DNA of 64,000 nucleotides from Arthrobacter globiformis (GTDB taxonomy: Bacteria; Actinomycetota; Actinomycetes; Actinomycetales; Micrococcaceae), in NCBI RefSeq assembly GCF_003261175.1, contig NZ_QLNP01000064.1:124001-188000 (forward strand). The letters run 5' to 3'. The notes under the pieces are model-generated. The model worked only from the letters and a program-made list of their open reading frames with translations, was not told the origin of the DNA and did not search any database. Of the stretch, positions 1 through 64,000 are shown piece by piece; the stretch's first letter is position 1, and the number at the start of each line of letters is the position of its first letter. A program made the position numbers and the translations under genes.

Positions 1-270
1 TTCCTTGCCGCCCTTTTGGAGGAAGACGGCGTGCTCAGCGGCGAGGAGTTCTGGCGCACGGCGGCGGCAGCGGTTCGTGACTATCAGAGTGAGCACCCGG
101 AACTGGCGGACCAGTTTGCCCGCCACGACCTGTTCGCCGCCGACTTCGAGCTGTCCTGCCTGAACCGGCTGCAGCTGCGCAACAACCAGCAGATGCTCGA
201 TCTGGCAGACCCGTCCGGCGGGCTGCAGAAGGCGGGCAGGCTCGCGAATCCCCTGGCCAACTTCGCCTGA
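1..270 (+). CDS. IucA/IucC-family siderophore synthetase, C-terminal end (partial)
   Basis: Only the last 89 codons are present; the frame is open to the left edge. The tail with LNRLQLRNNQQM followed by DLADPS matches the conserved C-terminus of NIS siderophore synthetases of the IucA/IucC family, especially DesD-like enzymes. These couple carboxylates to amines or hydroxylamines with ATP in the cytoplasm to build hydroxamate siderophores. The stop is followed by a short GC hairpin before the next gene. The DesD-like reading is by resemblance of this short tail only; the partner genes lie outside the window. Confidence 0.85.
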   Translation, partial: FLAALLEEDGVLSGEEFWRTAAAAVRDYQSEHPELADQFARHDLFAADFELSCLNRLQLRNNQQMLDLADPSGGLQKAGRLANPLANFA

Positions 271-294
271 GCTGCGCCACCGGGAGGGGCTGAT

Positions 295-312
295 CCCTGC
301 GGCACCGCGGGG
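295..312 (+). terminator. Possible short hairpin after the siderophore gene
   Basis: CCCTGCGG and CCGCGGGG form an 8-bp stem with one G-T pair and a 2-base loop, followed by CTGTTTCTG. It is 25 bp after the stop codon. The loop is very tight and there is no real T-tract, so this is a weak call. Confidence 0.3.
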
Positions 313-346
313 CTGTTTCTGCGTGCCGCGGGCTTAGGCTGTTGCC

Positions 347-1150
347 ATGACGCCCAACACCGCCAGACCCACAGCCCTCGTCACCGGCGCCACCGCAGGA
401 CTGGGCGCAGAATTCGCCCGCCAGCTCGCCGAACAGGGGAACAACCTCGTGCTCGTGGCCCGCGACACGGCACGGCTGCAGGCCACAGCAGACGAGCTGC
501 AGCGGCGGTACGGAACCACGGCTGAGGTGCTGACCGCGGACCTGACCGACGACGGCGGCGTGGCCGCCGTCGTCGGACGCCTTTCCGACCCCTCACGGCC
601 GGTGGACATGCTGGTGAACAACGCCGGGATCGGGCTGCTGCACAACTTCGACGAGAACCCGATCGAGGATGAGAAGAAGCATCTGAGGCTGCACGTGCAG
701 ACTGCCATGGAGCTCAGCCACGCCGCCCTCCAGGGCATGCTGGCCCGCGGTTCCGGCCGGATCATCAACGTTGCCAGCGTGGCGGCTTTCCTGCCCCGCG
801 GTTCCTACTCGGCGGCGAAGGCGTGGCTGCTCAGCTTCAGCCGCTGGGCGAACCTCGCCTACTCCCCCCGCGGCGTGAAGGTGACCGCCGTCTGCCCCGG
901 CTTTGTCCACACCGAGTTCCATGACCGGATGGGGATGGACAAGTCCGTGGCCCCGGGCTGGACGTGGCTGCGGCCGGGCCGAGTGGTCCGCGAAGCACTG
1001 GCGGACAATGAGCGCGGGAAGGCTGTTTCCATCCCGACCAAGCGCTACAAGGTGCTGGCCGCCGCCGCCCGCGTGGTGCCGGACAGGTTTACGGCAGGGC
1101 CGCCGCGCCGGCCGCAGGAGCCGGGCGTCGGTTCCGGCGCGAGCGGATAA
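347..1150 (+). CDS. SDR-family oxidoreductase
   Basis: This 267-residue classical short-chain dehydrogenase has the Rossmann motif TGATAGLG at residues 13-20, the NNAG motif near residue 90 and the catalytic YSAAK, preceded by the Ser of IINVASVAAF. It is an NAD(P)-dependent soluble oxidoreductase; the substrate cannot be told from sequence. The ATG at 347 has no clear Shine-Dalgarno sequence, but the Rossmann strand begins right after it, so it is the sensible start. Its last 62 bp overlap the 3' end of the convergent FUSC gene. The C-terminal extension of about 20 residues in that overlap is low-complexity and rich in Pro, Gly and Ser. Confidence 0.88.
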   Translation: MTPNTARPTALVTGATAGLGAEFARQLAEQGNNLVLVARDTARLQATADELQRRYGTTAEVLTADLTDDGGVAAVVGRLSDPSRPVDMLVNNAGIGLLHNFDENPIEDEKKHLRLHVQTAMELSHAALQGMLARGSGRIINVASVAAFLPRGSYSAAKAWLLSFSRWANLAYSPRGVKVTAVCPGFVHTEFHDRMGMDKSVAPGWTWLRPGRVVREALADNERGKAVSIPTKRYKVLAAAARVVPDRFTAGPPRRPQEPGVGSGASG

Positions 1151-2192
1151 GCACCACCACGAGGATTCCGGTGCCGGCACCGACCACGGTTTCGACGGCG
1201 CGTTCGGTGATGAGCACTTGCGGGTCTGCCGGGGCCGCCAGCTGGGTCATTAGCAGGATGACCGGAGTGAACCAGACCATGGCCAGCCCGTAGTGCCGGG
1301 TCATGAACAGCTCTGTGCCGAACTGGAAGACGATCACCAGCAGCGCCAGCACCGCGGCCTCCGCTCCCGGGAAAAAATGCAGCGGAGCCCAAGGCCCCGG
1401 AAAAAGTACGACGGCGACCAGCACCAGCCCGAGGAACGTCCCCATCATCCTGTGGATGCCGCGGTGGACGCTGCTGGGCAGGTCCGCGCCGGCGAGCGGA
1501 ACCGCGGCGGCGGCCATCGCCCAGTGCGGGTGGCCGCTTCCGGTCAGGAGGCCAATGGTGCCGGCGGCCCCGACGGCCAGCACATAGCGGGCCGCGTGTG
1601 TTGCCGCGTGGCGCCGGAAAGTTCCGTTGAGGCGGACTGCCGGACGGACCGCGCCGGGCTGCCAGGCCCTGCCGCGGACCCAGCCGCCGAATCCCACCAG
1701 CAAGGAGAACGCCGCGGCGCCGCCGGCGATAAGCAGGGCAACATACCAGGGCACGGGGGTGGGAACGGATGCGCAGGCGCCCAGGGCGAGGATCCCGAAG
1801 AAAGGGCCGTTGGGCCGGAGCCGCACCTTATCAGAATAGACAGACCCCACGCCCGCCAGCAGGGCTTCGATGCCAACGAGCCACCAGGAGTGCAGGCCGT
1901 TGACCGACAGGACCACGCCCACGGTCACGCCGGACAGCAGGACCATTGCCGCCTGGAGCTGATGGGTGAGCCGGAGCTGGTGCGGCTCGGAACGGCCGTA
2001 CATGCCGGTGAGCGCGCCGAACACGGCATAGATGGTGAGCTCCGGCCGGCCGAGGAGCAGCAGGACGAGGGAGGGGACGGCCACGCTGATGGCCACACGC
2101 CATGCCGAGAGATGGTCATTGTTGGCGGGGCCAAAGCTGTGCAGTTGCCGCAGGTGGTGCACTACAGACTGCACCGGCCCGACCCCTTTCAT
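1089..2192 (-). CDS. FUSC-family membrane protein
   Basis: A 367-residue integral membrane protein. Hydrophobic segments alternate with short loops in two blocks, about residues 30-180 and 205-355. The N-terminal stretch WRVAISVAVPSLVLLLLGRP and the second block with ALAVVLFPGPWAPLHFFPG-like segments resemble FUSC/aromatic-acid exporter family permeases such as YccS/AaeB, here in a short form without the large cytosolic domain. The substrate is unknown. The gene is monocistronic and converges on the SDR, overlapping its 3' end by 62 bp. The ATG at 2192 has only a poor ribosome-binding site (GTAGG directly adjacent). Confidence 0.75.
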   Translation of the reverse strand: MKGVGPVQSVVHHLRQLHSFGPANNDHLSAWRVAISVAVPSLVLLLLGRPELTIYAVFGALTGMYGRSEPHQLRLTHQLQAAMVLLSGVTVGVVLSVNGLHSWWLVGIEALLAGVGSVYSDKVRLRPNGPFFGILALGACASVPTPVPWYVALLIAGGAAAFSLLVGFGGWVRGRAWQPGAVRPAVRLNGTFRRHAATHAARYVLAVGAAGTIGLLTGSGHPHWAMAAAAVPLAGADLPSSVHRGIHRMMGTFLGLVLVAVVLFPGPWAPLHFFPGAEAAVLALLVIVFQFGTELFMTRHYGLAMVWFTPVILLMTQLAAPADPQVLITERAVETVVGAGTGILVVVLIRSRRNRRPAPAAGAAALP

Positions 2193-2307
2193 CCTACGAA
2201 ATTAGCATTACGGCAAAGATCTCACCGCGTGCTGCGTCACAAAGTGAGACAGGCAACAGGACGGCCTCGACTGGGCAACCCTGGCGGCGGGGGAGGCGTG
2301 GCAGCGC

Positions 2308-2358
2308 GAAGGCCCGCCGGGCGTGCCCCGTGGAAAGGGACATGCCGGACGGGCCTTC
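2308..2358. terminator. Long imperfect hairpin downstream of the MFS gene
   Basis: GAAGGCCCG at 2308 pairs perfectly with CGGGCCTTC ending at 2358. The stem continues imperfectly through about 20 bp around a loop near 2330-2338. It lies 40 bp beyond the stop of the minus-strand MFS gene and between two minus-strand genes, so termination of MFS transcription is the likely role. There is no T-rich tail. Confidence 0.55.
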
Positions 2359-2397
2359 AGCCGCGCCAGCCTTCGCCTCCATCAGCCGATAGCGGCA

Positions 2398-4026
2398 TCA
2401 GGTGCGGGCGGGCACCTTGTTCGGTTCGTCGTCGAGTTCCTTGTCCAGATCACTTTCCTTTTCCGGACCAGTGTTCGGTTCATCGACGGTCTCGAACGGC
2501 AGTTCGTCGAGGTCGATCAGCGGGTTCTCGTCCTGGGTGGCCACCAGTTCACGGGCCTCGGCCTGGGTGTCCACGCTGGGCATGGAGCCGGGCAGCGGGC
2601 GCTGGGCGGATTCCTTGAGGAAGTAGATGGCCGCGGCACCAACGGCCGAGGTGGCCATCAGGTAGTAGGCAGGCATCATGTCGTTGCCGGTGGCGCTGAT
2701 GAGGGCGGCCACGATGAACGGCGTTGTACCGCCGAAGATTGCCACGGAGAAGTTGTAGGCAATGCCCATGGCGCCGTACCGGCTGGCCGTGGGGAACTGC
2801 GCGGGCAGCGCGGAGGCGAGGTTCGCAACGTAGAAGGTCACGGGGAAGGCGATCAGCGACAGGCCGGCCAGGGTTGACCAGACGCTGCCGATGCCGATCA
2901 GCATGAACGCCGGGGCAGCGAGGACCACGGTGCTGACGGCGCCGATCCAGAGAACCGGGCGGCGGCCGATGCGGTCCGAGAGCTTGCCGGTCAGCGGAAT
3001 GCAAAGGCTCATGACCACGAGTACCGGGATGGTGAGCAGCGTGCCGTGGACAGGGTCGTAACCCTTGGACTCTGTGAGGTAGGTCGGCATGTAGGACGTC
3101 AGTGCGTAGCCGGCGGTGTTGGCCGCCGCCACGAGGATCATGGCCACGATAATGGAGCGCCAGTAGGCCTTGACGATGCCCACCGGGCCCTTTGCTGTGG
3201 CCTCATCACCGGCGGCAGCGTCCTTGGCGAGTTCCTCCTGCGCGTCCAGGGTGGCCTGGAACTGCGGGGACTCCTCAATCTTGCTTCGGAAGTACACGGC
3301 GATCAGGCCCAGGGGACCGGCGATCAGGAACGGCAGGCGCCAGCCCCAGTCCTCCATGGCGGCCTGGCCCAGCGTCAGCTGCAGCACGGACACCAGCGCG
3401 GCACCCAGGGCGAAGCCGAGGTAGCTGCCCATATCCAGGAAGCTGGCGAAGAAGCCGCGGCGTTTGTCCGGCGAGTACTCGCTCACAAACGTGGTGGCAC
3501 CGGCGTACTCGCCGCCGGTGGAGAAACCCTGCACGAGTTTGAGCACCACCAGGAGGGCGGCTGCCCACATGCCGATCTGCGCGTAGCCGGGCAGCAGGCC
3601 GACGGCGAAGGTGCTTGCCGCCATCAGCATCAGCGTGGCCGCGAGGACCTTCTGGCGGCCGATCTTGTCGCCGAGCCAGCCGAACACGACGCCACCCAGC
3701 GGGCGGGCGATGAAGGTGGCAGCGAACGTGCCCAGGAGAAACAGCGTCTGCACGCTCTTGTCGGCCTCCGGCAGGAACACCGGACCCATGGTGGTGATGA
3801 GGTAGCCGAATACGCCGACGTCGTACCACTCCATGGTGTTGCCCACGATCGTGCCGCCGAGGGCCTTCTTGAGCATGGGCTGGTCGACGACGTTAACGTC
3901 GGATACCTTGAGCCGGCGCCGCGCGAGCAGCTTGGGTTTCTTCGCACTGTGGGGTGCGGCCTGGTCAGTTCCGCTGGCGTTCCTGGCGCCTGCTGAAGAG
4001 TCGGTCGTGCTTCGGTCTGTGGGCAT
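2398..4026 (-). CDS. MFS transporter, metabolite:H+ symporter (ProP-like) family
   Basis: A 542-residue permease with about 12 membrane segments. The stretch GNTMEWYDVGVFGYL, the loop 2-3 motif GWLGDKIGRQ and the motif VQGFSTGGEYAGA are hallmarks of the MHS family, which includes ProP, KgtP and ShiA. It probably imports a small zwitterion or organic acid with protons across the inner membrane; the exact substrate is not readable. The C-terminus carries a hydrophilic acidic tail of about 55 residues, somewhat like osmosensory ProP tails but without an obvious coiled coil. The ATG at 4026 is chosen over the one at 4050 because AGGAG sits 8 bases before it, while the upstream ATG has no ribosome-binding site. 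Confidence 0.88.
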   Translation of the reverse strand: MPTDRSTTDSSAGARNASGTDQAAPHSAKKPKLLARRRLKVSDVNVVDQPMLKKALGGTIVGNTMEWYDVGVFGYLITTMGPVFLPEADKSVQTLFLLGTFAATFIARPLGGVVFGWLGDKIGRQKVLAATLMLMAASTFAVGLLPGYAQIGMWAAALLVVLKLVQGFSTGGEYAGATTFVSEYSPDKRRGFFASFLDMGSYLGFALGAALVSVLQLTLGQAAMEDWGWRLPFLIAGPLGLIAVYFRSKIEESPQFQATLDAQEELAKDAAAGDEATAKGPVGIVKAYWRSIIVAMILVAAANTAGYALTSYMPTYLTESKGYDPVHGTLLTIPVLVVMSLCIPLTGKLSDRIGRRPVLWIGAVSTVVLAAPAFMLIGIGSVWSTLAGLSLIAFPVTFYVANLASALPAQFPTASRYGAMGIAYNFSVAIFGGTTPFIVAALISATGNDMMPAYYLMATSAVGAAAIYFLKESAQRPLPGSMPSVDTQAEARELVATQDENPLIDLDELPFETVDEPNTGPEKESDLDKELDDEPNKVPART

Positions 4027-4488
4027 TTGGGCAACTCCTGTGGAGGTCATTTGCTTGCGACTTATAGCTGCCCCGCTCCGGGCAGGCCTTCAATTTTACG
4101 TGATTTCCATGGATTTCGAGAGTTCGGTGCCGTATGATCACCCGGTTTAGGGGGCAAAACGGCGCTGAAGCCAGATTTGTTTTGGCCGATCTGGCCCCGC
4201 CATCCTGCGGATTTTCCGCGGCAGGGGCGATCGTTATCAAACCTTTTTCTGGAACAGGGCTCTTCCGCCCCGATTCCGCGCCGAATCCGTCCTTTCGGGC
4301 GCCCCGAGTCCGGTCCCGCCGGGCGGGGCGTGCACGGCGGCGGACGGGCGGTAATTGAACCGAACAGCGTCGCTACTCGTCTGATTGGTTAGGTCCAGGT
4401 TCAGGACCCGGGATGGTGGACCGGGAGGCCGGGACTGAGCGTTCATAACTTGCAGACGGTTTTACTTCTTCCAGACAGGGTGTTCGCC
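4027..4488. other. Divergent intergenic region, no gene seen
   Basis: This 462-bp stretch separates the minus-strand MFS gene from the plus-strand DUF2231 gene. It is less GC-rich near 4080-4200 than the flanking genes and must hold the two divergent promoters. I see no convincing ORF, tRNA-like fold or clear sigma-70 consensus pair in it. Confidence 0.5.
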
Positions 4489-4995
4489 ATGGACTACGAG
4501 ATCAGCGGTTTGCCGATGCATGTGTTGCTCGTCCACGCCACGGTGGTCTTCGTTCCGCTGGCGGCCCTTTGCACGCTGCTCAGCCTTCTCTGGCCCGCCG
4601 CCCGACGGCGTTTGGGGATCGTCACGCCGCTGGTCGCCCTGCTGGCCCTGATCCTGGTGCCGGTTACGGCAGCGGCCGGCGCCTGGCTCTTGGACCGTGT
4701 TGATGTGACGCCGCGGATCAATGCCCACATGCAGCTCGCCGGGATGCTCCTGCCATGGGTGGTGGGCGTGTTCCTCGTGGCCCTGGCCCAGTGGCTGTGG
4801 TTCCGCTATGGCACCTCGCAGGCAGAAGTGATGAGGCGGCGAATGGGCACCGCCGGGTCCCGTATCGCGGGGATTGTCGCCGTCGTGGTCGCCCTGGTGC
4901 TCTGCGGTGGTGCCGTAGCCTCCGTGGCGATTGTCGGGGAAGCGGGATCCCGTGCGGTGTGGGAAGGATCCTTCCGGACCGGGGCCGACGACTAA
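4489..4995 (+). CDS. DUF2231-type membrane protein
   Basis: A 168-residue protein with four hydrophobic segments, at about residues 12-32, 42-62, 78-98 and 123-148. The opening GLPMHVLLVHATVVFVPLAA places conserved histidines in the first helix, as in DUF2231 proteins, where the helices are suggested to bind haem or to couple to redox partners. The function is not established. The ATG at 4489 follows ACAGGG by 8 bases; an upstream in-frame TTG at 4450 would add 13 residues but lacks a ribosome-binding site. It stands alone. Confidence 0.8.
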   Translation: MDYEISGLPMHVLLVHATVVFVPLAALCTLLSLLWPAARRRLGIVTPLVALLALILVPVTAAAGAWLLDRVDVTPRINAHMQLAGMLLPWVVGVFLVALAQWLWFRYGTSQAEVMRRRMGTAGSRIAGIVAVVVALVLCGGAVASVAIVGEAGSRAVWEGSFRTGADD

Positions 4996-5234
4996 GTACT
5001 CAGTCTCTTCCAGGACGACGTGATTCTGCCTAAGGTGGACCCATGGGAACACTGATCTTCGAGTAATGGACGTGCCATGGCGCGGCATTCGCCGCCGCAA
5101 CTAACTCCGCCTTTCAGGTTTCTGGCTTCGCAATGCTTCTTCACTGGAGCAGGCTTCTTTGCCATCCGGTGACGGCGGATTCTCTGATCTAAATATGGGG
5201 AACAACTTCATTTCATCGCGGAAAGGAAGAACAA

Positions 5235-5495
5235 ATGGCCGACTCCTACAACGGAAGCAGCATCAAGCCGGATGTCGCTGCGCATCTGGCCGAATCGATG
5301 GAAAGGCCGGCGCTGCCCACTCCCGAGACCCTGGCCGTGACTGCGGCCATGGGCGGGGCAAAGCAGTGGCCGGATGGCAGCGGCAAACGGCGCCACCCCA
5401 AGGAACACGGTGCAAGTCCCGGACGCGCGGGACAGGGCGCTGCCGTGACGGCGATCCACCGGACCGGCCGCCCGCAGATGCCGCACTCGTCCTGA
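5235..5495 (+). CDS. Small hypothetical protein, 86 residues
   Basis: A short, soluble, probably disordered protein rich in Ala, Gly, Pro, His and Lys, with no cysteine and no membrane segment. GGAAAGGA lies 7-14 bases upstream of the ATG, a strong ribosome-binding site. A bidirectional hairpin follows the stop codon by 16 bp, which supports a real expressed unit. I do not recognise the family. The composition would fit a small stress or storage protein of Arthrobacter type, but this is a guess. Confidence 0.6.
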   Translation: MADSYNGSSIKPDVAAHLAESMERPALPTPETLAVTAAMGGAKQWPDGSGKRRHPKEHGASPGRAGQGAAVTAIHRTGRPQMPHSS

Positions 5496-5511
5496 CCAGC
5501 TGAAAATACGG

Positions 5512-5551
5512 ACAGCCTGGCTACGCCCAGTATCGGGTGTCGCCAGGCTGT
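5512..5551. terminator. Bidirectional terminator between small gene and ligD
   Basis: ACAGCCTGGC (5512-5521) pairs perfectly with GCCAGGCTGT (5542-5551). The plus-strand product is followed by TTTC. The hairpin ends 1 bp before the ligD stop codon, so it can serve both convergent genes. Confidence 0.75.
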
Positions 5552-5552
5552 T

Positions 5553-8162
5553 TCATGCTTCCCTCACCACCTCCGCCGGTTCCTTGTCCAGCCGCCAGCC
5601 GCGCCATACCGGGTGGCGAAGCTTGCCGCTCCCTGTCCACTCGCCGAAGGCCACCTCACCCACCAGGGCGGGGTCCACCCAGCGCGCGTCTGCCGCATCC
5701 GCTGACGGAACATCATCGAACGGCGACGTCTTCTGCGCCAGTCCCTCCATCTTTTTCCGCAGCTCCTCCAGTTCACGCATGCTGAAGCCGCTTCCCACGC
5801 GGCCCACATACCGCAGCGTCTTGCCCTCCGGAATGCCCACCAGCAGGGACCCCACGGTGTTGGACCGGTCGCCCTTACCAGGACGCCAACCCCCCACCAC
5901 CACTTCCTGCGTCTGTTCGATCTTGAGCTTGATCCACGTGTGGGTCCGTTGCCCGCTTACGTAGCGGCTGTCCGCGCGCTTGGCCATCACGCCTTCCAGG
6001 CCCAGCTCGCGGGCGCTTTCCAGGATGTGCTCCACCTTCTCGTCGAGGGTCTCCGACAGTTCCACCGGGCACCCGCCAGGTTCGAAGAAGTCCGCGAGAC
6101 GTTCCCGCCGCTTCCTCAGGGGCAGCCTGCGCAGGTCGTCGCCGTCGTCGGCGAGCAGGTCAAAGAGCATCATCCGCACCGGGATGGTGGCACGGGCCCG
6201 TTTCACGTCGCCCGGCCTCGTCAGCTTCATCCTTCCCTGCAGGAGCCCGAAGTCGGGCCGCCCGGAAGGCCCGACGGCGAAGATCTCACCGTCCGCGATG
6301 AAGTCCTGCGGGGGCCAGCAGCTCCTGTCCGTGAATTCGGGATAGCTGGCCGACATGTCGTTGCCGTTCCGGCTCAGGAGCCTGATTTGATCGCCGTCCG
6401 CCACCACGAGCGCACGGATCCCGTCCCACTTCAGTTCGAAGAGCCATTCGCTGCCATGCAGATCCGCCAGCGTGCCGGCCGAGGCGAGCATGGGGGCCGG
6501 GTCCTCCCGGAGGGTGTCCTTTCGGGGTGCTGCCGGCCTCGAAGCGGCCGTGCGGGCCGGGCTCTCTGGTTCTTTGGCAGCAGCCGGCTCCTTGGAGCTC
6601 GCGGCTCCTTTGGTGCCGCCCAGCTTTTTCCGCGTTCCCGGGACCCGGTCCATCAGATGGATGAGCCACTGCGACTCCTCGCCGTGGCCTTTCCCGGTAT
6701 GGATCAGGGCGAACCTCCTGGTGCCGCCAAGGCCGCCGCCCTCACGGCCCGTCAGTGTGGCAATGACTTCTTTGCCGTTGACCCATTTTTCGAGCTCATA
6801 GACACCTTTGTCCCAGATGCTGACGCTGCCGGCCCCGTACTCGCCTTTGGGGATGTCGCCCTCAAAATCGGCATAGTCCATGGGGTGGTCTTCGGTCTGC
6901 ACCGCCAGGTGGTTCTTGTCCCCTGACTCCGGCACGCCCTTCGGCAGCGCCCAGGAGACAAGCACACCCTCGTGCTCCAGCCGGAAGTCGTAATGGAGCC
7001 GGCTGGCATGGTGCTCCTGGATGACGAAGATCTCCTTGCCCGCCTGCGCCGCAACGCCGTTAGCCTTTGCCGCGTGGTGCTCTTCCGCGGTGAACGGCTC
7101 CGGTGTTTTGCCCTGGTCGCGCAGGGAGCGGTACTTATTCAGCCGGGAATCCGCGTGCCCACCGCCGCGCAGTCCTGCGGTTCCCGTGGGTGCGTGGTCC
7201 AGGTGGGCTGCGTTTGCGCTGCCGGCGCCGTCAGGGCGGCCGGTGCCGGCTTGGCCTGCGACAAGGTGCCCGGTGGCCGAACTGACCGGGGCGAAGGGAT
7301 CCTTGCCGGCCGCCACCCGGCGCATGACCTCCTGATAGTCCAGGTGTTTCAGCGACGGCGAACTCAACTCCCGCCAGGTACGCGGAGCCGCCACAGTGGG
7401 GTGCAGGCGGCCGCGGAGCGAATACGGAACGATGGTGGTCTTCGCAGCGTTGTTCTGGCTCCAATCCACCAGGACCTTTCCCGTCCTGAGGGACTTCTTC
7501 ATGTCACTGACCGCGAGGTCCGGATGGTCGGCCTCCAGGGCACGGGCCAATTCACGGGCGAAGGCGGAGACCTCATCGGACGTCTGTGTACCGTCCAGGA
7601 CGGCGTACAGATGGATCCCCTTGCTGCCGCTGGTGACCGGAAGGGGATCAAGCCCCACGTCCTGCAGGATGGTCCGCGCCAGCTTGGCCACCTCTACGCA
7701 TTCGGGCAGTCCCGCCCCTTCCCCGGGATCGAGGTCCAGGACCAGCCGGTCAGGAGGCAGGGCACTGCCGTGGGAGTCCACCGTCCACTGCGGCACGTGG
7801 ATTTCCAGCGAGGCGATCTGCGCCAGCCAGGTGAGCGTGGCCGGATCGTTGACCAGCGGATAGTAGTTGGTGTTGGTCTTGTGCGTGATGGCGGCGCGGG
7901 GCACCCAGCCCGGCGCTGAGTCGTCCAGGTTCTTCTGGAAAAACATCTCGCCGGGCTGGGCCTCGGTTCCTACCCCGTGCACCCACCTCTTGCGGGTTGC
8001 CGGGCGGTTCCTGGCAGCCGGGATCAGCACCGGGGCCACAGCGGCGTAATAGGCGATGACGTCCGCCTTGGTGGTGCCGGTGGCGGGGTACATCACCTTG
8101 TCGAGGTTTGTCAGGGTCAGTTCGCGGCCGCCGACCCGCACGCGTTCCTTACCGCCGGCCAT
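5553..8162 (-). CDS. ligD: Multifunctional ATP-dependent DNA ligase D (NHEJ)
   Basis: An 869-residue LigD with domains in the order polymerase, phosphoesterase, ligase. The polymerase domain (about 1-290) has the metal-binding DLDPGEG with Asp143 and Asp145. The 3'-phosphoesterase domain (about 345-510) has EHHASRLHYDFRLE with His384, His390 and Asp392. The ligase domain (about 555-869) has the adenylated Lys578 in FELKWDGIR. It fills, trims and seals double-strand breaks together with Ku. The linkers at 300-345 and 515-550 are low-complexity. GAGGTGA precedes the ATG by 5 bases. It is divergent from ku, with 40 bp between the start codons, as expected for a two-gene NHEJ module. Pol-PE-Lig is the domain order known from mycobacteria. 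Confidence 0.96.
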   Translation of the reverse strand: MAGGKERVRVGGRELTLTNLDKVMYPATGTTKADVIAYYAAVAPVLIPAARNRPATRKRWVHGVGTEAQPGEMFFQKNLDDSAPGWVPRAAITHKTNTNYYPLVNDPATLTWLAQIASLEIHVPQWTVDSHGSALPPDRLVLDLDPGEGAGLPECVEVAKLARTILQDVGLDPLPVTSGSKGIHLYAVLDGTQTSDEVSAFARELARALEADHPDLAVSDMKKSLRTGKVLVDWSQNNAAKTTIVPYSLRGRLHPTVAAPRTWRELSSPSLKHLDYQEVMRRVAAGKDPFAPVSSATGHLVAGQAGTGRPDGAGSANAAHLDHAPTGTAGLRGGGHADSRLNKYRSLRDQGKTPEPFTAEEHHAAKANGVAAQAGKEIFVIQEHHASRLHYDFRLEHEGVLVSWALPKGVPESGDKNHLAVQTEDHPMDYADFEGDIPKGEYGAGSVSIWDKGVYELEKWVNGKEVIATLTGREGGGLGGTRRFALIHTGKGHGEESQWLIHLMDRVPGTRKKLGGTKGAASSKEPAAAKEPESPARTAASRPAAPRKDTLREDPAPMLASAGTLADLHGSEWLFELKWDGIRALVVADGDQIRLLSRNGNDMSASYPEFTDRSCWPPQDFIADGEIFAVGPSGRPDFGLLQGRMKLTRPGDVKRARATIPVRMMLFDLLADDGDDLRRLPLRKRRERLADFFEPGGCPVELSETLDEKVEHILESARELGLEGVMAKRADSRYVSGQRTHTWIKLKIEQTQEVVVGGWRPGKGDRSNTVGSLLVGIPEGKTLRYVGRVGSGFSMRELEELRKKMEGLAQKTSPFDDVPSADAADARWVDPALVGEVAFGEWTGSGKLRHPVWRGWRLDKEPAEVVREA

Positions 8163-8202
8163 GGGGCTTCACCTCAGGGCCTGCGTGCGGTTGACTTGTC
8201 CC

Positions 8203-9336
8203 ATGAGAGCCATCTGGAAAGGCGCCATCGCGTTCGGGCTGGTCAACGTCCCGGTGAAGGTCTACAGCGCCACCGAAGACCACGACATCAGCCTCCATCA
8301 GGTGCACAACGCCGACGGCGGCCGGATCCGCTACCAGCGCCGCTGTGAGGTATGCAGCGAGGTGGTTGACTACTCCGACATCGAGAAGGCGTACGAGGAC
8401 GACGGCCGGACAGTGATCCTCACCAAAGAGGAGCTCAAGGCCATTCCCGCGGAGAACAGCCACGAGATCGAAGTGGTGCAGTTTGTGCCCTCGGACCAGC
8501 TTGACCCGATTATGTTCGAGAAGAGCTACTATCTGGAGCCGGACTCCAAGTCGCCCAAGGCCTACATGCTGCTGCGCCGGGCACTGGAGGATACCGAGCG
8601 CGTAGCCGTGGTGCAGTTCGCACTGCGGGACAAGACCCGGCTGGGTGCCTTGCGCATCCGCGACGACGTCCTGATGCTCCAGGCCCTGCTGTGGGCGGAC
8701 GAAGTCCGCGAAGCAGCGTTTCCGGCCCTGGACACGTCCATCCGCATCTCCGCGCAGGAACGTGAGATGTCCGCCGCGCTGGTGGAGTCCATGGCCTCCG
8801 ACTTCGAGCCCGAGCAGTTCACCGACGACTACCAGGCACAGCTTCGCCAGCTCATCGAGGCGAAGCTGGAAAAGGGCGATGCGCTGGACACGGAAGAGAC
8901 GTTCGGTGCCGAGGCCGAGGGCGGCAACGGCGAAGTCATCGACCTGATGGAAGCCCTGAAGCGCAGCCTCGACAAGAAGCGCGGGGGAGGGGCGGCCGCA
9001 CAAGAGTCGAGTGAGGACGAGTCGGCGGAAGACGAGCCGGCCAAACCGGCCAAGCGCAGCAGCCGGAGCAGCGCCGCCAAAAAGGACACCGAGGATTCCA
9101 ACGCCGGAACAGCCAAGAGCGGTCCTGCCAAGAAGGCGACTGCAACCGCCCGGAACAAGACCGCCGGCGCTGCCAAGACGAGTGCTGCTTCCAAACCCGG
9201 CACCGCGTCCAAAACCGGTACTGCGTCGAAGACGGGCACTGCCTCCAAGACAAGCGCGGCTTCGAAAACCGGCGCTGCTGCCAAGTCCACCACGAAGACC
9301 GCGTCCACGGCGAAGACCGCGCGGAAGGGCGCCTGA
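8203..9336 (+). CDS. ku: Non-homologous end joining protein Ku
   Basis: A 377-residue bacterial Ku. The start MRAIWKGAIAFGLVNVPV is the diagnostic N-terminus of the family, which fixes the ATG at 8203 although an ORF extends upstream. The ring-forming core runs to about residue 255. The homodimer encircles broken DNA ends and recruits LigD. The C-terminal 120 residues are Lys/Ala/Ser/Thr-rich and basic, with degenerate GTASKT hexads; such tails in actinobacterial Ku bind DNA and help it slide or bridge. No clear Shine-Dalgarno sequence is visible in the 40-bp divergent gap, so the transcript may have a very short leader. Confidence 0.96.
   Translation: MRAIWKGAIAFGLVNVPVKVYSATEDHDISLHQVHNADGGRIRYQRRCEVCSEVVDYSDIEKAYEDDGRTVILTKEELKAIPAENSHEIEVVQFVPSDQLDPIMFEKSYYLEPDSKSPKAYMLLRRALEDTERVAVVQFALRDKTRLGALRIRDDVLMLQALLWADEVREAAFPALDTSIRISAQEREMSAALVESMASDFEPEQFTDDYQAQLRQLIEAKLEKGDALDTEETFGAEAEGGNGEVIDLMEALKRSLDKKRGGGAAAQESSEDESAEDEPAKPAKRSSRSSAAKKDTEDSNAGTAKSGPAKKATATARNKTAGAAKTSAASKPGTASKTGTASKTGTASKTSAASKTGAAAKSTTKTASTAKTARKGA
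9184..9291 (+). repeat. Degenerate 18-bp tandem repeats encoding the Ku tail
   Basis: About six imperfect 18-bp units encode the hexad consensus GTASKT (variants SAASKT, PGTASK, GAAAKS) within the ku reading frame. Codon use varies between units, so the repeat is older at the protein level than at the DNA level. The length may vary between strains by slippage. Confidence 0.7.
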
Positions 9337-9474
9337 AAGAGCGGGCCCCCCGCCGCGCGGCTGCACGTGCACCCGCCTAGGAATTGGGATTCTTCTTCTC
9401 TGGCATGGCTACCTCCATGAGGGATCGATCGGTCGCAAGGAACGATCGCAGGATCTGGTCAGTGCGGGATCAGG

Positions 9475-10008
9475 TCAGTGGGCTCCCGGACTGTCCACTT
9501 CGCCCCGGGCCACAGCGGCACGCCAGGCGCCCGTCTCGATCCCGCGGGTTTCGATGAACTCCTTGAACCGCTCCAGGTCGGAGGACACCTGCTGCTCATC
9601 AACGTGGGCTGCGGCTCCGGCCCTCTCAAGCAGGCTCTCCGGCTCCCATTCGAGTTCCACGTTCACTCGGCAGAGGTCCTCACCCAGGCTCTCGAAGGTC
9701 ACCCGGCCGGCGTTGCGCGGCTTGTCCTTGCTGACCCAGGCAATGCACCGGTCCGGCGTCTGTTCCAGGATCTGCGCGTCGTATTCGCGCTTGACGCCGG
9801 CCACGCTGGTGCGGAAATGGAGGGAGGTTTCGTCGATCTGCTCGACGGACTCGACCCCCTTCATGAAGCGGGGGAACGACTCGAACTGCGTCCACTGGTT
9901 GTAGGCGGTGCTGACTGGTACCTCGACGTCCACGCTTTCCTGCAAGGTTTCCACGCTGTCTTCCTCCTTCAGCCCGGCAGTTTCGCCGGTCATTCCATGG
10001 CTGGCCAC
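9475..10008 (-). CDS. SRPBCC-family (cyclase/dehydrase-like) protein
   Basis: A 177-residue soluble protein with a START/SRPBCC fold. The segment VEVPVSTAYNQWTQFESFPRF and the later GVKREYDAQI, DRCIAWVS and RVTFE strands are typical of the polyketide cyclase/dehydrase COG5637 group. These bind hydrophobic ligands; the physiological role in actinobacteria is unknown, and members often sit among general-stress genes. A GTG start at 10008 is used; an ATG at 9993 is possible. A TAAG-N4-CTTA palindrome lies 44 bp upstream, shared with other genes in this window. Confidence 0.8.
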   Translation of the reverse strand: MASHGMTGETAGLKEEDSVETLQESVDVEVPVSTAYNQWTQFESFPRFMKGVESVEQIDETSLHFRTSVAGVKREYDAQILEQTPDRCIAWVSKDKPRNAGRVTFESLGEDLCRVNVELEWEPESLLERAGAAAHVDEQQVSSDLERFKEFIETRGIETGAWRAAVARGEVDSPGAH

Positions 10009-10051
10009 AGTTCCAAGCTAGTAGGGCGCAGAATCAAAAACAAGAAACTAC

Positions 10052-10063
10052 TAAGTTTGCTTA
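10052..10063. promoter_or_regulatory. TAAG-N4-CTTA palindrome upstream of SRPBCC gene
   Basis: The sequence TAAGTTTGCTTA is a TAAG/CTTA palindrome with a 4-base centre, 44-55 bp upstream of the SRPBCC start, inside a locally AT-rich stretch. The same motif type recurs near 14961, 21572, 34599, 40365 and 42336. The binding factor is unknown. Confidence 0.55.
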
Positions 10064-10143
10064 CTTGTATGGAATGGCGTGCTGATCAGGCGCGATGTCC
10101 CCTCGGTCGCTCACAGCAGCAAAATCCATCCGGAAACGGCTAA

Positions 10144-10161
10144 GGCCGGCCTCCGCCGGCC
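10144..10161. terminator. Hairpin downstream of ptsH
   Basis: GGCCGG (10144-10149) pairs with CCGGCC (10156-10161). It is 50 bp after the ptsH stop on the minus strand and between two minus-strand genes. No T-tract is visible, so it is a moderate candidate for the end of the fru-pts transcript. Confidence 0.4.
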
Positions 10162-10210
10162 GCCCTCTGAGGGGACTGCGACGGAAACCGGCCGTAAAGC
10201 GCGCGGTGCC

Positions 10211-10489
10211 CTATTCGGCGTCGTGGTCCGTTTCCAGGATCTGGACCAGGCGCTCGAGGGCTGCGTCGGCGCCGTCACCCTCGGCCCGGAGCACCACAAC
10301 ATCGCCGTGCGATGCGCCAAGGCTCATGAGGGAAAGGATGCTGGCGGCGTCCATAGCCTCGTCGGCGGGCTCCCCTTCGCGGGCGATGGTGATGTCGAGG
10401 TCAAACTCGCCCGCGGCCTCGGCGAAGATGGCGGCGGGGCGGGCGTGCAGGCCTACGCGGCTGGCGACGGTTGCGTTACGTTCGGACAT
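10211..10489 (-). CDS. ptsH: Phosphocarrier protein HPr
   Basis: A 92-residue HPr. The phosphorylated histidine is His15 in SRVGLHARPAA, and the helix-2 region DAASILSLMSLGA carries a serine at the position matching the regulatory Ser46 site of Firmicutes. It passes phosphate from enzyme I to the fructose EIIA domain encoded just upstream. The ATG at 10489 is preceded by AAGGAG; an upstream in-frame ATG at 10504 would overlap that site. It is the last gene of the fruR-fruK-fruA-ptsH operon, 52 bp after fruA. Confidence 0.93.
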   Translation of the reverse strand: MSERNATVASRVGLHARPAAIFAEAAGEFDLDITIAREGEPADEAMDAASILSLMSLGASHGDVVVLRAEGDGADAALERLVQILETDHDAE

Positions 10490-10541
10490 TTCTGCTCCTT
10501 GCAATTGCAGTGCGGGTTGGAATGCTGAAGGACAGCTGGGG

Positions 10542-12581
10542 TCAGACAGTTACAGGGACGGACTCCACCGTATCAACGGCCTTGCGGGCAGCCCAGCGTT
10601 TGAGGGCGACCACGATGACCGCCGTGATTACGGTTCCGGCCAGGATGGACACGATGAACATCAGCACGTTGCCGATGGCGAAGAACACGAAGATGCCGCC
10701 GTGGGGTGCCTGGGACGTGACGCCGAAGGCCATGGTGAGGGCACCTGTGACAGCCCCGCCGACCATGCTGGCGGGAATGACGCGGAGGGGGTCTGCAGCT
10801 GCGAACGGAATGGCACCCTCAGAGATGAAGGAGGCGCCCAGCAGCCAGGCCGCCTTGCCGTTTTCGCGCTCGGCCAGGCTGAAGACCTTCTTGTCCAGCA
10901 CGGTGGCCAAGGCCATCGCCAGCGGCGGCACCATGCCTGCGGCCATCACGGTGGCCATGATCTGCCAGGGGGCCTGGTTGGTGGCGCTGCCGGCGCTCAG
11001 GCCAGCGACCGCGAAGGCGTAGGCCACTTTGTTAACCGGGCCGCCGAGGTCAAAGCACATCATGAGGCCGAGGATGATTCCGAGGACAACGGCGGAGGCG
11101 CCGGTCATGCCTGAGAGCCAGGCGTTGAGTCCGGCGGTGAGGCCAGCGATCGGGCCGCCCAGCACCATGAACATGAGGCCGGAAGCGACAATGGATGCCA
11201 GAAGGGGAATGATGACGACGGGCATCAGGCCACGCAGCCAGCGCGGCACTGCCCATGTTCCGATCAGGTGGGCGATGTAACCGGCGAGGAGGCCGCCGAC
11301 GATGCCGCCGAGGAAGCCCGCACCCATGAATCCGGCCACGGCACCGGAAACGAAGCCCGGCGCGATGCCCGGGCGGTCAGCTATCGCGTAGGCGATGTAA
11401 CCCGCAAGTGCCGGTACCAGGAAGCCCATGGACAGGGCTCCGATCTTGAACATCACGGCGCCCAGGTAGATGGCGAGGCCGCCTTCGGGCAGGTTGCCGA
11501 AGTTGTTCTCAACAACAACCTTGTCAGCGACTCCGGTGATGTCGTACCCGCCGAGCAGGAAGCCCAGCGCGATCAGCAGGCCGCCGCCGGCCACGAACGG
11601 GATCATGTAGCTGACGCCGGTGAGCAGAGCCCTCTTCAGCTTCTGGCCGATGTGCTCGCCCTTTTCGGCGGCTTCCTTTTCGGCCTGCTCCTCGGCGCCA
11701 AAATGCGGAACGCGGCGGGCGTGCGGGTTGTCCGCAGCGTCCAGTGCTTCCTGGACCATCTTGGCGGGCTCGTCGATGCCGCGCTTGACCGGTGCATTGA
11801 TGACCGGCTTGCCGGCGAAGCGCTCCTTGCCGCGAACGTCCACGTCGACGGCGAAGATCACGGCGTCGGCGGCGGCGATGACCGCGGGGTCCAGGGGCTT
11901 GGCACCCGAGGAGCCCTGCGTTTCGACCTGCAGGTCCACGCCCACTTCCTTGGCTGCTGCCACGAGGGAGTCAGCGGCCATGTAGGTGTGCGCGATGCCG
12001 GTGGGGCAGGCGGTTACGGCGACGAGGCGCCGCGGTCCGCCGGATACGGCGCCGCCGGCAACAGCGCCGGCTGCCGCGGAAGTGGAAGCCGTAGCCGTTT
12101 CCGGTGCGGCAGCCGCAGCAGGCTTGTCTGCCAGCGCGTTGTCCACGAGCTCCACGATTTCTTCCCGGGAGGTGGCCGCGCGCAGCGAGCCGGTGAAGTC
12201 CTTCTTGATCAGCGAGCGGGCGAGCTTGGACAGCAGCTTAAGGTGCTCCTGGTCGGCGCCGGCCGGTGCAGCGATGAAGAAGATGAGGTCGGCGGGGCCG
12301 TCCTTGGCGCCGAAGTCGACGGGCTCGGACAGGCGTGCCATGGCGAGGGTGGGTTCGGTTACGGCGGCCGAGCGGCAGTGCGGGATGGCGATGCCGCCGG
12401 GCACGCCGGTGGCCGTCTTCTGCTCGCGGGCGAAGGCATCGGTGAAGAGGCCTTCAACTTCGCTCGCACGTCCGTTGGCGGCAACACGGCCGGCCAGGTG
12501 CCGGATCACGTCCTCGGGCGAATTGCCCAGGTTCTGGTCAAGCTCGACCAGGTCCGCGGTGATGAGCTGAGTCACTGTCAA
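10542..12581 (-). CDS. fruA: Fructose-specific PTS permease, EIIABC
   Basis: A 679-residue fused permease in the order EIIA, EIIB, EIIC. EIIA (1-150) has the phospho-site His68 in GIAIPHCR. EIIB (about 185-285) has the phospho-Cys192 in TACPTGIAHTYMAA. EIIC (about 320-670) has roughly nine membrane segments rich in Gly. An Ala/Thr-rich linker joins EIIA and EIIB. It imports fructose as fructose-1-phosphate. The start overlaps the fruK stop by 4 bp (ATGA), so the two are translationally coupled, and HPr follows. Confidence 0.95.
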   Translation of the reverse strand: MTVTQLITADLVELDQNLGNSPEDVIRHLAGRVAANGRASEVEGLFTDAFAREQKTATGVPGGIAIPHCRSAAVTEPTLAMARLSEPVDFGAKDGPADLIFFIAAPAGADQEHLKLLSKLARSLIKKDFTGSLRAATSREEIVELVDNALADKPAAAAAPETATASTSAAAGAVAGGAVSGGPRRLVAVTACPTGIAHTYMAADSLVAAAKEVGVDLQVETQGSSGAKPLDPAVIAAADAVIFAVDVDVRGKERFAGKPVINAPVKRGIDEPAKMVQEALDAADNPHARRVPHFGAEEQAEKEAAEKGEHIGQKLKRALLTGVSYMIPFVAGGGLLIALGFLLGGYDITGVADKVVVENNFGNLPEGGLAIYLGAVMFKIGALSMGFLVPALAGYIAYAIADRPGIAPGFVSGAVAGFMGAGFLGGIVGGLLAGYIAHLIGTWAVPRWLRGLMPVVIIPLLASIVASGLMFMVLGGPIAGLTAGLNAWLSGMTGASAVVLGIILGLMMCFDLGGPVNKVAYAFAVAGLSAGSATNQAPWQIMATVMAAGMVPPLAMALATVLDKKVFSLAERENGKAAWLLGASFISEGAIPFAAADPLRVIPASMVGGAVTGALTMAFGVTSQAPHGGIFVFFAIGNVLMFIVSILAGTVITAVIVVALKRWAARKAVDTVESVPVTV

Positions 12582-13588
12582 TCCTTCCGGAGGGCCGTGA
12601 TGGTTACGGCGTCGGGGGTTGTTTGGTGGACTGCCGGAACGGTGGAGCCCGGCAGGGAAGCGGCGGCGGCGCCATGCGCCACAGCCTGGCGGAGGCAGTC
12701 AGCCGGGGCGGCACCCAGGCTGGCGGCCAGCAGGTAGCCGGCCAGCGACGAGTCACCCGCGCCGACCGTACTGACTGCGGTGACCGGCGGGTGCGTGGCC
12801 AGCCACGCGCCGTCGGCCGTCACGAGGACAGCGCCCTTGGAACCGAGCGTTGCCAACACGGCCCCCACACCGGAACGCACGACGGCGGCAGCTGCCGCAG
12901 CGGCAGCGTACGGATCCGCTTCGAGTTCCTCAGCCGTGCTTGCCGAGGAAAAACCTGCTGCTGCGGCCAGTTCCGCCAGCTCCTCGGCGTTGGGTTTGAG
13001 CAGGTCCGGTTTTCCGGAAACTGTGGCTGTGGCTGTTGCCGGTGCGTCGCCGGCGACCGCCGCTGCCAGGGGAGCGCCGGAGGAGTCGAGCGCAATTTTC
13101 GGAACGCCCGCTCCGGCGTCGGCGTTGCGCAGCCGGCGGGTGACCGTGGAGTAGAAATCAGCGGGGACACCGGGCGGAAGCGAACCCGCCAGAACAACCC
13201 AGCTGGCTCCGCGCGAACGTTCCAGGAGCAGGCTGATCAACGCCTCCTGGGCGTCCTCGCCGAGGACCGGGCCGGGCTCGTTGATCTTGGTGGTCACACC
13301 GCCCGGCTCCGTAAGGGCCACGTTGGTGCGCAGCGCTTCATGGATGGCGAGCGACGCGAAGGGCACGCCCTCTTCCCGCAGGCCAGCCAGCACGGGATCG
13401 GATTCCGCCCCGGGCAACACTGCAAGTGTTTCGAGGCCGGAGGTCACGAGGGCGCGGGAAACATTGACTCCCTTGCCGCCGGACTCCTGGCGGACGGAAA
13501 CTGCGCGCTGGACTTCGCCCCGCTCGAGCGGGCCGGGCAGCGCCACCGTCCGGTCCAGGCTGGGGTTGGCTGTGAGAGTGACAATCAT
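12578..13588 (-). CDS. fruK: 1-phosphofructokinase
   Basis: A 336-residue PfkB-family kinase. The opening MIVTLTANPSLDRTV, the sugar-binding GGKGVNVSRAL and the C-terminal STVGAGDSSLAGYLL, with the catalytic Asp of GAGD, identify it as a 1-phosphofructokinase/tagatose-6-phosphate kinase type; the fru context makes fructose-1-phosphate the substrate. It yields fructose-1,6-bisphosphate for glycolysis. There is an Ala-rich insertion around residues 180-230. It is coupled at both ends: 4-bp overlaps with fruR and with fruA. Confidence 0.94.
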   Translation of the reverse strand: MIVTLTANPSLDRTVALPGPLERGEVQRAVSVRQESGGKGVNVSRALVTSGLETLAVLPGAESDPVLAGLREEGVPFASLAIHEALRTNVALTEPGGVTTKINEPGPVLGEDAQEALISLLLERSRGASWVVLAGSLPPGVPADFYSTVTRRLRNADAGAGVPKIALDSSGAPLAAAVAGDAPATATATVSGKPDLLKPNAEELAELAAAAGFSSASTAEELEADPYAAAAAAAAVVRSGVGAVLATLGSKGAVLVTADGAWLATHPPVTAVSTVGAGDSSLAGYLLAASLGAAPADCLRQAVAHGAAAASLPGSTVPAVHQTTPDAVTITALRKD

Positions 13589-14391
13589 GCGACTACCACC
13601 TCCACGCCGGCCTCGGCGAGGGCCGCAGCTAGTTCGGAGCCGGGTTTGCGGTCAGTGATCACGGTATCCAGATCTTTCAACGAGGCGAACTGGACGAGCG
13701 TTTCCGCTTCCAGCTTGGACGAATCGGCCAGGACCACAATGCGGCGTGCCGAATGGACGAAGGCAGCCTTGACTGCGGCTTCTTCAGAATCTGGGGTGCT
13801 AAGGCCAAAGCTGGCGTGGATGCCGTTGGTCCCCACAAAAGCGATGTCCGGCCGCAGCTTGCCGGCCGCTTCCACAGTGCCTTGGCCTACCGCGGCCTGC
13901 GTAAGTCCGCGGACCCGGCCGCCCAGAAGCTGCAGGGCGATGCCGGGCGTGCTGGCAAGCTTGGCGGCGATGGGAACGGCGTGGGTGATGACAAGGAGCT
14001 CCTGGGCGGGATCGTCATGCTTGGCAGGACTTGACGCGCCGCGGCGGGCGAGGAGGTCAGCGAGGACTTCGGTGGTCGAACCGGCGTCCAGAAGAATGCT
14101 GCTGGAGGGCCCCTTCGGGAGGAAACCGAGCGCGGCCTCGGCGATACGCAGCTTCTGCGCCTGCCGCTGAATGGTCCGCTCGAGGATGCTCTCCTCCGTG
14201 GTGCTGAAGCGGTCTGCGGAGACGGCGCCGCCGTGGACGCGGCGCACCGTGCCGGCGGATTCCAGGGCAGCCAGGTCCCGGCGGACGGTTTCGGTGGTGA
14301 TGCGGAAGCGCTCGGCCAGGTCGGTCACGCTGGCGCGGCCGCTGGCTGCCACAAGCCCGGCGATCTGCTGCTGACGCTCCTCGGCAAACAC
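13585..14391 (-). CDS. fruR: DeoR/GlpR-family regulator of the fructose operon
   Basis: With the GTG at 14391 the protein has 268 residues: a DeoR helix-turn-helix (VTDLAERFRITTETVRRDLAALESAG, about residues 20-45) and a DeoR C-terminal sensor domain with LLDAGSTTEVLADLL and FVGTNGI. It is the first gene of the fru operon and probably autoregulates it in response to fructose-1-phosphate. GGAGGG lies just before the GTG. Longer starts at ATG 14448 and ATG 14523 exist, but the latter falls inside the likely promoter. The stop overlaps the fruK start by 4 bp. Confidence 0.88.
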   Translation of the reverse strand: MFAEERQQQIAGLVAASGRASVTDLAERFRITTETVRRDLAALESAGTVRRVHGGAVSADRFSTTEESILERTIQRQAQKLRIAEAALGFLPKGPSSSILLDAGSTTEVLADLLARRGASSPAKHDDPAQELLVITHAVPIAAKLASTPGIALQLLGGRVRGLTQAAVGQGTVEAAGKLRPDIAFVGTNGIHASFGLSTPDSEEAAVKAAFVHSARRIVVLADSSKLEAETLVQFASLKDLDTVITDRKPGSELAAALAEAGVEVVVA

Positions 14392-14506
14392 ATACCCTCC
14401 ATTGCGTACTGACTGCCCTGCGTCTCCCGCAGTGCGTCTTTCCTGCATCTGTTGATTGCTTGGACCCGTTCCACCGTGACCGTTGTCACAGATCTGCAAG
14501 TACTTG

Positions 14507-14536
14507 ACTTTATCTTCGTTCATGTTGGTTTGTCAA
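14507..14536 (-). promoter_or_regulatory. Sigma-70 promoter of the fru operon
   Basis: On the minus strand TTGACA (14536-14531) is followed after 17-18 bases by ATAAAG/TAAAGT (14513-14507). The perfect -35 box and its position 120-145 bp upstream of the fruR GTG make this a good candidate for the operon promoter. It overlaps the first in-frame ATG of the long fruR ORF, which argues that ATG is not used. Confidence 0.6.
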
Positions 14537-14558
14537 CGAAAAACCACAGAAAACCAAA

Positions 14559-14594
14559 AGCGCCGGACCGGACCCGAAGGTCCGGTCCGGCGCT
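14559..14594 (-). terminator. Rho-independent terminator of the DUF6458 gene
   Basis: AGCGCCGGACCGGACC (14559-14574) and its perfect complement (14579-14594) form a 16-bp stem with a 4-base loop. Read on the minus strand it is followed by TTTTGGTTTTCTG. It lies 41 bp past the DUF6458 stop and upstream of the fru promoter. Confidence 0.88.
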
Positions 14595-14635
14595 GCCCGG
14601 TGCGTTCACTACGGCCCGTTCGTTTCGGCGCCGCG

Positions 14636-14893
14636 CTAAAGGCCGCCGTCGCGGCTTTCGTTCCGGGTGATTCTCTCGCCCGTGTTGGGATCCACGACCG
14701 AGCGTGTCTCGCTGACGCGGCGGCTCCTGCCCGGGGAAGCAATGACCAGCGAGGCGATGAGACCAATGACGCCGACGGCCATCAGGATGTAGCCGATCAG
14801 CGTCAAATCCACGTTGGGGATAAGGCCCGGCGTGATGGCCCAGGCGAGGATGGCGCCGAGGGCAATAAGGAAGATGGAGGAACCTATTCTCAT
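14636..14893 (-). CDS. DUF6458-type small membrane protein
   Basis: An 85-residue protein with two membrane helices (about 4-24 and 32-54) and a basic, hydrophilic tail containing VVDPNTGERITRNE. The start MRIGSSIFLIALGAILAWAI matches the DUF6458 family of actinobacterial small membrane proteins of unknown function. AAGGAG lies 8 bases before the ATG at 14893; an upstream in-frame ATG at 14956 is not needed. A TAAGCATGCT site lies about 68 bp upstream and a strong terminator follows, so it is a monocistronic unit. Confidence 0.82.
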   Translation of the reverse strand: MRIGSSIFLIALGAILAWAITPGLIPNVDLTLIGYILMAVGVIGLIASLVIASPGRSRRVSETRSVVDPNTGERITRNESRDGGL

Positions 14894-14960
14894 GACTTGC
14901 TCCTTTGCGTTCGCGGACTTCTTGCAACCTTGGTTCGTGCGGTTGACGGGCCTCATTTGC

Positions 14961-14972
14961 TAAGCATGCTGT
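14961..14972. promoter_or_regulatory. TAAG-N4-CT half-palindrome upstream of DUF6458 gene
   Basis: TAAGCATGCTGT matches the TAAG-CATG-CTTA consensus at 10 of 12 positions, 68-79 bp upstream of the DUF6458 start. A TTGACA hexamer on the minus strand abuts it (14975-14970). Confidence 0.45.
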
Positions 14973-15065
14973 CAAGCGTCAGGCTACATCCCGATACCTC
15001 CGGTTTCAATCAAATCCGCAGGTCAGCGGGGGGCAGGCTTTCCGGGGAGTCGCTAGGCTGATCGG

Positions 15066-15683
15066 ATGGAGACGGTTGTATGGTCCAAGCCGGAAGAGGA
15101 GCGTGCCCGCACCCCGCTGCTGGTAATGATGCACGGCTACGGCACCGACGAATCCAGGATGGTCAATCTCTTTGATTATCTGCCCGAGGAATTCACGTGC
15201 GCCGCGCTGCGGGCACCCATGCCAATCGCGAACGGCTACGGCTGGTTCCTGCTGGACTATTTCCTGACCAACGACTTTGCCGACGTTATCGCGGCCGCCA
15301 ATTCCGTGTTCTCCTGGATCGACTCAGCCAGGCCGCTCCACACCAGCGTGAGCCTGCTGGGCTATTCCCAGGGTATGGCCATGGCGAGCACGCTCCTGCG
15401 CCTGCGGCCGCAGGATTTCCCAGCGGTGGTGGGGCTTTCCGGGTTCGTCCTGGACAATGACTTGCTGGCGCTCAGCGAGTCCCTTGATGAGCGGCCCCCG
15501 TTCTTCTGGGGGAGGGATAAGGCGGACCTTGTAATCAACGGAGACGCAACGGCCTTCACAGAGGAATGGCTGAACACGCACACCCGGCTCACGGCGCGCA
15601 CTTATCCCGGCATGGGCCACGCCATGTCCAAAGCCGAGATGGTGGACGTCAGTGCGTTCCTGCGGCATTACGTCCTGCGCTGA
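15066..15683 (+). CDS. Alpha/beta hydrolase (phospholipase/carboxylesterase type)
   Basis: A 205-residue serine hydrolase with the nucleophile elbow GYSQG (Ser near residue 101), the oxyanion region MMHGYGTDE and the C-terminal catalytic histidine in PGMGHAMS. It resembles YpfH/acyl-protein-thioesterase-like esterases, usually cytoplasmic and active on short esters. The actual substrate is unknown. The ATG at 15066 has only a weak ribosome-binding site, but the fold starts right after it. It is a lone gene, opposite the DUF6458 gene. Confidence 0.87.
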   Translation: METVVWSKPEEERARTPLLVMMHGYGTDESRMVNLFDYLPEEFTCAALRAPMPIANGYGWFLLDYFLTNDFADVIAAANSVFSWIDSARPLHTSVSLLGYSQGMAMASTLLRLRPQDFPAVVGLSGFVLDNDLLALSESLDERPPFFWGRDKADLVINGDATAFTEEWLNTHTRLTARTYPGMGHAMSKAEMVDVSAFLRHYVLR

Positions 15684-15739
15684 GTCCGGGCTCCGGCTAG
15701 GGAGGCGCCCCACGGAATCAGCAGCGGAAATAAAAACAG

Positions 15740-15769
15740 TTGCAGGTTAAACCTGCAAGCGCTTACACT
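15740..15769 (+). promoter_or_regulatory. LacI-type operator overlapping a promoter
   Basis: TTGCAGGTTAAACCTGCAA (15740-15758) is a near-perfect 19-bp palindrome, followed directly by GCGCTT. It also supplies a -35-like TTGCAG with TACACT 18 bases downstream (15764-15769). Such CAAGCG/CGCTTG-bearing palindromes suit LacI-family sugar regulators. No LacI gene is in the window, so the regulator would act in trans. Confidence 0.6.
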
Positions 15770-16307
15770 CTTGTTCGGCCGGGATCCGGCCCATCAGTCG
15801 TCCGCCCGGCGGTGGGCGGCTGGCAGTGCACGACCAAAGAGTGTTCGAAAGGGCAGGACCGCGCCATGCATCCTTGCGCAACCCATCCCGCAGGGATGTT
15901 CCGCTGGTTTGCCCTGAACCGCCCGCGCCCTCATCATGGACGTAGGCAAAAAAACGTGCACCCGCGCATGGAAGCGCTCGGCCTGGCCCGCAACGCCGCG
16001 GTGCATGCGGCGGAACCGTGCGAATTCACGCGCCGGACATAGTCCGGCCGGTACCTAATCCGGCCGCGCAAAGCAATGGGACGTCGCCGTTTGCGGCAAG
16101 GGCAACGCAGCCCGGTCCGCGCGAAACGCCGGCCATTGTCCTTCAAACTGCAGAATCACCCCCACCGGAACTTTCCGGGCCGGCGGCGCCCTGGAAGGGT
16201 TCCGAGCGGCAGGTCCTGCAGGCACATCCCTTTTGGTCACTGGCGACCACGTTCCTGGTAATCCCCAACATATTGCTGTCCGACCCCGAAAGGACACGGA
16301 ACTAAGC
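15770..16307 (+). other. Long leader between the operator-promoter and pgmB
   Basis: About 540 bp with no recognised gene lie between the promoter and the pgmB start. A 58-codon ORF at 15866-16042 begins MHPCATHPAG and ends EFTRRT; it resembles nothing I know. Small inverted repeats such as CATCCC-GCA-GGGATG (near 15886) and CCGGACATAGTCCGG (near 16032) are present. A second promoter close to pgmB is equally possible. Confidence 0.4.
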
Positions 16308-17054
16308 ATGACCGAAACCCTGAATACCAGCGCTGGCAGCCGGCCGAACAGCTGGACCGGCGCCGCCGCCATCCTCTTCGACTTGGACGGCGTGCTCACG
16401 CCCACGGCCGTGGTCCACGAGCGCGCCTGGCGGGAGCTGTTCGACGGGTACCTCGAAACCGTCCCCGAAAAGGACCCGTACCGGGAGAGCGACTACTTCG
16501 ACCACATCGACGGCAAGCCAAGGTTCGACGGCGTCCGGGACTTCCTGACGTCCCGCGGCATCACCCTGCCCGAGGGCCCCGCCGATGACGATCCGGACAA
16601 CATCACGGTCCAGGGCCTCGGCAACCGGAAGAACCGGATCTTTAACGACATTGTCAGCGCCGGGGTGGAGCCCTATGCGGGATCGGTGCGTTTCCTGGAA
16701 GCTGCACTCGACCGCGGACTGAAGGTCGCCGTCGTCTCTTCCTCAAGGAACGCCCCTTCGGTGCTGCGTTCGGCCGGGCTGGCGGACCGGTTCCCGGTGG
16801 TCGTGGACGGCGTCGTGGCCGCTGAGGAAGGGCTGCCCGGCAAGCCGGACCCCGCAACCTACGAGTATGCCGCCCGGCTCCTGGAGCTGCCCAGCGAGCA
16901 GTGCGTCGTCGTCGAGGACGCCGTATCCGGCGTGCAGGCGGGCAGCGCCGGCAGTTTCCATTCGGTAATCGGCGTGGACCGCGGTGCCGGGCGGCAGACG
17001 CTGCTCGACGCCGGAGCCACACTTGTGGTCAGCGACCTCGAGGAACTTCTCTAG
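16308..17054 (+). CDS. pgmB: Beta-phosphoglucomutase family HAD hydrolase
   Basis: A 248-residue HAD enzyme. Asp25 and Asp27 in ILFDLDGVLT are the nucleophile and acid/base, the Lys of GKPDPATYE and VVEDAVSGVQAG complete the HAD motifs, and FDHIDGKPR is the substrate-recognition loop typical of beta-phosphoglucomutases. It converts beta-glucose-1-phosphate to glucose-6-phosphate. The ATG at 16308 is preceded by AAAGGA; upstream in-frame extension is non-conserved. It lies 86 bp before a GH65 phosphorylase, which would supply its substrate. The same pairing is known in mycobacteria. Confidence 0.92.
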   Translation: MTETLNTSAGSRPNSWTGAAAILFDLDGVLTPTAVVHERAWRELFDGYLETVPEKDPYRESDYFDHIDGKPRFDGVRDFLTSRGITLPEGPADDDPDNITVQGLGNRKNRIFNDIVSAGVEPYAGSVRFLEAALDRGLKVAVVSSSRNAPSVLRSAGLADRFPVVVDGVVAAEEGLPGKPDPATYEYAARLLELPSEQCVVVEDAVSGVQAGSAGSFHSVIGVDRGAGRQTLLDAGATLVVSDLEELL

Positions 17055-17140
17055 CCCCGCAGCCCCAGGGCCGCAACCGGGGTACGGCCAGCCCCGGCAG
17101 AACTTCCAGCACCATTTCGACCGTCTAAGGAACGCCACTC

Positions 17141-19510
17141 ATGGCACTCATCAACGCTGACCGCGTCCGCTTCCCCAATGATCCCTGGAAGCTCGTGGAA
17201 ACGAGCCACGTACCCGGCGACGCCGGGACGCTCGAAACGCTTTTTGCGCTCGGCAACGGCCACCTCGGCGTCCGGGGTGCCCACTGGGCCGCCGCGGATG
17301 CCGCGCTGCCCGGCAGCTTCATCAACGGGTTCCACGAGATCTGGGACATCAAGCACGCCGAGAATGCCTTTGGTTTCGCGCGCACGGGCCAGCGCATCCT
17401 CTACATTCCGGATGCCAACAACTTCACCGTGGTCATCGACGGTGAAATGCTCAGCCTTTCCGAATCCACTGTCCTGGACTACCGCAGGTCCGTGGACTTC
17501 GCCACCGGCATCTACGAGTGCTCCATCGTGTGGCAGTGCCGTTCCGGCGCCACGGTGACTACAGTGGAGCGCCGGGCCGTGGGCTTCGAAGCGCGAGGCA
17601 GCCTGGGCATCTCCCTGGAGGTTTCGGCCGACCGGGCAGTCTCAGCGGACGTCACCTCGTCCGTCATCAACCGGCAGGACCAGCCCGTGGAGGACCACTC
17701 CACCCATGACCCGCGCCGCGCGGGCCGGCACGCAGGCCGGGTCCTGCTGCCACTCAGGATGGAGGGCGGGGACGGTTCGCTGCGCCTGTCGTGGGAGGCC
17801 GCGGAGTCAAAGCAGCGCGTGGGGATCGCCGTCGACCACTGGACGTCCGCCGGCCACCAGCCGTTCGACACCCTCGTGGACCAGGATGACAGCAGCGTCC
17901 GTTATGTGTTGGCGATTGCCGCCGAGGAGCCCTTCCGGCTCGAAAAGAGCGTTAGCTACGCCGTGGCCCGAGGTACCCGGACGGGCCTGCCCGGTGCCGC
18001 CGACGCGGAAGCGGGGGAGGACCCGGCGGACGCGGCTGAAGCAGGGCTGAAGCCCGTCGGAGACGTCTTCGCCGAAAGCGAGGCGCATTACCGCAGCTAC
18101 TGGGCCGACGCCGACATCCAGGTGGGCGGGCAGCCGGAACTCCAGCAGGCCATCCGCTGGAACCTCTTCCAGCTTGCGCAGGCCACCGCAAGGGCCGGCG
18201 TGGCCGGCATCCCGGCCAAGGGGGTCACCGGCTCCGGCTACGACGGGCACTACTTCTGGGACCAGGAGGTTTACCTCCTGCCGTACCTGACGTATTCAAA
18301 CCCCGACGGCGCGCGCCAGGTTCTGGAGTTCCGTCACGAAATGCTCCCGGACGCCAAGATCCGCGCCAAGGAGCTGAGCGTGGACGGCGCGCTTTTCCCC
18401 TGGCGCACCATCAACGGCCTGGAAGCGAGCGCATACTACGCTGCCGGCACTGCGCAGTTCCACATCGCCGCAGCCGTTGCCTTCGCCACCAACAGGTACG
18501 TCTGGGCCAGCGGTGATTCCGAGTTCCGCGCCGGAATGGGCGCCGACCTGCTGATCGAAACCGCCCGCATGTGGGTTTCGCTGGGCTTCTTCGGCAAGGA
18601 CGGCGCGTTCCACATCCACGGAGTGACGGGGCCGGACGAGTACACCGCGGTGGTGAACGACAACCTCTACACGAACGTCATGGCCCGGTTTAACCTGCGG
18701 GCCGCCGCAGCGCTGGACCACCCGGCAGTGGACGACGCCGAACGGGAGCTGTGGGAGGCGGCTGCGGAGCGGATCCAGTTGCCCTTCGATGAGCACTTCC
18801 AGGTGTACTCGCAGGACAACGACTTCATGACCCTTGAGCCGTGGGACTGGACGACGCCGCGCTCCAAGTACCCGCTGCTGCTGAACTTCCATCCGCTGGT
18901 CATCTACCGCCACCAGGTGCTGAAGCAGGCGGACACGGTCCTTGCCATGTTCCTGCAGTGGCAGGAGTTCACCGCCGAGGAAAAGCGCCGGGCCTTCGAT
19001 TTCTACGATCCCATCACCACGGGGGACTCCACGCTCTCGGCGTGCGTCCAGGGGATCATGGCCGCCGAGGTGGGTTACCGCAAGGCTGCCCTGGAGCACT
19101 TCACGAATGCCGCGTTCATCGACCTGGACAATACCCACGGGAATACGATCGACGGCGTCCACATCGCCTCCACCGGCGGAGTGTGGAGCTCACTCGTGTG
19201 CGGCTTCGCAGGGCTCCGGGACCAGGGGCCCATGCCGTTCTTTGATCCGCGGCTGCCCGGGGAATGGGACACCCTGCGCTTCCAGCTGAGGCTGCAGGGC
19301 CGCCCGCTCCTGGTGGAACTCGATCAGGACGCCATCACTCTGGCGGTCCTCGAGGGCGAAGCGCTGGACGTCGACGTTCGCGGGGTCCGGTTCGCGGTGG
19401 CTTCCCAGCCAGTGCGTGTGCCCCTGGATCCTGTGCACGTCCCCGAGCCCTCGGTGTTCCCGAGCGGGCCACCGACGGCGAGCCTCCCGGTGGTGCGCGC
19501 ACGCGAGTGA
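17141..19510 (+). CDS. Glycoside hydrolase family 65 (disaccharide phosphorylase)
   Basis: A 789-residue GH65 protein: an N-terminal beta-sandwich (about 15-270), a linker, an (alpha/alpha)6 barrel (about 330-700) and a C-terminal beta domain. YFWDQEVYLLPYL and the general acid Glu500 in GVTGPDEYTAVVNDN are family signatures. GH65 members phosphorolyse maltose, trehalose, kojibiose or related alpha-glucosides, giving beta-glucose-1-phosphate; pgmB upstream supports a phosphorylase rather than a hydrolase. The exact disaccharide cannot be fixed from sequence. AAGGAA precedes the ATG. It probably shares the LacI-type promoter with pgmB. Confidence 0.92.
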   Translation: MALINADRVRFPNDPWKLVETSHVPGDAGTLETLFALGNGHLGVRGAHWAAADAALPGSFINGFHEIWDIKHAENAFGFARTGQRILYIPDANNFTVVIDGEMLSLSESTVLDYRRSVDFATGIYECSIVWQCRSGATVTTVERRAVGFEARGSLGISLEVSADRAVSADVTSSVINRQDQPVEDHSTHDPRRAGRHAGRVLLPLRMEGGDGSLRLSWEAAESKQRVGIAVDHWTSAGHQPFDTLVDQDDSSVRYVLAIAAEEPFRLEKSVSYAVARGTRTGLPGAADAEAGEDPADAAEAGLKPVGDVFAESEAHYRSYWADADIQVGGQPELQQAIRWNLFQLAQATARAGVAGIPAKGVTGSGYDGHYFWDQEVYLLPYLTYSNPDGARQVLEFRHEMLPDAKIRAKELSVDGALFPWRTINGLEASAYYAAGTAQFHIAAAVAFATNRYVWASGDSEFRAGMGADLLIETARMWVSLGFFGKDGAFHIHGVTGPDEYTAVVNDNLYTNVMARFNLRAAAALDHPAVDDAERELWEAAAERIQLPFDEHFQVYSQDNDFMTLEPWDWTTPRSKYPLLLNFHPLVIYRHQVLKQADTVLAMFLQWQEFTAEEKRRAFDFYDPITTGDSTLSACVQGIMAAEVGYRKAALEHFTNAAFIDLDNTHGNTIDGVHIASTGGVWSSLVCGFAGLRDQGPMPFFDPRLPGEWDTLRFQLRLQGRPLLVELDQDAITLAVLEGEALDVDVRGVRFAVASQPVRVPLDPVHVPEPSVFPSGPPTASLPVVRARE

Positions 19511-19550
19511 CGGCCCAGGCCTGGTGAAGGGGCAGGCCGAGTGACCGTCA
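19508..19550. terminator. Hairpin between GH65 gene and convergent MFS gene
   Basis: TGACGG (19508-19513) with CCGTCA (19545-19550), and inside it GGCCTG (19518-19523) with CAGGCC (19533-19538), form a two-part stem that begins at the GH65 stop codon. It can serve both converging genes. There is no T-tract. Confidence 0.5.
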
Positions 19551-19562
19551 GGTGCGTCGGCG

Positions 19563-20894
19563 CTAGGTAGTGGCGTCCGCGTCCGCGGGCAGGGGGTCCT
19601 GGCGGTCCAGCGGGTGGGCGATTTCGTCCGCGGACATCCGTGCCACCAGCAGGGCCACCACCGCCATCACCGGGCAGACGCCTCCCGCGACCAGGAAGAT
19701 CAGCCAGATCGGAAGCACGGAGGCGGCCGGACCGGCGAGCGCCATCGACACCGGCATCAGTGCCAGGGACACAAAGAAGTCCAGGCTGGAAACCCGTCCC
19801 AGCAGGTGCGGGGGGACGCGGCGCTGCAGCAGGGTTCCCCAGATGACCATGCCCACGCTGCCGGTGGCCCCGAAAATAAAAACCGCCAGGGCGAGTAGCC
19901 AGAAGTTGTCCATGAGCCCCACCGCGGCCAGTGGCAGCGTGCCAGCTCCCCAGCACACCATCATGACAGTCAGGTACCGCCTCGGCAGCCGGACGGATGC
20001 CGTGACCAGTGAGGCCGCGGCGCTGCCCACTCCCATGACGGCCAGCAGGAAACCGAACATGCGGCTGTCGCCGCCCAACTGGTCCCGGATCACGAAGGGC
20101 AGGAGCACTTCAATGGGCCCGATCAGGAACAGCACCGAAATGCAGGCCCAGAGCAGGGTCCAGAGGAGCCACGGCGTCCGGACCGTGTAGCTGACACCCT
20201 CGCGGAGCTCGGAGAAGAAAGAGGTCTTGGCTGGTGTCCTGGCAGCGCCGTCCCCGGGAGGCCCTGTGTCCGCGCGCTCCGAACCGTTCCCGGGGGCCTG
20301 CAGGGCGTGCTGGCCGAGGAAGTTCAGGATGACGAACGCCAGCAGGTGGCACACGGCCACGCCGGTCACGGCGTGCGACGGCGACAGTGCGGCCACGACG
20401 ACGCCTGCCACAGCAGGACCCGCCGCCTGCTGAAGCGTGGGACGCAGCGTTCCTTCCATGCCGTTGGCCGCCAGCAGGTCCTCCGGGGGCAGGATCCGCG
20501 GCAGAATCGCGGAGTAGGCCGGGAAGAAAAACGCCGCCCCCACGCCAAGGATGAAGGCGCCGGCCACCAGGTGCCAGAGCTGAAGCCAGCCTGCCATGGC
20601 TAGCCCGCTGACGGCTGCGATCACGGCAAGGTTGGTTCCCTCGACGGCGATGATCAGCAGCCGCTGCGGAACCCGGTCCGCTGCTATCCCGCCGGCAAGA
20701 ACGAACGCCACGAGCCCCACGCCGCCGGCAGCGGCCACGAGGGACAGTTCAAGCGGACCGCCGCCGATGTGGATGACCTGGTAGACCATGGCCACGGCCC
20801 ACATGCCCGAGCCAAAGATGGATACGGCCAAGGCGCCGATCAGCACGCGGTATTCGCGGTGGGAAAAGGGTCGGAGCGCGCGGGGGAGGGGCAC
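19563..20894 (-). CDS. MFS transporter, EntS/MFS_3-like
   Basis: A 443-residue permease with about 12 membrane helices and a central cytosolic loop near residues 195-230. The N-terminus PFSHREYRVLIGALAVSIFGSGMW and the motif FFFPAYSAILPRILPPEDLLAANG are characteristic of the MFS_3 group that includes the enterobactin exporter EntS and many drug exporters of actinobacteria. It is probably an exporter; the substrate is unknown. The start is a GTG at 20894 with no clear ribosome-binding site, 61 bp from a divergent gene. Confidence 0.85.
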   Translation of the reverse strand: MPLPRALRPFSHREYRVLIGALAVSIFGSGMWAVAMVYQVIHIGGGPLELSLVAAAGGVGLVAFVLAGGIAADRVPQRLLIIAVEGTNLAVIAAVSGLAMAGWLQLWHLVAGAFILGVGAAFFFPAYSAILPRILPPEDLLAANGMEGTLRPTLQQAAGPAVAGVVVAALSPSHAVTGVAVCHLLAFVILNFLGQHALQAPGNGSERADTGPPGDGAARTPAKTSFFSELREGVSYTVRTPWLLWTLLWACISVLFLIGPIEVLLPFVIRDQLGGDSRMFGFLLAVMGVGSAAASLVTASVRLPRRYLTVMMVCWGAGTLPLAAVGLMDNFWLLALAVFIFGATGSVGMVIWGTLLQRRVPPHLLGRVSSLDFFVSLALMPVSMALAGPAASVLPIWLIFLVAGGVCPVMAVVALLVARMSADEIAHPLDRQDPLPADADATT

Positions 20895-20955
20895 ACGGCA
20901 ATCTTAGGCCGAGCCTCTGCCGGGTGGAACGTGCCCCGCGGGATAGGCTCTAGCC

Positions 20956-21546
20956 ATGGGGAACACACCGGCCAGGCCGGGGCGGCGCAATGTGGCGCTG
21001 ATCGGCGCAAACTTTGGCCTTGCCCTGCATCCGGTGGACCGGACCGGCATTCATATTCCCGGCGAGCCCGCCAGCTGCTTTGCTTCGTTCTGGGTGGCTG
21101 ACTGGTCCCGGTGGGGAAGCGGAACAGTCCTCATGGTGGCCACGCTCCAGGGCTGGCGCAGCTACGGCTCCAACGAATTCTTCGCCTCATCCCTCGCCGC
21201 CGAACTGACGCGCTTCTTTCCGGAGGCAGCGCGCTTTCCGCTTGCCGGCGTCAGCCACACCCAGGACGAGTTCGACGTCGAACTGGATCTTGAACGCGGG
21301 TTCCGGGCGACCGGGCGGCGGGCCGCCCTCGAAATCTCCGGAGTGCTGGACCGGCGCCAGTTCTCCGCACCCGACTTCCAGCTGGGGCCCGCCAGCGCCT
21401 CGATGAGCAACATCTACCATCCGTGCAGCACGGGAAAACTCTCCGAGTTCGGTGTCGAATGGCCCGGCGCCCCGACTGTCTACCCCGGCCCGCGCGGGCC
21501 CTCCTCCTCCGCGTACATGGCGGTGGCCGAGTCCTGGGCCATGTGA
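20956..21546 (+). CDS. Hypothetical protein, 196 residues
   Basis: A soluble protein with no signal peptide or membrane helix. Visible features are an aromatic-rich core (ASFWVADWSRWGSG), an FPEAARFPLAGVSHTQDEFDVELDLERG segment suggesting alternating beta strands, and a Cys near the C-terminal third. Codon use matches its neighbours, so it is probably real. I do not recognise a family. It is divergent from the MFS gene and 109 bp ahead of the EcsC-like gene. Confidence 0.65.
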   Translation: MGNTPARPGRRNVALIGANFGLALHPVDRTGIHIPGEPASCFASFWVADWSRWGSGTVLMVATLQGWRSYGSNEFFASSLAAELTRFFPEAARFPLAGVSHTQDEFDVELDLERGFRATGRRAALEISGVLDRRQFSAPDFQLGPASASMSNIYHPCSTGKLSEFGVEWPGAPTVYPGPRGPSSSAYMAVAESWAM

Positions 21547-21571
21547 CGGCCCGGTTCAGCGGGCAGGGTGA

Positions 21572-21583
21572 TCAGCATGCTTG
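21572..21583. promoter_or_regulatory. TAAG-N4-CTTA-like site upstream of the EcsC-like gene
   Basis: TCAGCATGCTTG matches TAAGCATGCTTA at 10 of 12 positions, including the whole CATG core and both flanking G/C bases. It lies 72-84 bp upstream of the next start codon, the same distance as in the other copies. Confidence 0.4.
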
Positions 21584-21655
21584 GTATGTTGGTGTGTGGC
21601 CTAGTGTTAAGGCTAGACGGCGGCACCCGCTGCCGGTTGTTCAGAGGTAGAGGTG

Positions 21656-22495
21656 ATGATGGCCACGCGACGTAACCCCGCGATGAAAATCGCGCAGGAA
21701 ACAGCCCACAACGCCGTGTTCGACGCTCACGGCAATCCCAAGCCCGGGGTGCACAACGTGCTGCTGCGGGCCGTGGAGATCCAGGGCCCGCTGGTGGTCG
21801 CGTATATCCGCCGGCTCCAGCGCCGCAATCCGAGGGCATCTGCCGCCCAGCTCGCGGACATCCTTGAGCGCGACTATCTCCGGGCCGTGACCGGCGGGGG
21901 AGCGCTGGTGGGAGCCACCGCCGTCGTTCCCGGAGTCGGTACTGTGGCGTCGCTGGGCCTCTCCGCCGCCGCCACCGTTGGCTTCCTTGAGGCGACAGCC
22001 CTCTACGCCACCTCGCTGGCCGAACTTCACGGGATCCGGATGATCGACCCGGAGAAGGCCAGCACCCTGGTGATGGCCGTGATGCTCGGCGAGGAGGGGA
22101 CCGCTCTGCTTGGTTCGCTCAGCGGCCAGGCCATGGGCCGGGGCAAGGGTGCCAGCCAGGCCTGGGGAAACGTGCTGGCGGGCAGGATGTCGCAGTCCGG
22201 GGCCGGTTTCATCCGCGAGCGGATCCAGAAGGCCTTCCTGCGGAACCTGCTCAGGAGGCAGGGAACGGCCCTGTTCGGACGCGCGCTGCCGTTCGGCATC
22301 GGAGCGGTGGTGGGGGGCGCGGGAAACCTCATGATGGGCCGCACGGTCGTGGCGAACGCAAAAGAGGCCTTTGGGCCGATGCCGGACACGGTGCCGGGGG
22401 ATCTCAAGCCTGCGGAACCGGCAGGCCCCTCGTTGGAATCCGGCAAAACGGAAGCTGGCACAACGGAAGGTGGTCCCGGTGGATTTGAACGCTGA
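21656..22495 (+). CDS. EcsC-like membrane-associated protein
   Basis: A 279-residue protein. The central Gly/Ala-rich segment (about 75-125, with VVPGVGTVASLGLSAAATVG) and a second one (about 225-255, LPFGIGAVVGGAGNLMMG) are glycine-zipper hydrophobic hairpins arranged as in EcsC-family proteins. A basic amphipathic stretch RNLLRRQGTALFGR lies between them. The function is unknown. The start is one of GTG-ATG-ATG at 21653, 21656 or 21659 behind an AGAGG. The stop lies inside pxpA, overlapping its start by 17 bp, so the two are cotranscribed. Confidence 0.65.
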   Translation: MMATRRNPAMKIAQETAHNAVFDAHGNPKPGVHNVLLRAVEIQGPLVVAYIRRLQRRNPRASAAQLADILERDYLRAVTGGGALVGATAVVPGVGTVASLGLSAAATVGFLEATALYATSLAELHGIRMIDPEKASTLVMAVMLGEEGTALLGSLSGQAMGRGKGASQAWGNVLAGRMSQSGAGFIRERIQKAFLRNLLRRQGTALFGRALPFGIGAVVGGAGNLMMGRTVVANAKEAFGPMPDTVPGDLKPAEPAGPSLESGKTEAGTTEGGPGGFER

Positions 22496-23228
22496 CCTCG
22501 GGGAGTCCTTCGGCTCCTGGACCATGGGTGATGACGCGGCCATGTTCGAGCTCATCACCAGCGCCAACGTGGCCTGCGGCTTTCATGCCGGGGACCCCGT
22601 GACGATGCTGGACAGCTGCCGCGCCGCCTATGAACTGGACGTCACCGTCGGCGCCCACGTCGGGTACCGGGACCTCGCCGGCTTTGGACGCCGCTCCCTG
22701 GACATGTCCTTCGACGAGCTGTTCGGCGACGTCCTGTACCAGCTCGGTGCACTGGACGGGGTTGCGCACGCGGTGGGCGCCACGGTGGACTACGTCAAAC
22801 CGCACGGCGCCCTTTACAACCGGGCCTTCCACGACGCCGACCAGGCTGCCGCGCTGGTGGCAGCCATCCAGGCCTACGATCCCGGCCTGCCCATATTGGG
22901 GCTTCCGGGGTCCGAGCTGCTGAAGCAGGCCCAAGACGCGGGGCATCCTGTTTTCCGGGAGGCGTTTGTGGACCGCGCCTACCTGCCGGACGGCACACTG
23001 GTGCCGCGCTCACAGGACGGTGCCGTGCTGCACGACGTCGGGCCGATCGTTGAGCGGGCAGTCCGCCTGGCGCTCAAGGGCGAGGTAGTGGCGGTGGACG
23101 GGACCGTGGTCCGGGTCGACCCCGACTCGCTGTGCATCCATGGAGACACCCCCGGCGCCGTGGAAATGGCGGCCGCCGTCCGGGCAGGTCTTGAGGAAAA
23201 CGGGGTTGAACTGGCGCCGTTCGCCTGA
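22479..23228 (+). CDS. pxpA: LamB/YcsF family 5-oxoprolinase subunit A
   Basis: A 249-residue protein with the family signature VDLNADLGESFG at its N-terminus, ANVACGFHAGDP, VKPHGALYN and a conserved GDTPGAVE near the end. PxpA works with PxpB and PxpC to cleave 5-oxoproline with ATP to glutamate. The GTG at 22479 is chosen: it is 8 bases after GGAAGG, and the conserved N-terminus starts there. Its usual partners pxpB and pxpC are absent here; the next gene is an unrelated DUF445 gene. It overlaps the EcsC-like gene by 17 bp. Confidence 0.9.
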   Translation: MDLNADLGESFGSWTMGDDAAMFELITSANVACGFHAGDPVTMLDSCRAAYELDVTVGAHVGYRDLAGFGRRSLDMSFDELFGDVLYQLGALDGVAHAVGATVDYVKPHGALYNRAFHDADQAAALVAAIQAYDPGLPILGLPGSELLKQAQDAGHPVFREAFVDRAYLPDGTLVPRSQDGAVLHDVGPIVERAVRLALKGEVVAVDGTVVRVDPDSLCIHGDTPGAVEMAAAVRAGLEENGVELAPFA

Positions 23229-23279
23229 GGGCGCGCCCTTGATCTGCCGCGCTTCCCGGCGTGCTTCGGGCGCAGCCCG

Positions 23280-24644
23280 TCAGCCGAACGTCAGGTGGGC
23301 CACCGTGAAGATGGCGAGCCCTGCGAGCGAGCCCACCACCGTGCCGTTGATCCGGATGAACTGCAGGTCCTTGCCCACTTGGAGTTCGATCTTCTGCGAC
23401 GTTTCCTCGGCGTCCCAGCGGGCCACCGTATCCGTGATCACCCCGGCAATGTCCGACCGATAGGTGCGGACCAGATAGCCGGCCGCATCGCCGATCCAGG
23501 CGTTGACCTTGCCTGCCAGCTCTTCGTCGCTGACCAGCCGGGTGCCGAAATCGCGGACGGCCGCCTTGAATTTCACCGTCAGTTCGCTGTCCGGATCGTC
23601 GACGGCGGAGAGCAGCGCGCCCTTGATGGTCGCCCAGGTCCGGGACGCCAGTTCCCGGACCTCCGGGTCGCCAAGCACCTGCGCCTTGATGCCCTCTGCT
23701 CGGGCGATCATGGCCGGATCGTGCTGCAGATCCTGGGCCAGGTCGGTCAGGTACTTGTCGATGGACAGCCGGACCTGGTGCTGCTGGTCGTCCTGGACCG
23801 CGCGGGTGAACTTCAGCAACTCGATGTAGACCTTGTCCCCCACGAGGCCATCCACGAAGCTGGGCACCCACTGTGGGGAGCGCTCCGTGACGAGCCGGCT
23901 GACCATCTGGTGGTTGGCTGCCACCCAGTCCGCTGCCCGGTCCACGAGGAGGTCCACCAGCTTGTGGTGGTGCCCGTCGGCGAAGATCCGCTCAGCCATG
24001 CGTCCCACGGGCGGTCCCCACGGGGGAGTCAGGAGGTGCTTGCGGACCATTCCCTCGATAACTGCCTGGACGTCGTCGTCGTTCAGTACTTTGAACGTTC
24101 CCCGGATGACAGCGGCGCCCTCCTTGGCAACGCGCTCGGCGCCGCCCGGCCCTGACAGCCAGCTGCCCACCTTGCCGGAGATGTTGATGCTGGCCAGCTT
24201 GTCCTGGACCACCTGTTCGGAGAGGAAGTTGGTCTCCACGAACTCGCCCAGGGACGCACCGATTTGGTCCTTGCGGCGCGGAATGATGGCGGTATGCGGG
24301 ATTTTCAGTCCCATGGGATAGCGGAACAGGGCCGTGACTGCGAACCAGTCGGCCAAGGCGCCCACCATGCCGCCTTCCGCCGCGGCCCGGACGTACTGCA
24401 ACCACGGGTACTGCTTTTGCAGCGCGAACGCGACGACGAACACCACTGCCATGGCAATCAGGAGGCACAACGCCACCAGTTTCATCTTCCGGAGTGCCGC
24501 CGCCTTTTCGGCGTCGCCCGCTGTGAGCTGCCGTACGACGGCGGAACGCGGGCCCGGGGCGCGCCCGTCCTCTCCCGGACGGTCACGGGTGGCCTCGCCC
24601 GGGGGAGACGCCAGCTGGGTGGTTGGCTCAGAGTTCACCTGCAT
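23280..24644 (-). CDS. DUF445 domain-containing membrane protein
   Basis: A 454-residue protein of the DUF445/YjiN family. It has an N-terminal membrane helix (about 52-72), a conserved region GALADWFAVTALFRYPMG followed by IPHTAIIPRRKDQIGASLGEFVE, a long helical soluble part, and a C-terminal helix (about 430-452). Family members are inner-membrane proteins of unknown function. The first 40 residues are disordered. The ATG at 24644 is 50 bp from the divergent glycerophosphodiesterase gene. It converges on pxpA with a 51-bp gap. Confidence 0.87.
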   Translation of the reverse strand: MQVNSEPTTQLASPPGEATRDRPGEDGRAPGPRSAVVRQLTAGDAEKAAALRKMKLVALCLLIAMAVVFVVAFALQKQYPWLQYVRAAAEGGMVGALADWFAVTALFRYPMGLKIPHTAIIPRRKDQIGASLGEFVETNFLSEQVVQDKLASINISGKVGSWLSGPGGAERVAKEGAAVIRGTFKVLNDDDVQAVIEGMVRKHLLTPPWGPPVGRMAERIFADGHHHKLVDLLVDRAADWVAANHQMVSRLVTERSPQWVPSFVDGLVGDKVYIELLKFTRAVQDDQQHQVRLSIDKYLTDLAQDLQHDPAMIARAEGIKAQVLGDPEVRELASRTWATIKGALLSAVDDPDSELTVKFKAAVRDFGTRLVSDEELAGKVNAWIGDAAGYLVRTYRSDIAGVITDTVARWDAEETSQKIELQVGKDLQFIRINGTVVGSLAGLAIFTVAHLTFG

Positions 24645-24694
24645 GTGCCAAGCCTAGCCCCGCTTCGGCGGCCGTGGTCGGCTAACGTGTGACC

Positions 24695-25624
24695 ATGACA
24701 GCCGACGAGTCAGCCCCAACCCGTCCCCTGGTCTACGCCCACCGGGGTTCCAGCGCGGATTTCGCCGAGCACACCAGGGCGGCGTATCTCCGGGCGCTCG
24801 CCGACGGCGCGGACGGTGTGGAGTGCGATGTGCACCTCACCCGCGACCAGCACGTTGTCCTGCTGCATGATTCGAATCTGGACCGCACCTCGGACGGCAC
24901 CGGTCCTGTGGCCGAACGGACCGTGGACCAGCTGCGGCTGCTGGATTTTTCGGCCTGGAAGGGTGTGCGGATCCCTGAGGCCTACGGGCCCAGGTCGGAA
25001 CAGTTCCTCACCCTGCCGGATCTGCTGGACCTGCTCCGGGCCGCCGGGCGGGACGTCGGCCTGGCCATCGAGCTGAAGCATCCCAGCCCCTACCAGCTGA
25101 AGCTGGAGGACAGGGTGCTGCAGGTGCTGCGGGCAGAGGGATGGGACGTGGGGACATCCATGCTGGACAACATCCGCGTCACCTTCATGAGCTTCAGTCC
25201 CGACTCGGTCAGGCACCTGCGCAAGGCCGTCCCCGCGGAGTTCATCTGCCAGCTTGTGGACGACGTGAACGTCACCGGGATCCGTGAGGAACTTGGCCTG
25301 GGGCCCTTCACGGGCAGCGCCGTCGCCAACGTGATGAAGGCCGCTCAGCTGGAGGGGGAACGGATCCTCGACGGCGGCGAAGCGGGGATGGCCGGGCCGG
25401 GCATTGACTACGTGCGCCGGCATCCCGAGACCGTCCGGCGCTGGCGGGATGCGGGCCGCCGTTTCCGGGTCTGGACGGTGGACGCCGAGGCTGACGTGGC
25501 GCTGTGCCGGGGGCTGGGCATCCAGGAAATCACCACCAACCGGCCGGCGCAGGTGCTGGCCCAGCTCCAGCAGCCAGCCCTGGCAGCAAGCTCCGGCGCG
25601 ACTCAATCACAGCCACCGCTGTGA
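24695..25624 (+). CDS. Glycerophosphodiester phosphodiesterase
   Basis: A 309-residue GDPD enzyme with the TIM-barrel signature VYAHRGSSADFAEHT (catalytic His and metal-binding Glu), GVECDVHLTRDQHVVLLHD (metal Glu/Asp and second catalytic His) and the late VWTVDAEADV strand. It hydrolyses glycerophosphodiesters to glycerol-3-phosphate and an alcohol. No signal peptide is seen, so it is cytoplasmic. The usual N of the ENT motif is His here (EHT). The ATG at 24695 is used; a GTG two codons earlier is equally possible. It is 12 bp before azlC but probably not functionally linked. Confidence 0.9.
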   Translation: MTADESAPTRPLVYAHRGSSADFAEHTRAAYLRALADGADGVECDVHLTRDQHVVLLHDSNLDRTSDGTGPVAERTVDQLRLLDFSAWKGVRIPEAYGPRSEQFLTLPDLLDLLRAAGRDVGLAIELKHPSPYQLKLEDRVLQVLRAEGWDVGTSMLDNIRVTFMSFSPDSVRHLRKAVPAEFICQLVDDVNVTGIREELGLGPFTGSAVANVMKAAQLEGERILDGGEAGMAGPGIDYVRRHPETVRRWRDAGRRFRVWTVDAEADVALCRGLGIQEITTNRPAQVLAQLQQPALAASSGATQSQPPL

Positions 25625-25636
25625 TTGAGTGGTGGC

Positions 25637-26440
25637 ATGCCCATCATCTGGCCCCCAAAACTCCTGCGTTCTCCTGCTGTCCGTGTTGGCCTGTCCATCA
25701 GCATTGCCACTGGCCTGTACGGAGTGTCCTTCGGTGCGCTCTCCGTGACCTCGGGCCTGGACTTCTGGCAGACCATGGCACTGAGTTTCCTGCTTTTTAG
25801 CGGCGGCTCCCAGTTTGCGTTCATCGGAGTGGTCGCCGGCGGCGGCTCGGGGCTGGCGGCTATGGGAGCAGCAACCCTGCTGGGAATGCGCAACGGCATC
25901 TACGGCATGCAGCTAAACGTGCTGCTCCGGCCCCGGGGGTGGCACCGGTATGCGGCCGCCCAGCTGACCATCGACGAGTCCACGGCCACAAGCACCGGGC
26001 AGACGGATCCTGCCGAGCAGCAAAGGGGCTTCTGGGCCGCGGGCATCGGGATCTTCGTACTTTGGAACCTCTTCACCGCGGTGGGTGCCCTGGCCGGAAG
26101 CGCGCTGGGCGATCCGAAGCAGTGGGGGCTCGACGGTGCAGCCGTCGCGGCATTCCTCGGCCTGCTGTGGCCGAGACTGAAGGGCCGGGAGCCGGTGGCG
26201 ATCGCCGTCGTCTGTGCCTTGGCAACCGTGCTCGCTGTCCCGTTCGTCCCGGCGGGCGTCCCCATCCTGATTGCCGCGGTGGTGGCCGCCGTTATCGGCT
26301 GGCTCAGCCACGGCCGCAAGGACGAAGGGCTTGAACCGGACATTGACCCCTACACGGAGCGCCATCCCGGCCATCACACTGGCAAGGGCACCAACGCCGG
26401 CGACGGCATCAATGGCACCAACGCCGGAGGTGCCAAATGA
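25637..26440 (+). CDS. azlC: AzlC-family branched-chain amino acid exporter subunit
   Basis: A 267-residue membrane protein. GLYGVSFGALSVTSGL, SFLLFSGGSQFAFIGV and the conserved LLGMRNGIYGMQL are AzlC signatures, and about seven helices can be traced up to residue 230. The last 40 residues are hydrophilic with short repeats of GTNAG/GINGTNAG. AzlC forms a two-component exporter with AzlD for branched-chain amino acids or azaleucine-like analogues. The ATG at 25637 follows a weak GGTGG; a TTG at 25625 is the alternative. It overlaps azlD by 4 bp. Confidence 0.9.
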   Translation: MPIIWPPKLLRSPAVRVGLSISIATGLYGVSFGALSVTSGLDFWQTMALSFLLFSGGSQFAFIGVVAGGGSGLAAMGAATLLGMRNGIYGMQLNVLLRPRGWHRYAAAQLTIDESTATSTGQTDPAEQQRGFWAAGIGIFVLWNLFTAVGALAGSALGDPKQWGLDGAAVAAFLGLLWPRLKGREPVAIAVVCALATVLAVPFVPAGVPILIAAVVAAVIGWLSHGRKDEGLEPDIDPYTERHPGHHTGKGTNAGDGINGTNAGGAK

Positions 26441-26748
26441 GTCTGTGGGTGTGGTTGCTGCTGGCCTGCCTCTTCGCCTACGCATGGAAGCTGGTGGGCT
26501 ACCTTCTGCCGGCCAGCCTGCTGCAGGATCCCAAAATCTCCCGGATCGCAGGAACGATGACCATCGGGTTGCTGGCGTCCCTGACGATCGTCAACACCCT
26601 GGCTACCGGCCAGGCCTTGGTGCTCGATGCCCGCCTGGGCGCCCTGGCCGCCGCCGCTGCTGCCCTGTTCCTCCAGGCGCCCTTCCTGGTTGTTGTGCTG
26701 GCGGGGGCCGGAGCCGCTGCATTGCTCCGGCTGGCCGGCTGGAACTGA
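26437..26748 (+). CDS. azlD: AzlD-domain exporter subunit
   Basis: A 103-residue hydrophobic protein with three to four helices; KLVGYLLPASLLQDPKISRI near the N-terminus is the AzlD signature. It is the small partner of AzlC in branched-chain amino acid export. Its ATG overlaps the azlC stop (ATGA), so translation is coupled. The length is normal for the family. Confidence 0.9.
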   Translation: MSLWVWLLLACLFAYAWKLVGYLLPASLLQDPKISRIAGTMTIGLLASLTIVNTLATGQALVLDARLGALAAAAAALFLQAPFLVVVLAGAGAAALLRLAGWN

Positions 26749-26843
26749 CTCGTCGGGCGAGCGACTCCCTGCAGGCAGCCGAACGGTTCTGAGTGATGTG
26801 CATCGCAGCCGTTGTATGCTCTAAAGGTAGAGGAGTTGTGAAT

Positions 26844-27512
26844 ATGAAGGCCGTCAGCAGACTGTCCCGCACTCGTGCCACGGACGCGCCGTTCGAAATG
26901 AAAGCGCCGGTGGACGTCGTCCTCGAGCACCTGCGGCAGGTGGGGCCCGCAGTGGCCTGCCTGCGGAACGAGTCCTCGCGTCTGGCCGGCTGGGGCGAGG
27001 AACTTGCCCGCCGCCTGGTCTCCGGGAATCGTCTGGTCACGGCCGGAAGTGCCGGTTCGGCGGCCGAGGTGCAGCAATTTACCGCGGAACTGTTGGGGCG
27101 CCATGCCAGTGAACGCCAGCCGTTTTCAGTGATCGCCCTGCGCCCGGCTGCGGCAGCAGCAGGGGCCGCATCTGTCAGTACCGTCGAGATCGCACAAGGG
27201 CACGCGGAAGAGGTCGCCAACCAGGTGCGGGCACACATCCGTTCCGACGACGTTCTCCTGGCGGTCTCGGCCAGCGGGCACCGGCATGCACTGCTGGAGG
27301 CGACAGCGGCGGCGCGGGCAGCCGGAGCCACCGTTTGGGCTGTCACGGGCGCGGCCCCGAACCCGCTGGCCCAGGCCGCCGATGAAGCAATTTGCATCAA
27401 CGCCCCCAAGCCCCAGGTGCGGGAAGCGCAACTGATCGCGCTGCAGGCGATGAGCGAATGCCTGGCGGCCGCCCTGCACGCGTTGTCGGTCCGGCCTGAG
27501 CCGCGCCGGTGA
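26844..27512 (+). CDS. SIS-domain protein, degenerate GmhA paralog
   Basis: A 222-residue SIS-fold protein clearly homologous to the sedoheptulose-7-phosphate isomerase encoded at 48277-49017: AGSAGSAAEVQQFTAELLG against AGNGGSAAEAQHLTAELVG, and TGAAPNPLAQAADEA against TGPAPNPLASCCDDA. The key sites differ: the phosphate loop STSGQSPN is SASGHRHA, and the two histidines of QEGHLIALHAIC are Gln in REAQLIALQAMS. It may be a sugar-phosphate sensor rather than an isomerase. The ATG at 26844 lies 8 bases after AGGAG; TATGCT 24 bp upstream could be its -10. It is a lone gene, far from the heptose cluster. Confidence 0.8.
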   Translation: MKAVSRLSRTRATDAPFEMKAPVDVVLEHLRQVGPAVACLRNESSRLAGWGEELARRLVSGNRLVTAGSAGSAAEVQQFTAELLGRHASERQPFSVIALRPAAAAAGAASVSTVEIAQGHAEEVANQVRAHIRSDDVLLAVSASGHRHALLEATAAARAAGATVWAVTGAAPNPLAQAADEAICINAPKPQVREAQLIALQAMSECLAAALHALSVRPEPRR

Positions 27513-27514
27513 CC

Positions 27515-27575
27515 CCTAAGTCCGGGTGAGGCCCCTCTAGCAGGGGTGGGCTCAGGTAACCGGATTGGGCTTAGG
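27515..27575. terminator. Compound hairpin between convergent genes
   Basis: Four nested arms pair across the junction: CCTAAG (27515-27520) with CTTAGG (27570-27575), then CCGG, TGAG with CTCA, and CCCCT (27532-27536) with AGGGG (27542-27546). It begins 3 bp after the SIS gene stop and contains the stop codon of the minus-strand gene. It is likely a bidirectional terminator, without a T-tract. Confidence 0.6.
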
Positions 27576-27795
27576 CGACTCCGCGGGCGTCCGGGGCAGC
27601 AGGCACGGATCGCCTGGCGAGCTCTTCGGTGGCGAGGTCATACCAGTCCTGCGCGCCGTACACAGGAGTCGGCGTATCGAGGTTGCGGTAGAGCGCATCA
27701 ACGAGGATGCCGAGTTCCTCGGTGGTGGCAGCGATCAAAGTTGTTTCCGGATCCGTTGAGTGCCTCATGAAATGCGAGAGCTGTGAGCGGTTCAT
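27571..27795 (-). CDS. Small hypothetical protein, 74 residues
   Basis: A soluble small protein with the helical stretch AATTEELGILVDALYRNLD and a short acidic/basic C-terminus. The start is uncertain: ATG 27795 (MNRSQLSHFMRHST) is used, but ATG 27825 and ATG 27768 are in frame, and none has a good ribosome-binding site. It is bounded by a strong compound hairpin that includes its stop codon. I recognise no family. Codon use is ordinary for the window. Confidence 0.5.
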   Translation of the reverse strand: MNRSQLSHFMRHSTDPETTLIAATTEELGILVDALYRNLDTPTPVYGAQDWYDLATEELARRSVPAAPDARGVA

Positions 27796-27954
27796 GATGA
27801 CACGGCCGGACTGAGTTGAACACATGCAAGGAATGACATGGCGTGCTCCGTATATGGAAATGCCCGAGGCTGACTTCCTAACCCACCGGTGTGCATAGCT
27901 TACTGTGCTGGCAGGGTGTACGGAATATGCCGGTCCCTCGCCCGGCGCCTGCGG

Positions 27955-28575
27955 CTACTCGAACTGTGACGGCGGGAGCGGCACCTGCGGGGGCAGCGGC
28001 CTGGGGGGCCGTTCCGCGCGGATGGCGTCCTCGACAAGGGCGGCTGGCCGGCGCCAGGCGTCGGATCCGGGTTCCATGGTGTCGACCACTCCGATCAGCA
28101 TTGCCAGCAGCCGCACCATGTCTGTCAGTGAAATGTCCACCCGCAGCGTGCCCTGGTCCTGGCCGCGGTCCAGGAGCACGCCAACGGACTCAATCAGGCT
28201 TCCGGTAATGCCGGTGAGTAGATCCCGCCGCCCGGCGACGGCGCCGAGCAGGTTGGCGTTGTCACTGGCCGCGGTCATCACGGCGTCGATGACGCGGAAC
28301 AGGCCCTCGGTCGCATCGGCGCCCGCAAGGGCGACGTCGATAACCGGGTCCACGTTGAGCCTCAGCTGGCGGTTGAGGGCCGCCAAAACCAGCTGCTCCT
28401 TGTCGGAGAAATTCCGGAACAGCGTCGCCGGACCCACTCCCGCGGTGGCGGCGATGGTCTGCAGCGGAACATCGGGGCCGTACTGCCGGAAACACTCGCG
28501 GGCGGCATTAATGATCTTGTCCACATTGCGTGCAGCGTCAGCACGAAGGGGCTTGCGCTCTACTGCGAGGTTCAT
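27955..28575 (-). CDS. TetR-family transcriptional regulator
   Basis: A 206-residue regulator with an N-terminal TetR helix-turn-helix (about residues 17-63: IINAARECFRQYG, then TIAATAGVGPATLFRNF) and a variable C-terminal ligand domain. The tail is Pro-rich (RPLPPQVPLPP). It probably represses itself or a neighbour; the divergent thiamine-binding gene begins 112 bp away, but I see no clear palindrome linking them. The ligand is unknown. Confidence 0.9.
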   Translation of the reverse strand: MNLAVERKPLRADAARNVDKIINAARECFRQYGPDVPLQTIAATAGVGPATLFRNFSDKEQLVLAALNRQLRLNVDPVIDVALAGADATEGLFRVIDAVMTAASDNANLLGAVAGRRDLLTGITGSLIESVGVLLDRGQDQGTLRVDISLTDMVRLLAMLIGVVDTMEPGSDAWRRPAALVEDAIRAERPPRPLPPQVPLPPSQFE

Positions 28576-28687
28576 GAAATCAAGGTTAGCAACGCAGTGT
28601 CAGCCTGACTCCGTTACCCGTTGGTAGCGCCGAATATGACACAGCACACGCTCCGGGCGGCAGATTCCGCCATGACAGACTGGAATC

Positions 28688-29023
28688 ATGTTGCTTGCAT
28701 TTTCAGTCGCCCCTTCCGGAATTCCTTCTGATCCCGCCTACGCCGCGGCGGGTGCCGCGGACGCCTCAGTGCACGACGCCGTGGCTGCCGCCGTCAAGGT
28801 TGTTCGGGAATCCGGACTGCCCAACAAGACGGACTCCATGTTCACCACTGTGGAGGGTGAGTGGGATGAGGTGTTCGACGTGGTCAGGCGCGCTACCGAG
28901 GCTGTGGGGAAATTCGGCAGCAGGGTGTCCCTGGTAATCAAGGCCGACATCCGGCCCGGCTACTCCGGTGAGCTCACCGCGAAGGTCGAGCGCCTGGAGG
29001 GGGCCCTGATCCAGGCCAACTGA
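28688..29023 (+). CDS. Thiamine-binding (MTH1187/YkoF-like, UPF0045) protein
   Basis: A 111-residue protein with the ferredoxin-like fold of the UPF0045 group: MLLAFSVAPSGIP, then VHDAVAAAVKVVRESGLPNKTDSMFTTVEGEWDEVFDVV, and SLVIKADIRPGY. Family members bind thiamine or related compounds. It is cytoplasmic, with a normal full length. The ATG at 28688 coincides with the conserved first strand. Confidence 0.85.
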   Translation: MLLAFSVAPSGIPSDPAYAAAGAADASVHDAVAAAVKVVRESGLPNKTDSMFTTVEGEWDEVFDVVRRATEAVGKFGSRVSLVIKADIRPGYSGELTAKVERLEGALIQAN

Positions 29024-29085
29024 CGGCCAGGACGATTCGCCGCGGCAGCCTAGCCCGGCCGCGCGCTTGCTGGAAGACTGTGCCC

Positions 29086-29763
29086 ATGTTTGAGCACAAG
29101 CCGCGGCCGGAGTGGGCGGCCGTAGAAGAGTACCTGTCAGACGTCGTCGTCCACCCCGACGATGCCGTCCAGCGCGCGGTCAGGTCCGCCGAAGAGGCCG
29201 GGATGCCGCCGATCGAGGTGACGCCGAACGCCGGAAAGCTGTTGAAGCTGCTGGTGATGGCGTCCGGTGCCCGCCGGGTGCTGGAGATCGGCACCCTGGC
29301 TGGCTTCAGCACCATCTGGATGGCCCAAGGCATGCCCGACGACGGCCGGCTGGTGACGTGCGAATACCTCCCCAAGCACGCCGAAGTGGCCCGCGCCAAC
29401 GTGGACGCGGCCGGCGTGGGTCACAAGGTGGAGATCCGGAGAGGCGCGGCGCTGGACACTCTCGCGGCCCTCAAAGACGAAGGAGCCGAGCCGTTCGACT
29501 TCGTCTTCATCGATGCGGACAAGGAAAACAACCCGCAGTACCTGGAGTGGGCAGTGCGGCTGGGCAGGGCCGGAACCACCATCGTGATGGACAACGTCGT
29601 GTGGGAGGGGGTGGCGCTGGACCCGTCCCTGGACGAAGTCAACGCCCCCGGCATCATCGGCGCGCTGAAGATGATGGGGGAGGACAGCCGGCTGGACGCC
29701 ACTGTCATCCAGACCGTGGGGTCCAAGGGCTGGGACGGCTTCGCGCTGGCAATAATCCGCTAA
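29086..29763 (+). CDS. O-methyltransferase (cation-dependent COMT type)
   Basis: A 225-residue SAM-dependent methyltransferase. The SAM-binding loop VLEIGTLAGFSTIWMA (near 65-80), the metal-binding FVFIDADKENNPQYLEW and the later VMDNVVWEG place it with catechol-O-methyltransferase-like, Mg-dependent enzymes. The substrate is unknown. The ATG at 29086 is used; an upstream GTG at 29080 adds two residues. It stands alone and is closed by a perfect hairpin at 29831. Confidence 0.92.
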   Translation: MFEHKPRPEWAAVEEYLSDVVVHPDDAVQRAVRSAEEAGMPPIEVTPNAGKLLKLLVMASGARRVLEIGTLAGFSTIWMAQGMPDDGRLVTCEYLPKHAEVARANVDAAGVGHKVEIRRGAALDTLAALKDEGAEPFDFVFIDADKENNPQYLEWAVRLGRAGTTIVMDNVVWEGVALDPSLDEVNAPGIIGALKMMGEDSRLDATVIQTVGSKGWDGFALAIIR

Positions 29764-29830
29764 CTGCGCCGTGCGCTAGCAACACGGGCGCAGCAACTAG
29801 CAACATGGGACGCTAGCAGATTACCCGCAC

Positions 29831-29877
29831 AACGAAGCACCGCCCGCGTACTGGGTGTACGCGGGCGGTGCTTCGTT
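29831..29877. terminator. Perfect 21-bp hairpin, bidirectional terminator
   Basis: The arms 29831-29851 and 29857-29877 are perfectly complementary over 21 bp with a 5-base loop (TGGGT). They begin with AACGAAGCACC and end with GGTGCTTCGTT. It sits between the O-methyltransferase gene and the convergent FG-GAP gene, 15 bp from the latter's stop. Confidence 0.8.
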
Positions 29878-29891
29878 GCGCTGTGCTTCGA

Positions 29892-32036
29892 CTAGGAAAT
29901 AGAGGTCATGACGTTCCAGCTGGCGCCGATCTGCAAGCGTCCCAGGACGCCTCCGGCTCCATTGCCAGCGTAGAACCAGAGCTTGCCACTGGAGTCCTTT
30001 GCAGTCAGATCTGCCCTTCCGTCACCATTTAGGTCTCCGGAGCCGACGACGGAGGAATAGATGTTCCAGCCGGTGCCGATCTGGGTCCGGCCCAGGACGC
30101 CTCCGGTGCCGTTGCCGCGGTAGAGCCAGAACTTGCCACTGGAATCGCGGGCCACCAGATCTGCCCTTCCGTCGCTGTTGAGGTCACCCGGGCCAACGAT
30201 GGAGGTCATGACGTTCCATCCGCTTCCGATCTGGGTCCGGCCCAGGAAACCGTTCGATCCGTTGCCTTTGTAGAGCCACAGCCGGCCGCTGGAATCACGT
30301 GCCGTAAGGTCGACTTTTCCGTCCCGGTTGAGATCGCCGGCGCCGACGATGGAGGTCATGCTGTTCCAGCCAGCGCCGATCTGGAGCCGTGCCTGAACGC
30401 CCCCTGCGCCGTTGCCCCGGTAGAGGAAGAGCCTTCCGCTGGAATCGCGGGCCACCAGGTCGGACTTGGCGTCGTTGTTGAAGTCTCCGACGCTGACGAT
30501 GGAGGTCATGCTGTTCCAGCCGACTCCGATCTGTGTGCGTGCAAGGAATCCGCTTCCACCGTTGCCGGGGTAGAGCCACAGCCTTCCGCCTGAATCCCGT
30601 GACACCACATCCGCCTTGCCGTCACTGTTGAAGTCGCGGAGATCGCCGGTGCCGCCCTGTCCCACACGGACCATCCTGCTGGCAGGCAGGCTTACGTTGC
30701 CTGCGGCGTCGGTAGCCCGGACATTGAAAACATGGGCGCCATTGGCCTGCGCGTCCCAGGTCTTCGGTGAGGCGCAAGTGGGATCCCACGAGGGGTTGCT
30801 GGGCAAGAGCTGGCACTCGAAGCGGGCGCCTGTTTCTCCGGAGAAGCTCAGCGACGGCGTGTTGTCCAGGCTGGGCGTGGACGGGAACGGGGCCGTTACC
30901 GCAACCGCCGGAGCCGTGGTGTCCACAGTGAAGTTGAGGGTCCCGGAATTCAGTCCACCGGCGACCGCGCGGACGGAGTGAGGGCCCTGGGCCAGTGGGG
31001 CCAGCTTCAGGGAGTAGGTGGAGCCGGTGAGGGTGGTGGCCCGCGGGGCGCCGTTATCGACGATCAGCTGAACGGGGCCCGCGGTTCCTGCGGGCAGCGT
31101 GCCCGTGATGGTGGGTGCGGTCACGTTAGTGATGTTGTCGGAGTTGGAGCGGCCGCTGTCGCTGGCTGCCGCCAGGTCCGGCGTATTGGGACCTCCGACG
31201 GAGTCGGTTGCGATGAGGCCCTGGACGAAGAAGTTGCTCTGGGTGATGGTGTTGATGCCCGGTCCGCCGGCGTTAGGGCCGGTGACCGTCACGGAATTGT
31301 TGCCCGAGGGGGCTCCGGTGACAGGCCGGGCGGTGTTGATGTCGCCGAGCGTGCCGGCCGGGGCGCCAACCTGCGTGAGGAAGGTTGCCGTGGTCCCCCG
31401 TCCGAAGTCGCCGAGGAAGGCGGCTCCGACGCCCGCCCAGTCGCAAGCAACGGTGTCAGTGGGTGCGCACGCGCCAGCGTCGGTCGTCGCGTTGATGCCT
31501 CCGGCAGCGTCAGCGGTGAACGTCGAAACGCCGTAGGGGTGGGTGACGGTGTACTGCGCGTTGGGCTGCAGGCCATCGAAACGGAACCGCAGGCGGGCAA
31601 AGCCCATCTGCTCGCCAGGCACCACCGGACCGTTGACATGTGCCGCTTCCAAGGCCGCCTCGTAGCTGCCGATCGTTCCTACATCCGCGGACGCGGAGAA
31701 CCAGAAAGCTTCCTCGGGAAAGTTGCCCGGGTAGGAGGCCGGCTGGTTCGGGTCCGGAGGTTCAGAGAGGCAGCCCTTGCCGGCCTCGTAGCAGAGCTGC
31801 AGCCGGACCGTGCCGTCCGAATACCAGGTCGGGAAGCCATTTGTGGCGTCAACCGGACCCATCCCGGCGGTTTCCGCGTTCGCTGGCATAGCGCCGAGGG
31901 GTGACAGGGCGGCGGCGAGCAGGGCGCCGGCAACAGCCGGGGCAAAGCGGCCGAGAGTGGTGGTGGACTTGCGGTGGGCTGGCCGGGAGCCGTTGGCTCC
32001 ATCAGGCATCTTGGGCCGTACAGATTGCGAGAACAT
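29892..32036 (-). CDS. Secreted FG-GAP/VCBS repeat protein
   Basis: A 714-residue exported protein. A long signal peptide (about 1-54) has a basic start, the hydrophobic core FAPAVAGALLAAALSPLGA and a likely cut after ANA. Residues 60-300 form an unrecognised beta-rich domain with several Cys. Residues 300-460 look like Ig/bacterial adhesin modules. The C-terminal 250 residues are five FG-GAP-like repeats of about 50 residues with DxNxDGxxD calcium-type loops and SGRLWLYxGNG, predicted to form a beta-propeller. The protein likely binds ligands or surfaces outside the cell. AAGGAG precedes the ATG by 5 bases. Confidence 0.85.
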   Translation of the reverse strand: MFSQSVRPKMPDGANGSRPAHRKSTTTLGRFAPAVAGALLAAALSPLGAMPANAETAGMGPVDATNGFPTWYSDGTVRLQLCYEAGKGCLSEPPDPNQPASYPGNFPEEAFWFSASADVGTIGSYEAALEAAHVNGPVVPGEQMGFARLRFRFDGLQPNAQYTVTHPYGVSTFTADAAGGINATTDAGACAPTDTVACDWAGVGAAFLGDFGRGTTATFLTQVGAPAGTLGDINTARPVTGAPSGNNSVTVTGPNAGGPGINTITQSNFFVQGLIATDSVGGPNTPDLAAASDSGRSNSDNITNVTAPTITGTLPAGTAGPVQLIVDNGAPRATTLTGSTYSLKLAPLAQGPHSVRAVAGGLNSGTLNFTVDTTAPAVAVTAPFPSTPSLDNTPSLSFSGETGARFECQLLPSNPSWDPTCASPKTWDAQANGAHVFNVRATDAAGNVSLPASRMVRVGQGGTGDLRDFNSDGKADVVSRDSGGRLWLYPGNGGSGFLARTQIGVGWNSMTSIVSVGDFNNDAKSDLVARDSSGRLFLYRGNGAGGVQARLQIGAGWNSMTSIVGAGDLNRDGKVDLTARDSSGRLWLYKGNGSNGFLGRTQIGSGWNVMTSIVGPGDLNSDGRADLVARDSSGKFWLYRGNGTGGVLGRTQIGTGWNIYSSVVGSGDLNGDGRADLTAKDSSGKLWFYAGNGAGGVLGRLQIGASWNVMTSIS
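29895..30643 (-). repeat. Five ~150-bp tandem repeats encoding FG-GAP units
   Basis: Five in-frame units of 144-156 bp encode the conserved blocks GDLNxDGxxDLxARDSSG, LWLYxGNG and RxQIGxGWNxMTSIV. DNA identity between units is visibly high, for instance in the stretch encoding GWNSMTSIV, so the copies are recent or homogenised and could change in number by recombination. Confidence 0.8.
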
Positions 32037-32392
32037 TGAGACTCCTTGTGGACACTCGATTTGTGGCCCCCAGTACCTTCAAGGCCAGGCCGGAAAGTCG
32101 ATTCCCAACCACGACAACAGTGGATGCTGCACCTTGGATAAAAGTCGGATATAGCCGGTGGGATGCCGGGGTCTGCGCGAACCAAAGCTCTCGTACAGCC
32201 ATGGCTCCGGCCGGGATGGTGCGGACTTCCGCTGGAGTAACCGAATTAGACCATCGATTTGAGGGGGCCCAATTGGGGGTGCCCCCTTAGAACCCCCACC
32301 CTTCCCAGCCCGGTCCGGCTTTTTCCAACCAGGCCGGGACATCCTTGAAGCATCCCAACCGGTCTCGAACCCAATCGGAAGGAGGCTCGGTA
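32037..32392. other. Divergent intergenic region, FG-GAP gene and multicopper oxidase
   Basis: These 356 bp separate two divergent exported-protein genes and must hold both promoters. A GC-rich inverted repeat, GGGGGC and GCCCCC around AATTGGGGGT, lies near 32262-32286. I looked for riboswitch-like conserved boxes and saw none I could support. There is no credible ORF. Confidence 0.45.
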
Positions 32393-33997
32393 ATGACCGT
32401 GTCCAGACGAAATGTTTTGCTGCTGGGTGGCCTCGGTGCCGTCGGAGCGGGTGTGTTTTCACTCCCGCGAGGCGAGGTGGAGGCCAAGTCTGTTAGCCGG
32501 CTGAGCAGCACAGAGATGCCCAAGCCGTTCCAGGCGACTTTCGTAAAACCTCCGGAGCTGGCGCCGGACAGGACCGGGGTGGACCCCGCTGACGGCAAGC
32601 CTGTCAATTACTACACCGTGACCGAGAAGGCCGAAATGGCGTCCATTCTGCCGCGGCTCAAGACGCCAATCCTGGGCTACAACGGGATTTTCCCAGGCCC
32701 CACGATCAGCCTGGACCAAGGCACCAAGGCAGTGGTGCGGGTCCGGAACAAGCTCCCCGCAACCCACCCGAACGATGGCCACGTACTCGCCACGTCCACG
32801 CACCTGCACGGGTCAGCCTCGCTGCCACAGTTCGACGGGTACGCCAGCGACGTCACGCATCCCGGATTCTTCAAGGACTACCACTACCCGAACTTCCAGC
32901 CCGCCCGCACGCTCTGGTACCACGATCACGGCGTGCACTTCACGGCGCAGAACGCGTACTCCGGCCTGGCCGGGCAGTACCACATGCACGACCCGATGGA
33001 GCGGCAGCTGCTGCCGCAGGGCGACTTCGACGTGCCGCTCATCATTTCCGACGCGATGTTCGCGGCCAACGGCGCCTTGGGGTATGACGACAACACCCAC
33101 TCTGGCCTGTGGGGGGACGTCATCCTGGTCAACGGCAAGCCGTGGCCGGTCATGAAGGTCCAGAAGCGCATCTACCGCTTCCGGGTGCTGAACTGCAGCA
33201 TTTCCCGCTCAGTACGGCTGACGCTGAGCACCGGCGATCCCCTGATTATCGTGGGCACGGACGGCGGCCTGGTCCCCACACCGCAGAAGGTGGCCAATTA
33301 TCGCCATGCCGGGGCAGAGCGGTACGAGGTACTCATCGATTTCCGCAAGTACAAGGCCGGCCAGCGGATCGAGCTGCGCAACCTGTCCAACCCGAACAAC
33401 GTTGACTACGACTTCACGAGCAAGGTGATGGCCTTCGACGTCACTGACGAAGCGGTCAACACCAGCGACCCGACCTGGAACGCGGTGCCGGCGCAGCTGG
33501 CACCGGCGAACGAGGTCATGGCGATGACCGAGAAGCAGGCCACCAAGGTCCGGAAGTTCCGGGTCAAGCGGAACGACGTCACCAACATGTGGACCATCGA
33601 CGACGACAGCTGGCAGGACGTCATAGCCAGCGGCTACAAGAAGGTCGCTGCGGACGTTGACCTGGACGCCGTCGAGGTGTGGGAAATCGAGAACAGGTCC
33701 GGCGGCTGGTTCCACCCGGTTCACATCCACCTCGTGGATTTCAAGATCCTCAGCCGCAACGGCCGGGCGCCGCTACCCCAGGAGCTCGGGCCCAAGGACG
33801 TCGTTTACGTGGGCGAGGGCGAGACGGTCCGTCTGCTCATGAAGTTCGGTCCGCACCGGGGCCGCTACATGGTGCACTGCCATAACCTGCCGCATGAGGA
33901 CCACGACATGATGGTGCAGTTCCGGGTAGGGCTGAAGGAAGATGACAACGATCCCAACGATCCCATGACAGCGGCGCTGCCCCAATGGGACGGCTAG
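32393..33997 (+). CDS. Multicopper oxidase (CotA/bilirubin-oxidase type)
   Basis: A 534-residue three-cupredoxin oxidase. All four copper-ligand segments are present: THLHGS, WYHDHGVHF, HPVHIHLVDF and the C-terminal HCHNLPHEDHDMM, which carries the type 1 Cys and ends with Met as axial ligand. It couples one-electron oxidation of phenols, metals or pigments to reduction of oxygen to water. The start MTVSRRNVLLLGGLGAVGAG is a Tat-type signal (SRRNVLL), so it is probably exported folded. GGAAGGAGG fixes the ATG at 32393. It overlaps the signal peptidase gene by 13 bp. Confidence 0.94.
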   Translation: MTVSRRNVLLLGGLGAVGAGVFSLPRGEVEAKSVSRLSSTEMPKPFQATFVKPPELAPDRTGVDPADGKPVNYYTVTEKAEMASILPRLKTPILGYNGIFPGPTISLDQGTKAVVRVRNKLPATHPNDGHVLATSTHLHGSASLPQFDGYASDVTHPGFFKDYHYPNFQPARTLWYHDHGVHFTAQNAYSGLAGQYHMHDPMERQLLPQGDFDVPLIISDAMFAANGALGYDDNTHSGLWGDVILVNGKPWPVMKVQKRIYRFRVLNCSISRSVRLTLSTGDPLIIVGTDGGLVPTPQKVANYRHAGAERYEVLIDFRKYKAGQRIELRNLSNPNNVDYDFTSKVMAFDVTDEAVNTSDPTWNAVPAQLAPANEVMAMTEKQATKVRKFRVKRNDVTNMWTIDDDSWQDVIASGYKKVAADVDLDAVEVWEIENRSGGWFHPVHIHLVDFKILSRNGRAPLPQELGPKDVVYVGEGETVRLLMKFGPHRGRYMVHCHNLPHEDHDMMVQFRVGLKEDDNDPNDPMTAALPQWDG

Positions 33998-34560
33998 CGG
34001 CGCACAGGGCCGACCCGAAGCCCCGGGCGGCCGCCGAAAGCGTAGCCGTCACCGAGAGTCCTGCCGGATCCCCCCGGCAGGGCTTCCGGGGGAGGACAAT
34101 CACGACGGCGGTGCTGCTCGCCGCCGTCCTTCTGGCCGCGCGCCTGTGGCTGGTGGAGCCCGTGACGGTCAGTTCGGAAAGCATGGAGCCGGCACTGCCC
34201 AAGGGCAGCACGGTGCTGATGTTCAAACCCGGCCCGGCGCTCGGTTCGCCCAAGGCCGGAGACCTGGTGGTGTTCACTAGTCCGGAGGACGGGAGCCCTG
34301 CTGTCAAACGGGCCATAGCCTTCGGCGGCCAGACCGTTGCCATCGAGGATTCGGTGCTGGTGGTGGACGGGGTTCCGCAGGCCGAGCCGGGCATCGACCA
34401 CAGCCGTATCGACGGCACCTACTTTGGTCCGGTCACGGTGCCGGCCGGGCACGTCTTCGTCCTGGGTGACAACCGGGCGGGCTCCGTCGATTCGCGGGCC
34501 TACGGAAGCGTGGCGTTGGAAGCGCTGCAGGCAACGGTGCTCTGGCCCTCCGGCCGCTAG
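33985..34560 (+). CDS. Signal peptidase I
   Basis: A 191-residue S26 peptidase with one N-terminal membrane helix (about 40-58). The catalytic Ser lies in VSSESMEPALPKGS and the catalytic Lys in SPAVKRAIAFGG; the box FVLGDNRAGSVDSRAYG is conserved. It cleaves signal peptides on the outer face of the membrane. It is short and lacks the large variable insertion of some LepB proteins. The start overlaps the oxidase gene by 13 bp with a poor ribosome-binding site, suggesting coupled translation and perhaps a dedicated role for its neighbours. Confidence 0.9.
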   Translation: MGRLAAHRADPKPRAAAESVAVTESPAGSPRQGFRGRTITTAVLLAAVLLAARLWLVEPVTVSSESMEPALPKGSTVLMFKPGPALGSPKAGDLVVFTSPEDGSPAVKRAIAFGGQTVAIEDSVLVVDGVPQAEPGIDHSRIDGTYFGPVTVPAGHVFVLGDNRAGSVDSRAYGSVALEALQATVLWPSGR

Positions 34561-34598
34561 GGCACACGCCGGTGGCCGCGGAGACCCCTGCCCAAAAG

Positions 34599-34610
34599 TA
34601 AGTATGCTGG
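34599..34610. promoter_or_regulatory. TAAG-N4-CT site upstream of dps
   Basis: TAAGTATGCTGG lies 69-80 bp upstream of the dps ATG, the same spacing seen for the other copies. TATGCT within it could alternatively be a -10 box. Confidence 0.45.
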
Positions 34611-34612
34611 GA

Positions 34613-34648
34613 ATCATCCCGGCCGGCTGCCCAGCCGGCCAGGATGAT
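34613..34648 (+). promoter_or_regulatory. Perfect hairpin in the dps leader
   Basis: ATCATCC and GGCCGGCT (34613-34628) pair with AGCCGGCC and GGATGAT (34633-34648) around a 4-base loop; the only imperfection is one C-A mismatch between the two stem parts. It lies between the TAAG site and the dps ribosome-binding site, 31 bp before the ATG. It could end signal peptidase transcription or act as a 5'-leader element. Confidence 0.6.
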
Positions 34649-34678
34649 CATGCATCGGCAACGGCAGCGGAGGAAGAC

Positions 34679-35158
34679 ATGAAAGCATCCGAGACTCTGG
34701 CCAGCAATCTTCAGAAGGTGCTCACTGACCTGATCGAGCTGCACGTTCAGGGCAAGCAGGCACACTGGAACCTGGTGGGCACCAACTTCCGCGATCTGCA
34801 TCTGCAGCTGGACGAGATCGTGGACAGCGCCCGGCTGCTTGCTGACCAGACGGCCGAGCGCATGCGTTCGCTGCATGCACTTCCGGACGGCCGGAGCGCC
34901 ACTGTCTCGTCGGGCACCAGGCTGGAGCAGTTTCCGGCCGGCCTGACCGTCACTAAGGACACCGCCAAGCTCATTACCGCGAGGCTGGAACAAACGGTCA
35001 AGACCATCCGCGATGTCCACGATGACGTTGATGAAGAAGATCCCACGAGCGCGGACCTCCTGCACGTGGCCATCACCCGGCTTGAGCAACTGGCCTGGAT
35101 GGTGAACGCGGAGGTGATGCCGGCCTCTGCGTCGGTGACCGCACCGGAACAGGATTAG
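34679..35158 (+). CDS. dps: Dps-family ferritin-like DNA-protection protein
   Basis: A 159-residue four-helix protein. The dinuclear ferroxidase ligands are visible as His29, His41, Asp45, Asp56 and Glu60 (HWNLVG, LHLQLDEIVD, ADQTAER). The dodecamer stores iron and shields DNA during starvation and peroxide stress. GGAGGAAG precedes the ATG at 34679. A TAAG-type site and a long hairpin precede the gene, and the acyl-CoA dehydrogenase-like gene follows after 40 bp. Its neighbourhood with a copper oxidase hints at a metal/oxidative-stress theme. Confidence 0.94.
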   Translation: MKASETLASNLQKVLTDLIELHVQGKQAHWNLVGTNFRDLHLQLDEIVDSARLLADQTAERMRSLHALPDGRSATVSSGTRLEQFPAGLTVTKDTAKLITARLEQTVKTIRDVHDDVDEEDPTSADLLHVAITRLEQLAWMVNAEVMPASASVTAPEQD

Positions 35159-35198
35159 CAGCGATGACCCGGTACCCCCGACTGTCCGCGGACGCTGC

Positions 35199-36497
35199 AT
35201 GAACTCTGCGCACCGCCAGTGGCAGCCTGTCCGCTTTAGCCCGGCGCCGTCCCGGGAGGACGCCGTCGGACCTGCACCCGAAGCCGAACCTGTACTGGAC
35301 CTTGAGCGACTGCTGGACAGAGTTGCTTCGGCTGTGAGGGACGTCCCTGCCCTGCTGGCCATCGCCCAGCAGGCCGGCCATTCCGCGCCGAAGCCCGGTG
35401 ACGGCCGGACAGTCCGGCTCTGGGAACTGCTGGCTTCCGTGGCCGCGGTGGACGTGGCCGCCGCGCGGATTCTGGAGCCGCACCTGGACGCCGGCGCCAT
35501 CCTGTCCCAGGCGGGAACGCCGGGATCCTTCACCGGATCATGGGGTGTCTACGCAGCCGAGGGTCCGGGCACACGGCTGACCGCCGTGCCGGCTTCGGCC
35601 ACAGCTGACGGGCGACCCCCCGCCGGAACAGAACCCTCCGGTTCAGAACCCGCCGGGTCAGCACATCCCGCGCCAGAGCACACCGGGACATCCGGCAGCG
35701 TACAGCTGATCGGCTCCAAGCCCTGGTGCTCACTGGCCCAGTTCGTCGACCACGCCGTGGTGACAGCGCACACCGCCACCGGCGGCCGGGCCGCCTTTGC
35801 CGTTGATCTCAGGGCCGCCGGCGTCACGTGCGATGTGCCGGAATGGACCAGCCGCGGACTGCGCGAAATCCCCAGCGGAACTGTCCACTTTGACGGGGTT
35901 CCGGCCGTGCCGCTCGGCGGTGACGGCTGGTACTTCCAGCGCCCCGGTTTTGCGTGGGGCGGTATGGGCGTCGCCGCGTGCTGGCTGGGCGGCGCAGTGG
36001 CGCTCGGCCGGCACTTCGAGGCCGCGCTCCAGCGGGGAGCGAGGTCCCAGCGCGAGCCCGACCAGGTGGCACTCGCGGCCCTGGGTGAAGTGGACCGAAT
36101 CCTGACCTCCACCGTCCAGTACCTCGCCCGGACTGCTGAGGCAGTGGATGCCGCCGAGGCCGGCGCCGAAGCGCACCCGGAATCCGGCGCCGTCCGGGCG
36201 GACCCGGATGCCGGCGTGGAAGCAGCCGACGGCGGCACTGTTGGTGGGCGGGGCGAGGGCACAACCGGTGCCGTTGGCGGGTGGAGCGAGGCGCTCCGTG
36301 TCCGGGGAACTGTTGCCGCCGCCGTCGAACGCGTCCAGCTCCTGGTGAGCCAGAACCTGGGGCCCGGGCCCCTTGCCTTCGATGAACGGTACGGCAAATG
36401 CATGGCGGACCTGTCCCTGTACGTGCGGCAGCACCACGCAATGCGTGACGACGCCCAGCTGGGCGCACTCACCCTCCAAGGGGAACATGCATGGTGA
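35199..36497 (+). CDS. Acyl-CoA dehydrogenase-like protein
   Basis: A 432-residue protein of the acyl-CoA dehydrogenase superfamily, but atypical. The middle beta domain is traceable (GSWGVYAAEGP, then LIGSKPWCSLAQFVDHAVVTA), followed by the RPGFAWGGMGVAACWLGG helix start. Two low-complexity Gly/Ala/Glu/Pro insertions (about 130-165 and 320-365) interrupt it, and no classical catalytic Glu context is obvious. It is first in a three-gene overlapping cassette with the PIG-L/methyltransferase fusion (7-bp overlap) and a GT2. A flavin-dependent oxidation of a glycolipid or acyl intermediate is only a guess. Confidence 0.8.
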   Translation: MNSAHRQWQPVRFSPAPSREDAVGPAPEAEPVLDLERLLDRVASAVRDVPALLAIAQQAGHSAPKPGDGRTVRLWELLASVAAVDVAAARILEPHLDAGAILSQAGTPGSFTGSWGVYAAEGPGTRLTAVPASATADGRPPAGTEPSGSEPAGSAHPAPEHTGTSGSVQLIGSKPWCSLAQFVDHAVVTAHTATGGRAAFAVDLRAAGVTCDVPEWTSRGLREIPSGTVHFDGVPAVPLGGDGWYFQRPGFAWGGMGVAACWLGGAVALGRHFEAALQRGARSQREPDQVALAALGEVDRILTSTVQYLARTAEAVDAAEAGAEAHPESGAVRADPDAGVEAADGGTVGGRGEGTTGAVGGWSEALRVRGTVAAAVERVQLLVSQNLGPGPLAFDERYGKCMADLSLYVRQHHAMRDDAQLGALTLQGEHAW

Positions 36498-37900
36498 CGT
36501 TCTCGCACGCGGATGCGGGCACCGATGAAGCGGCCTGGGAAGGCAGCGGGCTGGACACGATCGGCGAGCTCCCGCTGGATTCCGCCGAGTTGGCTCGGAT
36601 GGAATTCGTCGTCCTCGTTGCGCATCCGGATGACGAGTCCCTCGGCGCCGGAGGGCTGCTGGCCTGGCTTACGGCCGCCGGTGCGCATGTTGAGGTGCTG
36701 CTGTGTTCGGCGGGGGAGGCGTCCCACCCGGGTTCGCCCACCACCACGCCGGAGCAGCTGGCTGCGGTCCGTCGTGAGGAGTTCGCGGCTGCCATGGGCG
36801 CGTTCGGGCTGGCGGACCACTGGGAGTTCCTGAACCTCCCGGACAGCGGGCTGGCTCAACACCGGCATGTCATCGCCGAACGCCTGGCGGACGTTGTTGG
36901 GCGCCGCGCTGGTGGAAGGCCCGATGCGGACGGCGGACTGGTCATTGTTGCCCCGTACCGCGGCGACGGGCACATCGACCACGACACCTTGGGGGCCCTC
37001 GCGGCGGAGGCCGCCGAAGCCGGAGGCCACGGGCTGCTGGAGTACCCCATCTGGTATTGGCTGTGGGCCACGCCTGAGGACACCGCCTGGCGGAACTGGG
37101 TGAGGCTGCTGCTGAGCCCTGCCGAGCAGCGGGCCAAGCGTGAGGCCCTGAACACCCACGCCTCCCAGCTGCAGCCGCTCTCTGACCGGCCGGGCGACGA
37201 GGTCCTGCTGTCCGAGCAGTTTCTTGCGCACTTTTCCCGGCCCTTCGAGGTTTTCGCCTGGCGGCCGCCGGTCACCGGCAGGCGGAGCGCCCGGGACGCC
37301 GAGGCCGTCTTTGACGCCCTGCACCGAAGCGCCGAGGACCCGTGGAGGTACGAGGACAGCTGGTATGAGCAGCGTAAGCGCGGCCTGACGCTCGCCGCAC
37401 TGCCTGAACAGAAGTACGACGCCGGCCTGGAAGTCGGCTGCTCGATCGGCACCCTGAGTGAGGAGCTGGCCAATCGGTGCGGGCGGCTCCTGGCAGTGGA
37501 TGCCAGCGGCACCGCCGTGGGGCGGGCCGCCAAGCGGCTCGCCCGGTATCCGGAAGCTGAAGCCCGGCAGCTGACCCTCCCGGAGCAGTGGCCGGAGGGC
37601 AGCTTCGACCTGATCGTGGTCTCGGAGATGGGTTACTACCTCGCGGCCGCGGAATTGGGGGAGCTGTTCACCAGGATCTCCGCTTCCCTGGCTCCGGGCG
37701 GAACGCTGCTGCTCTGCCATTGGCGGCATCCGGTTTCTGGCTGGGAGCTCGACGGCGACGCCGTCCACTCGCAGGCCCGGAGGCAGCTGCGGTGGCCGTC
37801 TGCCGGCGTATACCGGGAGCGGGACTTTGTGCTCGAAACTTTCATCGCGCCGGAGTCCGCCGGTGACCCGTGGCCGGAGACCGCACATGACGCCGGATAG
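36491..37900 (+). CDS. Fused PIG-L deacetylase and SAM methyltransferase
   Basis: A 469-residue fusion. The N-terminal half (about 38-250) is a PIG-L/LmbE zinc deacetylase with the metal motif VAHPDDESLGAGG and the later GDGHIDHDTLG. The C-terminal half (about 275-455) is a NodS-like class I methyltransferase with LEVGCSIGTLSEEL and LLAVDASGTAVGRA. PIG-L enzymes remove N-acetyl groups from amino sugars such as GlcNAc-inositol; the fused domain would methylate the product, perhaps its freed amine. It overlaps both neighbours, by 7 and 14 bp. The pathway is not described to my knowledge. Confidence 0.9.
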   Translation: MVTFSHADAGTDEAAWEGSGLDTIGELPLDSAELARMEFVVLVAHPDDESLGAGGLLAWLTAAGAHVEVLLCSAGEASHPGSPTTTPEQLAAVRREEFAAAMGAFGLADHWEFLNLPDSGLAQHRHVIAERLADVVGRRAGGRPDADGGLVIVAPYRGDGHIDHDTLGALAAEAAEAGGHGLLEYPIWYWLWATPEDTAWRNWVRLLLSPAEQRAKREALNTHASQLQPLSDRPGDEVLLSEQFLAHFSRPFEVFAWRPPVTGRRSARDAEAVFDALHRSAEDPWRYEDSWYEQRKRGLTLAALPEQKYDAGLEVGCSIGTLSEELANRCGRLLAVDASGTAVGRAAKRLARYPEAEARQLTLPEQWPEGSFDLIVVSEMGYYLAAAELGELFTRISASLAPGGTLLLCHWRHPVSGWELDGDAVHSQARRQLRWPSAGVYRERDFVLETFIAPESAGDPWPETAHDAG

Positions 37901-38648
37901 TTCCCGGCCGGTCATCAGCCGGGTGGAGGTGGTGATGCCGATCCATGACGAGGAGCGCCATCTTGGCCCCGCGCTTGCCGCGCTCCGGGCCGCGGCCGAA
38001 ACGCTGCTGCAACAGCGCCCGTGGGCAGCTGTGGGAATCACTGTGGTCCTGGACCACTGCACCGACCGTTCACCGGAGATCGCCGCACGCTTCGCCGAGT
38101 CAGCCGCCGGATTAAACACCGGCGTGCGGGTATTGCATCGGCGGTTCCGCAACGCGGGTGCCAGCAGGGCGGCAGGGGCGGCCGCGGCGTTGCTGGACGC
38201 GGACAATTCTGAAAGCACCTGGCTGGCAAACACCGACGCCGATTCCCGCGTTCCGGCCGACTGGCTCGTGCGCCAGTTGGGGTTTGCGGACGCCGGCTGG
38301 GACGTGGTGCTGGGTTCCGTGGAGCCGGACTCCGCGGGGATGGATCCGGAGCTCCTGCGCAGCTGGCGCCTGCGGCACCCCTTGGAGGAAAGGCACGGCA
38401 ATATCTATGGCGCCAACCTCGGCGTGCGCGCCTCGGCGTACCGCCAGGCTGGGGGGTTTCCGCCGCTGCGCTCCTCCGAGGACAGCTCCCTGGTGGACCA
38501 GCTGCGGCGGAAGGGCTTCGCCGTCATGGCCACGGACACCACACGCGTACTGACGTCCGGACGGACGGTCGCCCGGGCGCCGCACGGTTTTGGTGCCTAC
38601 CTCCGTGCCCTGCGCGTGGAGACGGCTGCCGCGCTCCGGAGCAGCTAA
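37887..38648 (+). CDS. Family 2-type glycosyltransferase
   Basis: A 253-residue GT-A fold enzyme. VVMPIHDEERHLGPAL is the nucleotide-binding start, LANTDADSRVPADW holds the DxD metal motif, and GANLGVRASAYRQAGGFP is the acceptor-side signature of GT2. No membrane helix is seen, so it is soluble or peripheral. The ATG at 37887 lies inside the previous gene (14-bp overlap), consistent with coupled translation. A perfect 12-bp hairpin follows the stop, ending the cassette. Confidence 0.9.
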   Translation: MTPDSSRPVISRVEVVMPIHDEERHLGPALAALRAAAETLLQQRPWAAVGITVVLDHCTDRSPEIAARFAESAAGLNTGVRVLHRRFRNAGASRAAGAAAALLDADNSESTWLANTDADSRVPADWLVRQLGFADAGWDVVLGSVEPDSAGMDPELLRSWRLRHPLEERHGNIYGANLGVRASAYRQAGGFPPLRSSEDSSLVDQLRRKGFAVMATDTTRVLTSGRTVARAPHGFGAYLRALRVETAAALRSS

Positions 38649-38662
38649 AAGCTGGCCCGCGG

Positions 38663-38700
38663 ACCCCGGGCAGCAACCTGTGGCGGCAGCTGCCCGGGGT
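38663..38700. terminator. Bidirectional terminator hairpin
   Basis: ACCCCGGGCAGC (38663-38674) is perfectly complementary to GCTGCCCGGGGT (38689-38700) with a 14-base loop. It lies midway in the 67-bp gap between the convergent GT2 and YihY genes. Confidence 0.75.
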
Positions 38701-38715
38701 TCACCTCAGGGTCGT

Positions 38716-39912
38716 TCAGTGGCTGCTGCCATTGCCCCGGCTGGCGGTGGCTCCGCCGCCGCCGTTCCGGCGGTCGCCGTCCTGGCCGCCGTGCCGGCCG
38801 CCGCCGTCTTTGCCGGTGCCGTGCTGGTCGCTGTCGTCTTTGCCGTTGCCCTGGTCGCTGTACTTCTCGCGCAGTTCGCGTCCCAGGCGGATGTCTTCCT
38901 CTTCCTTCTCCTGGAGCTTGTCGCTCTTCTTCGTATCGCGGGGCGGGAGCTGGAGCGTGTCCTCGGCCTCAATGCCGGCCTGTAGCTGCCTGCCACGCTC
39001 CATCTCGGCGTCGAACTCGGCACCAAAAAGCAGGGACATGTTAAGGATCCACAGCCACAGCAGCATGACGATCACGCCGCCGATGGCGCCGTACGTCTTG
39101 TTGTAGTTGCTGAAGTTGCCCACGTAGAAGCCAAAACCCACCGAGGCCAGCACGAAGATCAACAGGGCGATGAGGGAACCAATGCTCATCCAGCGGAACT
39201 TTGGCTGTCGGACGTTGGGAGTGAAGTAGTAGAGGATGGCGATGACCACGATCACCAGCGCGACGATGACCGGCCACTTCGCGATGTTCCACACGGTCAG
39301 GAACACTCCGCCTAGCCCCATGGCATTGCCGACGGCCTCAGCCACCGGGCCGCTGATAACCAGCATGGCGGCGAGCAGCGCAACGATGATCAGGGAGACC
39401 ACTGTGACGCCGAGCATGGTGCCGCGAAGCTTCACGAATCCCCGGCCCTCATCGATCTCATAAATCCGGTTCATCGCCCGGCCGAACGCGGTCACATACC
39501 CCGACGCGGACCAGATGGCTGTCGCGAGACCGATGACCAGGGTAAAGCCGGCTGCCGGCGAGGTGGTCAGCTCCTGGATAGGTCCGCGGATCATCTCCAC
39601 CGCCTGCCCGGGCGCGACGCCCTGGACGATTTCCAGGAGTGCCGACGTCGTCTTTTCCGCCTGTCCAAAGATGCCGAGCAGCGAAACGAGGGCGAGCAGG
39701 GCGGGAAAGAGCGAGAAGATCGCGTAGTAGGTAAGTCCGGCCGCGAGGTCGGGGCATTGGTCCCCAGTAAATTCACGCAGGGTCTTGCGGGCAATGTACT
39801 TCCATGACGGCTTGTCCACATCGGTGGGGCTGTCGGGCTTTCGTGTGTCATCCGGGGCAGGCGCGCTGCCCGCCTTTGCTGTGCTGGTTTCCGGGGCTTC
39901 TTTCGTAGCCAT
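38716..39912 (-). CDS. YihY/BrkB-family membrane protein
   Basis: A 398-residue protein with six membrane helices between about residues 55 and 310. DLAAGLTYYAIFSLFPALLAL is the conserved first helix and RPLGGV-like loops are absent, while FGAEFDAEMER closes the last helix. The family, once called RNase BN, is now regarded as membrane proteins of unknown function. A long hydrophilic tail of about 85 residues is rich in Asp, Gly, Lys and Arg. AAAGGA lies 6 bases before the ATG at 39912; a 15-residue upstream extension is possible but unlikely. Confidence 0.87.
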   Translation of the reverse strand: MATKEAPETSTAKAGSAPAPDDTRKPDSPTDVDKPSWKYIARKTLREFTGDQCPDLAAGLTYYAIFSLFPALLALVSLLGIFGQAEKTTSALLEIVQGVAPGQAVEMIRGPIQELTTSPAAGFTLVIGLATAIWSASGYVTAFGRAMNRIYEIDEGRGFVKLRGTMLGVTVVSLIIVALLAAMLVISGPVAEAVGNAMGLGGVFLTVWNIAKWPVIVALVIVVIAILYYFTPNVRQPKFRWMSIGSLIALLIFVLASVGFGFYVGNFSNYNKTYGAIGGVIVMLLWLWILNMSLLFGAEFDAEMERGRQLQAGIEAEDTLQLPPRDTKKSDKLQEKEEEDIRLGRELREKYSDQGNGKDDSDQHGTGKDGGGRHGGQDGDRRNGGGGATASRGNGSSH

Positions 39913-40030
39913 TGGGCATCCTTTCGTTCGCGGGTGGGGCCATGTTCCGGAAGTCACGGAACGTTTCCCTGCCCGCTGTCAGGGGTTTGGGCTCGTGGGT
40001 TGTGCAACTGGTCGCCTTGGGCGCCAGCCG

Positions 40031-40303
40031 CTACTGTCCGGGCGCTCTGGGTGGGTTGCGGCGGTCCAGGGTCAACGGGTCGGTGCCCAGCGGATCGTCG
40101 GCCGGCTGCTTTCCGTCCAGCGGATCGTCCGCCATCCGCGTGTCTGACTGCGGGGTCTCGGCCAGCTGGCCAGAGGCCAGCGGGTTGGGATCCTGGCCCG
40201 GGCTGCTGCTGCGCGGGCCGCCGCCGGCCGGTTCGGGACCTGCGCTTTCCGCGTCACTGAGCCGGCGTGCCCCTGCGCCCTGCGGTCCTTGGTTCTCGGT
40301 CAT
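40031..40303 (-). CDS. Small disordered hypothetical protein, 90 residues
   Basis: A hydrophilic protein rich in Pro, Gly, Asp and Ser with repeated ADDPLDG/ADDPLGTDPL segments and no predicted fold. GGAGAGG is 7-8 bases before the ATG at 40303, which favours it over the in-frame ATG at 40357. It is divergent from the coiled-coil gene at 40504, and the shared gap contains the AATAGTAA palindrome. I recognise no family; small acidic proteins like this are common in actinobacterial stress regulons. Confidence 0.6.
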   Translation of the reverse strand: MTENQGPQGAGARRLSDAESAGPEPAGGGPRSSSPGQDPNPLASGQLAETPQSDTRMADDPLDGKQPADDPLGTDPLTLDRRNPPRAPGQ

Positions 40304-40359
40304 GGTTGGTACCTCTCCAGCATCTCGGGTTGAGTACAACCGGCAATCACTCGCCATAA

Positions 40360-40399
40360 AATAGTAAGCATGATTACTATTAGATAGTAAGTACCCTGA
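40360..40399. promoter_or_regulatory. AATAGTAA/TTACTATT palindrome plus a second half site
   Basis: AATAGTAA (40360-40367) and TTACTATT (40374-40381) form a perfect 8-bp inverted repeat around GCATGA. ATAGTAAG is repeated at 40384-40391, giving TAAGTACCCTGA. The pair lies between divergent small-protein genes, 57-78 bp from the minus-strand start. It contains the TAAG-CATG-ATTA form of the motif found at five other places in the window. Confidence 0.65.
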
Positions 40400-40503
40400 T
40401 GGCCGCTAGTTCAACCGGCCGCCCGCTCCGGCGTTATGCCGGACGCAGGTGACCGGGCCCTGCCGGATAGTCACGTACTGGAAAAGAGAGAGGTGGATCC
40501 ACT

Positions 40504-41067
40504 GTGAACCCAAGTGCCTGGATTTGGATCGTCGTTGTAATCGTCGTCATCGCACTCGTTGTGGTGCTTCTGATGTCCAGCCGCAAGCGCAGGGAGGCGT
40601 TCCGGCAGAAGCGCGATGAGCAGAACCGCCAGCACGCAGCGGAGATCCGCAGGAAGGCGGAGAACGCTGACCTTGAGGCGCGCGAAAACGAGGCGCGGGC
40701 CATGCACGCCAAGGCTGACGCCGAGAAAGCGCAGGTAGAGGCGGCCCGGCTTCGCCAGGAGGCCGAGCAGAAGCAGTCTGCAGCCCAGGACCTCCGGACG
40801 GATGCAGAGAAGCACCAGTACAAGGCGAACGCCCTTGACCCGGACGTGGACGAGGACGGCAACCGGCGCGACGATGCACGGGCGGATGCCGGAACTGGCG
40901 ACGCGCGGGCAGACGACAGGAGGGCCGACGGCGCGCGGGACACTGTTGATCGGGACACTGGCAGTCGCGCTGATGACATGCGTGACGCCGACGCACGCAA
41001 TGCTGATGCCCACCCGGATGCTGACGCCACCACGGACGCTACGCGGCGGAACACCCCGCGCGAGTAG
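40504..41067 (+). CDS. Small membrane-anchored coiled-coil protein
   Basis: A 187-residue protein with one N-terminal membrane helix (about 5-24, WIWIVVVIVVIALVVVLLM), a charged coiled coil (about 28-108, Ala/Glu/Lys/Arg heptads) and a disordered tail dense in Asp, Arg and Ala with DARAD-like repeats. The start is a GTG at 40504 behind AGAGAGG. The role is unknown; the architecture suggests a membrane-attached scaffold or stress protein. An AATAGTAA palindrome lies about 125 bp upstream. Confidence 0.75.
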   Translation: MNPSAWIWIVVVIVVIALVVVLLMSSRKRREAFRQKRDEQNRQHAAEIRRKAENADLEARENEARAMHAKADAEKAQVEAARLRQEAEQKQSAAQDLRTDAEKHQYKANALDPDVDEDGNRRDDARADAGTGDARADDRRADGARDTVDRDTGSRADDMRDADARNADAHPDADATTDATRRNTPRE

Positions 41068-41163
41068 CCGCCGTCGTCCGTTTTCCGTAAGCGGACGTTC
41101 TATCCCGCCGTCGGCCAGCCCGCCGTCGGCTGTTGATGCCCACCGTGACTGGCAGCTGGGCAG

Positions 41164-42228
41164 CTAGCGCCGGCGCATGGGCGCAAAGAGGCTGCGCCGC
41201 GGTTTGAGCGGCGGAGAGGCCGGCACGCCGGCCCCTTTGCCCATGCCGTCAATCACCTCTTGAATGGCCTTAAGTGACGGTGTGTGCGGCTCCCAGCCGA
41301 GCTCGTTCCGGATCCGCCCGGTGTCCATGACCGGTGCACCCACAGCCATCTCCACCCATCCCGAGTCGGTCTGTTGCAGCCGCAGCCGCCAGGTGCCGCC
41401 GACAAAGGCGTGCAGCGCGCGGGCCGGGATGGGAAGAATTCTTCGGGCCGAAAAAAGCCGAGCCAGGTTTTGCGGCGTGACCACCGGTTCGGCGGCCACA
41501 TTGAAGGCCCCGCTGGCCCTGCGCTCAAGCACGCGCCAGTACGCGTCTGCGACGTCGTCGGCGTGCACCGCCTGGAAGATCAGTTGGTCGGGAATAGGCA
41601 ATATTGGCAAGGCCGGCCAGCGCGGGACGAACCTCGGGTGCACCCACCCCAGGAAGTACCTGCCGATTTCGCTTCCGGCTTCAGCCTGGAAGATGAGCCC
41701 GGGGCGCAGCCTGGCCACGGCAATCGAGGGGTTGTCCGCCGCGAACCCGTCCAGCAGCTTTTCCTGCTCCGCCTTGTGCCTGCTGTAGTGTGAGCCGTCC
41801 ATGCCCCCCGGCGGCCAGGATTCGTCCACGCGGCGGTCTTTGGGCGACTTGCTGTACGCGCCCACCGAGGAGGCGCACACCACGTGAAGCACGCCAGCTT
41901 CCCGGGCGGCTGCCAGCATGTTGGCGGTACCGGTGACATTGGTGCGGTGCAACAGGGGGAGGTCCCGGTTCGGCTGGATCTGCCAGGCCAGATGCACCAC
42001 GGCGTCTGCGCCGGCAAAGGCCTGGGCGAGGTCCTGGACCGCACCGTCGCCGCCCACGTCGAGGGTGTGCCACTCCACGCCCGCGTAAGGCGGCCGTGAA
42101 GTGTCCGGTGCGCGGCGGCTGATGCCCACCAGTTCCAGCCCGCCGGGGTGTTCCTGCCGGGCCTTCTGAAGCCTGCGCAGTAGCGCTGTCCCTGCATTGC
42201 CGCTGGCACCCGTGATCGCGATACGCAT
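41164..42228 (-). CDS. NAD-dependent epimerase/dehydratase family protein
   Basis: A 354-residue extended SDR. The N-terminus MRIAITGASGNAGTALLRRL is the NAD-binding Rossmann loop, SSVGAYSKSPKD and HYSRHKAEQEKLLD hold the catalytic Ser and YxxxK, and VHADDVADAYW is the conserved downstream block. It acts on nucleotide sugars or similar; whether it belongs to the heptose pathway beginning 1 kb away is unclear. GGACGGAGCGG precedes the ATG at 42228. A 38-residue upstream extension in the same frame looks non-coding. Confidence 0.87.
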   Translation of the reverse strand: MRIAITGASGNAGTALLRRLQKARQEHPGGLELVGISRRAPDTSRPPYAGVEWHTLDVGGDGAVQDLAQAFAGADAVVHLAWQIQPNRDLPLLHRTNVTGTANMLAAAREAGVLHVVCASSVGAYSKSPKDRRVDESWPPGGMDGSHYSRHKAEQEKLLDGFAADNPSIAVARLRPGLIFQAEAGSEIGRYFLGWVHPRFVPRWPALPILPIPDQLIFQAVHADDVADAYWRVLERRASGAFNVAAEPVVTPQNLARLFSARRILPIPARALHAFVGGTWRLRLQQTDSGWVEMAVGAPVMDTGRIRNELGWEPHTPSLKAIQEVIDGMGKGAGVPASPPLKPRRSLFAPMRRR

Positions 42229-42335
42229 GAAATCCGCTCCGTCCATTGCCGTGGAATGTGGCGGCCAGGCGGCCTGGTAACGGTGCCGTGGCCCTGGTGC
42301 TTCTTTCGAGCCTAACGCCCCGGGCCATTGTGTAA

Positions 42336-42347
42336 TAAGCACGCTTA
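42336..42347. promoter_or_regulatory. TAAG-N4-CTTA palindrome upstream of sigma factor gene
   Basis: TAAGCACGCTTA is a perfect TAAG/CTTA palindrome, extended to ATAAGC-AC-GCTTAT (42335-42348). It lies 66-77 bp before the sigma factor ATG and 108 bp before the divergent epimerase start. Confidence 0.6.
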
Positions 42348-42412
42348 TGATTTCCTTCTTCTAAGTCTTGCCGCAGGCTTTCTCGACCTCCCAATCGAAG
42401 GAACCCACGACA

Positions 42413-43378
42413 ATGCCAGAAACCCCGCCCTCCTTGCCCGCGTCCTTCCCCGCCCACACAGCACTCCGGCCAGCGACCCCGGTGGCGCCCCAGACGGGGC
42501 GGCTGCATGATGCTTTCCAGAACCAGCTGGTGCTCAATTACCTGGATCTGGCCGAATCCCTCGCCTCGCGCTTTGCAGCCCGCGGACGGGAGCGCTCAGA
42601 CCTGGTCCAGGTGGCCTATCTGGGGCTCATCAAGGCCGCCCGCGGCTTCGATGAGGAGAAGGGCGAAAGCTTTCCTGCCTACGCGGCGCCCACCATCAGC
42701 GGCGAACTCAAGCGCTTCTTGCGGGACAGGTGTTGGACCGTCCGGCCGCCACGCCGCATCCAGGACGTCCGGACGCAGCTCCTCCACACTGCCCCTGACC
42801 TGGCCCAGTCCCTGGGCCGTGTTCCCTCGGCCCAGGAACTGGCCAGCGAACTGGGCGTCTCACCGGCTGACGTCCGCGAAGCGCAGGCAGCCGGCAGCAG
42901 CATGCATCCCGACTCGCTGGACAGCCCGGATCCCTGGGGCGGGCCGACCATGGGTGAGGGGCTGGTCTCTCCGGACCAGCCGATAGAGCACCTCGAAGAA
43001 CTTGTGTGCCTCCACGAGGCAATCCAGGAGCTGGACCCTGACGATCGGGAGATGCTGTACCGGCGCTACTTCCGCGAGGAGACCCAGGTAGAACTCGGCA
43101 AGCGGTTCGGCATCTCGCAGATGCAGGTGTCCCGGCGGCTGTCCCGGATCCTGGTCTGGCTGCAGCGCCGGCTGCTCGATGAGGAGGACCGGAGCGGGGA
43201 AGGCCGGAGCGGGGACCGGGACGGCGGCAGCGCCCGCAGCGCCAGGGCGGGCGGCGACCGGGCCAGCGCGGATCAGGTCAGCCGGAGCTGCCCCACAGCC
43301 GCCATGACATCTTCCACCGAAACTGCCAGCAGGGCCGGATCAGGGGTGGCCGCAAAGGTGTCGCCGCGGCGCACCTGA
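42413..43378 (+). CDS. SigB/SigF-type RNA polymerase sigma factor
   Basis: A 321-residue group 3 sigma factor. Region 2 is seen in DLVQVAYLGLIKAARGFDEEKG and AAPTISGELKRFLRD, region 3 in RVPSAQELASELGVSPADV and region 4 in REETQVELGKRFGISQMQVSRRLSRIL. Such factors direct general-stress genes. No anti-sigma factor or antagonist gene is adjacent. GAAGGAA precedes the ATG at 42413. The 70-residue tail after region 4 is low-complexity and its last 35 codons overlap the convergent GT9 gene. A TAAG/CTTA palindrome in its promoter region links it to other stress-type genes here. Confidence 0.92.
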   Translation: MPETPPSLPASFPAHTALRPATPVAPQTGRLHDAFQNQLVLNYLDLAESLASRFAARGRERSDLVQVAYLGLIKAARGFDEEKGESFPAYAAPTISGELKRFLRDRCWTVRPPRRIQDVRTQLLHTAPDLAQSLGRVPSAQELASELGVSPADVREAQAAGSSMHPDSLDSPDPWGGPTMGEGLVSPDQPIEHLEELVCLHEAIQELDPDDREMLYRRYFREETQVELGKRFGISQMQVSRRLSRILVWLQRRLLDEEDRSGEGRSGDRDGGSARSARAGGDRASADQVSRSCPTAAMTSSTETASRAGSGVAAKVSPRRT

Positions 43379-44238
43379 GCGTCAGTCAGCACGATGTGCG
43401 GTCCCGGCGGCGGTCCCCAAACCTCGGCCGGGGCCGGACCGAAAAGAACCACCGACGGCCGCGAATACGCTGAGGCGAGGTGCGCGGCGCCGGTGTCTGC
43501 GGACACCACAAGCCGGGACTCGGCGATGGCGGCCATGAATTCGGCCAGCCGCAGCCGCCCCGCCAGGACCTGGCTTTCCGGGAGCCCGGCGAGCCGTGCA
43601 ACATCCAGCGCGCGCGGCCGTTCGGCCGAGCTGCCGGTGAACACTACCCGGTGGCCATCCGCTGAGAGGGCGCGGGCCACCTCGGCAAAGCGGTCCTCGG
43701 GCCACAGCCGGCTGCCGTAGGCGGCCCCCACGTGCAGCACTGTGGCCCCGGGGCAGGGGCTGGGGACGGCCGGCGGAAGGAGCCGGAAATCGTCCGGTTC
43801 TGCCTCGATGCCGTGCCACTGCAGAAGCCTGGTCCAGCGCTCCCGCTCATGGATCTCCTCCAGCCAGGCCGGACCCGGCCGCTCCGGGGTCCGATGGCCG
43901 ACGACGGTCCTGGGCCGGACGGCGGCGAGCCGGGCCTCACTTTCCGGTCCGCTGCCATGCAGGTTCACGGCGATGTCGACCTTGCCTGCCTCGATGGGAA
44001 TCGGAACATCGAGGCCGTGCGTGGGAAGCAGATCGTACCCGCCCACCAGCTCCAGCGCATCTTCCAGCCAGTCTTGGGCCGCATAGAGCAGGCGGTGTTC
44101 CGGATAGGCGCGCCGCAGTGCGCGGAGCGCCGGCACAGCAACCAGCAGGTCGCCGAGCTTCAGTGCCCGCAGAACCAGCAGGACCGGTTGTTCGTGCTTG
44201 CCGTTCGTTGCTTCCACTGCCGTCCTTTTCCTCCCCAT
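43273..44238 (-). CDS. Glycosyltransferase family 9 (heptosyltransferase-like)
   Basis: A 321-residue GT-B enzyme. LRALKLGDLLVAVPALRAL is the GT9 N-terminal motif and VVSADTGAAHLASAYSRPSVVLFGP the C-terminal donor-site motif. GT9 enzymes transfer heptose from ADP-heptose. It is divergent from the coupled heptose operon that starts at 44333. The ATG at 44238 is used because a longer ORF would run into that gene's start. Its 3' end overlaps the sigma factor gene by 106 bp. Confidence 0.88.
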   Translation of the reverse strand: MGRKRTAVEATNGKHEQPVLLVLRALKLGDLLVAVPALRALRRAYPEHRLLYAAQDWLEDALELVGGYDLLPTHGLDVPIPIEAGKVDIAVNLHGSGPESEARLAAVRPRTVVGHRTPERPGPAWLEEIHERERWTRLLQWHGIEAEPDDFRLLPPAVPSPCPGATVLHVGAAYGSRLWPEDRFAEVARALSADGHRVVFTGSSAERPRALDVARLAGLPESQVLAGRLRLAEFMAAIAESRLVVSADTGAAHLASAYSRPSVVLFGPAPAEVWGPPPGPHIVLTDAQVRRGDTFAATPDPALLAVSVEDVMAAVGQLRLT

Positions 44239-44332
44239 GTTGGCTCTGCGGGGCCGCCTGTCGAGGAGTCTAGCCGAGAAGAAGTGAGCGGCCGGTTGTT
44301 TAGGTCTCTGCCGGTCGGGGAACGGAGGGGGT

Positions 44333-44869
44333 ATGGCAACTAACGCTTTGACGCTCAAGGCTGTGCTGTTCGACCGGGACGGGACGCTCGTGGTCGACGT
44401 GCCCTACAACGGTGATCCGCAGAGGGTCGAGCCGTACCCCGGTGCGCGGAGGGTCCTCGACGGACTGCGCAGCCGCGGCGTGGCCACCGGCGTCCTGAGC
44501 AACCAGTCGGGCATTGCCCGCGGCCTCCTGACGGCGGCGGAGGTGGACAGTGTGAACGCGCGGGTGGAGGACCTGCTGGGCCCCTTTGACGTTTGGGAAA
44601 TCTGCCCCCATGGAGCTGGTGACGGCTGCCTGTGCCGGAAACCCGCGCCGGGCATGATTCACAGCGCCTGCCGGCGCCTTGGCATCGATCCGTCGGAGGC
44701 GGCCTTCATCGGCGACATCGGCAGCGACGTCGAGGCGGCCGCAGCCGCCGGCGCACGGGGTGTCCTGGTTCCCACTCCGCAGACCAGAAGCGAAGAAGTC
44801 GAGGCCGCCGCCGAGGTAGCCGCGGACCTCGAGCAGGCCGTTGCGCTGCTGCTTCGCGGACCGGCATGA
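44333..44869 (+). CDS. gmhB: D-glycero-D-manno-heptose 1,7-bisphosphate phosphatase-like HAD
   Basis: A 178-residue HAD-IIIA phosphatase. AVLFDRDGTLV holds the nucleophile Asp, GVLSNQSGIARGLL motif 2, and CPHGAGDGCLCRKPAPGM is the zinc-binding loop that marks GmhB. It would remove the 7... more exactly one phosphate from heptose-1,7-bisphosphate made by the HldE kinase. GGAGGG lies just before the ATG. It is the first gene of a plus-strand run whose members overlap by 4 bp, reaching from here to 50390. Confidence 0.9.
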   Translation: MATNALTLKAVLFDRDGTLVVDVPYNGDPQRVEPYPGARRVLDGLRSRGVATGVLSNQSGIARGLLTAAEVDSVNARVEDLLGPFDVWEICPHGAGDGCLCRKPAPGMIHSACRRLGIDPSEAAFIGDIGSDVEAAAAAGARGVLVPTPQTRSEEVEAAAEVAADLEQAVALLLRGPA

Positions 44870-45942
44870 GCAGGGTCCTCGTGGCCCGGCTGGACAGCGT
44901 CGGTGACGTCCTCCTGGCGGGCCCGGCAGTCCGGGCCGTGGCGAACGGACGGCGGGCCGACGGCGGCAGCCCCAACGACGTCGTCGTGCTTTGCGGACCG
45001 CAGGGCCAGTCGGCGGCCTCACTGCTGCCCAACGTGGCCGACGTCTTTGCCTGGGACACCCCGTGGATCAGCAACCCTGCTCCGGCGGTCACCGGACCGC
45101 ATCTGGACTCGCTGGTGGGCTATGTCCGGAATTCCCGCATCACCGAGGCCGTCATCCTCACCTCCTTTCACCAGTCGCCGCTTCCGCTGGCCCTCCTCCT
45201 GCGGCTGGCCGGTGTGGAGCGCATCACCGGGGCGTCCACCGACTACGCGGGCTCCCTCCTGGACGTCAGGCTGAAACCCGGCGAGGACTTTCCCGAGGAC
45301 CAGCCGGAGTCCGTGCGGGCGCTCCGCATCGCCCGGGCGGCGGGCTTCCAGCTCAGGACGGGTGACGACGGCAAGCTCATGGTCAAGGACCCTCCCGGCA
45401 TCCGGCACCTGGTGGGGGAGGGCCCCTACGTGGTGGTCCACCCGGGGGCAACGGTTCCGGCCCGGGCCTGGCCCCCGCTGCACCATGCGGCTGCCGTGGA
45501 GCTGCTGGAGGGCGCCGGCCACCGGGTGGTGGTGACCGGCGGCCCCGGGGAGACGGCCCTCACCGCAACCGTTGCCGGCCCGTCAGCCATTGACCTGGGC
45601 GGCCGGACGGACCTATCCACACTGGCCGGCGTCCTCGCCAACGCGGACGTCGTGGTCACCGGGAACACGGGTCCCGCCCACCTGGCTGCCGCGGTCGGAA
45701 CCCCGGTCGTGAGCCTGTTTTCCCCGGTTGTGCCGGCCGTGAGGTGGGCGCCGTACGGCGTTCCGCTGGAGCTGCTGGGAGACCAGAACGCGCCGTGCCG
45801 GCTCAGTCGCGCGCGGGACTGTCCGGTACCCGGACACCCCTGCCTCAGCTCGGTTTCGCCGGAGCAGGTGGTGGACGCGGTGGAACGCCTGCTGAGCGGG
45901 GTCTCCTCGCTCAGCACACGGAGAAAGGTCCGGAAACAATGA
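44866..45942 (+). CDS. Glycosyltransferase family 9 (heptosyltransferase-like)
   Basis: A 358-residue GT9 enzyme. VLVARLDSVGDVLLAGPAVRA is the N-terminal signature; VHPGATVPARAWPPLHHAAA and VVTGNTGPAHLAAAVGTPVV the donor-binding parts. CRLSRARDCPVPGHPCL near the end gives a Cys-containing motif common in this subgroup. It probably adds a heptose from a nucleotide-heptose to an unknown acceptor. The ATG overlaps the gmhB stop (ATGA), so a long upstream extension of the ORF is not used. Confidence 0.9.
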   Translation: MSRVLVARLDSVGDVLLAGPAVRAVANGRRADGGSPNDVVVLCGPQGQSAASLLPNVADVFAWDTPWISNPAPAVTGPHLDSLVGYVRNSRITEAVILTSFHQSPLPLALLLRLAGVERITGASTDYAGSLLDVRLKPGEDFPEDQPESVRALRIARAAGFQLRTGDDGKLMVKDPPGIRHLVGEGPYVVVHPGATVPARAWPPLHHAAAVELLEGAGHRVVVTGGPGETALTATVAGPSAIDLGGRTDLSTLAGVLANADVVVTGNTGPAHLAAAVGTPVVSLFSPVVPAVRWAPYGVPLELLGDQNAPCRLSRARDCPVPGHPCLSSVSPEQVVDAVERLLSGVSSLSTRRKVRKQ

Positions 45943-47030
45943 GAATCCTGCTCTGGCACGTGCACGGGTCATGGACGGACGCCTTTGTCCGCGGCCGGCA
46001 CGAGTACCTGCTGCCGGTCCTGCCCGGCGGCGGACCCTGGGGACTGGGCCGGGCGGGCCGGCCCTGGCCTGCTTCCGTGCGGGAGGTCGCGTTCGCGGAA
46101 CTGGACGCTGGCAGCATAGACGCCGTCGTGCTTCAGCGTCCGGAGGAAGCCGAGGAGGTGACGCGCGTCCTGGGCCGCAGGGCCGGCGTGGACCTTCCCG
46201 CCGTGTACGTGGAACACAACACCCCCAAGGGTGACGTTCCCTCTACCGTCCATCCGCTCGGGGACCAGAACCGCATCCCGATCGTCCACGTGACCCATTT
46301 CAACGAGCTGTTCTGGGACAGCGGCCGCGCACCGACCAGGGTCATCGAGCATGGCATCGCGGACCCCGGCTACCTTTACACCGGCGGGGTCCCGGAGCTG
46401 GGCGTAGTAGTCAACGAACCGGTGCGCCGCGGCCGGGTGACCGGCACGGACCTGCTCCCGCGCTTCGCCACCGCAGCCCCGCTCCGGGTCTTCGGCATGG
46501 GCGGCGACGGGCTGGCGCAGGCTACGGGAATCCCTTCGGCGCAGCTCACCGTCCGGGGCGATCTGAAAACCGCAGAGCTGCACCATGAACTGGCGCGCTG
46601 CCGGGCATACCTGCACCCGCTGCGCTGGACCTCCCTAGGGCTGGCGCTGCTGGAGGCGATGCACCTCGGCATGCCGGTCCTGGCGCTGGCCACCACCGAG
46701 GCGGCACGGGCCGTCCCGCCTGAGGCAGGCTGCATCTCCACTGACGTGGAGGAGCTGCGCCGGTGTGCCCGGCAGCTGGTCAACGATCCGGAGGAGGCCC
46801 GGCGACGGGGCAAAGTTGCCCGGGAGGCGGCGCTGGAGCGTTATGGGCTGGACCGTTTCCTGGCCGACTGGGACGAGCTGCTGGCGGACCTGGTGCCGGC
46901 CGGCCGCGGAGGGAAAGTTCAGGGGGAGGGGCGGCTGGAGCCTTTGGAGGGGGCGCCATCCGGCGATGCAGCTCTGAAGGGGTCCGGACCGGATGCCCTC
47001 ACCGCGGCGCGAGAAGGGAATATCCATTGA
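45939..47030 (+). CDS. Glycosyltransferase (GT-B, GT4-like)
   Basis: A 363-residue protein starting MRILLWHVHGSWTDAFVRG. VYVEHNTPKGDVPSTVHPL and the later LRWTSLGLALLEAMHLGMPVLAL (E-x7-type donor site of GT4/GT1) place it among retaining GT-B glycosyltransferases, though it is divergent. The tail of about 30 residues is low-complexity. Its ATG overlaps the previous stop by 4 bp, and the next gene starts at a TTG overlapping its own stop. The sugar and acceptor are unknown. Confidence 0.85.
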   Translation: MRILLWHVHGSWTDAFVRGRHEYLLPVLPGGGPWGLGRAGRPWPASVREVAFAELDAGSIDAVVLQRPEEAEEVTRVLGRRAGVDLPAVYVEHNTPKGDVPSTVHPLGDQNRIPIVHVTHFNELFWDSGRAPTRVIEHGIADPGYLYTGGVPELGVVVNEPVRRGRVTGTDLLPRFATAAPLRVFGMGGDGLAQATGIPSAQLTVRGDLKTAELHHELARCRAYLHPLRWTSLGLALLEAMHLGMPVLALATTEAARAVPPEAGCISTDVEELRRCARQLVNDPEEARRRGKVAREAALERYGLDRFLADWDELLADLVPAGRGGKVQGEGRLEPLEGAPSGDAALKGSGPDALTAAREGNIH

Positions 47031-48280
47031 AGATCTCAATGATTTCGGAACACGCCAGCCCCTTGGCAGCGCTTGGCGGAGTGGATGCCGGCGGCCAGAA
47101 CGTCCACGTGGCGGCCCTTTCGTCGGCGCTGGCCCGTCGGGGCCATCGGGTAACGGTCTACACGAGGCGTGACTCGCCCGATTTGCCCACGAGGGTGCGG
47201 GTGCAACCCCGGCTCGAGGTGGTGCACGTGGACGCCGGGCCGGCCGAACACGTGCCCAAGGATGAACTGCTGCCCTTCATGGGCGCCCTGGCGGACGGAG
47301 TGGTCCAGGACTGGGGCGACTCGCCGCCGCACGTGGTGCACAGCCACTTCTGGATGTCCGGCGTCGCCGCGCTGGACGCTGCACGCCGTGATTCTGGCGG
47401 CTTCCGGGTGCCCGTGGTCCAGACCTTCCACGCCTTGGGCACGGTCAAGCGCCGCCATCAGGGCGCCGCCGACACGAGCCCGGCCGAGCGGCGTTTCCTT
47501 GAACCGTCCGTGGGCCGGTCAGCCGACCGGATCGTGGCCACGTGTTCTGACGAGGTTTTCGAACTGCGGGCAATGGGAATTGATACGCGCAGGGTTTCCA
47601 TCGCCCCCTGCGGGGTGGATCTGGACCTCTTCTCCAGTGACGGGCTGGCCGACCGTCCCTCCCGCTCCCACCGCATCCTGTCCGTGGGCCGACTGGTCCC
47701 GCGCAAGGGCATGGACCTGGTGATCCGCGCGCTGCCGTATCTGCTGCAGGCGGGTTTCGACGACGTCGAGCTGCTCATTGTGGGCGGCGACGCGGACACG
47801 GGCGGGCAGGATCCGGAGGCGCGCAGGCTGCTGGACCTTGCCCGGGACCTCGGCGTGGCGGACCATGTTGAGCTCCGGGGCCAGGTGGCCCGGGAGGCCA
47901 TGCCCGGAATCTTCCGGAGTGCGGACGCTGTGGTCTGCACTCCTTGGTACGAGCCCTTCGGCATTGTTCCCCTTGAGGCCATGGCCTGCGGTGTTCCGGT
48001 GGTCGCCGCTGCGGTGGGAGGCCTGACAGACAGCGTGGTCGACCGGGGGACCGGCCTGCATGTGCCACCGAAGGATCCCGAAGCCATCGCAGAGGCCGTC
48101 GGCACCCTGCTGGCCAACCCCGAACTCAGGGCCAAGCTCGGGCGGGCCGGCGAGCGGCGGGCGAAGGCCCGCTACTCCTGGAGCAGGGTCGCCGCCGAAA
48201 CCGAAAAGGCCTACCAGCTGGCCATCGCCGGCACTGCGGACGCGGGCCGGCTGGAACCGATGGAAGGAGCGGCACTGTGA
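47027..48280 (+). CDS. Glycosyltransferase family 4
   Basis: A 417-residue GT-B enzyme related to MshA/sucrose-phosphate-synthase-like GT4. SPLAALGGVDAGGQNVHVAAL is the acceptor-side N-terminal motif, ILSVGRLVPRKGMDLVIRAL the hinge, and EPFGIVPLEAMACGVPVVAA the EX7E donor motif. The TTG at 47027 is the likely start: GAAGGGA lies 8 bases before it and it overlaps the previous stop as TTGA, matching the coupling seen throughout the operon. It probably uses a UDP- or GDP-sugar. Confidence 0.9.
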   Translation: MKISMISEHASPLAALGGVDAGGQNVHVAALSSALARRGHRVTVYTRRDSPDLPTRVRVQPRLEVVHVDAGPAEHVPKDELLPFMGALADGVVQDWGDSPPHVVHSHFWMSGVAALDAARRDSGGFRVPVVQTFHALGTVKRRHQGAADTSPAERRFLEPSVGRSADRIVATCSDEVFELRAMGIDTRRVSIAPCGVDLDLFSSDGLADRPSRSHRILSVGRLVPRKGMDLVIRALPYLLQAGFDDVELLIVGGDADTGGQDPEARRLLDLARDLGVADHVELRGQVAREAMPGIFRSADAVVCTPWYEPFGIVPLEAMACGVPVVAAAVGGLTDSVVDRGTGLHVPPKDPEAIAEAVGTLLANPELRAKLGRAGERRAKARYSWSRVAAETEKAYQLAIAGTADAGRLEPMEGAAL

Positions 48281-49017
48281 CTGCGGAATCCCTGCGGGAG
48301 GCTGAGCTTCCTGCCATGCACCGGGTTGGCACACCGGGTTTTCCCTCTCCGGACGGGGTCTCCTCCCCGGAAGAGGCCGGGCACGACGGCGCCCCGCACG
48401 ACGCCAGTCCGGCCGCGCGCGAGGCAGTGCGGACACACCTGGAAAACGTCCTGCCCGCCCTGCGGTCCCTGGAAAGCCAGGCAGACAGGCTGGCCGACTG
48501 GGGCGTGGAGCTGGCCCAGCGCCTGCTGAGCGGGCAGAAACTGCTTGCCGCCGGAAACGGCGGCTCCGCCGCCGAGGCGCAGCACCTGACCGCGGAACTT
48601 GTGGGCAGGTTCGACGGCGAGCGGATGCCTTTTTCCGCGATCTCCCTGCACGCGGAAAGTTCCGCCGTCACGGCGATTGCCAATGACTACGGCTACGAAG
48701 AGCTCTTCGCCCGGCAGGTCCGCGCCCACGGCCGGTCGGGGGACATCCTCGTACTGCTGTCCACGAGCGGCCAGAGCCCCAACCTGCTCCGTGCAGCAGA
48801 GGCGGCATCCAGGCTGAACGTGACCACGTGGGCCCTGACCGGGCCGGCGCCCAACCCGCTGGCATCCTGTTGCGATGATGCCGTGGCCATTGATGCGATC
48901 TCGGCCAACGCCCAGGAGGGGCACCTGATTGCGCTGCACGCCATTTGCCGGGCCTTCGAAGCCGAGGTGGTCCGCAAGGGCCAGGGTGTTCCTGGGCCGG
49001 GGGCTGATCGCCGGTGA
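48277..49017 (+). CDS. gmhA: D-sedoheptulose-7-phosphate isomerase
   Basis: A 246-residue SIS-domain isomerase. AAGNGGSAAEAQHLTAELVG holds the substrate loop and catalytic Glu, LLSTSGQSPNLLRA the phosphate loop, and AQEGHLIALHAIC the conserved His. It converts sedoheptulose-7-phosphate to D-glycero-D-manno-heptose-7-phosphate, the first step of heptose synthesis. There is an N-terminal extension of about 45 residues relative to E. coli GmhA. It starts with a GTG overlapping the previous stop (GTGA). A degenerate paralog lies at 26844. Confidence 0.92.
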   Translation: MTAESLREAELPAMHRVGTPGFPSPDGVSSPEEAGHDGAPHDASPAAREAVRTHLENVLPALRSLESQADRLADWGVELAQRLLSGQKLLAAGNGGSAAEAQHLTAELVGRFDGERMPFSAISLHAESSAVTAIANDYGYEELFARQVRAHGRSGDILVLLSTSGQSPNLLRAAEAASRLNVTTWALTGPAPNPLASCCDDAVAIDAISANAQEGHLIALHAICRAFEAEVVRKGQGVPGPGADRR

Positions 49018-50390
49018 GGATCACAGTGGTTGGCGACGTTTTGCTGGACGTGGACCTTTCCGGCGAGGCAACCCGGCTGTGCCCTGACGCGCCGGTCCCG
49101 GTGGTGGACGTCTCCGACGTCCGGCGGCGGGCCGGCGGTGCCGGACTCGTGGCCAGGATGCTGGCCCGTGACGGCCACCGCGTCACTCTCGTGACAGTGC
49201 TTTCCGACGACGACGCCTCCCTTGAGCTGGAAGGCGCCCTCGCCGGGGTACACGTCGTCTCCGGGCCTTCCGGTGCCAGGACCCCGGTAAAGACCCGGGT
49301 CCGGGCGGGTCGCCAGCCGGTGGTGCGGGTGGATGAGGGATGCGGGCGGCCGGAGGTGCCGGCGGCGACGGCGGGCATGCTCAGGGCCCTGGAGCGCGCC
49401 GAAGCGATTGTGGTGGCCGATTATGGTCGGGGTGTTGCCGCGAACCAGGAGATTCGCGACCTCCTCGCCGCCCGTGCCGGCGACATTCCGATCGTGTGGG
49501 ATCCGCACCCCTCCGGCGCCGCACCCGTGCCCGGGGTGGCCGTAGTGACCCCGAACTTGTCCGAGGCTGCCAAGGCCGCAGGTTCCGGCACCGTGGATTC
49601 GGGAGCCGGAACGCCCGCGGCGGTTGCCGCCGTCGGCCAAACGCTGCTGGACCGCTGGCAAAGCCAGGCGGTCCTCGTGACCATGGGCGAGCAGGGCGGC
49701 ACTTTGTCCCAGCGCGACACTTCGCCTCTGGCCATTCCGGCCCCTGCCACCGAAGTGACTGATCCCTGCGGCGCCGGCGACCGGCTCGCGGCAAGCCTGG
49801 CCGTACACCTCGCGGAGGGCCGCAGCCTCAGCGACGCGGCGGAACTCGCGATCAACGAGGCGGCAGCTTTCCTCGGCGCCGGCGGAGTGGCCTCCCTGCC
49901 CGACCGCCACCGGCCGGTCTGGCACCACAGCCGCGAGGAAGACGCCCTGGACCTTGCCCGGCGGGTGCGCGCCAACGGAGGAACGGTCGTGGCCACGGGA
50001 GGCTGCTTCGACCTCCTGCACGCCGGCCACGCCCGCACGCTGGCGGCTGCCAGGGACCTGGGCGACTGCCTGATCGTGTGCCTGAACTCTGACGAATCGG
50101 TGCGCCGGATCAAAGGTGAGCAGCGGCCCATTGTGAGCCAGCAGGACCGAGCCGAGCTCCTTCTGGCACTCGAGTGCGTTGACGCCGTCCTGGTCTTCGG
50201 GGAGGACACCCCGGAGGCCTGCCTGGAAACGTTGCGGCCGGACGTCTGGGTAAAGGGCGGCGACTACCGCGCGTCGGAGCTGCCCGAAGCAGGGCTGGTC
50301 GAGAGCTGGGGAGGGCGCTGCATGACGGTCCCCTTCCACCAGGCCCGGTCCACGTCCGTCCTCGCGGACGCCCTGGCGAAGGTCAGCTGA
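49014..50390 (+). CDS. HldE-like heptose-phosphate kinase/nucleotidyltransferase (copy 1)
   Basis: A 458-residue fusion of a PfkB kinase (about 1-300, with DVLLDVDLSGEATRLCPDAP and DPCGAGDRLAAS carrying the catalytic Asp) and a cytidylyltransferase-type domain (about 320-458, ATGGCFDLLHAGHARTL and VKGGDYRASEL). It should make heptose-1,7-bisphosphate and then ADP-heptose. The kinase site is unusual: the sugar-binding PGGAANVA of HldE is RAGGAGLVA here. It is coupled to gmhA by a 4-bp overlap. A second, more canonical copy lies at 54005. Confidence 0.88.
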   Translation: MRITVVGDVLLDVDLSGEATRLCPDAPVPVVDVSDVRRRAGGAGLVARMLARDGHRVTLVTVLSDDDASLELEGALAGVHVVSGPSGARTPVKTRVRAGRQPVVRVDEGCGRPEVPAATAGMLRALERAEAIVVADYGRGVAANQEIRDLLAARAGDIPIVWDPHPSGAAPVPGVAVVTPNLSEAAKAAGSGTVDSGAGTPAAVAAVGQTLLDRWQSQAVLVTMGEQGGTLSQRDTSPLAIPAPATEVTDPCGAGDRLAASLAVHLAEGRSLSDAAELAINEAAAFLGAGGVASLPDRHRPVWHHSREEDALDLARRVRANGGTVVATGGCFDLLHAGHARTLAAARDLGDCLIVCLNSDESVRRIKGEQRPIVSQQDRAELLLALECVDAVLVFGEDTPEACLETLRPDVWVKGGDYRASELPEAGLVESWGGRCMTVPFHQARSTSVLADALAKVS

Positions 50391-50434
50391 CCTGCATACC
50401 AAAACTTGAACTAGTCCCAAGCGAAAGGAACACC

Positions 50435-51136
50435 ATGACTGAATCGACTTTCAAGCCCGGCCGGGTGCTGGTAACAGGCGGTGCCTCCGGTCTGGGGGCC
50501 GCCGTCGTCGATGCCGTACTGAAAGCTGGCGGAACGCCGGTGGTGCTGGACCGGGACATCCGGAACGTGTCCGCGGTGAAGGCCTTTGAAGTGGACGTCT
50601 CGGACCGCATCGCCGTGACCGAGGCGGTGCAGCAGGCCGCGGAAACCCTGGACGGGCTAGACGCCGTGGTCACCGCGGCGGGCATCGACAGGTGCGGCAA
50701 GCTGGAGGACGTGGCCGCGGACGAGTGGGAACGCGTCATCGGGGTCAACCTGATGGGCACAGTGTCCGTTGTCCGGGCGGCGCTTCCGTATCTGAAGGAG
50801 TCCCGGGGGCGGGTGGTCACCATTGCGTCCACGTTGGGCAAGCGGGCATCGCCGGAGGCCACCGCCTATTGCGCCTCAAAATTTGGAGTAGTGGGCTTCA
50901 GCCATTCGCTGGCGGCTGAGACGGGCGGTCAGATCGGCGTGACCACCATGATTCCCGGCGGAATGAAGACCCGCTTCTTTGATGACCGGGCCGAGCAGTA
51001 CAAGCCGCAGGACGACTCACGCCTGAACGACCCCGGCAACGTGGCACAGGCGATTTTGTTCGCGCTGTCTCAGCCCACCGGCTGCGAGGTCCGTGAAATG
51101 CTTATCTGCCACGAAGAAGAGGGGTCGTGGCCGTGA
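50435..51136 (+). CDS. SDR-family oxidoreductase in the heptose cluster
   Basis: A 233-residue classical SDR with VLVTGGASGLGAAVVDA, VVTAAGIDRCG in place of NNAG, a catalytic Ser in VVTIASTLGKR and YCASK. AAAGGA precedes the ATG, 44 bp after the HldE-like gene. HldD-type heptose epimerases are extended SDRs of about 310-330 residues, so this is not a normal HldD; it may oxidise or reduce a heptose or the acceptor. Its 3' end overlaps the convergent GT9 gene by 35 bp. Confidence 0.87.
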   Translation: MTESTFKPGRVLVTGGASGLGAAVVDAVLKAGGTPVVLDRDIRNVSAVKAFEVDVSDRIAVTEAVQQAAETLDGLDAVVTAAGIDRCGKLEDVAADEWERVIGVNLMGTVSVVRAALPYLKESRGRVVTIASTLGKRASPEATAYCASKFGVVGFSHSLAAETGGQIGVTTMIPGGMKTRFFDDRAEQYKPQDDSRLNDPGNVAQAILFALSQPTGCEVREMLICHEEEGSWP

Positions 51137-52295
51137 GCTGGAGCACGTCCTCGTAGACCTCGGCGGGTTCGACGGCCTTCACGGTGGACTCGTCATGAGG
51201 ACACCGTGGGGCCGTCCATCCGACCTGCGTCATATCCACGCCACACACCTCGCAGCGCGTGGCCCAGCCCAGCTGGACCCGGTGCAGGCTGCGCCCCAGC
51301 GGGGCGGCATTGATGGCGTTGCCTGTCCAGTAGATGCCCACAGTTGGTGTGCCCAGGGCCTGGGCCAGGTGGCGGGGTCCGCTGTCGTTGGCCAGCACGA
51401 CGTCGCTGCCCGCGAGCAGTGCCGCGAGCTCGCCCAGGCTGAGCTTGCCGGCGAGTGACTCTACGGCCGGGCGGGCAGCGTTGGACCGGTCGGTGCGGGT
51501 ATTTTCGACGGCGAGTTCCACCACCGTTTCGGCCAGTTCCTTTTCACTGCTGTCGCCGACCACAAGAACCCGGAAGCCGTCGTCGGCGGCTTTCCGCGCC
51601 ACCGCGGCGAATCGTTCGGCGGGCCAGCGCCGGCGCGGATCCGTCGCGCCCGGATGGATCACGAGTGTCGGGTGGTCTCCGGGCCCGCCGTTCCCCAAGG
51701 GCAGGTCCTGCGCGAGCTGCTGGCCGAACTCCGGCAGCGCTTGGAGTCTGGCTTCGAGCTCGCGGGGAGGGGCACCGGCAAATCCTGCCACCTCGAGGGC
51801 CCGGAGCGGTTCGTGCTGGTAGTACAGGTACGGCACGGTACGCTCCAGCGGAGCCGCATCCGGGGTCCTGGTGCCCACGGTGTGCCGGGCTCCGAGCCGG
51901 AGCAGGAAGGGATTTGAGTAGCGCCCGCCGCCGTGCAGTTGGACGGCGAGGTCGAAGTTCCTGACGCGCATTTCGGTGAAGAACTTTTCCAGTTCCTCGT
52001 CGTCCTCCGGTCCTGGGCGGACACCTTCGGAAAAAGGCAGGATGACGGTCTCATCCACAGGTCCCATGGTCTGGGACAGCAGCTCAGCATGAATTGGCGT
52101 GCCCAGCAGGGTGACGCTGGCGTCCGGATAAGCGGCCTTTAGGGCTGCCACCGCCGGGAGGGCGAACATCAGGTCGCCCAGCCCGCCGCCACGGAGAACA
52201 GCGATACGGGAGACGCCGCTGAAGGGTTCCAAGACCGGGCCGATTCCGTGCCCTGTGATGCGTGCTCCGCCGAAGTCGGCGTTGAAGAGTTCCAT
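51102..52295 (-). CDS. Glycosyltransferase family 9 (heptosyltransferase-like)
   Basis: A 397-residue GT9 enzyme, the third in the cluster. VLRGGGLGDLMFALPAVAALKA is the N-terminal motif, VIHPGATDPRRRWPAERFA and VVLANDSGPRHLAQALGTPTVGIYW the donor-binding region. A C-terminal CEVCGVDMTQVGWTAPRCPHDE segment has three Cys and a His that could bind zinc. It is transcribed against the main operon and overlaps the SDR gene by 35 bp. Confidence 0.9.
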   Translation of the reverse strand: MELFNADFGGARITGHGIGPVLEPFSGVSRIAVLRGGGLGDLMFALPAVAALKAAYPDASVTLLGTPIHAELLSQTMGPVDETVILPFSEGVRPGPEDDEELEKFFTEMRVRNFDLAVQLHGGGRYSNPFLLRLGARHTVGTRTPDAAPLERTVPYLYYQHEPLRALEVAGFAGAPPRELEARLQALPEFGQQLAQDLPLGNGGPGDHPTLVIHPGATDPRRRWPAERFAAVARKAADDGFRVLVVGDSSEKELAETVVELAVENTRTDRSNAARPAVESLAGKLSLGELAALLAGSDVVLANDSGPRHLAQALGTPTVGIYWTGNAINAAPLGRSLHRVQLGWATRCEVCGVDMTQVGWTAPRCPHDESTVKAVEPAEVYEDVLQLTATTPLLRGR

Positions 52296-52390
52296 GGTGT
52301 CAGCCCTCTCGGCTCCGGATCGTTGGTCGGGATGCGTTCAGGTCGGGATCGGATCAGTGGGGCCAACCCTACGGTGCATCGGGCCTGTTT

Positions 52391-52481
52391 TGCCAGCTCG
52401 GAAAACCCGGCATGCCAGCTCAGTCATGCCCGCCCTGCCAGCTCGGTAAGACCCGGCCTGCCGGCCCAGAAAACTCCTGCC
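52391..52481 (+). repeat. Four ~23-bp tandem direct repeats
   Basis: TGCCAGCTCGG-type units begin at 52391, 52413, 52436 and 52459 (spacing 22, 23, 23). The consensus is TGCCAGCTCRG followed by AAAACCCGGCC-like bases; the last unit is more degenerate. They lie in the gap between the divergent GT9 and aldehyde dehydrogenase genes, about 100 bp upstream of the latter. The TGCCAG(C/T)TCG core also occurs in the hairpin at 61575-61633. Confidence 0.7.
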
Positions 52482-52580
52482 GGAGGCGCGTGTAAACCGC
52501 CCGGCGCCGGGGTACGGATCACCGCAGAGAGGGCGGGAACGGACGCCCGGCAGGCACAGGCCAACCCAGTGAGGAGCCAC

Positions 52581-54008
52581 ATGCAATCCACCATCACCAG
52601 CGAGCTGGCGAATGAGGAAGACACGCTCACCATCCTGAACCCGCGCACCGGGGAAACCGTCGGCAGCCTTTCCGTCGCGGGGGCAGATGATGTGGCAGGA
52701 GCCGTGGCGGCGGCCCGCGATGCCCAACCCGGCTGGGGTGCCACGCCTCCCGGGGAGCGGGGCCGGCTGCTGCGCGAGGCCGCCCAGGCGCTGGAGGCGG
52801 CGGCTGCCGGACTTGCGGATCTCAACGCCCAGGAGACCGGCCGTCCGGTGGAGGAGGCACTTGCCGGTATTGCCGCCGGTGTTTCCACGTTGGAGCAGTA
52901 TGCGGAGCTAGGTCCTGTACACCGCGGTCACAGTCTTCGCGGCAACGTGCTCGCAGCGGACTACACCGTGGCGGAGCCGCGCGGCGTGGCCGTGCTCCTG
53001 ACGCCGTGGAACGATCCCGTCGCCGTGGCCTGCGGGCTCATAGGGGCCGCTTTGGTTACCGGAAACACCGCCATTCACAAACCGAGCGAGCGCTGCCCCC
53101 ACCTGGGAGAGCTGTTGGAGGAGGCGCTGGCGCCGGTATTTCCGCCCAACGTGCTGGTCACGCTGACCGGAGGGGCCGACGTCGGGACCCTCCTCACGCA
53201 GCAGTCTGACGTTGATATGTTCGCCCACGTCGGGTCCAGCGAGACTGGTGTCCGGATTGCGAAGGCGGCCGTGCTGACGGGCGCCTACGTCATCAGGGAA
53301 AACGGCGGGAATGATCCGCTGCTGGTGGACGCGGACGTGGATCCCGGCTGGGCCGCGGAGCAGGCGGCGATCGGAGCCTTCAGCAACAGCGGGCAGATCT
53401 GCACGTCGGTGGAGCGGATCTACGTCCACCGGTCCATCGCCGAACCGTTCTGCGAGGCGCTCGCCGGACAGGCGCGGGAGCGGAACACCGAACGCCCGCT
53501 CGCGCCGCTCGTGGATACCCGGATGCGGGACGCGGTACACCGGCACGTGGCGGAGGCGCTGCAGCTGGGTGCCCGGGCCGTGGAGGGCGGGACGGTACCT
53601 GACGGGCCAGGCGCCTTCTACCCGGCCACGGTTCTCGTGGACTGCACCGACACCATGGATGTCATGGCCGAGGAAACGTTCGGCCCTGTCGCTCCGGTGC
53701 GTGTGGTGGACAGCTTCGAGGAAGGGCTAACGCTCGCCGCGGCCGGCCGGTACGGACTTGCCGCCACGGTCCTGACTGGCAGCATCGCCCACGCCCAGCA
53801 GGCCGTCGCTTCGTTGCCGGTGGGGACCGTCAAGGTCAACGGGGTGTTCGGGGGCGCGCCCGGCGGGGCCGCCCAGCCCCGGGGCGAAAGCGGGCACGGG
53901 TTTGGTTATGGTCCGGAACTGCTGGACGAATTCACACGCGTCAAGGTGGTGCACATCGCTGCGCCGCCTTCGCCGGCGGATCAGGAAACCAGCGGGGCGG
54001 CGTCATGA
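52581..54008 (+). CDS. Aldehyde dehydrogenase family protein
   Basis: A 475-residue NAD(P)-dependent aldehyde dehydrogenase. NPRTGETVG starts the fold, TPWNDPVAVACG and HKPSERCP match the cofactor-binding region, the general base Glu is in VIRENGGNDPLLVDAD (unusual for ELGGKNP) and the nucleophile Cys in SNSGQICTSVERIYV. GAGGAG fixes the ATG at 52581. It overlaps the second hldE by 4 bp, so its substrate may belong to the heptose or glycan pathway rather than general catabolism; that link is inferred from context only. Confidence 0.9.
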   Translation: MQSTITSELANEEDTLTILNPRTGETVGSLSVAGADDVAGAVAAARDAQPGWGATPPGERGRLLREAAQALEAAAAGLADLNAQETGRPVEEALAGIAAGVSTLEQYAELGPVHRGHSLRGNVLAADYTVAEPRGVAVLLTPWNDPVAVACGLIGAALVTGNTAIHKPSERCPHLGELLEEALAPVFPPNVLVTLTGGADVGTLLTQQSDVDMFAHVGSSETGVRIAKAAVLTGAYVIRENGGNDPLLVDADVDPGWAAEQAAIGAFSNSGQICTSVERIYVHRSIAEPFCEALAGQARERNTERPLAPLVDTRMRDAVHRHVAEALQLGARAVEGGTVPDGPGAFYPATVLVDCTDTMDVMAEETFGPVAPVRVVDSFEEGLTLAAAGRYGLAATVLTGSIAHAQQAVASLPVGTVKVNGVFGGAPGGAAQPRGESGHGFGYGPELLDEFTRVKVVHIAAPPSPADQETSGAAS

Positions 54009-55522
54009 CCGCCGAACCGGTGCTTTCGGAGCAACGAGGCCTTGCGGCGTGGCTTCCCCGGAGGTTGGCCCAGGAGCATCCTGCCGTCACCGTCGTGGGC
54101 GACTTCATGCTCGACGGCTGGTGGACCGGCACGATCGACAGGATGTGCCGCGAGGCCCCGGCACCCGTGGTGGACATCGCCCGGCGTGACTTTGCCCCCG
54201 GCGGTGCCGCCAACACCGCCATGAACCTGGCCGCACTCGGCGCCCGTGTCAGTGTGGCAGGAATCATCGGAGCGGACGACGCCGGCGCGGAACTTCGGCG
54301 CCAACTGGTCGCCGCAGGGGTGGACACCACGCTGCTCACCGAACACCCGGACATGGCCACCCCCACCAAGATCCGGATCAGCAGCGGCGGTCAGGTCCTC
54401 CTGCGCCTCGACGACACCGCGGCAACTGTCCCGACCGACGCCCTGGCGGCGTTCGAGGCGGCGGTTCCTGCCGCCGTCGGACGCCAGAACGCGGTGGTGA
54501 TCTGTGACTACGGAACGGGCGTCCTTGCGGAACCGGTCCGCGGCCGGCTCATCGAATCCCTGTCCGGGCGCGGGCAAGACACGCTTGTGGTGGTGGACGC
54601 GCACGATCCGCGACCGTGGGCCGGACTTGAGCCGGACCTGGTCACGCCCAACGCGCAGGAGGCCGCCCGGATGCTTGACCTCCGGCTGGGCAGCGGGCCC
54701 GAGCGCGCGGCGGTGGTGACCGAGCACGCCGGCGAGCTGCTGCAGGCGACCGGAGCACGCGCCGTCGTGGTCACGCTGGACCGGGACGGGACCGTCCTCA
54801 TTCCAGCCGCCGGAAACCCGCACCGGACGTGGGCACGGCCTGCCACCGAGAAGCAGGCCTCCGGAGCAGGCGATACATTCGTGGCTGCCCTGACCCTGGC
54901 GCGTGCGGCGTCGCTGCCGCTGACGGCCAGCCTGGACCTGGCACAGGCCGCCGCGGACGTGGTGGTCCACCATCCCGGGACGTCGGTGTGCGGCACGGAC
55001 GAGCTGGGCCGGTACCTGGAAAGCTTCGGCGACGCCGCCCTGGCGGCAGACGAACTGGAGCGGCACATCCGCGCCCACCGCAACGACGGCCAGCGCGTGG
55101 TGCTGACCAACGGCTGTTTCGACGTCCTGCACCGCGGGCACACCCGTTACCTGAACCAGGCCAAGCAGCTCGGCGACATCCTGGTGGTGGCGCTCAACAG
55201 TGACGACTCCGTCCGGAAGCTCAAGGGGCCGGGCCGTCCCATCAACAGCGTGGCGGACAGGGCGGCCGTGATCGCCGCCCTGAGCTGCGTGGACTACGTG
55301 ACCGTCTTCGACACCCCGACGCCCATTCCCCTGATCGAACAGCTGCGTCCGGAAATCTACGCCAAGGGCGGGGACTACACGCCGGAGATGCTGGCCGAAA
55401 CCGAGGCCGTGGAGGGGTACGGGGGCACAGTCACCATCCTCGACTATGTGGCAGAGCGTTCCACCACGGCGATGGTCCAGCGTATCCGCAACGGCGAGGG
55501 CGCCCCTGTCCCGGAGGGGTAA
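54005..55522 (+). CDS. hldE: Bifunctional heptose-7-phosphate kinase/heptose-1-phosphate nucleotidyltransferase (copy 2)
   Basis: A 505-residue HldE. The kinase domain (about 25-340) has VVGDFMLDGWWTGTIDRMCREAPAPV-type motifs, the canonical PGGAANTAMNLAALG and QASGAGDTFVAAL with the catalytic Asp. The nucleotidyltransferase domain (about 365-500) has NGCFDVLHRGHTRYL and AKGGDYTPEML. It makes ADP-D-glycero-beta-D-manno-heptose in the E. coli pathway. The ATG overlaps the aldehyde dehydrogenase stop (ATGA). A terminator hairpin follows at 55532. It is closer to canonical HldE than copy 1. Confidence 0.92.
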   Translation: MTAEPVLSEQRGLAAWLPRRLAQEHPAVTVVGDFMLDGWWTGTIDRMCREAPAPVVDIARRDFAPGGAANTAMNLAALGARVSVAGIIGADDAGAELRRQLVAAGVDTTLLTEHPDMATPTKIRISSGGQVLLRLDDTAATVPTDALAAFEAAVPAAVGRQNAVVICDYGTGVLAEPVRGRLIESLSGRGQDTLVVVDAHDPRPWAGLEPDLVTPNAQEAARMLDLRLGSGPERAAVVTEHAGELLQATGARAVVVTLDRDGTVLIPAAGNPHRTWARPATEKQASGAGDTFVAALTLARAASLPLTASLDLAQAAADVVVHHPGTSVCGTDELGRYLESFGDAALAADELERHIRAHRNDGQRVVLTNGCFDVLHRGHTRYLNQAKQLGDILVVALNSDDSVRKLKGPGRPINSVADRAAVIAALSCVDYVTVFDTPTPIPLIEQLRPEIYAKGGDYTPEMLAETEAVEGYGGTVTILDYVAERSTTAMVQRIRNGEGAPVPEG

Positions 55523-55531
55523 ACGGCCGCG

Positions 55532-55579
55532 GGGGCCTGCCGCCGCCCGCCGGTATCGAGCTCTGACCCGGCAGGCCCC
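55532..55579 (+). terminator. Terminator hairpin after hldE
   Basis: GGGGCCTGCCG (55532-55542) is perfectly complementary to CGGCAGGCCCC (55569-55579), starting 10 bp after the hldE stop. The 26-base loop is long and there is no T-tract. Confidence 0.65.
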
Positions 55580-55629
55580 TCCACCCCGGTCAACTAGGCT
55601 TGAAGCATGACGGAAGCGGCGGAGAACTG

Positions 55630-56574
55630 ATGGGACGGCGCACCAAGTCAGGGGGGAAGCCGGGTTCCCCCGCGGGCAGCAAAACAGGCGGCAGAAGAGG
55701 CACAGCAGCGGCCTCCGACGTACTGGAAGTCGCCAAGGGAGTGCGTGCAGGCGGGCCCGTCGAGGGCGTCTACTACATCGACACTGGCGACTGCGAGCTC
55801 ATCGCCGACCAGGACAACTCCACGGGCTGGCTCCTGCGCATCAACGGCGTGATGAGTTCCCACATAGACCTTGCCGATCCGCTGTTCCTCGACTTCGAGT
55901 ACATGCGCTGGATGTCCGCCCTCATCGAATCCCGCTGGCAGCCTGAGACCAAGCCCAGGCTGCGGGGTCTGCACCTGGGCGGCGGAGCGTGCTCGCTGGC
56001 CCGCTACTTCCACGCGGCCTACCCGGACGCCCGCCAGGTGGTGGTGGAGCTGGACGGAAAGCTCGCCGAGTACGTCCGCGGCTGGTTCGACCTGCCCAAG
56101 GCCCCGCTGCTGCGGCTTCGCGTCGGCGAGGCCCGCGCTGTGACCGAGACCCTCACCCCGGACACCCGCGACTTCATCATCCGGGACGTCTTCGCCGGCG
56201 CGGTGACCCCGGTTGCGCTGACCACGGCCGAATTCAACGAACATGTCCGCCGGGTGCTCGCCCCCGGCGGAATTTACGTGGTCAATTCTGGCGACGGTCC
56301 GGACCTGAAGAATGCCCGGGAGGACGCGGCCACCATCGCGGCCGCCTTCGAACACACCATCATCATCGCGGACCCCGCCATGCTGAAGGGGCGCCGCTAC
56401 GGCAACATGGTGATGGCCGGCAGCGACCAGCCGTTCGACGACGATCCGCAGCTCGCGCGGCGGCTCCTGGGCGGGGCGGTGCCCGCGCACATCTGGGACG
56501 ACGCGAAGGTGCGGGCCTTCGCCGCCGGAGCCCAGGTGCGCCACGACCCTGCGCCGCCAGCGGCTGCTGAGTAA
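55630..56574 (+). CDS. Spermidine synthase-like SAM-binding protein
   Basis: A 314-residue protein with a Rossmann-type SAM fold: LRGLHLGGGACSLARYFHAAYPD is the SAM loop, QVVVELDGKLAEYVRGWFDLP the second strand and FIIRDVFAGAVTP the acidic loop region of spermidine synthases. Key polyamine-binding Asp pairs are not obvious, so it may be a methyltransferase-like relative, as is common for actinobacterial homologues. The first 40 residues are basic and disordered. The ATG at 55630 follows GGCGGAG; the ORF opens 10 codons earlier. Confidence 0.82.
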   Translation: MGRRTKSGGKPGSPAGSKTGGRRGTAAASDVLEVAKGVRAGGPVEGVYYIDTGDCELIADQDNSTGWLLRINGVMSSHIDLADPLFLDFEYMRWMSALIESRWQPETKPRLRGLHLGGGACSLARYFHAAYPDARQVVVELDGKLAEYVRGWFDLPKAPLLRLRVGEARAVTETLTPDTRDFIIRDVFAGAVTPVALTTAEFNEHVRRVLAPGGIYVVNSGDGPDLKNAREDAATIAAAFEHTIIIADPAMLKGRRYGNMVMAGSDQPFDDDPQLARRLLGGAVPAHIWDDAKVRAFAAGAQVRHDPAPPAAAE

Positions 56575-56602
56575 CTGCCCTCATGGCCGCTCAAAACGGC
56601 GC

Positions 56603-57520
56603 CTAGTCAGCCGCCGATGAAGCCCTGCCCTGCCCGAGCAGCCACTCCCGGTGCGCGGTAGTTTGTTCGCGCAGCGCCGTCACCACGGCAGCGACCGCCG
56701 GCCGGCGCATCGACTCCGGGCGCAGGACCATCCAATAGGGCAGCCGTTCGGCGATGTCCCCCGGCAGCAGGCGCACCAGGTCCTCGTGCCTGTCGGCCAT
56801 GAAACAGGGGAGGAACCCCACCCCGGCTCCTGCCCGGGTGGCCTCGACGTGCACGAACACGTTGGTGGAGCTGACGCCGTCGCGCATTGCCGGCACCAGC
56901 CGCCGCGGTGCATCAAGATCGTCCACCTGCAGCATGGAGTCCACGAAGTAGACGAGCGGATGGGCGGTCAGGGCCTCTACCGACTCCGGCGTTCCGTTCG
57001 CCTCGATGTACGAGCGGGACGCGTACATCCCGAGCTCGTACTCGCCCAGCCGGAACGCCTCGGCCCGGTGCACCTGCGGCTCGCCCACCACCACCTCGAT
57101 GTCCAGTCCCGAGCGCTGCTGGAGCGCCCGGCGCGTGACGGTGACGATCTCGACGCTGAGCCCCGGGTGGTCCCTCCTCAGCCGGGCCACCGCCGGAGCG
57201 GCGATGTACGCGCTGAAGCCGTCGGTCGCCGTCATGCGTACGACGCCGGTAACCGGGTCAGGCGCGCGGCCTGACGGTCCCAGTGCACGCACCGCCGTTT
57301 CCACCTGCTCAGCCACCAGCACGGCCTGGGCGCCGAGTTCGGTCAGCTCCCAGCCCCCGGAGGCGCGGGCGAGGACACGGCCGCCCAGGGCCTTCTCCAA
57401 GGCGGCGATCCGGCGTGAAACAGTGGTGTGGTTCAGGCCCAGGACCTGGGCCGCCGTCGTGAATTTCGCCGAGCGGGAGACGGCGAGCAGCACCAGCAGG
57501 TCGTCCGGGTTGGCATCCAT
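56603..57520 (-). CDS. LysR-family transcriptional regulator
   Basis: A 305-residue LTTR with the winged helix at residues 4-62 (LLVLLAVSRSAKFTTAAQVLGLNHTTVSRRIAALEKALG split across the domain) and a periplasmic-binding-like effector domain (about 90-295). It is divergent from the 3-hydroxybutyrate dehydrogenase gene and probably controls it. The ATG at 57520 puts the HTH at the normal distance and leaves the TGCAA-N2-TTGCA palindrome outside the gene; an ATG at 57559 is in frame but would include it. No clear ribosome-binding site is seen at either. Confidence 0.9.
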   Translation of the reverse strand: MDANPDDLLVLLAVSRSAKFTTAAQVLGLNHTTVSRRIAALEKALGGRVLARASGGWELTELGAQAVLVAEQVETAVRALGPSGRAPDPVTGVVRMTATDGFSAYIAAPAVARLRRDHPGLSVEIVTVTRRALQQRSGLDIEVVVGEPQVHRAEAFRLGEYELGMYASRSYIEANGTPESVEALTAHPLVYFVDSMLQVDDLDAPRRLVPAMRDGVSSTNVFVHVEATRAGAGVGFLPCFMADRHEDLVRLLPGDIAERLPYWMVLRPESMRRPAVAAVVTALREQTTAHREWLLGQGRASSAAD

Positions 57521-57523
57521 ATC

Positions 57524-57535
57524 TGCAATTTTGCA
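57524..57535. promoter_or_regulatory. TGCAA-N2-TTGCA palindrome at the LysR start
   Basis: TGCAATTTTGCA has 5-bp arms and lies 4 bp upstream of the LysR ATG, where an autoregulatory LTTR site is expected. It is followed by CGAATCC, similar to the CGAGTC parts of the repeats at 57603-57639. Confidence 0.5.
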
Positions 57536-57602
57536 CGAATCCAGTGCCGGATTAGTCATTGAACCGCGTTCCGTCTGCAGGAATACTCGGGTGAATTAGA
57601 AG

Positions 57603-57639
57603 TGCTGCACGAGTCAACGGCGTGCGGCACGTGTCAACG
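57603..57639 (+). promoter_or_regulatory. Two 17-bp direct repeats before the bdh gene
   Basis: TGCTGCACGAGTCAACG (57603-57619) and TGCGGCACGTGTCAACG (57623-57639) match at 15 of 17 positions with a 20-bp period, i.e. about two helical turns. They lie between the divergent LysR and dehydrogenase genes, 23 bp before the GTG start, and are likely activator sites. Confidence 0.6.
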
Positions 57640-57661
57640 TGGACACTTGGAGGAGCAGACT

Positions 57662-58432
57662 GTGGACGCACAAGGTCCGGACGTGGAAAAAAACCTGAAC
57701 GGCCGCAAGGCGCTGGTTACCGGCGGTGCCAGCGGCATCGGCGCGGCGTGCGTGCGGGAACTGGCCGCCAGGGGAGCCAAGGTGGTGGTGGCCGACGTCG
57801 ACGAAGCCGGCGCCGCGGCCCTCGCCGATGAGGTGGGCGGCACATCATGGGCTGTCGATCTCCTGGACGTCGAGGTGCTCGCCGCGCTGAGCCTGGACTG
57901 CGACATCCTGGTGAACAACGCCGGCATCCAGCGCATCAGCCCCATCGAGGACTTCGATCCCGTCGCGTTCCGGCGGATTCTGGCACTCATGCTCGAAGCG
58001 CCCTTCCTGCTGATCCGTGCCGCGCTGCCGCACATGTACGCGAATGGCTTTGGGCGCATCATCAACCTGTCGTCCGTGCACGGTCTCCGGGCCTCTCCGT
58101 TCAAGAGCGCCTACGTCTCGGCCAAGCACGGGCTTGAGGGGCTGAGCAAGGTGACGGCACTTGAAGGTGGCGAGCACGGGGTCACGTCCAACTGCATCAA
58201 TCCCGGTTATGTGCGGACCCCGCTGGTGGAGAAGCAGATCGCTGACCAGGCGCGTGTCCACGGGATTCCGGAGTCGGAGGTCCTGGCGAAGGTGATGCTT
58301 ACGGAGTCCGCTGTGAAACGGCTGGTGGAACCCGAGGAGGTGGCATCCCTGGTTGCCTGGCTGTCCTCCGACGCTGCCGGAATGGTCACCGGCGCCAGCT
58401 ACACCATGGACGGAGGCTGGTCCGCCCGGTAA
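57662..58432 (+). CDS. bdhA: 3-hydroxybutyrate dehydrogenase (SDR)
   Basis: A 256-residue SDR resembling D-3-hydroxybutyrate dehydrogenases: VTGGASGIGAACVREL, the family-typical NNAGIQRISPIEDFD, SSVHGLRASPFKSAYVSAKHGLEGL with the catalytic Ser and YxxxK, and NPGYVRTPLVEKQIADQA. It interconverts 3-hydroxybutyrate and acetoacetate with NAD. The GTG at 57662 follows GGAGGAG; the ORF extends upstream through the operator repeats, which argues against the longer form. It is probably controlled by the divergent LysR protein. Confidence 0.88.
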   Translation: MDAQGPDVEKNLNGRKALVTGGASGIGAACVRELAARGAKVVVADVDEAGAAALADEVGGTSWAVDLLDVEVLAALSLDCDILVNNAGIQRISPIEDFDPVAFRRILALMLEAPFLLIRAALPHMYANGFGRIINLSSVHGLRASPFKSAYVSAKHGLEGLSKVTALEGGEHGVTSNCINPGYVRTPLVEKQIADQARVHGIPESEVLAKVMLTESAVKRLVEPEEVASLVAWLSSDAAGMVTGASYTMDGGWSAR

Positions 58433-58457
58433 TCCCCGCCGTCCCACCCACCGTCCG

Positions 58458-59093
58458 CTAGCTCTTGGAACCCGTCAGGGCGAGGGTGCCGCCGAGACCG
58501 ATCATCATTACCCCGCCAGTTGTCGTTACAGCTGCTACCCGGCGGGGTGAGCGCGCGAACCACTGCCTGGCAGTTCCGGCGGCCAGCGCCCAGGCGCTGT
58601 CCGAAACCAGCGCTATGGCCAGGAACGTGGCACCAAGCAGGGCGAGCTGGGCGGGAATGGCGCCGGCAGAATGGTCCACGAACTGGGGGAGGACCGCCAC
58701 GAAGAACACCACGGACTTGGGATTCGTGGCCCCGACAATGAAGCCTTCACGCAGAATCCGCCGGGTGGTCGCCGGCCTGGACGGATCCGGGCTCGCAGGC
58801 CCGCCCCGGCGGTGGAGCACCGCCTGGAGTCCCAGATAGATGAGGTAGGCCGCGCCGGCAAACTTCACCACCGTGAACAGCAGTACCGACTCAGCCAGTA
58901 CCACGCCGAGGCCCACCGCCACGGCTGCGATCTGCAGCAGTTCCCCGCCTGCGTTGCCCAGGACGCTCAGCAGCCCGCCCCGCCGCCCCAAAGCCAGCGA
59001 CCGTCCGATGACGAACAGGACGCTGGGACCCGGCACGGCGATCAGCAATGCGGAGACCAAAGCGAAGGCCAGGAGATTCTGCAGCGGCAGCAT
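58458..59093 (-). CDS. LysE-family translocator
   Basis: A 211-residue exporter with six hydrophobic helices. AVPGPSVLFVIGRSLALGRRGG near the N-terminus and GATNPKSVVFFVAVLPQFV in the middle are LysE/RhtB signatures. It exports amino acids or related metabolites with the proton gradient. The ATG at 59093 gives the normal family length; a 25-residue upstream extension is unlikely. It converges on bdhA with a 25-bp gap. Confidence 0.9.
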   Translation of the reverse strand: MLPLQNLLAFALVSALLIAVPGPSVLFVIGRSLALGRRGGLLSVLGNAGGELLQIAAVAVGLGVVLAESVLLFTVVKFAGAAYLIYLGLQAVLHRRGGPASPDPSRPATTRRILREGFIVGATNPKSVVFFVAVLPQFVDHSAGAIPAQLALLGATFLAIALVSDSAWALAAGTARQWFARSPRRVAAVTTTGGVMMIGLGGTLALTGSKS

Positions 59094-59189
59094 GCCTGAT
59101 GGTAACGCCGGCGGCGTATACCCAGCCAGCCACGATTCAGGGCAATCTGCCCGCCGGAGCCGGTGCATTCCCGGGTGGAGCCTGAGCTT

Positions 59190-59384
59190 TCAGCCAGCCG
59201 GGTTGCCTGAGGCCCGGATGTACTCCTCCACGGCCGACTCCGGCACGCGGTAGGACTTGCCGAACCGGTCCGCCGCAAGCGTTCCGGCCCGGACCATCCG
59301 GTAAACGGTCATTTTGGAAAGGCGCAGGGCTGCGGCCACCTCGGCAATAGTGAGATAGGCAGTCGGCAGGTTGGCGATGGACAT
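59190..59384 (-). CDS. Helix-turn-helix (excisionase/MerR-like) DNA-binding protein
   Basis: A 64-residue single-domain protein. YLTIAEVAAALRLSKMTVYRMVRAG is a winged-helix MerR/Xis-type HTH, followed by the wing FGKSYRVPESAVEEYI. Such small proteins are transcription factors or excisionase homologues; no integrase or phage genes are near, so a regulatory role is more likely. It lies 96 bp upstream of the LysE gene and 47 bp after the next small gene, all on the minus strand. Confidence 0.88.
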   Translation of the reverse strand: MSIANLPTAYLTIAEVAAALRLSKMTVYRMVRAGTLAADRFGKSYRVPESAVEEYIRASGNPAG

Positions 59385-59431
59385 GGAATCGGCTCCTGTT
59401 GGTCGTCGGCGGGACTGGCGGGATGACCCGC

Positions 59432-59686
59432 CTAGTCCGGTCGCCTCAGTTGCCGGTGGTCGTAGAAGTAAACCCGATCCGAGGACCGGATCCCGATCGA
59501 CCGGCCGTTCTTGACCACCACGGTGCCTTCCCGCCTGCCGTTAAACGGATCGTCGCCCAGCAGAACGTCGCCGATCCGGTAGGGAACAGCGGCCGTGCGC
59601 GCCCGCTGCAGCGTCTGGGCCAGGAAGCCGGATAACCGCCCGGATTGAATATTTTCTGCCGGCGCCCCGGCCTGGATTTCCAACAT
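59432..59686 (-). CDS. Small hypothetical protein, 84 residues
   Basis: A small soluble protein with a likely beta-barrel-like core: YRIGDVLLGDDPFNGRREGTVVVKNG and RSSDRVYFYDHRQL resemble a short SH3-like or PRC-type fold, but I cannot assign a family. GAAGGAG is 9 bases upstream of the ATG at 59686. It is probably cotranscribed with the HTH gene that follows. Confidence 0.6.
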   Translation of the reverse strand: MLEIQAGAPAENIQSGRLSGFLAQTLQRARTAAVPYRIGDVLLGDDPFNGRREGTVVVKNGRSIGIRSSDRVYFYDHRQLRRPD

Positions 59687-59943
59687 GAGGACCACTCCTT
59701 CACAGTGTGACCAATCGTCGAATCACTGGTGGCGCGGGGCCGGTACATCATGCAGGGCCTCTACCCCAGCCGGCTGGCACCGTGTAGTCCACTCTAGGGA
59801 GCAATCACATGCGTCACACGGGTAACATCTACCTCATTTATCACACCGCGCACTCGCGTAACAGGCGCTGAGTACCTGTCTTTGTCCATTCTTACTACTT
59901 GTTTTCGCGAATTCCAGCCCGGCGTGACATTTCCGCGGAAATC

Positions 59944-61437
59944 CTACTCAGTTTTGGCGACCACGGGCAGCGGTGAGGTCTCGTCCTCAAGGTGGGCCCG
60001 GCGTCGTCCGTTGCCCCTGACCCAAAGCCGGTAGGCGGCCACCAGCAGTCCCAGCCACACGGCTCCGACGTACAGCGCCACGCGCGTGTCCTCAAAGAAG
60101 CCAAGCACCGCGATCACCAGCACCATGAAGCCGATGGTGAGAACGGACGCCGTCGGCCACCACGGGGAGGGGAAGTCCGACGCCGGCAGGTCCTTCCGGG
60201 CGATCTCGCGTTTCATGGCCACGTGGGAGGCGAGAATCATTACCCACACCCAGACCGTGGCGAAGGTGGCGATGGAGGCGATGAGCAGGAAAACATCTTC
60301 CGGGATGAGCGCGTTCAGCACCACTCCCACCAGCAGGATTCCGGTCATCATCACCACGGTCATCCACGGCACGCCATGCCGGGACACCCGTCCGAAGCTT
60401 TGCGGGGCGTGGCCCTGCTTGGCCAGACCGAAGAGGATCCGCCCGGCGCCGAAAATGTCGCTGTTGATCGCAGACAGAGCGGCGGTTATCACCACGGCGT
60501 TGAGAATGTGGGGTGCGGCGGGAATGCCCAGGCCGCTGAAGATCTGGACGAATGGACTGCCGTTGCTGCCGATCTCGTTCCAGGGGAAGAGGCTCATCAG
60601 CACTCCCAGGGTCAGCACATAGAACAGCAGGACGCGGACCGGCACGGTGTTGACTGCCTTCGGGATGACCTTCTTGGGGTCGGCTGCCTCGCCGGCCGTG
60701 ATGCCGATGGTTTCGATGCCGCCGAAGGCGAACATGACGACGGCGAACGAGGCCAGGAGCCCCTCGAAGCCGTTCGGGAACAGGCCGCCGTGCTCCACGA
60801 GGTTGCCCAGGCCCGGGGCGGCCGAGGCGTCGCCGTTCTGGAAGCCAAACGCGAGGATGGCCGCTCCGCCCCCGATCATGGCGATAATTGCTGCAACCTT
60901 GACCAGCGTGAACCAGAATTCGAGTTCACCGAAGACCTTCACGCTCAGCAGATTCAGCGCGGCGAGAAGGAAGATGATGGCCAGAATCCAGACCCACCGC
61001 TCCACGGACGGGAACCAGAAACCCATGTAGATGCTGAAGGCGGTGACGTCGGCGATGGCCACGATCGCCATTTCGAAGACGTAGGTCCAGCCGGTCACGA
61101 ATCCGGCCAGCGGGCCAAGGTAGCGGCTGGCGTACTGCCCGAAGGATCCCGAGACCGGATGCCGCACGGCCATTTCCCCCAGTGCACGCATCACCATGAA
61201 CACGGCGGCGCCGCCGATCATGTAGGCGAACAGCACGGCGGGACCGGCTTTTTGGATGGCGGAGGCCGAACCGTAGAACAGTCCTGTGCCGATGGCGGAG
61301 CCCAGCGCCATGAAGCGGATGTGGCGGACGTTGAGCCCGCGGTTCAGAACGGTTTCGACGGCGGTTCCGACGGCGGTCCGCGCCGTTCCGGTCCCGCTTA
61401 AGGGCGCCAATTCATCTCTTGTTTGGGCTTGTTGCAT
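59944..61437 (-). CDS. Amino acid permease (APC superfamily, AAT family)
   Basis: A 497-residue permease with 12 membrane helices. [21 protein letters not shown] is the AAT consensus first helix, [21 protein letters not shown] the second and [16 protein letters not shown] the family's central motif. It takes up amino acids such as proline, D-Ala/D-Ser/Gly or aromatics with protons; the specificity is unclear, and the nearby hut locus makes histidine one option. GAAGG precedes the ATG. The first 30 residues are a hydrophilic cytosolic tail. Confidence 0.92.
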
Positions 61438-61574
61438 GCCAATACCTTCTCGTCATTGGGAGGGGGATCGCTATCCAGCAGACCACGTTCGAAGGAGCTG
61501 TGATGAGGCTCACGGGGGCTTGGTGTCTTCGATTTCAGACTGTGCGGCCTCAGACCCTGCGCTCGGAATTTGGA

Positions 61575-61633
61575 GCGAACTGGCAGCAGATGCCCTCAAA
61601 TCCCGGTTTTGAGGGCGCTACCTGCCAGTTCGC
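61575..61633. repeat. Large two-part palindrome (REP-like)
   Basis: GCGAACTGGCAG (61575-61586) pairs perfectly with CTGCCAGTTCGC (61622-61633), and inside it GCCCTCAAA (61592-61600) with TTTGAGGGC (61608-61616). It lies 21 bp beyond the minus-strand SDR stop and can act as its terminator, but the two-part stem and the TGCCAG core shared with the 52.4 kb repeats suggest an extragenic palindromic element. Confidence 0.65.
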
Positions 61634-61654
61634 GCTTTGGGTTTTCCCGACGCT

Positions 61655-62572
61655 TCAGCGATAGCCGCTGGCGTCTGCCGGCAGCCCGGCCTCCTGGATC
61701 TCCGCCAGGTAGCGCCAGCAGTCTGGCCGGAAGCCGTCGACGTCGGTAAAGCCGTATTCCTGCGCAAGCCCGCCGGAGGAGAAGGAGTCGCCGGTCCGCC
61801 GGTGCACGTCAGGGTCGGCGGCGAGGGCGGCGACCGCCCGGCCCACAAAGCGCGGGCTTTCGGAGATGGCGGCGAAGTGCGGATTCGCGCCGGCCGCCTC
61901 GTGCCAATTGGCTTCGGTCACGCCGTAGTGTTCGAGCATCATTTCCGAGCGCATCCAGCCCGGCGTCAGCGCCAGAGCCGTGCACCCGAAGGCCTTCAGC
62001 TCCTCGGCCTGGCTGAAGGCGAGCCGCAGGACGGCGGACTTGGCGAGATCGTAAAACGCCGAGAGCCGGTAATGCGCTGCGTTGTACTCTCGGGTACCGT
62101 CCGTCATTTCCACCACCAGTCCTCCCGGCCGGCGGATGAGGAGCGGCAGCGCGAAGTGGCTGGTGATCAAGTGCGTGTCGACGGCGCCGTGCAGCATCCG
62201 CAAGCCGCCGTCAAGGTCGTGTTCCCACAGGGGCGTGTTCCACTGGATGAGGTTTTCGCCGCCCCAAATGTCGTTCACCAGGATGTCCAGTTGGCCGTGC
62301 TCGCCGTCTATCCGGCGGACCAGCGATTCCACCTCCGAAGCGTTGAAATGGTCCACTGCCACTGCGATGCCAGTTCCGCCGGCCGCAGTGACCAGGGCTG
62401 CGGTTTCTTCAATGGTCTCGGGCCGACGATAGTCGGAGGTCTGGGTTTTCGTGGTTCGCCCAGTGCAGTAGACCACCGCCCCGGCCTCACCCAGGGCCAC
62501 GGCGGTACCGCGACCTGCCCCTCGTGTGGCCCCGGAGACCAGAGCTGCCTTGCCCTTGAGCGGAGGTTCCAT
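61655..62572 (-). CDS. SDR-family oxidoreductase
   Basis: A 305-residue SDR. LVSGATRGAGRGTAVAL is the NAD-binding loop, LVNDIWGGE replaces NNAG, and AFYDLAKSAVLRL carries the YxxxK. It is longer than a classical SDR, with an extended C-terminus GYRP-type end; homologues are found in many actinobacteria with unknown substrates. The ATG at 62572 is used; a TTG at 62578 sits better behind GGAGGT and is possible. It is divergent from the IclR gene, with an IclR-type palindrome in between. Confidence 0.85.
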   Translation of the reverse strand: MEPPLKGKAALVSGATRGAGRGTAVALGEAGAVVYCTGRTTKTQTSDYRRPETIEETAALVTAAGGTGIAVAVDHFNASEVESLVRRIDGEHGQLDILVNDIWGGENLIQWNTPLWEHDLDGGLRMLHGAVDTHLITSHFALPLLIRRPGGLVVEMTDGTREYNAAHYRLSAFYDLAKSAVLRLAFSQAEELKAFGCTALALTPGWMRSEMMLEHYGVTEANWHEAAGANPHFAAISESPRFVGRAVAALAADPDVHRRTGDSFSSGGLAQEYGFTDVDGFRPDCWRYLAEIQEAGLPADASGYR

Positions 62573-62640
62573 GGACAAACGCTACCTCCGTGCGCGGGAA
62601 AGCGGGACGATGGGCTGACTGTGTGTGCGTGCGGGTCGAG

Positions 62641-62660
62641 ATGTCCGGTATACCAGACAT
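62641..62660. promoter_or_regulatory. IclR-type operator palindrome, copy 1
   Basis: ATGTCCGGTATACCAGACAT is a 20-bp palindrome with one mismatched pair. It lies between the divergent SDR and IclR genes, 69 bp from the SDR start. Copies occur at 62709 and 63677. Confidence 0.75.
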
Positions 62661-62708
62661 GGGTGTTTCTGAAGCGTGTATGCGGGGAACAGGCTGGGCG
62701 CAAGCTTA

Positions 62709-62726
62709 AGTACGGGATACCGGACA
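62709..62726. promoter_or_regulatory. IclR-type operator, copy 2
   Basis: AGTACGGGATACCGGACA matches the TGTCCGGTATACCGGACA consensus at 15 of 18 positions, with the right half perfect. It is 58 bp upstream of the IclR gene start and suits autoregulation. Confidence 0.65.
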
Positions 62727-62784
62727 CGGTTCGGCAATACCTGAAGACAAGATAGACAGCTTAACGGCGAGGTCCGGAGGACAC

Positions 62785-63609
62785 ATGGCAGGCACGGTGG
62801 CCGCAACGGCGGCAAAGCGGCCGGAATCGGCAGTCAAGGCGAAAGTTCCAGCCGCCGAAAATACCTTGCGGATCCTCAAACTGCTGGGTTCCAAGCGGGG
62901 GCCGATGGCGGCGTCGAACATTGCCACGGCATTGGGACTGCCGCGCTCAAGCGTGTACCACCTCCTTGGCGTCATGGAGGCGAACGGCTTTGTCCTGCAC
63001 CTGCACGAGGAGCAGCGGTACGGCCTCGGCATCAGCGCCTTCGAGCTCAGTTCCGCGTACTCGCGGCAGGAACCGCTGTCTCGGCTTGGGCGGCCCATGC
63101 TGGCCTCCCTCGTTGATGTCCTCGGCGAAAGTGCGCACCTGGCGGTCCTGCACGGGCGGGATGTGCTCTACATCGTGGAGGAGCGGGCCAAGAACCGGCC
63201 GTCCCTCGTGACCGACGTCGGCGTCCGGCTGCCGAGCCACCTCACCGCCAGTGGCCGGGCCATTCTTGCCGCGCTGCCGAAGTCCCAGGTCCGTGCCCTG
63301 TATCCGAATGCGGCCGCCTTCACTGCCCGGCACGAGGTGGAGGGTGCCATCATGAAGTACTCCGCCCTGTCGTCGCACCTTGACCAGGTGCGGCAGCGTG
63401 GTTACGCCACGGAGCACGGTGAGGTGACACCAGGCTTTGGCTCCATCGCCGCCGCGGTCACGGATCATCTCGGATGGCCGACGGCGGCAGTCGCCGTCAC
63501 GTTCCTCGAGGACAAGCTGCCGGAGGACCAATGGCCGGTGCTCGCCGCCCGGGTCCAAAAAGTCGCCGACGAGCTTTCGGTGCGCATCCACGGCCGCCCG
63601 GCGAAGTAG
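62785..63609 (+). CDS. IclR-family regulator, probable hut regulator
   Basis: A 274-residue IclR protein. The N-terminal winged helix (about 24-85) shows LRILKLLGSKRGPMAASNIATALGLPRSS-type HTH residues, and the C-terminal GAF-like effector domain (about 95-270) has SHLTASGRAILAALP. GGAGG precedes the ATG. Its neighbour is hutU and the same palindrome flanks both, so it most likely controls histidine utilisation with a histidine-pathway intermediate as ligand; this is inference from position and motif. It is divergent from the SDR gene, which may be in the same regulon. Confidence 0.9.
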   Translation: MAGTVAATAAKRPESAVKAKVPAAENTLRILKLLGSKRGPMAASNIATALGLPRSSVYHLLGVMEANGFVLHLHEEQRYGLGISAFELSSAYSRQEPLSRLGRPMLASLVDVLGESAHLAVLHGRDVLYIVEERAKNRPSLVTDVGVRLPSHLTASGRAILAALPKSQVRALYPNAAAFTARHEVEGAIMKYSALSSHLDQVRQRGYATEHGEVTPGFGSIAAAVTDHLGWPTAAVAVTFLEDKLPEDQWPVLAARVQKVADELSVRIHGRPAK

Positions 63610-63676
63610 CAAACCAAGTAGGTCGCAGGGCAGGGCGTTCTCAACGCTGGGAACACCCTGAGTTGCTACCCAGGTG

Positions 63677-63694
63677 GGTCTGGAATACCGGACA
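63677..63694. promoter_or_regulatory. IclR-type operator, copy 3, upstream of hutU
   Basis: GGTCTGGAATACCGGACA matches the consensus of copies 1 and 2 with an intact right half and a good left half. It lies 150 bp upstream of the hutU ATG, in the 236-bp gap after the IclR gene. Confidence 0.7.
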
Positions 63695-63845
63695 GCACCC
63701 GCCGGAAACCCCTGTTTGGCCCGCCGCGGAGGGGCTTTAGTTGATACAGAAGCACTTTCGCTCGAATCCCGATTTGCCTAACAACACAGCATTCCGCAAC
63801 ACGCAACAGCGATACAACACATTCCCGCGATACGAAGGAGCCACC

Positions 63846-64000
63846 ATGGCACCCGCCGATTTCACCACCGGTGCCCGCCCGGTCAAAGCAGCCCGCGGCA
63901 CCGAGCTCACCGCCAAGTCCTGGCAGACCGAGGCGCCGCTGCGCATGCTCATGAACAACCTCGATCCCGAGGTCGCCGAACGCCCGGATGACCTGGTGGT
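63846..64000 (+). CDS. hutU: Urocanate hydratase, N-terminal part
   Basis: The first 51 residues are present and the window ends in the gene. The reading [18 protein letters not shown] followed by [19 protein letters not shown] is the conserved N-terminus of urocanase, which adds water to urocanate to give 4-imidazolone-5-propanoate in histidine catabolism. AAGGAG lies 6 bases before the ATG at 63846. It is downstream of an IclR regulator and its operator. Confidence 0.9.

Follow-up and report, generated by a model that had tools for sequence, protein, structure and literature searches.

An LPS-free Arthrobacter globiformis carries a predicted nucleotide-heptose and glycosyltransferase cluster related to the cwg locus of Streptomyces

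What might a bacterium without lipopolysaccharide (LPS) do with a set of enzymes for activated heptose? The question is raised by a 64,000-nucleotide stretch of Arthrobacter globiformis DNA (the window), in which positions 43273-55522 encode GmhA, GmhB, two bifunctional HldE proteins, three glycosyltransferases of family GT9, two of family GT4, a short-chain dehydrogenase (SDR) and an aldehyde dehydrogenase (ALDH). A first-pass annotation had proposed a nucleotide-heptose cluster in an LPS-free actinobacterium, and every enzyme that it listed was found where it had been placed. The description as LPS-free was also supported, there being no LpxC match in the genome (4/14 genomes match in the control). 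The best genome match to HldD reached 88.6 bits, the cut-off being 274.6, and the cluster SDR (50435..51136, + strand; PF00106, 145 bits) was rejected as an HldD because it is of the classical type. With neither LpxC nor an HldD above cut-off, D,D-heptose without LPS is therefore expected, and the absence of HldD favours the D,D over the L,D form.

The window contains, contiguously and on the + strand, GmhB (44333..44869), GT9B (44866..45942), GT4a (45939..47030), GT4b (47027..48280, TTG start), GmhA (48277..49017) and HldE1 (49014..50390), which together are the core of a cwg-type operon; minus-strand ORFs lying over GmhB had no family match. GT9A (43273..44238, with an alternative start at 44217) is on the - strand. 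A second module comprises ALDH (52581..54008, + strand; PF00171, 352 bits), to which no substrate is assigned, and HldE2 (54005..55522, + strand), with GT9C on the opposite strand (51102..52295, -). The 4-bp coupling claimed for most of these genes is exact at six junctions (GmhB/GT9B, GT9B/GT4a, GT4a/GT4b, GT4b/GmhA, GmhA/HldE1 and ALDH/HldE2), and it is kept elsewhere at GmhA/HldE1 in 41/51 loci and at GmhB/GT9B in 39/48. The cluster is more than a chance assembly, since gene order and 4-bp overlaps recur in distant genomes.

The active-site motifs of GmhA, GmhB, HldE1 and HldE2 are intact. GmhA, a predicted sedoheptulose-7-phosphate isomerase (PRK13936, 158.8 bits, below the cut-off of 276), contains GNGGSAAEAQH..AE, STSGQSPN and QEGHLIALH, all aligned to solved GmhA, and strict forms of the three catalytic motifs occur in 45, 51 and 43 of 52 family members. 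GmhB, a predicted HAD-IIIA heptose bisphosphate 7-phosphatase, is of the beta-anomer type by relative score (NF006506, beta, 111.4 bits; NF050049, alpha, 51.9 bits; curated cut-offs 178 and 250, neither reached), and its DRDGTL and zinc motif CPH..CLCRKP were aligned to 4pnh and 3l8h. HldE1, a predicted heptose-7-phosphate kinase/heptose-1-phosphate nucleotidyltransferase, was aligned to 4e84 and 5x9q. The nucleotidyltransferase domains of HldE1 and HldE2 pass the TIGR02199 cut-off (183.5 and 195.2 bits), whereas GmhA, GmhB, the kinase domains (TIGR02198, 178.6 and 215.2 bits; cut-off 345) and the whole-length HldE proteins (NF008454, 310 and 367 bits; cut-off 521) fall short of theirs. Both window copies have the kinase GAGD and the nucleotidyltransferase HxGH. 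GAGD is present in 53/53 HldE1 and 35/35 HldE2, and strict FDxLHxGH in 50/53 and 30/35, with HxGH retained in six of the eight misses, those that were inspected. The strict motif (F/L)XXGRSTT of the promiscuous heptose nucleotidyltransferase STTR5 is matched by neither window copy, but both have its fifth-position Arg (FHQARSTS, YVAERSTT), as do 43/53 HldE1 and 9/35 HldE2.

HldE2 is 37% identical to HldE1 and 36% identical to E. coli HldE. In a tree of 26 of the 53 HldE1, 18 of the 35 HldE2 and the E. coli protein, HldE1 formed a single clade at 100/100 and HldE2 at 96/94; the root is unsure because the E. coli row is a long branch. HldE1 and HldE2 diverged long ago into distinct clades, which rules out a recent duplication, and the two copies belong to two different modules. 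GT9C is also present in 30/35 HldE2 loci, the other five having no GT9C match. In one locus (L109) a transketolase gene lies two genes away from HldE2, transketolase being a source of sedoheptulose 7-phosphate.

GT9A, GT9B and GT9C, all of the heptosyltransferase family, are the only three GT9 matches in the genome at E 0.001, and each exceeds the PF01075 cut-off of 22 bits (82.3, 82.2 and 97 bits). At the first position of the donor motif D-[S/T]-G-xx-H, GT9A and GT9C have Asp and GT9B has Asn; DTG occurs in 40/45 GT9A members (no motif match in five), and the Asn in 50/51 GT9B members (no motif match in the remaining one) and in both Burkholderiaceae counterparts checked. LPS heptosyltransferases have Asp at this site, and the donor of GT9B may therefore differ. 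An N-terminal GD base is found within the first 80 residues of 34/45 GT9A, 51/51 GT9B and 31/31 GT9C. The CxxC...CxH tail of GT9C contains C348, C351 and C365, invariant in 14 aligned sequences, and the GT9C profile matched the solved chain 1psw at 2e-27. GT4a (PF00534, 38.2 bits; alignment A1) is the GT4 characteristic of the locus. GT4b belongs to the MshA/sucrose-phosphate-synthase branch (TIGR03449, 266 bits, below the cut-off of 462.5), and its closest solved relatives are 6kih (Tll1590, 213 bits) and 3c4q (189 bits), which we take to be a sucrose-phosphate synthase and MshA, with small, soluble acceptors. This kinship suggests that the acceptor may be a lipid-linked starter or a small phosphorylated molecule, either a polyol or a sugar.

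Among 296 sampled Actinomycetes genomes, HldE (strong matches) was detected in 70, GT4a (E 1e-20) in 72, GT9 in 79 and all three in 67, the core genes occurring together in about a quarter of the sampled genomes of the class and in 38-39 of 114 genera, a breadth that rules out an island unique to this strain. Fisher p values computed on these genome lists take no account of relatedness. The Micrococcaceae survey of GT9-GmhB-GmhA-HldE synteny that the first-pass annotation had suggested found the core order whole in 33/37 loci, the other four consisting of three cut by stretch ends and one decayed. Twenty loci from other families comprised 10 with the core order (one gapped), six rearranged, mostly with GT4a displaced, and four second-module loci. 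The named loci are the top 80 from a list of 582 confirmed ones, ordered by similarity to a single sequence; in the 59 that span at least 20 kb (21 are shorter), GmhA was found in 57, HldE1 in 57, GmhB in 56, GT9B in 57 and GT4b in 58, and layouts were viewed for 30 of the 59. Micrococcaceae loci with two HldE genes (28, from 34 such genomes) encode the SDR in 28/28 cases and ALDH in 26/28. By gene content and order, the window locus is the local form of a conserved actinobacterial cluster, in a variant with a second module. The proposal that an actinobacterium without LPS has a nucleotide-heptose pathway thus stands at the level of sequence, but not as a strain peculiarity or as unexplored ground, the locus being widespread in actinobacteria and related to cwg.

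The cwg ("cell wall glycan") operon of S. coelicolor, SCO6179-6190, has 12 genes (PMC6767563, PMC5839063, each available in part). It is a vancomycin-induced, partly sigma-E-dependent target of cell-envelope stress, and in the available part of that report its product is described as a predicted cell-wall glycan (PMC6767563). The 12-gene content and order were found in 8/12 Streptomyces layouts listed from the best 80 of 582 loci, and on this gene order the core of the window is the Micrococcaceae form of the Streptomyces cwg locus. The published cwg sigma-E promoter is present upstream of the first gene in 4/8 Streptomyces loci checked (matching at 24-28 of its 29 bases) and absent from the other four (best 19 of 29, elsewhere). 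A strict sigma-E-like pattern matched 0/33 Micrococcaceae GmhB upstream regions; the pattern is insensitive, as it matched only 2/52 first-gene upstream regions in named loci. The SigB/F promoter GTTT-N12-17-GGGTAT was detected neither in the window nor upstream of GmhB in 49 loci. A SigB/SigF-type sigma factor gene (42413..43378, + strand; Pfam sigma70 regions 2, 3 and 4) is convergent with GT9A, overlaps its 3′ end and was found in 18 of the 28 Micrococcaceae loci with two HldE genes, some of which are truncated at stretch ends; its link to the cluster is an association only. On a Streptomyces plasmid, as in some Burkholderiaceae loci, the cluster is flanked by stress genes, and DUF2795 is present in 9/28 two-HldE loci. 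Stress-gene queries against the named loci (best 80 of 582) matched hemerythrin in two, DUF2795 in two, and CsbD and Mn-catalase in none, and the enrichment, counted without a random control and with few matches outside Burkholderiaceae, is only a lead.

Relatives of GT9, GT4a and GT4b are present in 8/8 Burkholderiaceae loci, which lie on secondary replicons (L123, L126, L209-L214), and neither GmhA nor HldE was detected in any of the eight, as expected of hosts in which heptose comes from LPS metabolism.

The cluster probably produces activated heptose and incorporates it into a glycan other than LPS. We consider it likely that an NDP-D,D-heptose pathway feeds a stress-linked glycan of this kind, the enzyme activities, acceptor and glycan all being predicted. 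An NDP-heptose pathway would be coupled to a glycan-assembly machine other than that of LPS, and without HldD its heptose would stay D,D. GT4a, GT4b, GT9A and GT9B would assemble a heptose-containing oligosaccharide on a putative acceptor, and HldE2-GT9C would be a further module, inherited separately, that combines supply with transfer and perhaps adds a second heptose. The likeliest use, going by cwg regulation in S. coelicolor, would be in an envelope glycan under stress.

The envelope itself can be questioned: by a simple scale all eleven cluster proteins are free of hydrophobic segments, and among them there is no flippase, exporter or membrane protein, so that on this evidence an envelope glycan is not favoured. 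The product could instead be a soluble cytosolic heptosyl-oligosaccharide against osmotic or drying stress, which we regard as rather unlikely. The kinship of GT4b with Tll1590 and 3c4q would fit such a product, as would the stress genes beside the cluster on the Streptomyces plasmid and in some Burkholderiaceae loci, but stress-gene matches are few among the named loci (best 80 of 582). GT9 enzymes, moreover, are known chiefly for transfer to lipids or proteins. The available parts of two reports describe activation by salt of cwgA in S. coelicolor (PMC13011467) and of a Frankia gene annotated as an ADP-heptose:LPS heptosyltransferase (PMC5563000), consistent with a soluble osmotic role, whereas the sigma-E-linked, vancomycin-induced behavior of cwg (PMC6767563, in part) argues for the envelope.

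That the HldE enzymes use another sugar phosphate and no heptose is made would accord with the low scores of the kinase domains and whole-length proteins, yet it is very improbable: the nucleotidyltransferase domains score above cut-off, GmhA, GmhB and GT9 genes lie in or beside the same gene string, and GmhA and HldE are exactly the genes that the Burkholderiaceae loci lack. Heptosylation of proteins by the GT9 enzymes, in the manner of TibC-type autotransporter heptosyltransferases, whose structures are presumably deposited in the PDB, is improbable as well. Heptose-dependent protein glycosylation is known in E. coli (PMC11461863), and GT9C has its conserved Cys tail, but a similar tail is present in the Burkholderiaceae GT9 of A2, and among solved chains the GT9C profile, at E 0.01, picked up LPS heptosyltransferases but none of the autotransporter type, which counts against that type. 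An unsystematic look noticed no conserved secreted target gene. Least probable of all is a specialized-metabolite cluster like those for septacidin or hygromycin B, with heptoses drawn from sedoheptulose 7-phosphate: core genes in about a quarter of class genomes and 38-39/114 genera are unlike most antibiotic clusters, and family searches found no scaffold, export or resistance gene among the cluster genes. Its precedent is the heptose antibiotics of Streptomyces, which Tang is said to have described in 2018. Such antibiotics are known from that genus (PMC11461863).

The preferred reading, a non-LPS heptose glycan, proposes a chemical identity, heptose, for a cwg product described so far, in the available part of the literature, as a predicted cell-wall glycan; if true, it means that a large share of actinobacteria employ activated heptose for something other than LPS, and it raises the question of the role of activated heptose in these bacteria under stress. 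The Burkholderiaceae comparison suggests a split between supply genes and assembly genes. A wider model, which we put forward tentatively and with more doubt than confidence, holds that roughly one in four Actinomycetes produces a non-LPS D,D-heptose glycan, the cwg product. Its assembly module, shared with Burkholderiaceae, would move between bacteria with and without LPS, and would be accompanied by heptose supply genes only in hosts that lack LPS. In Micrococcaceae, HldE2 would make a second activated heptose, perhaps with a different nucleotide, and GT9C would place it in lieu of the carbamoyl decoration; certain Streptosporangiaceae-type genomes appear to carry both.

Four known systems frame the locus. 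Like the LPS inner-core pathway (GmhA, HldE, GmhB, HldD, WaaC/F), the window encodes the supply enzymes together with GT9-family enzymes, but it differs by having no LpxC, no HldD over cut-off and GT4 partners. The synthesis of NDP-heptose by actinobacteria has been published on before; Tang et al. reportedly described it in 2022, with tridomain NDP-heptose synthetases. This enzyme class of actinobacteria has been described (PMC11573728, in part; PMC11461863), with the same isomerase, kinase and nucleotidyltransferase activities as are predicted for the window, where GmhA and HldE1 are separate genes with a 4-bp overlap; the two are fused in single frames in L114 and L122. The Burkholderiaceae carbamoyltransferase/GT9/GT4 cluster resembles the window in GT4b (42-45%), GT4a (37-40%) and GmhB (37-41%, 7/8 loci), in its two GT9 types and, in the two loci checked, in the Asn variant of GT9B, and differs by a carbamoyltransferase (7/8), a PIG-L deacetylase (7/8) and a UDP-glucuronate-decarboxylase-like gene (8/8). 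The window cluster lacks the carbamoyltransferase, close epimerase and GT2 genes of cwg. Neither a profile search, which matches 85 other genomes, nor a protein search detected the carbamoyltransferase in this genome (its count of 53/58 takes in G364, where the neighbour is a second, partial match to GT4a), and the best match to the UDP-sugar epimerase was weak (30% identity, 45.6 bits). No sigma-E-like promoter was found in the window by the pattern used, GT9A is divergent from GmhB, and HldE2-GT9C-ALDH is added. The order GmhB-GT9B-GT4a-GT4b-GmhA-HldE is nevertheless the same in the window and in Streptomyces loci, S. coelicolor being compared by published annotation alone, and in the available part of that annotation SCO6186, a phosphoheptose isomerase, and SCO6187, a bifunctional synthase/transferase, fit the positions of GmhA and HldE (PMC5839063).

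Family searches and gene coordinates confirmed every gene that the first-pass annotation had placed at window positions 43273–55522. First in reading order is GT9A (43273–44238, minus strand), a member of the GT9 heptosyltransferase family, which numbers three genes in the genome. GmhB, GT9B, the GT4 glycosyltransferases GT4a and GT4b, GmhA, and HldE1 form a core that runs in one direction with an exact 4-bp overlap at each junction and is followed by a short-chain dehydrogenase (SDR) gene. GT9C (51102–52295, minus strand) lies between the SDR and an aldehyde dehydrogenase (ALDH) gene, and ALDH and HldE2, at the cluster end, also overlap by 4 bp. GmhB contains the DRDGTL and CPH..CLCRKP motifs and is alignable to solved heptose bisphosphatases, solved isomerases align with GmhA across the catalytic motifs, and HldE1 and HldE2 can each be aligned over both domains to solved structures, 4e84 for the heptose kinase and 5x9q for the nucleotidyltransferase. 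The nucleotidyltransferase domains of both HldE proteins score above curated equivalog cut-offs; GmhA, GmhB, the HldE kinase domains, and whole-length HldE score below theirs. The host had been described as LPS-free, consistent with the absence of any LpxC match in the genome, where no HldD was detected over the cut-off either. Our best reading is that these enzymes would convert sedoheptulose 7-phosphate to an NDP-D,D-heptose, which soluble transferases would build into a stress-linked, non-LPS glycan.

Two genes border the cluster. A SigB/SigF-type sigma factor gene (42413–43378) converges with GT9A, the two overlapping for ~100 bp at the 3′ end of GT9A; relatives of it occur in 18 of 28 Micrococcaceae loci encoding both HldE1 and HldE2. 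Directly after HldE2 is a spermidine-synthase-like gene (55630–56574), found in this place in only two of the 57 loci compared (L042 and L053, same genus), and a GT2 gene family occupies about this position in many other two-HldE loci.

The HldE nucleotidyltransferase domain exceeded the cut-off in 35 of 149 Micrococcaceae genomes; strong HldE copies (>120 bits, table counted by eye) numbered two in 34 genomes and one in 9. A synteny survey of 37 loci, from 28 of the 34 two-copy genomes and all 9 one-copy genomes, found the complete core order GmhB-GT9B-GT4a-GT4b-GmhA-HldE1 in 33. Three of the others (L049, L070, and L072) run off the end of the stretch, and L065 is decayed. In L065, HldE1 amounts to a frame of 213 aa, with GmhA, GmhB, and GT9B undetected, which suggests loss of the cluster. 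GmhA, HldE1, SDR, and HldE2 are present in all 28 two-HldE loci, GT4a and GT4b in 27, ALDH and GT9C in 26, and GmhB and GT9B in 25. Seventeen genomes from other families contributed 20 loci: the core order is kept in 10 (L120 with a gap), core genes are rearranged in 6, mostly by displacement of GT4a, and the second module occurs without the core in 4. A draw of 296 Actinomycetes genomes yielded HldE (E 1e-30) in 70, GT4a (1e-20) in 72, and GT9 (1e-8) in 79, with all three together in 67; at these thresholds HldE occurred without GT4a in 3 genomes and GT4a without HldE in 5. Of the 58 genomes with both a NodU-type carbamoyltransferase and GT4a, 53 encode the two no more than 12 kb apart (one of the 53 with a partial GT4a).

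HldE1 and HldE2 share 37% identity, resemble E. coli HldE about as closely as they resemble one another, and fall into two supported clades. In all 30 loci with both genes, HldE2 and GT9C are encoded on opposite strands; five further HldE2 loci gave no GT9C match. The HldE clades are separate, and L109, L115, and L119, which come from other families, have the HldE2–GT9C pair with no core in the stretch; the window cluster thus appears to be two modules merged into one. Transketolase and SDR genes lie beside HldE2 in L109 (6475–9376), the transketolase two genes away, which fits a sedoheptulose 7-phosphate route. An arginine is described in two commentaries as a marker of nucleotide-promiscuous enzymes (PMC11573728; PMC11461863). 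Both window HldE proteins have this arginine and lack the strict motif; it is present in 43 of 53 HldE1 proteins but only 9 of 35 HldE2 proteins. GmhA and HldE1 share one open frame in two distant loci, L114 (4212–6554; 780 aa) and L122 (4773–7022; 749 aa), and these isomerase/kinase/nucleotidyltransferase fusions resemble the tridomain enzymes that the same commentaries describe (PMC11573728; PMC11461863).

Distant GT4a relatives were detected on replicons of ten Burkholderiaceae records, eight of which were compared. All eight loci carry GT4a and GT4b-like, GT9B-like, and GT9C-like genes, and seven each carry GmhB and a carbamoyltransferase; GmhA and HldE were found in none of the eight stretches. 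These bacteria make LPS and so would already have heptose. A GT4a-alignment scan of named genomes gave 582 confirmed places, and the best 80 came from Streptomyces, Planobispora, Microbispora, Nonomuraea, Micromonospora, Nocardiopsis, Geodermatophilus, Blastococcus, Modestobacter, and other genera; in the longer actinobacterial loci among these 80, GmhA and HldE1 are each present in 57 of 59. Most simply, the assembly module would depend on activated heptose, and hosts without LPS would bring the supply genes along with it. In alignments, GT9B has Asn where solved WaaC/WaaF have Asp; 50 of 51 members share this residue, as do the two Burkholderiaceae counterparts examined. The Asn marks an old subfamily, which may use a different donor. 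A DUF2795 sequence lies near the cluster in 9 of the 28 two-HldE loci (e.g., L067, 4524–5609) and in 2 of the 8 Burkholderiaceae loci; others of these eight have genes for Mn-catalase, hemerythrin, or CsbD close by.

The nearest solved chains to GT4b are Tll1590 and 3c4q, which we take to be a sucrose-phosphate synthase and MshA, and this suggests a small phosphorylated acceptor as the putative starter. None of the cluster proteins shows a hydrophobic segment on a simple scale. This counts against an envelope location: either genes outside the cluster provide export, or the product remains in the cell. An envelope location would follow by analogy with the regulation, in another genus, of the Streptomyces coelicolor cell wall glycan (cwg) operon, which is reported to be induced by vancomycin and partly sigma-E dependent, with a cell wall glycan as its predicted product (PMC6767563). 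Salt induction, reported for cwgA (PMC13011467) and an annotated Frankia heptosyltransferase (PMC5563000), fits either an envelope or an internal product.

The cwg operon comprises twelve genes, SCO6179–6190 (PMC5839063; PMC6767563), including an annotated phosphoheptose isomerase (SCO6186) and a bifunctional synthase/transferase (SCO6187) (PMC5839063). Eight of 12 Streptomyces layouts listed have the twelve-gene order epimerase-carbamoyltransferase-GT2-GmhB-GT9B-GT4a-GT4b-GmhA-HldE-GT9-GT2-GT2, in which GmhA and HldE take the positions of SCO6186 and SCO6187, S. coelicolor itself being represented by the published annotation. The published cwg sigma-E promoter matches upstream of the first gene in four of eight Streptomyces loci (24–28 of 29 bases); in the other four the best match is 19 of 29, elsewhere. 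A divergently transcribed polysaccharide deacetylase gene (PF01522) sits in L162 at the position that the putative deacetylase SCO6178 has in the published annotation. Streptosporangiaceae layouts have GmhB and GT4a on the opposite strand. The linear 467-kb Streptomyces plasmid p65_CHABEC carries a complete cwg-type cluster (L124), flanked by ANTAR, STAS, PP2C, CsbD, and sigma-factor genes. Heptose is not mentioned in the cwg literature that was text-searched, and titles and abstract openings found by a non-exhaustive search name no heptose product for the locus, subscription journals being mostly outside the scope of both.

The earlier reading thus pointed the right way, but what it describes is one variant of a cluster type that is widespread and partly described. 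Compared with cwg, the window cluster lacks the carbamoyltransferase and a close epimerase, and its glycan is therefore expected to be unlike the Streptomyces one; three genomes (G163, G234, and G288) have both two HldE genes and a carbamoyltransferase, so these decorations are not strictly exclusive. The value of the window cluster is that it offers a testable chemical identity for the cwg product.
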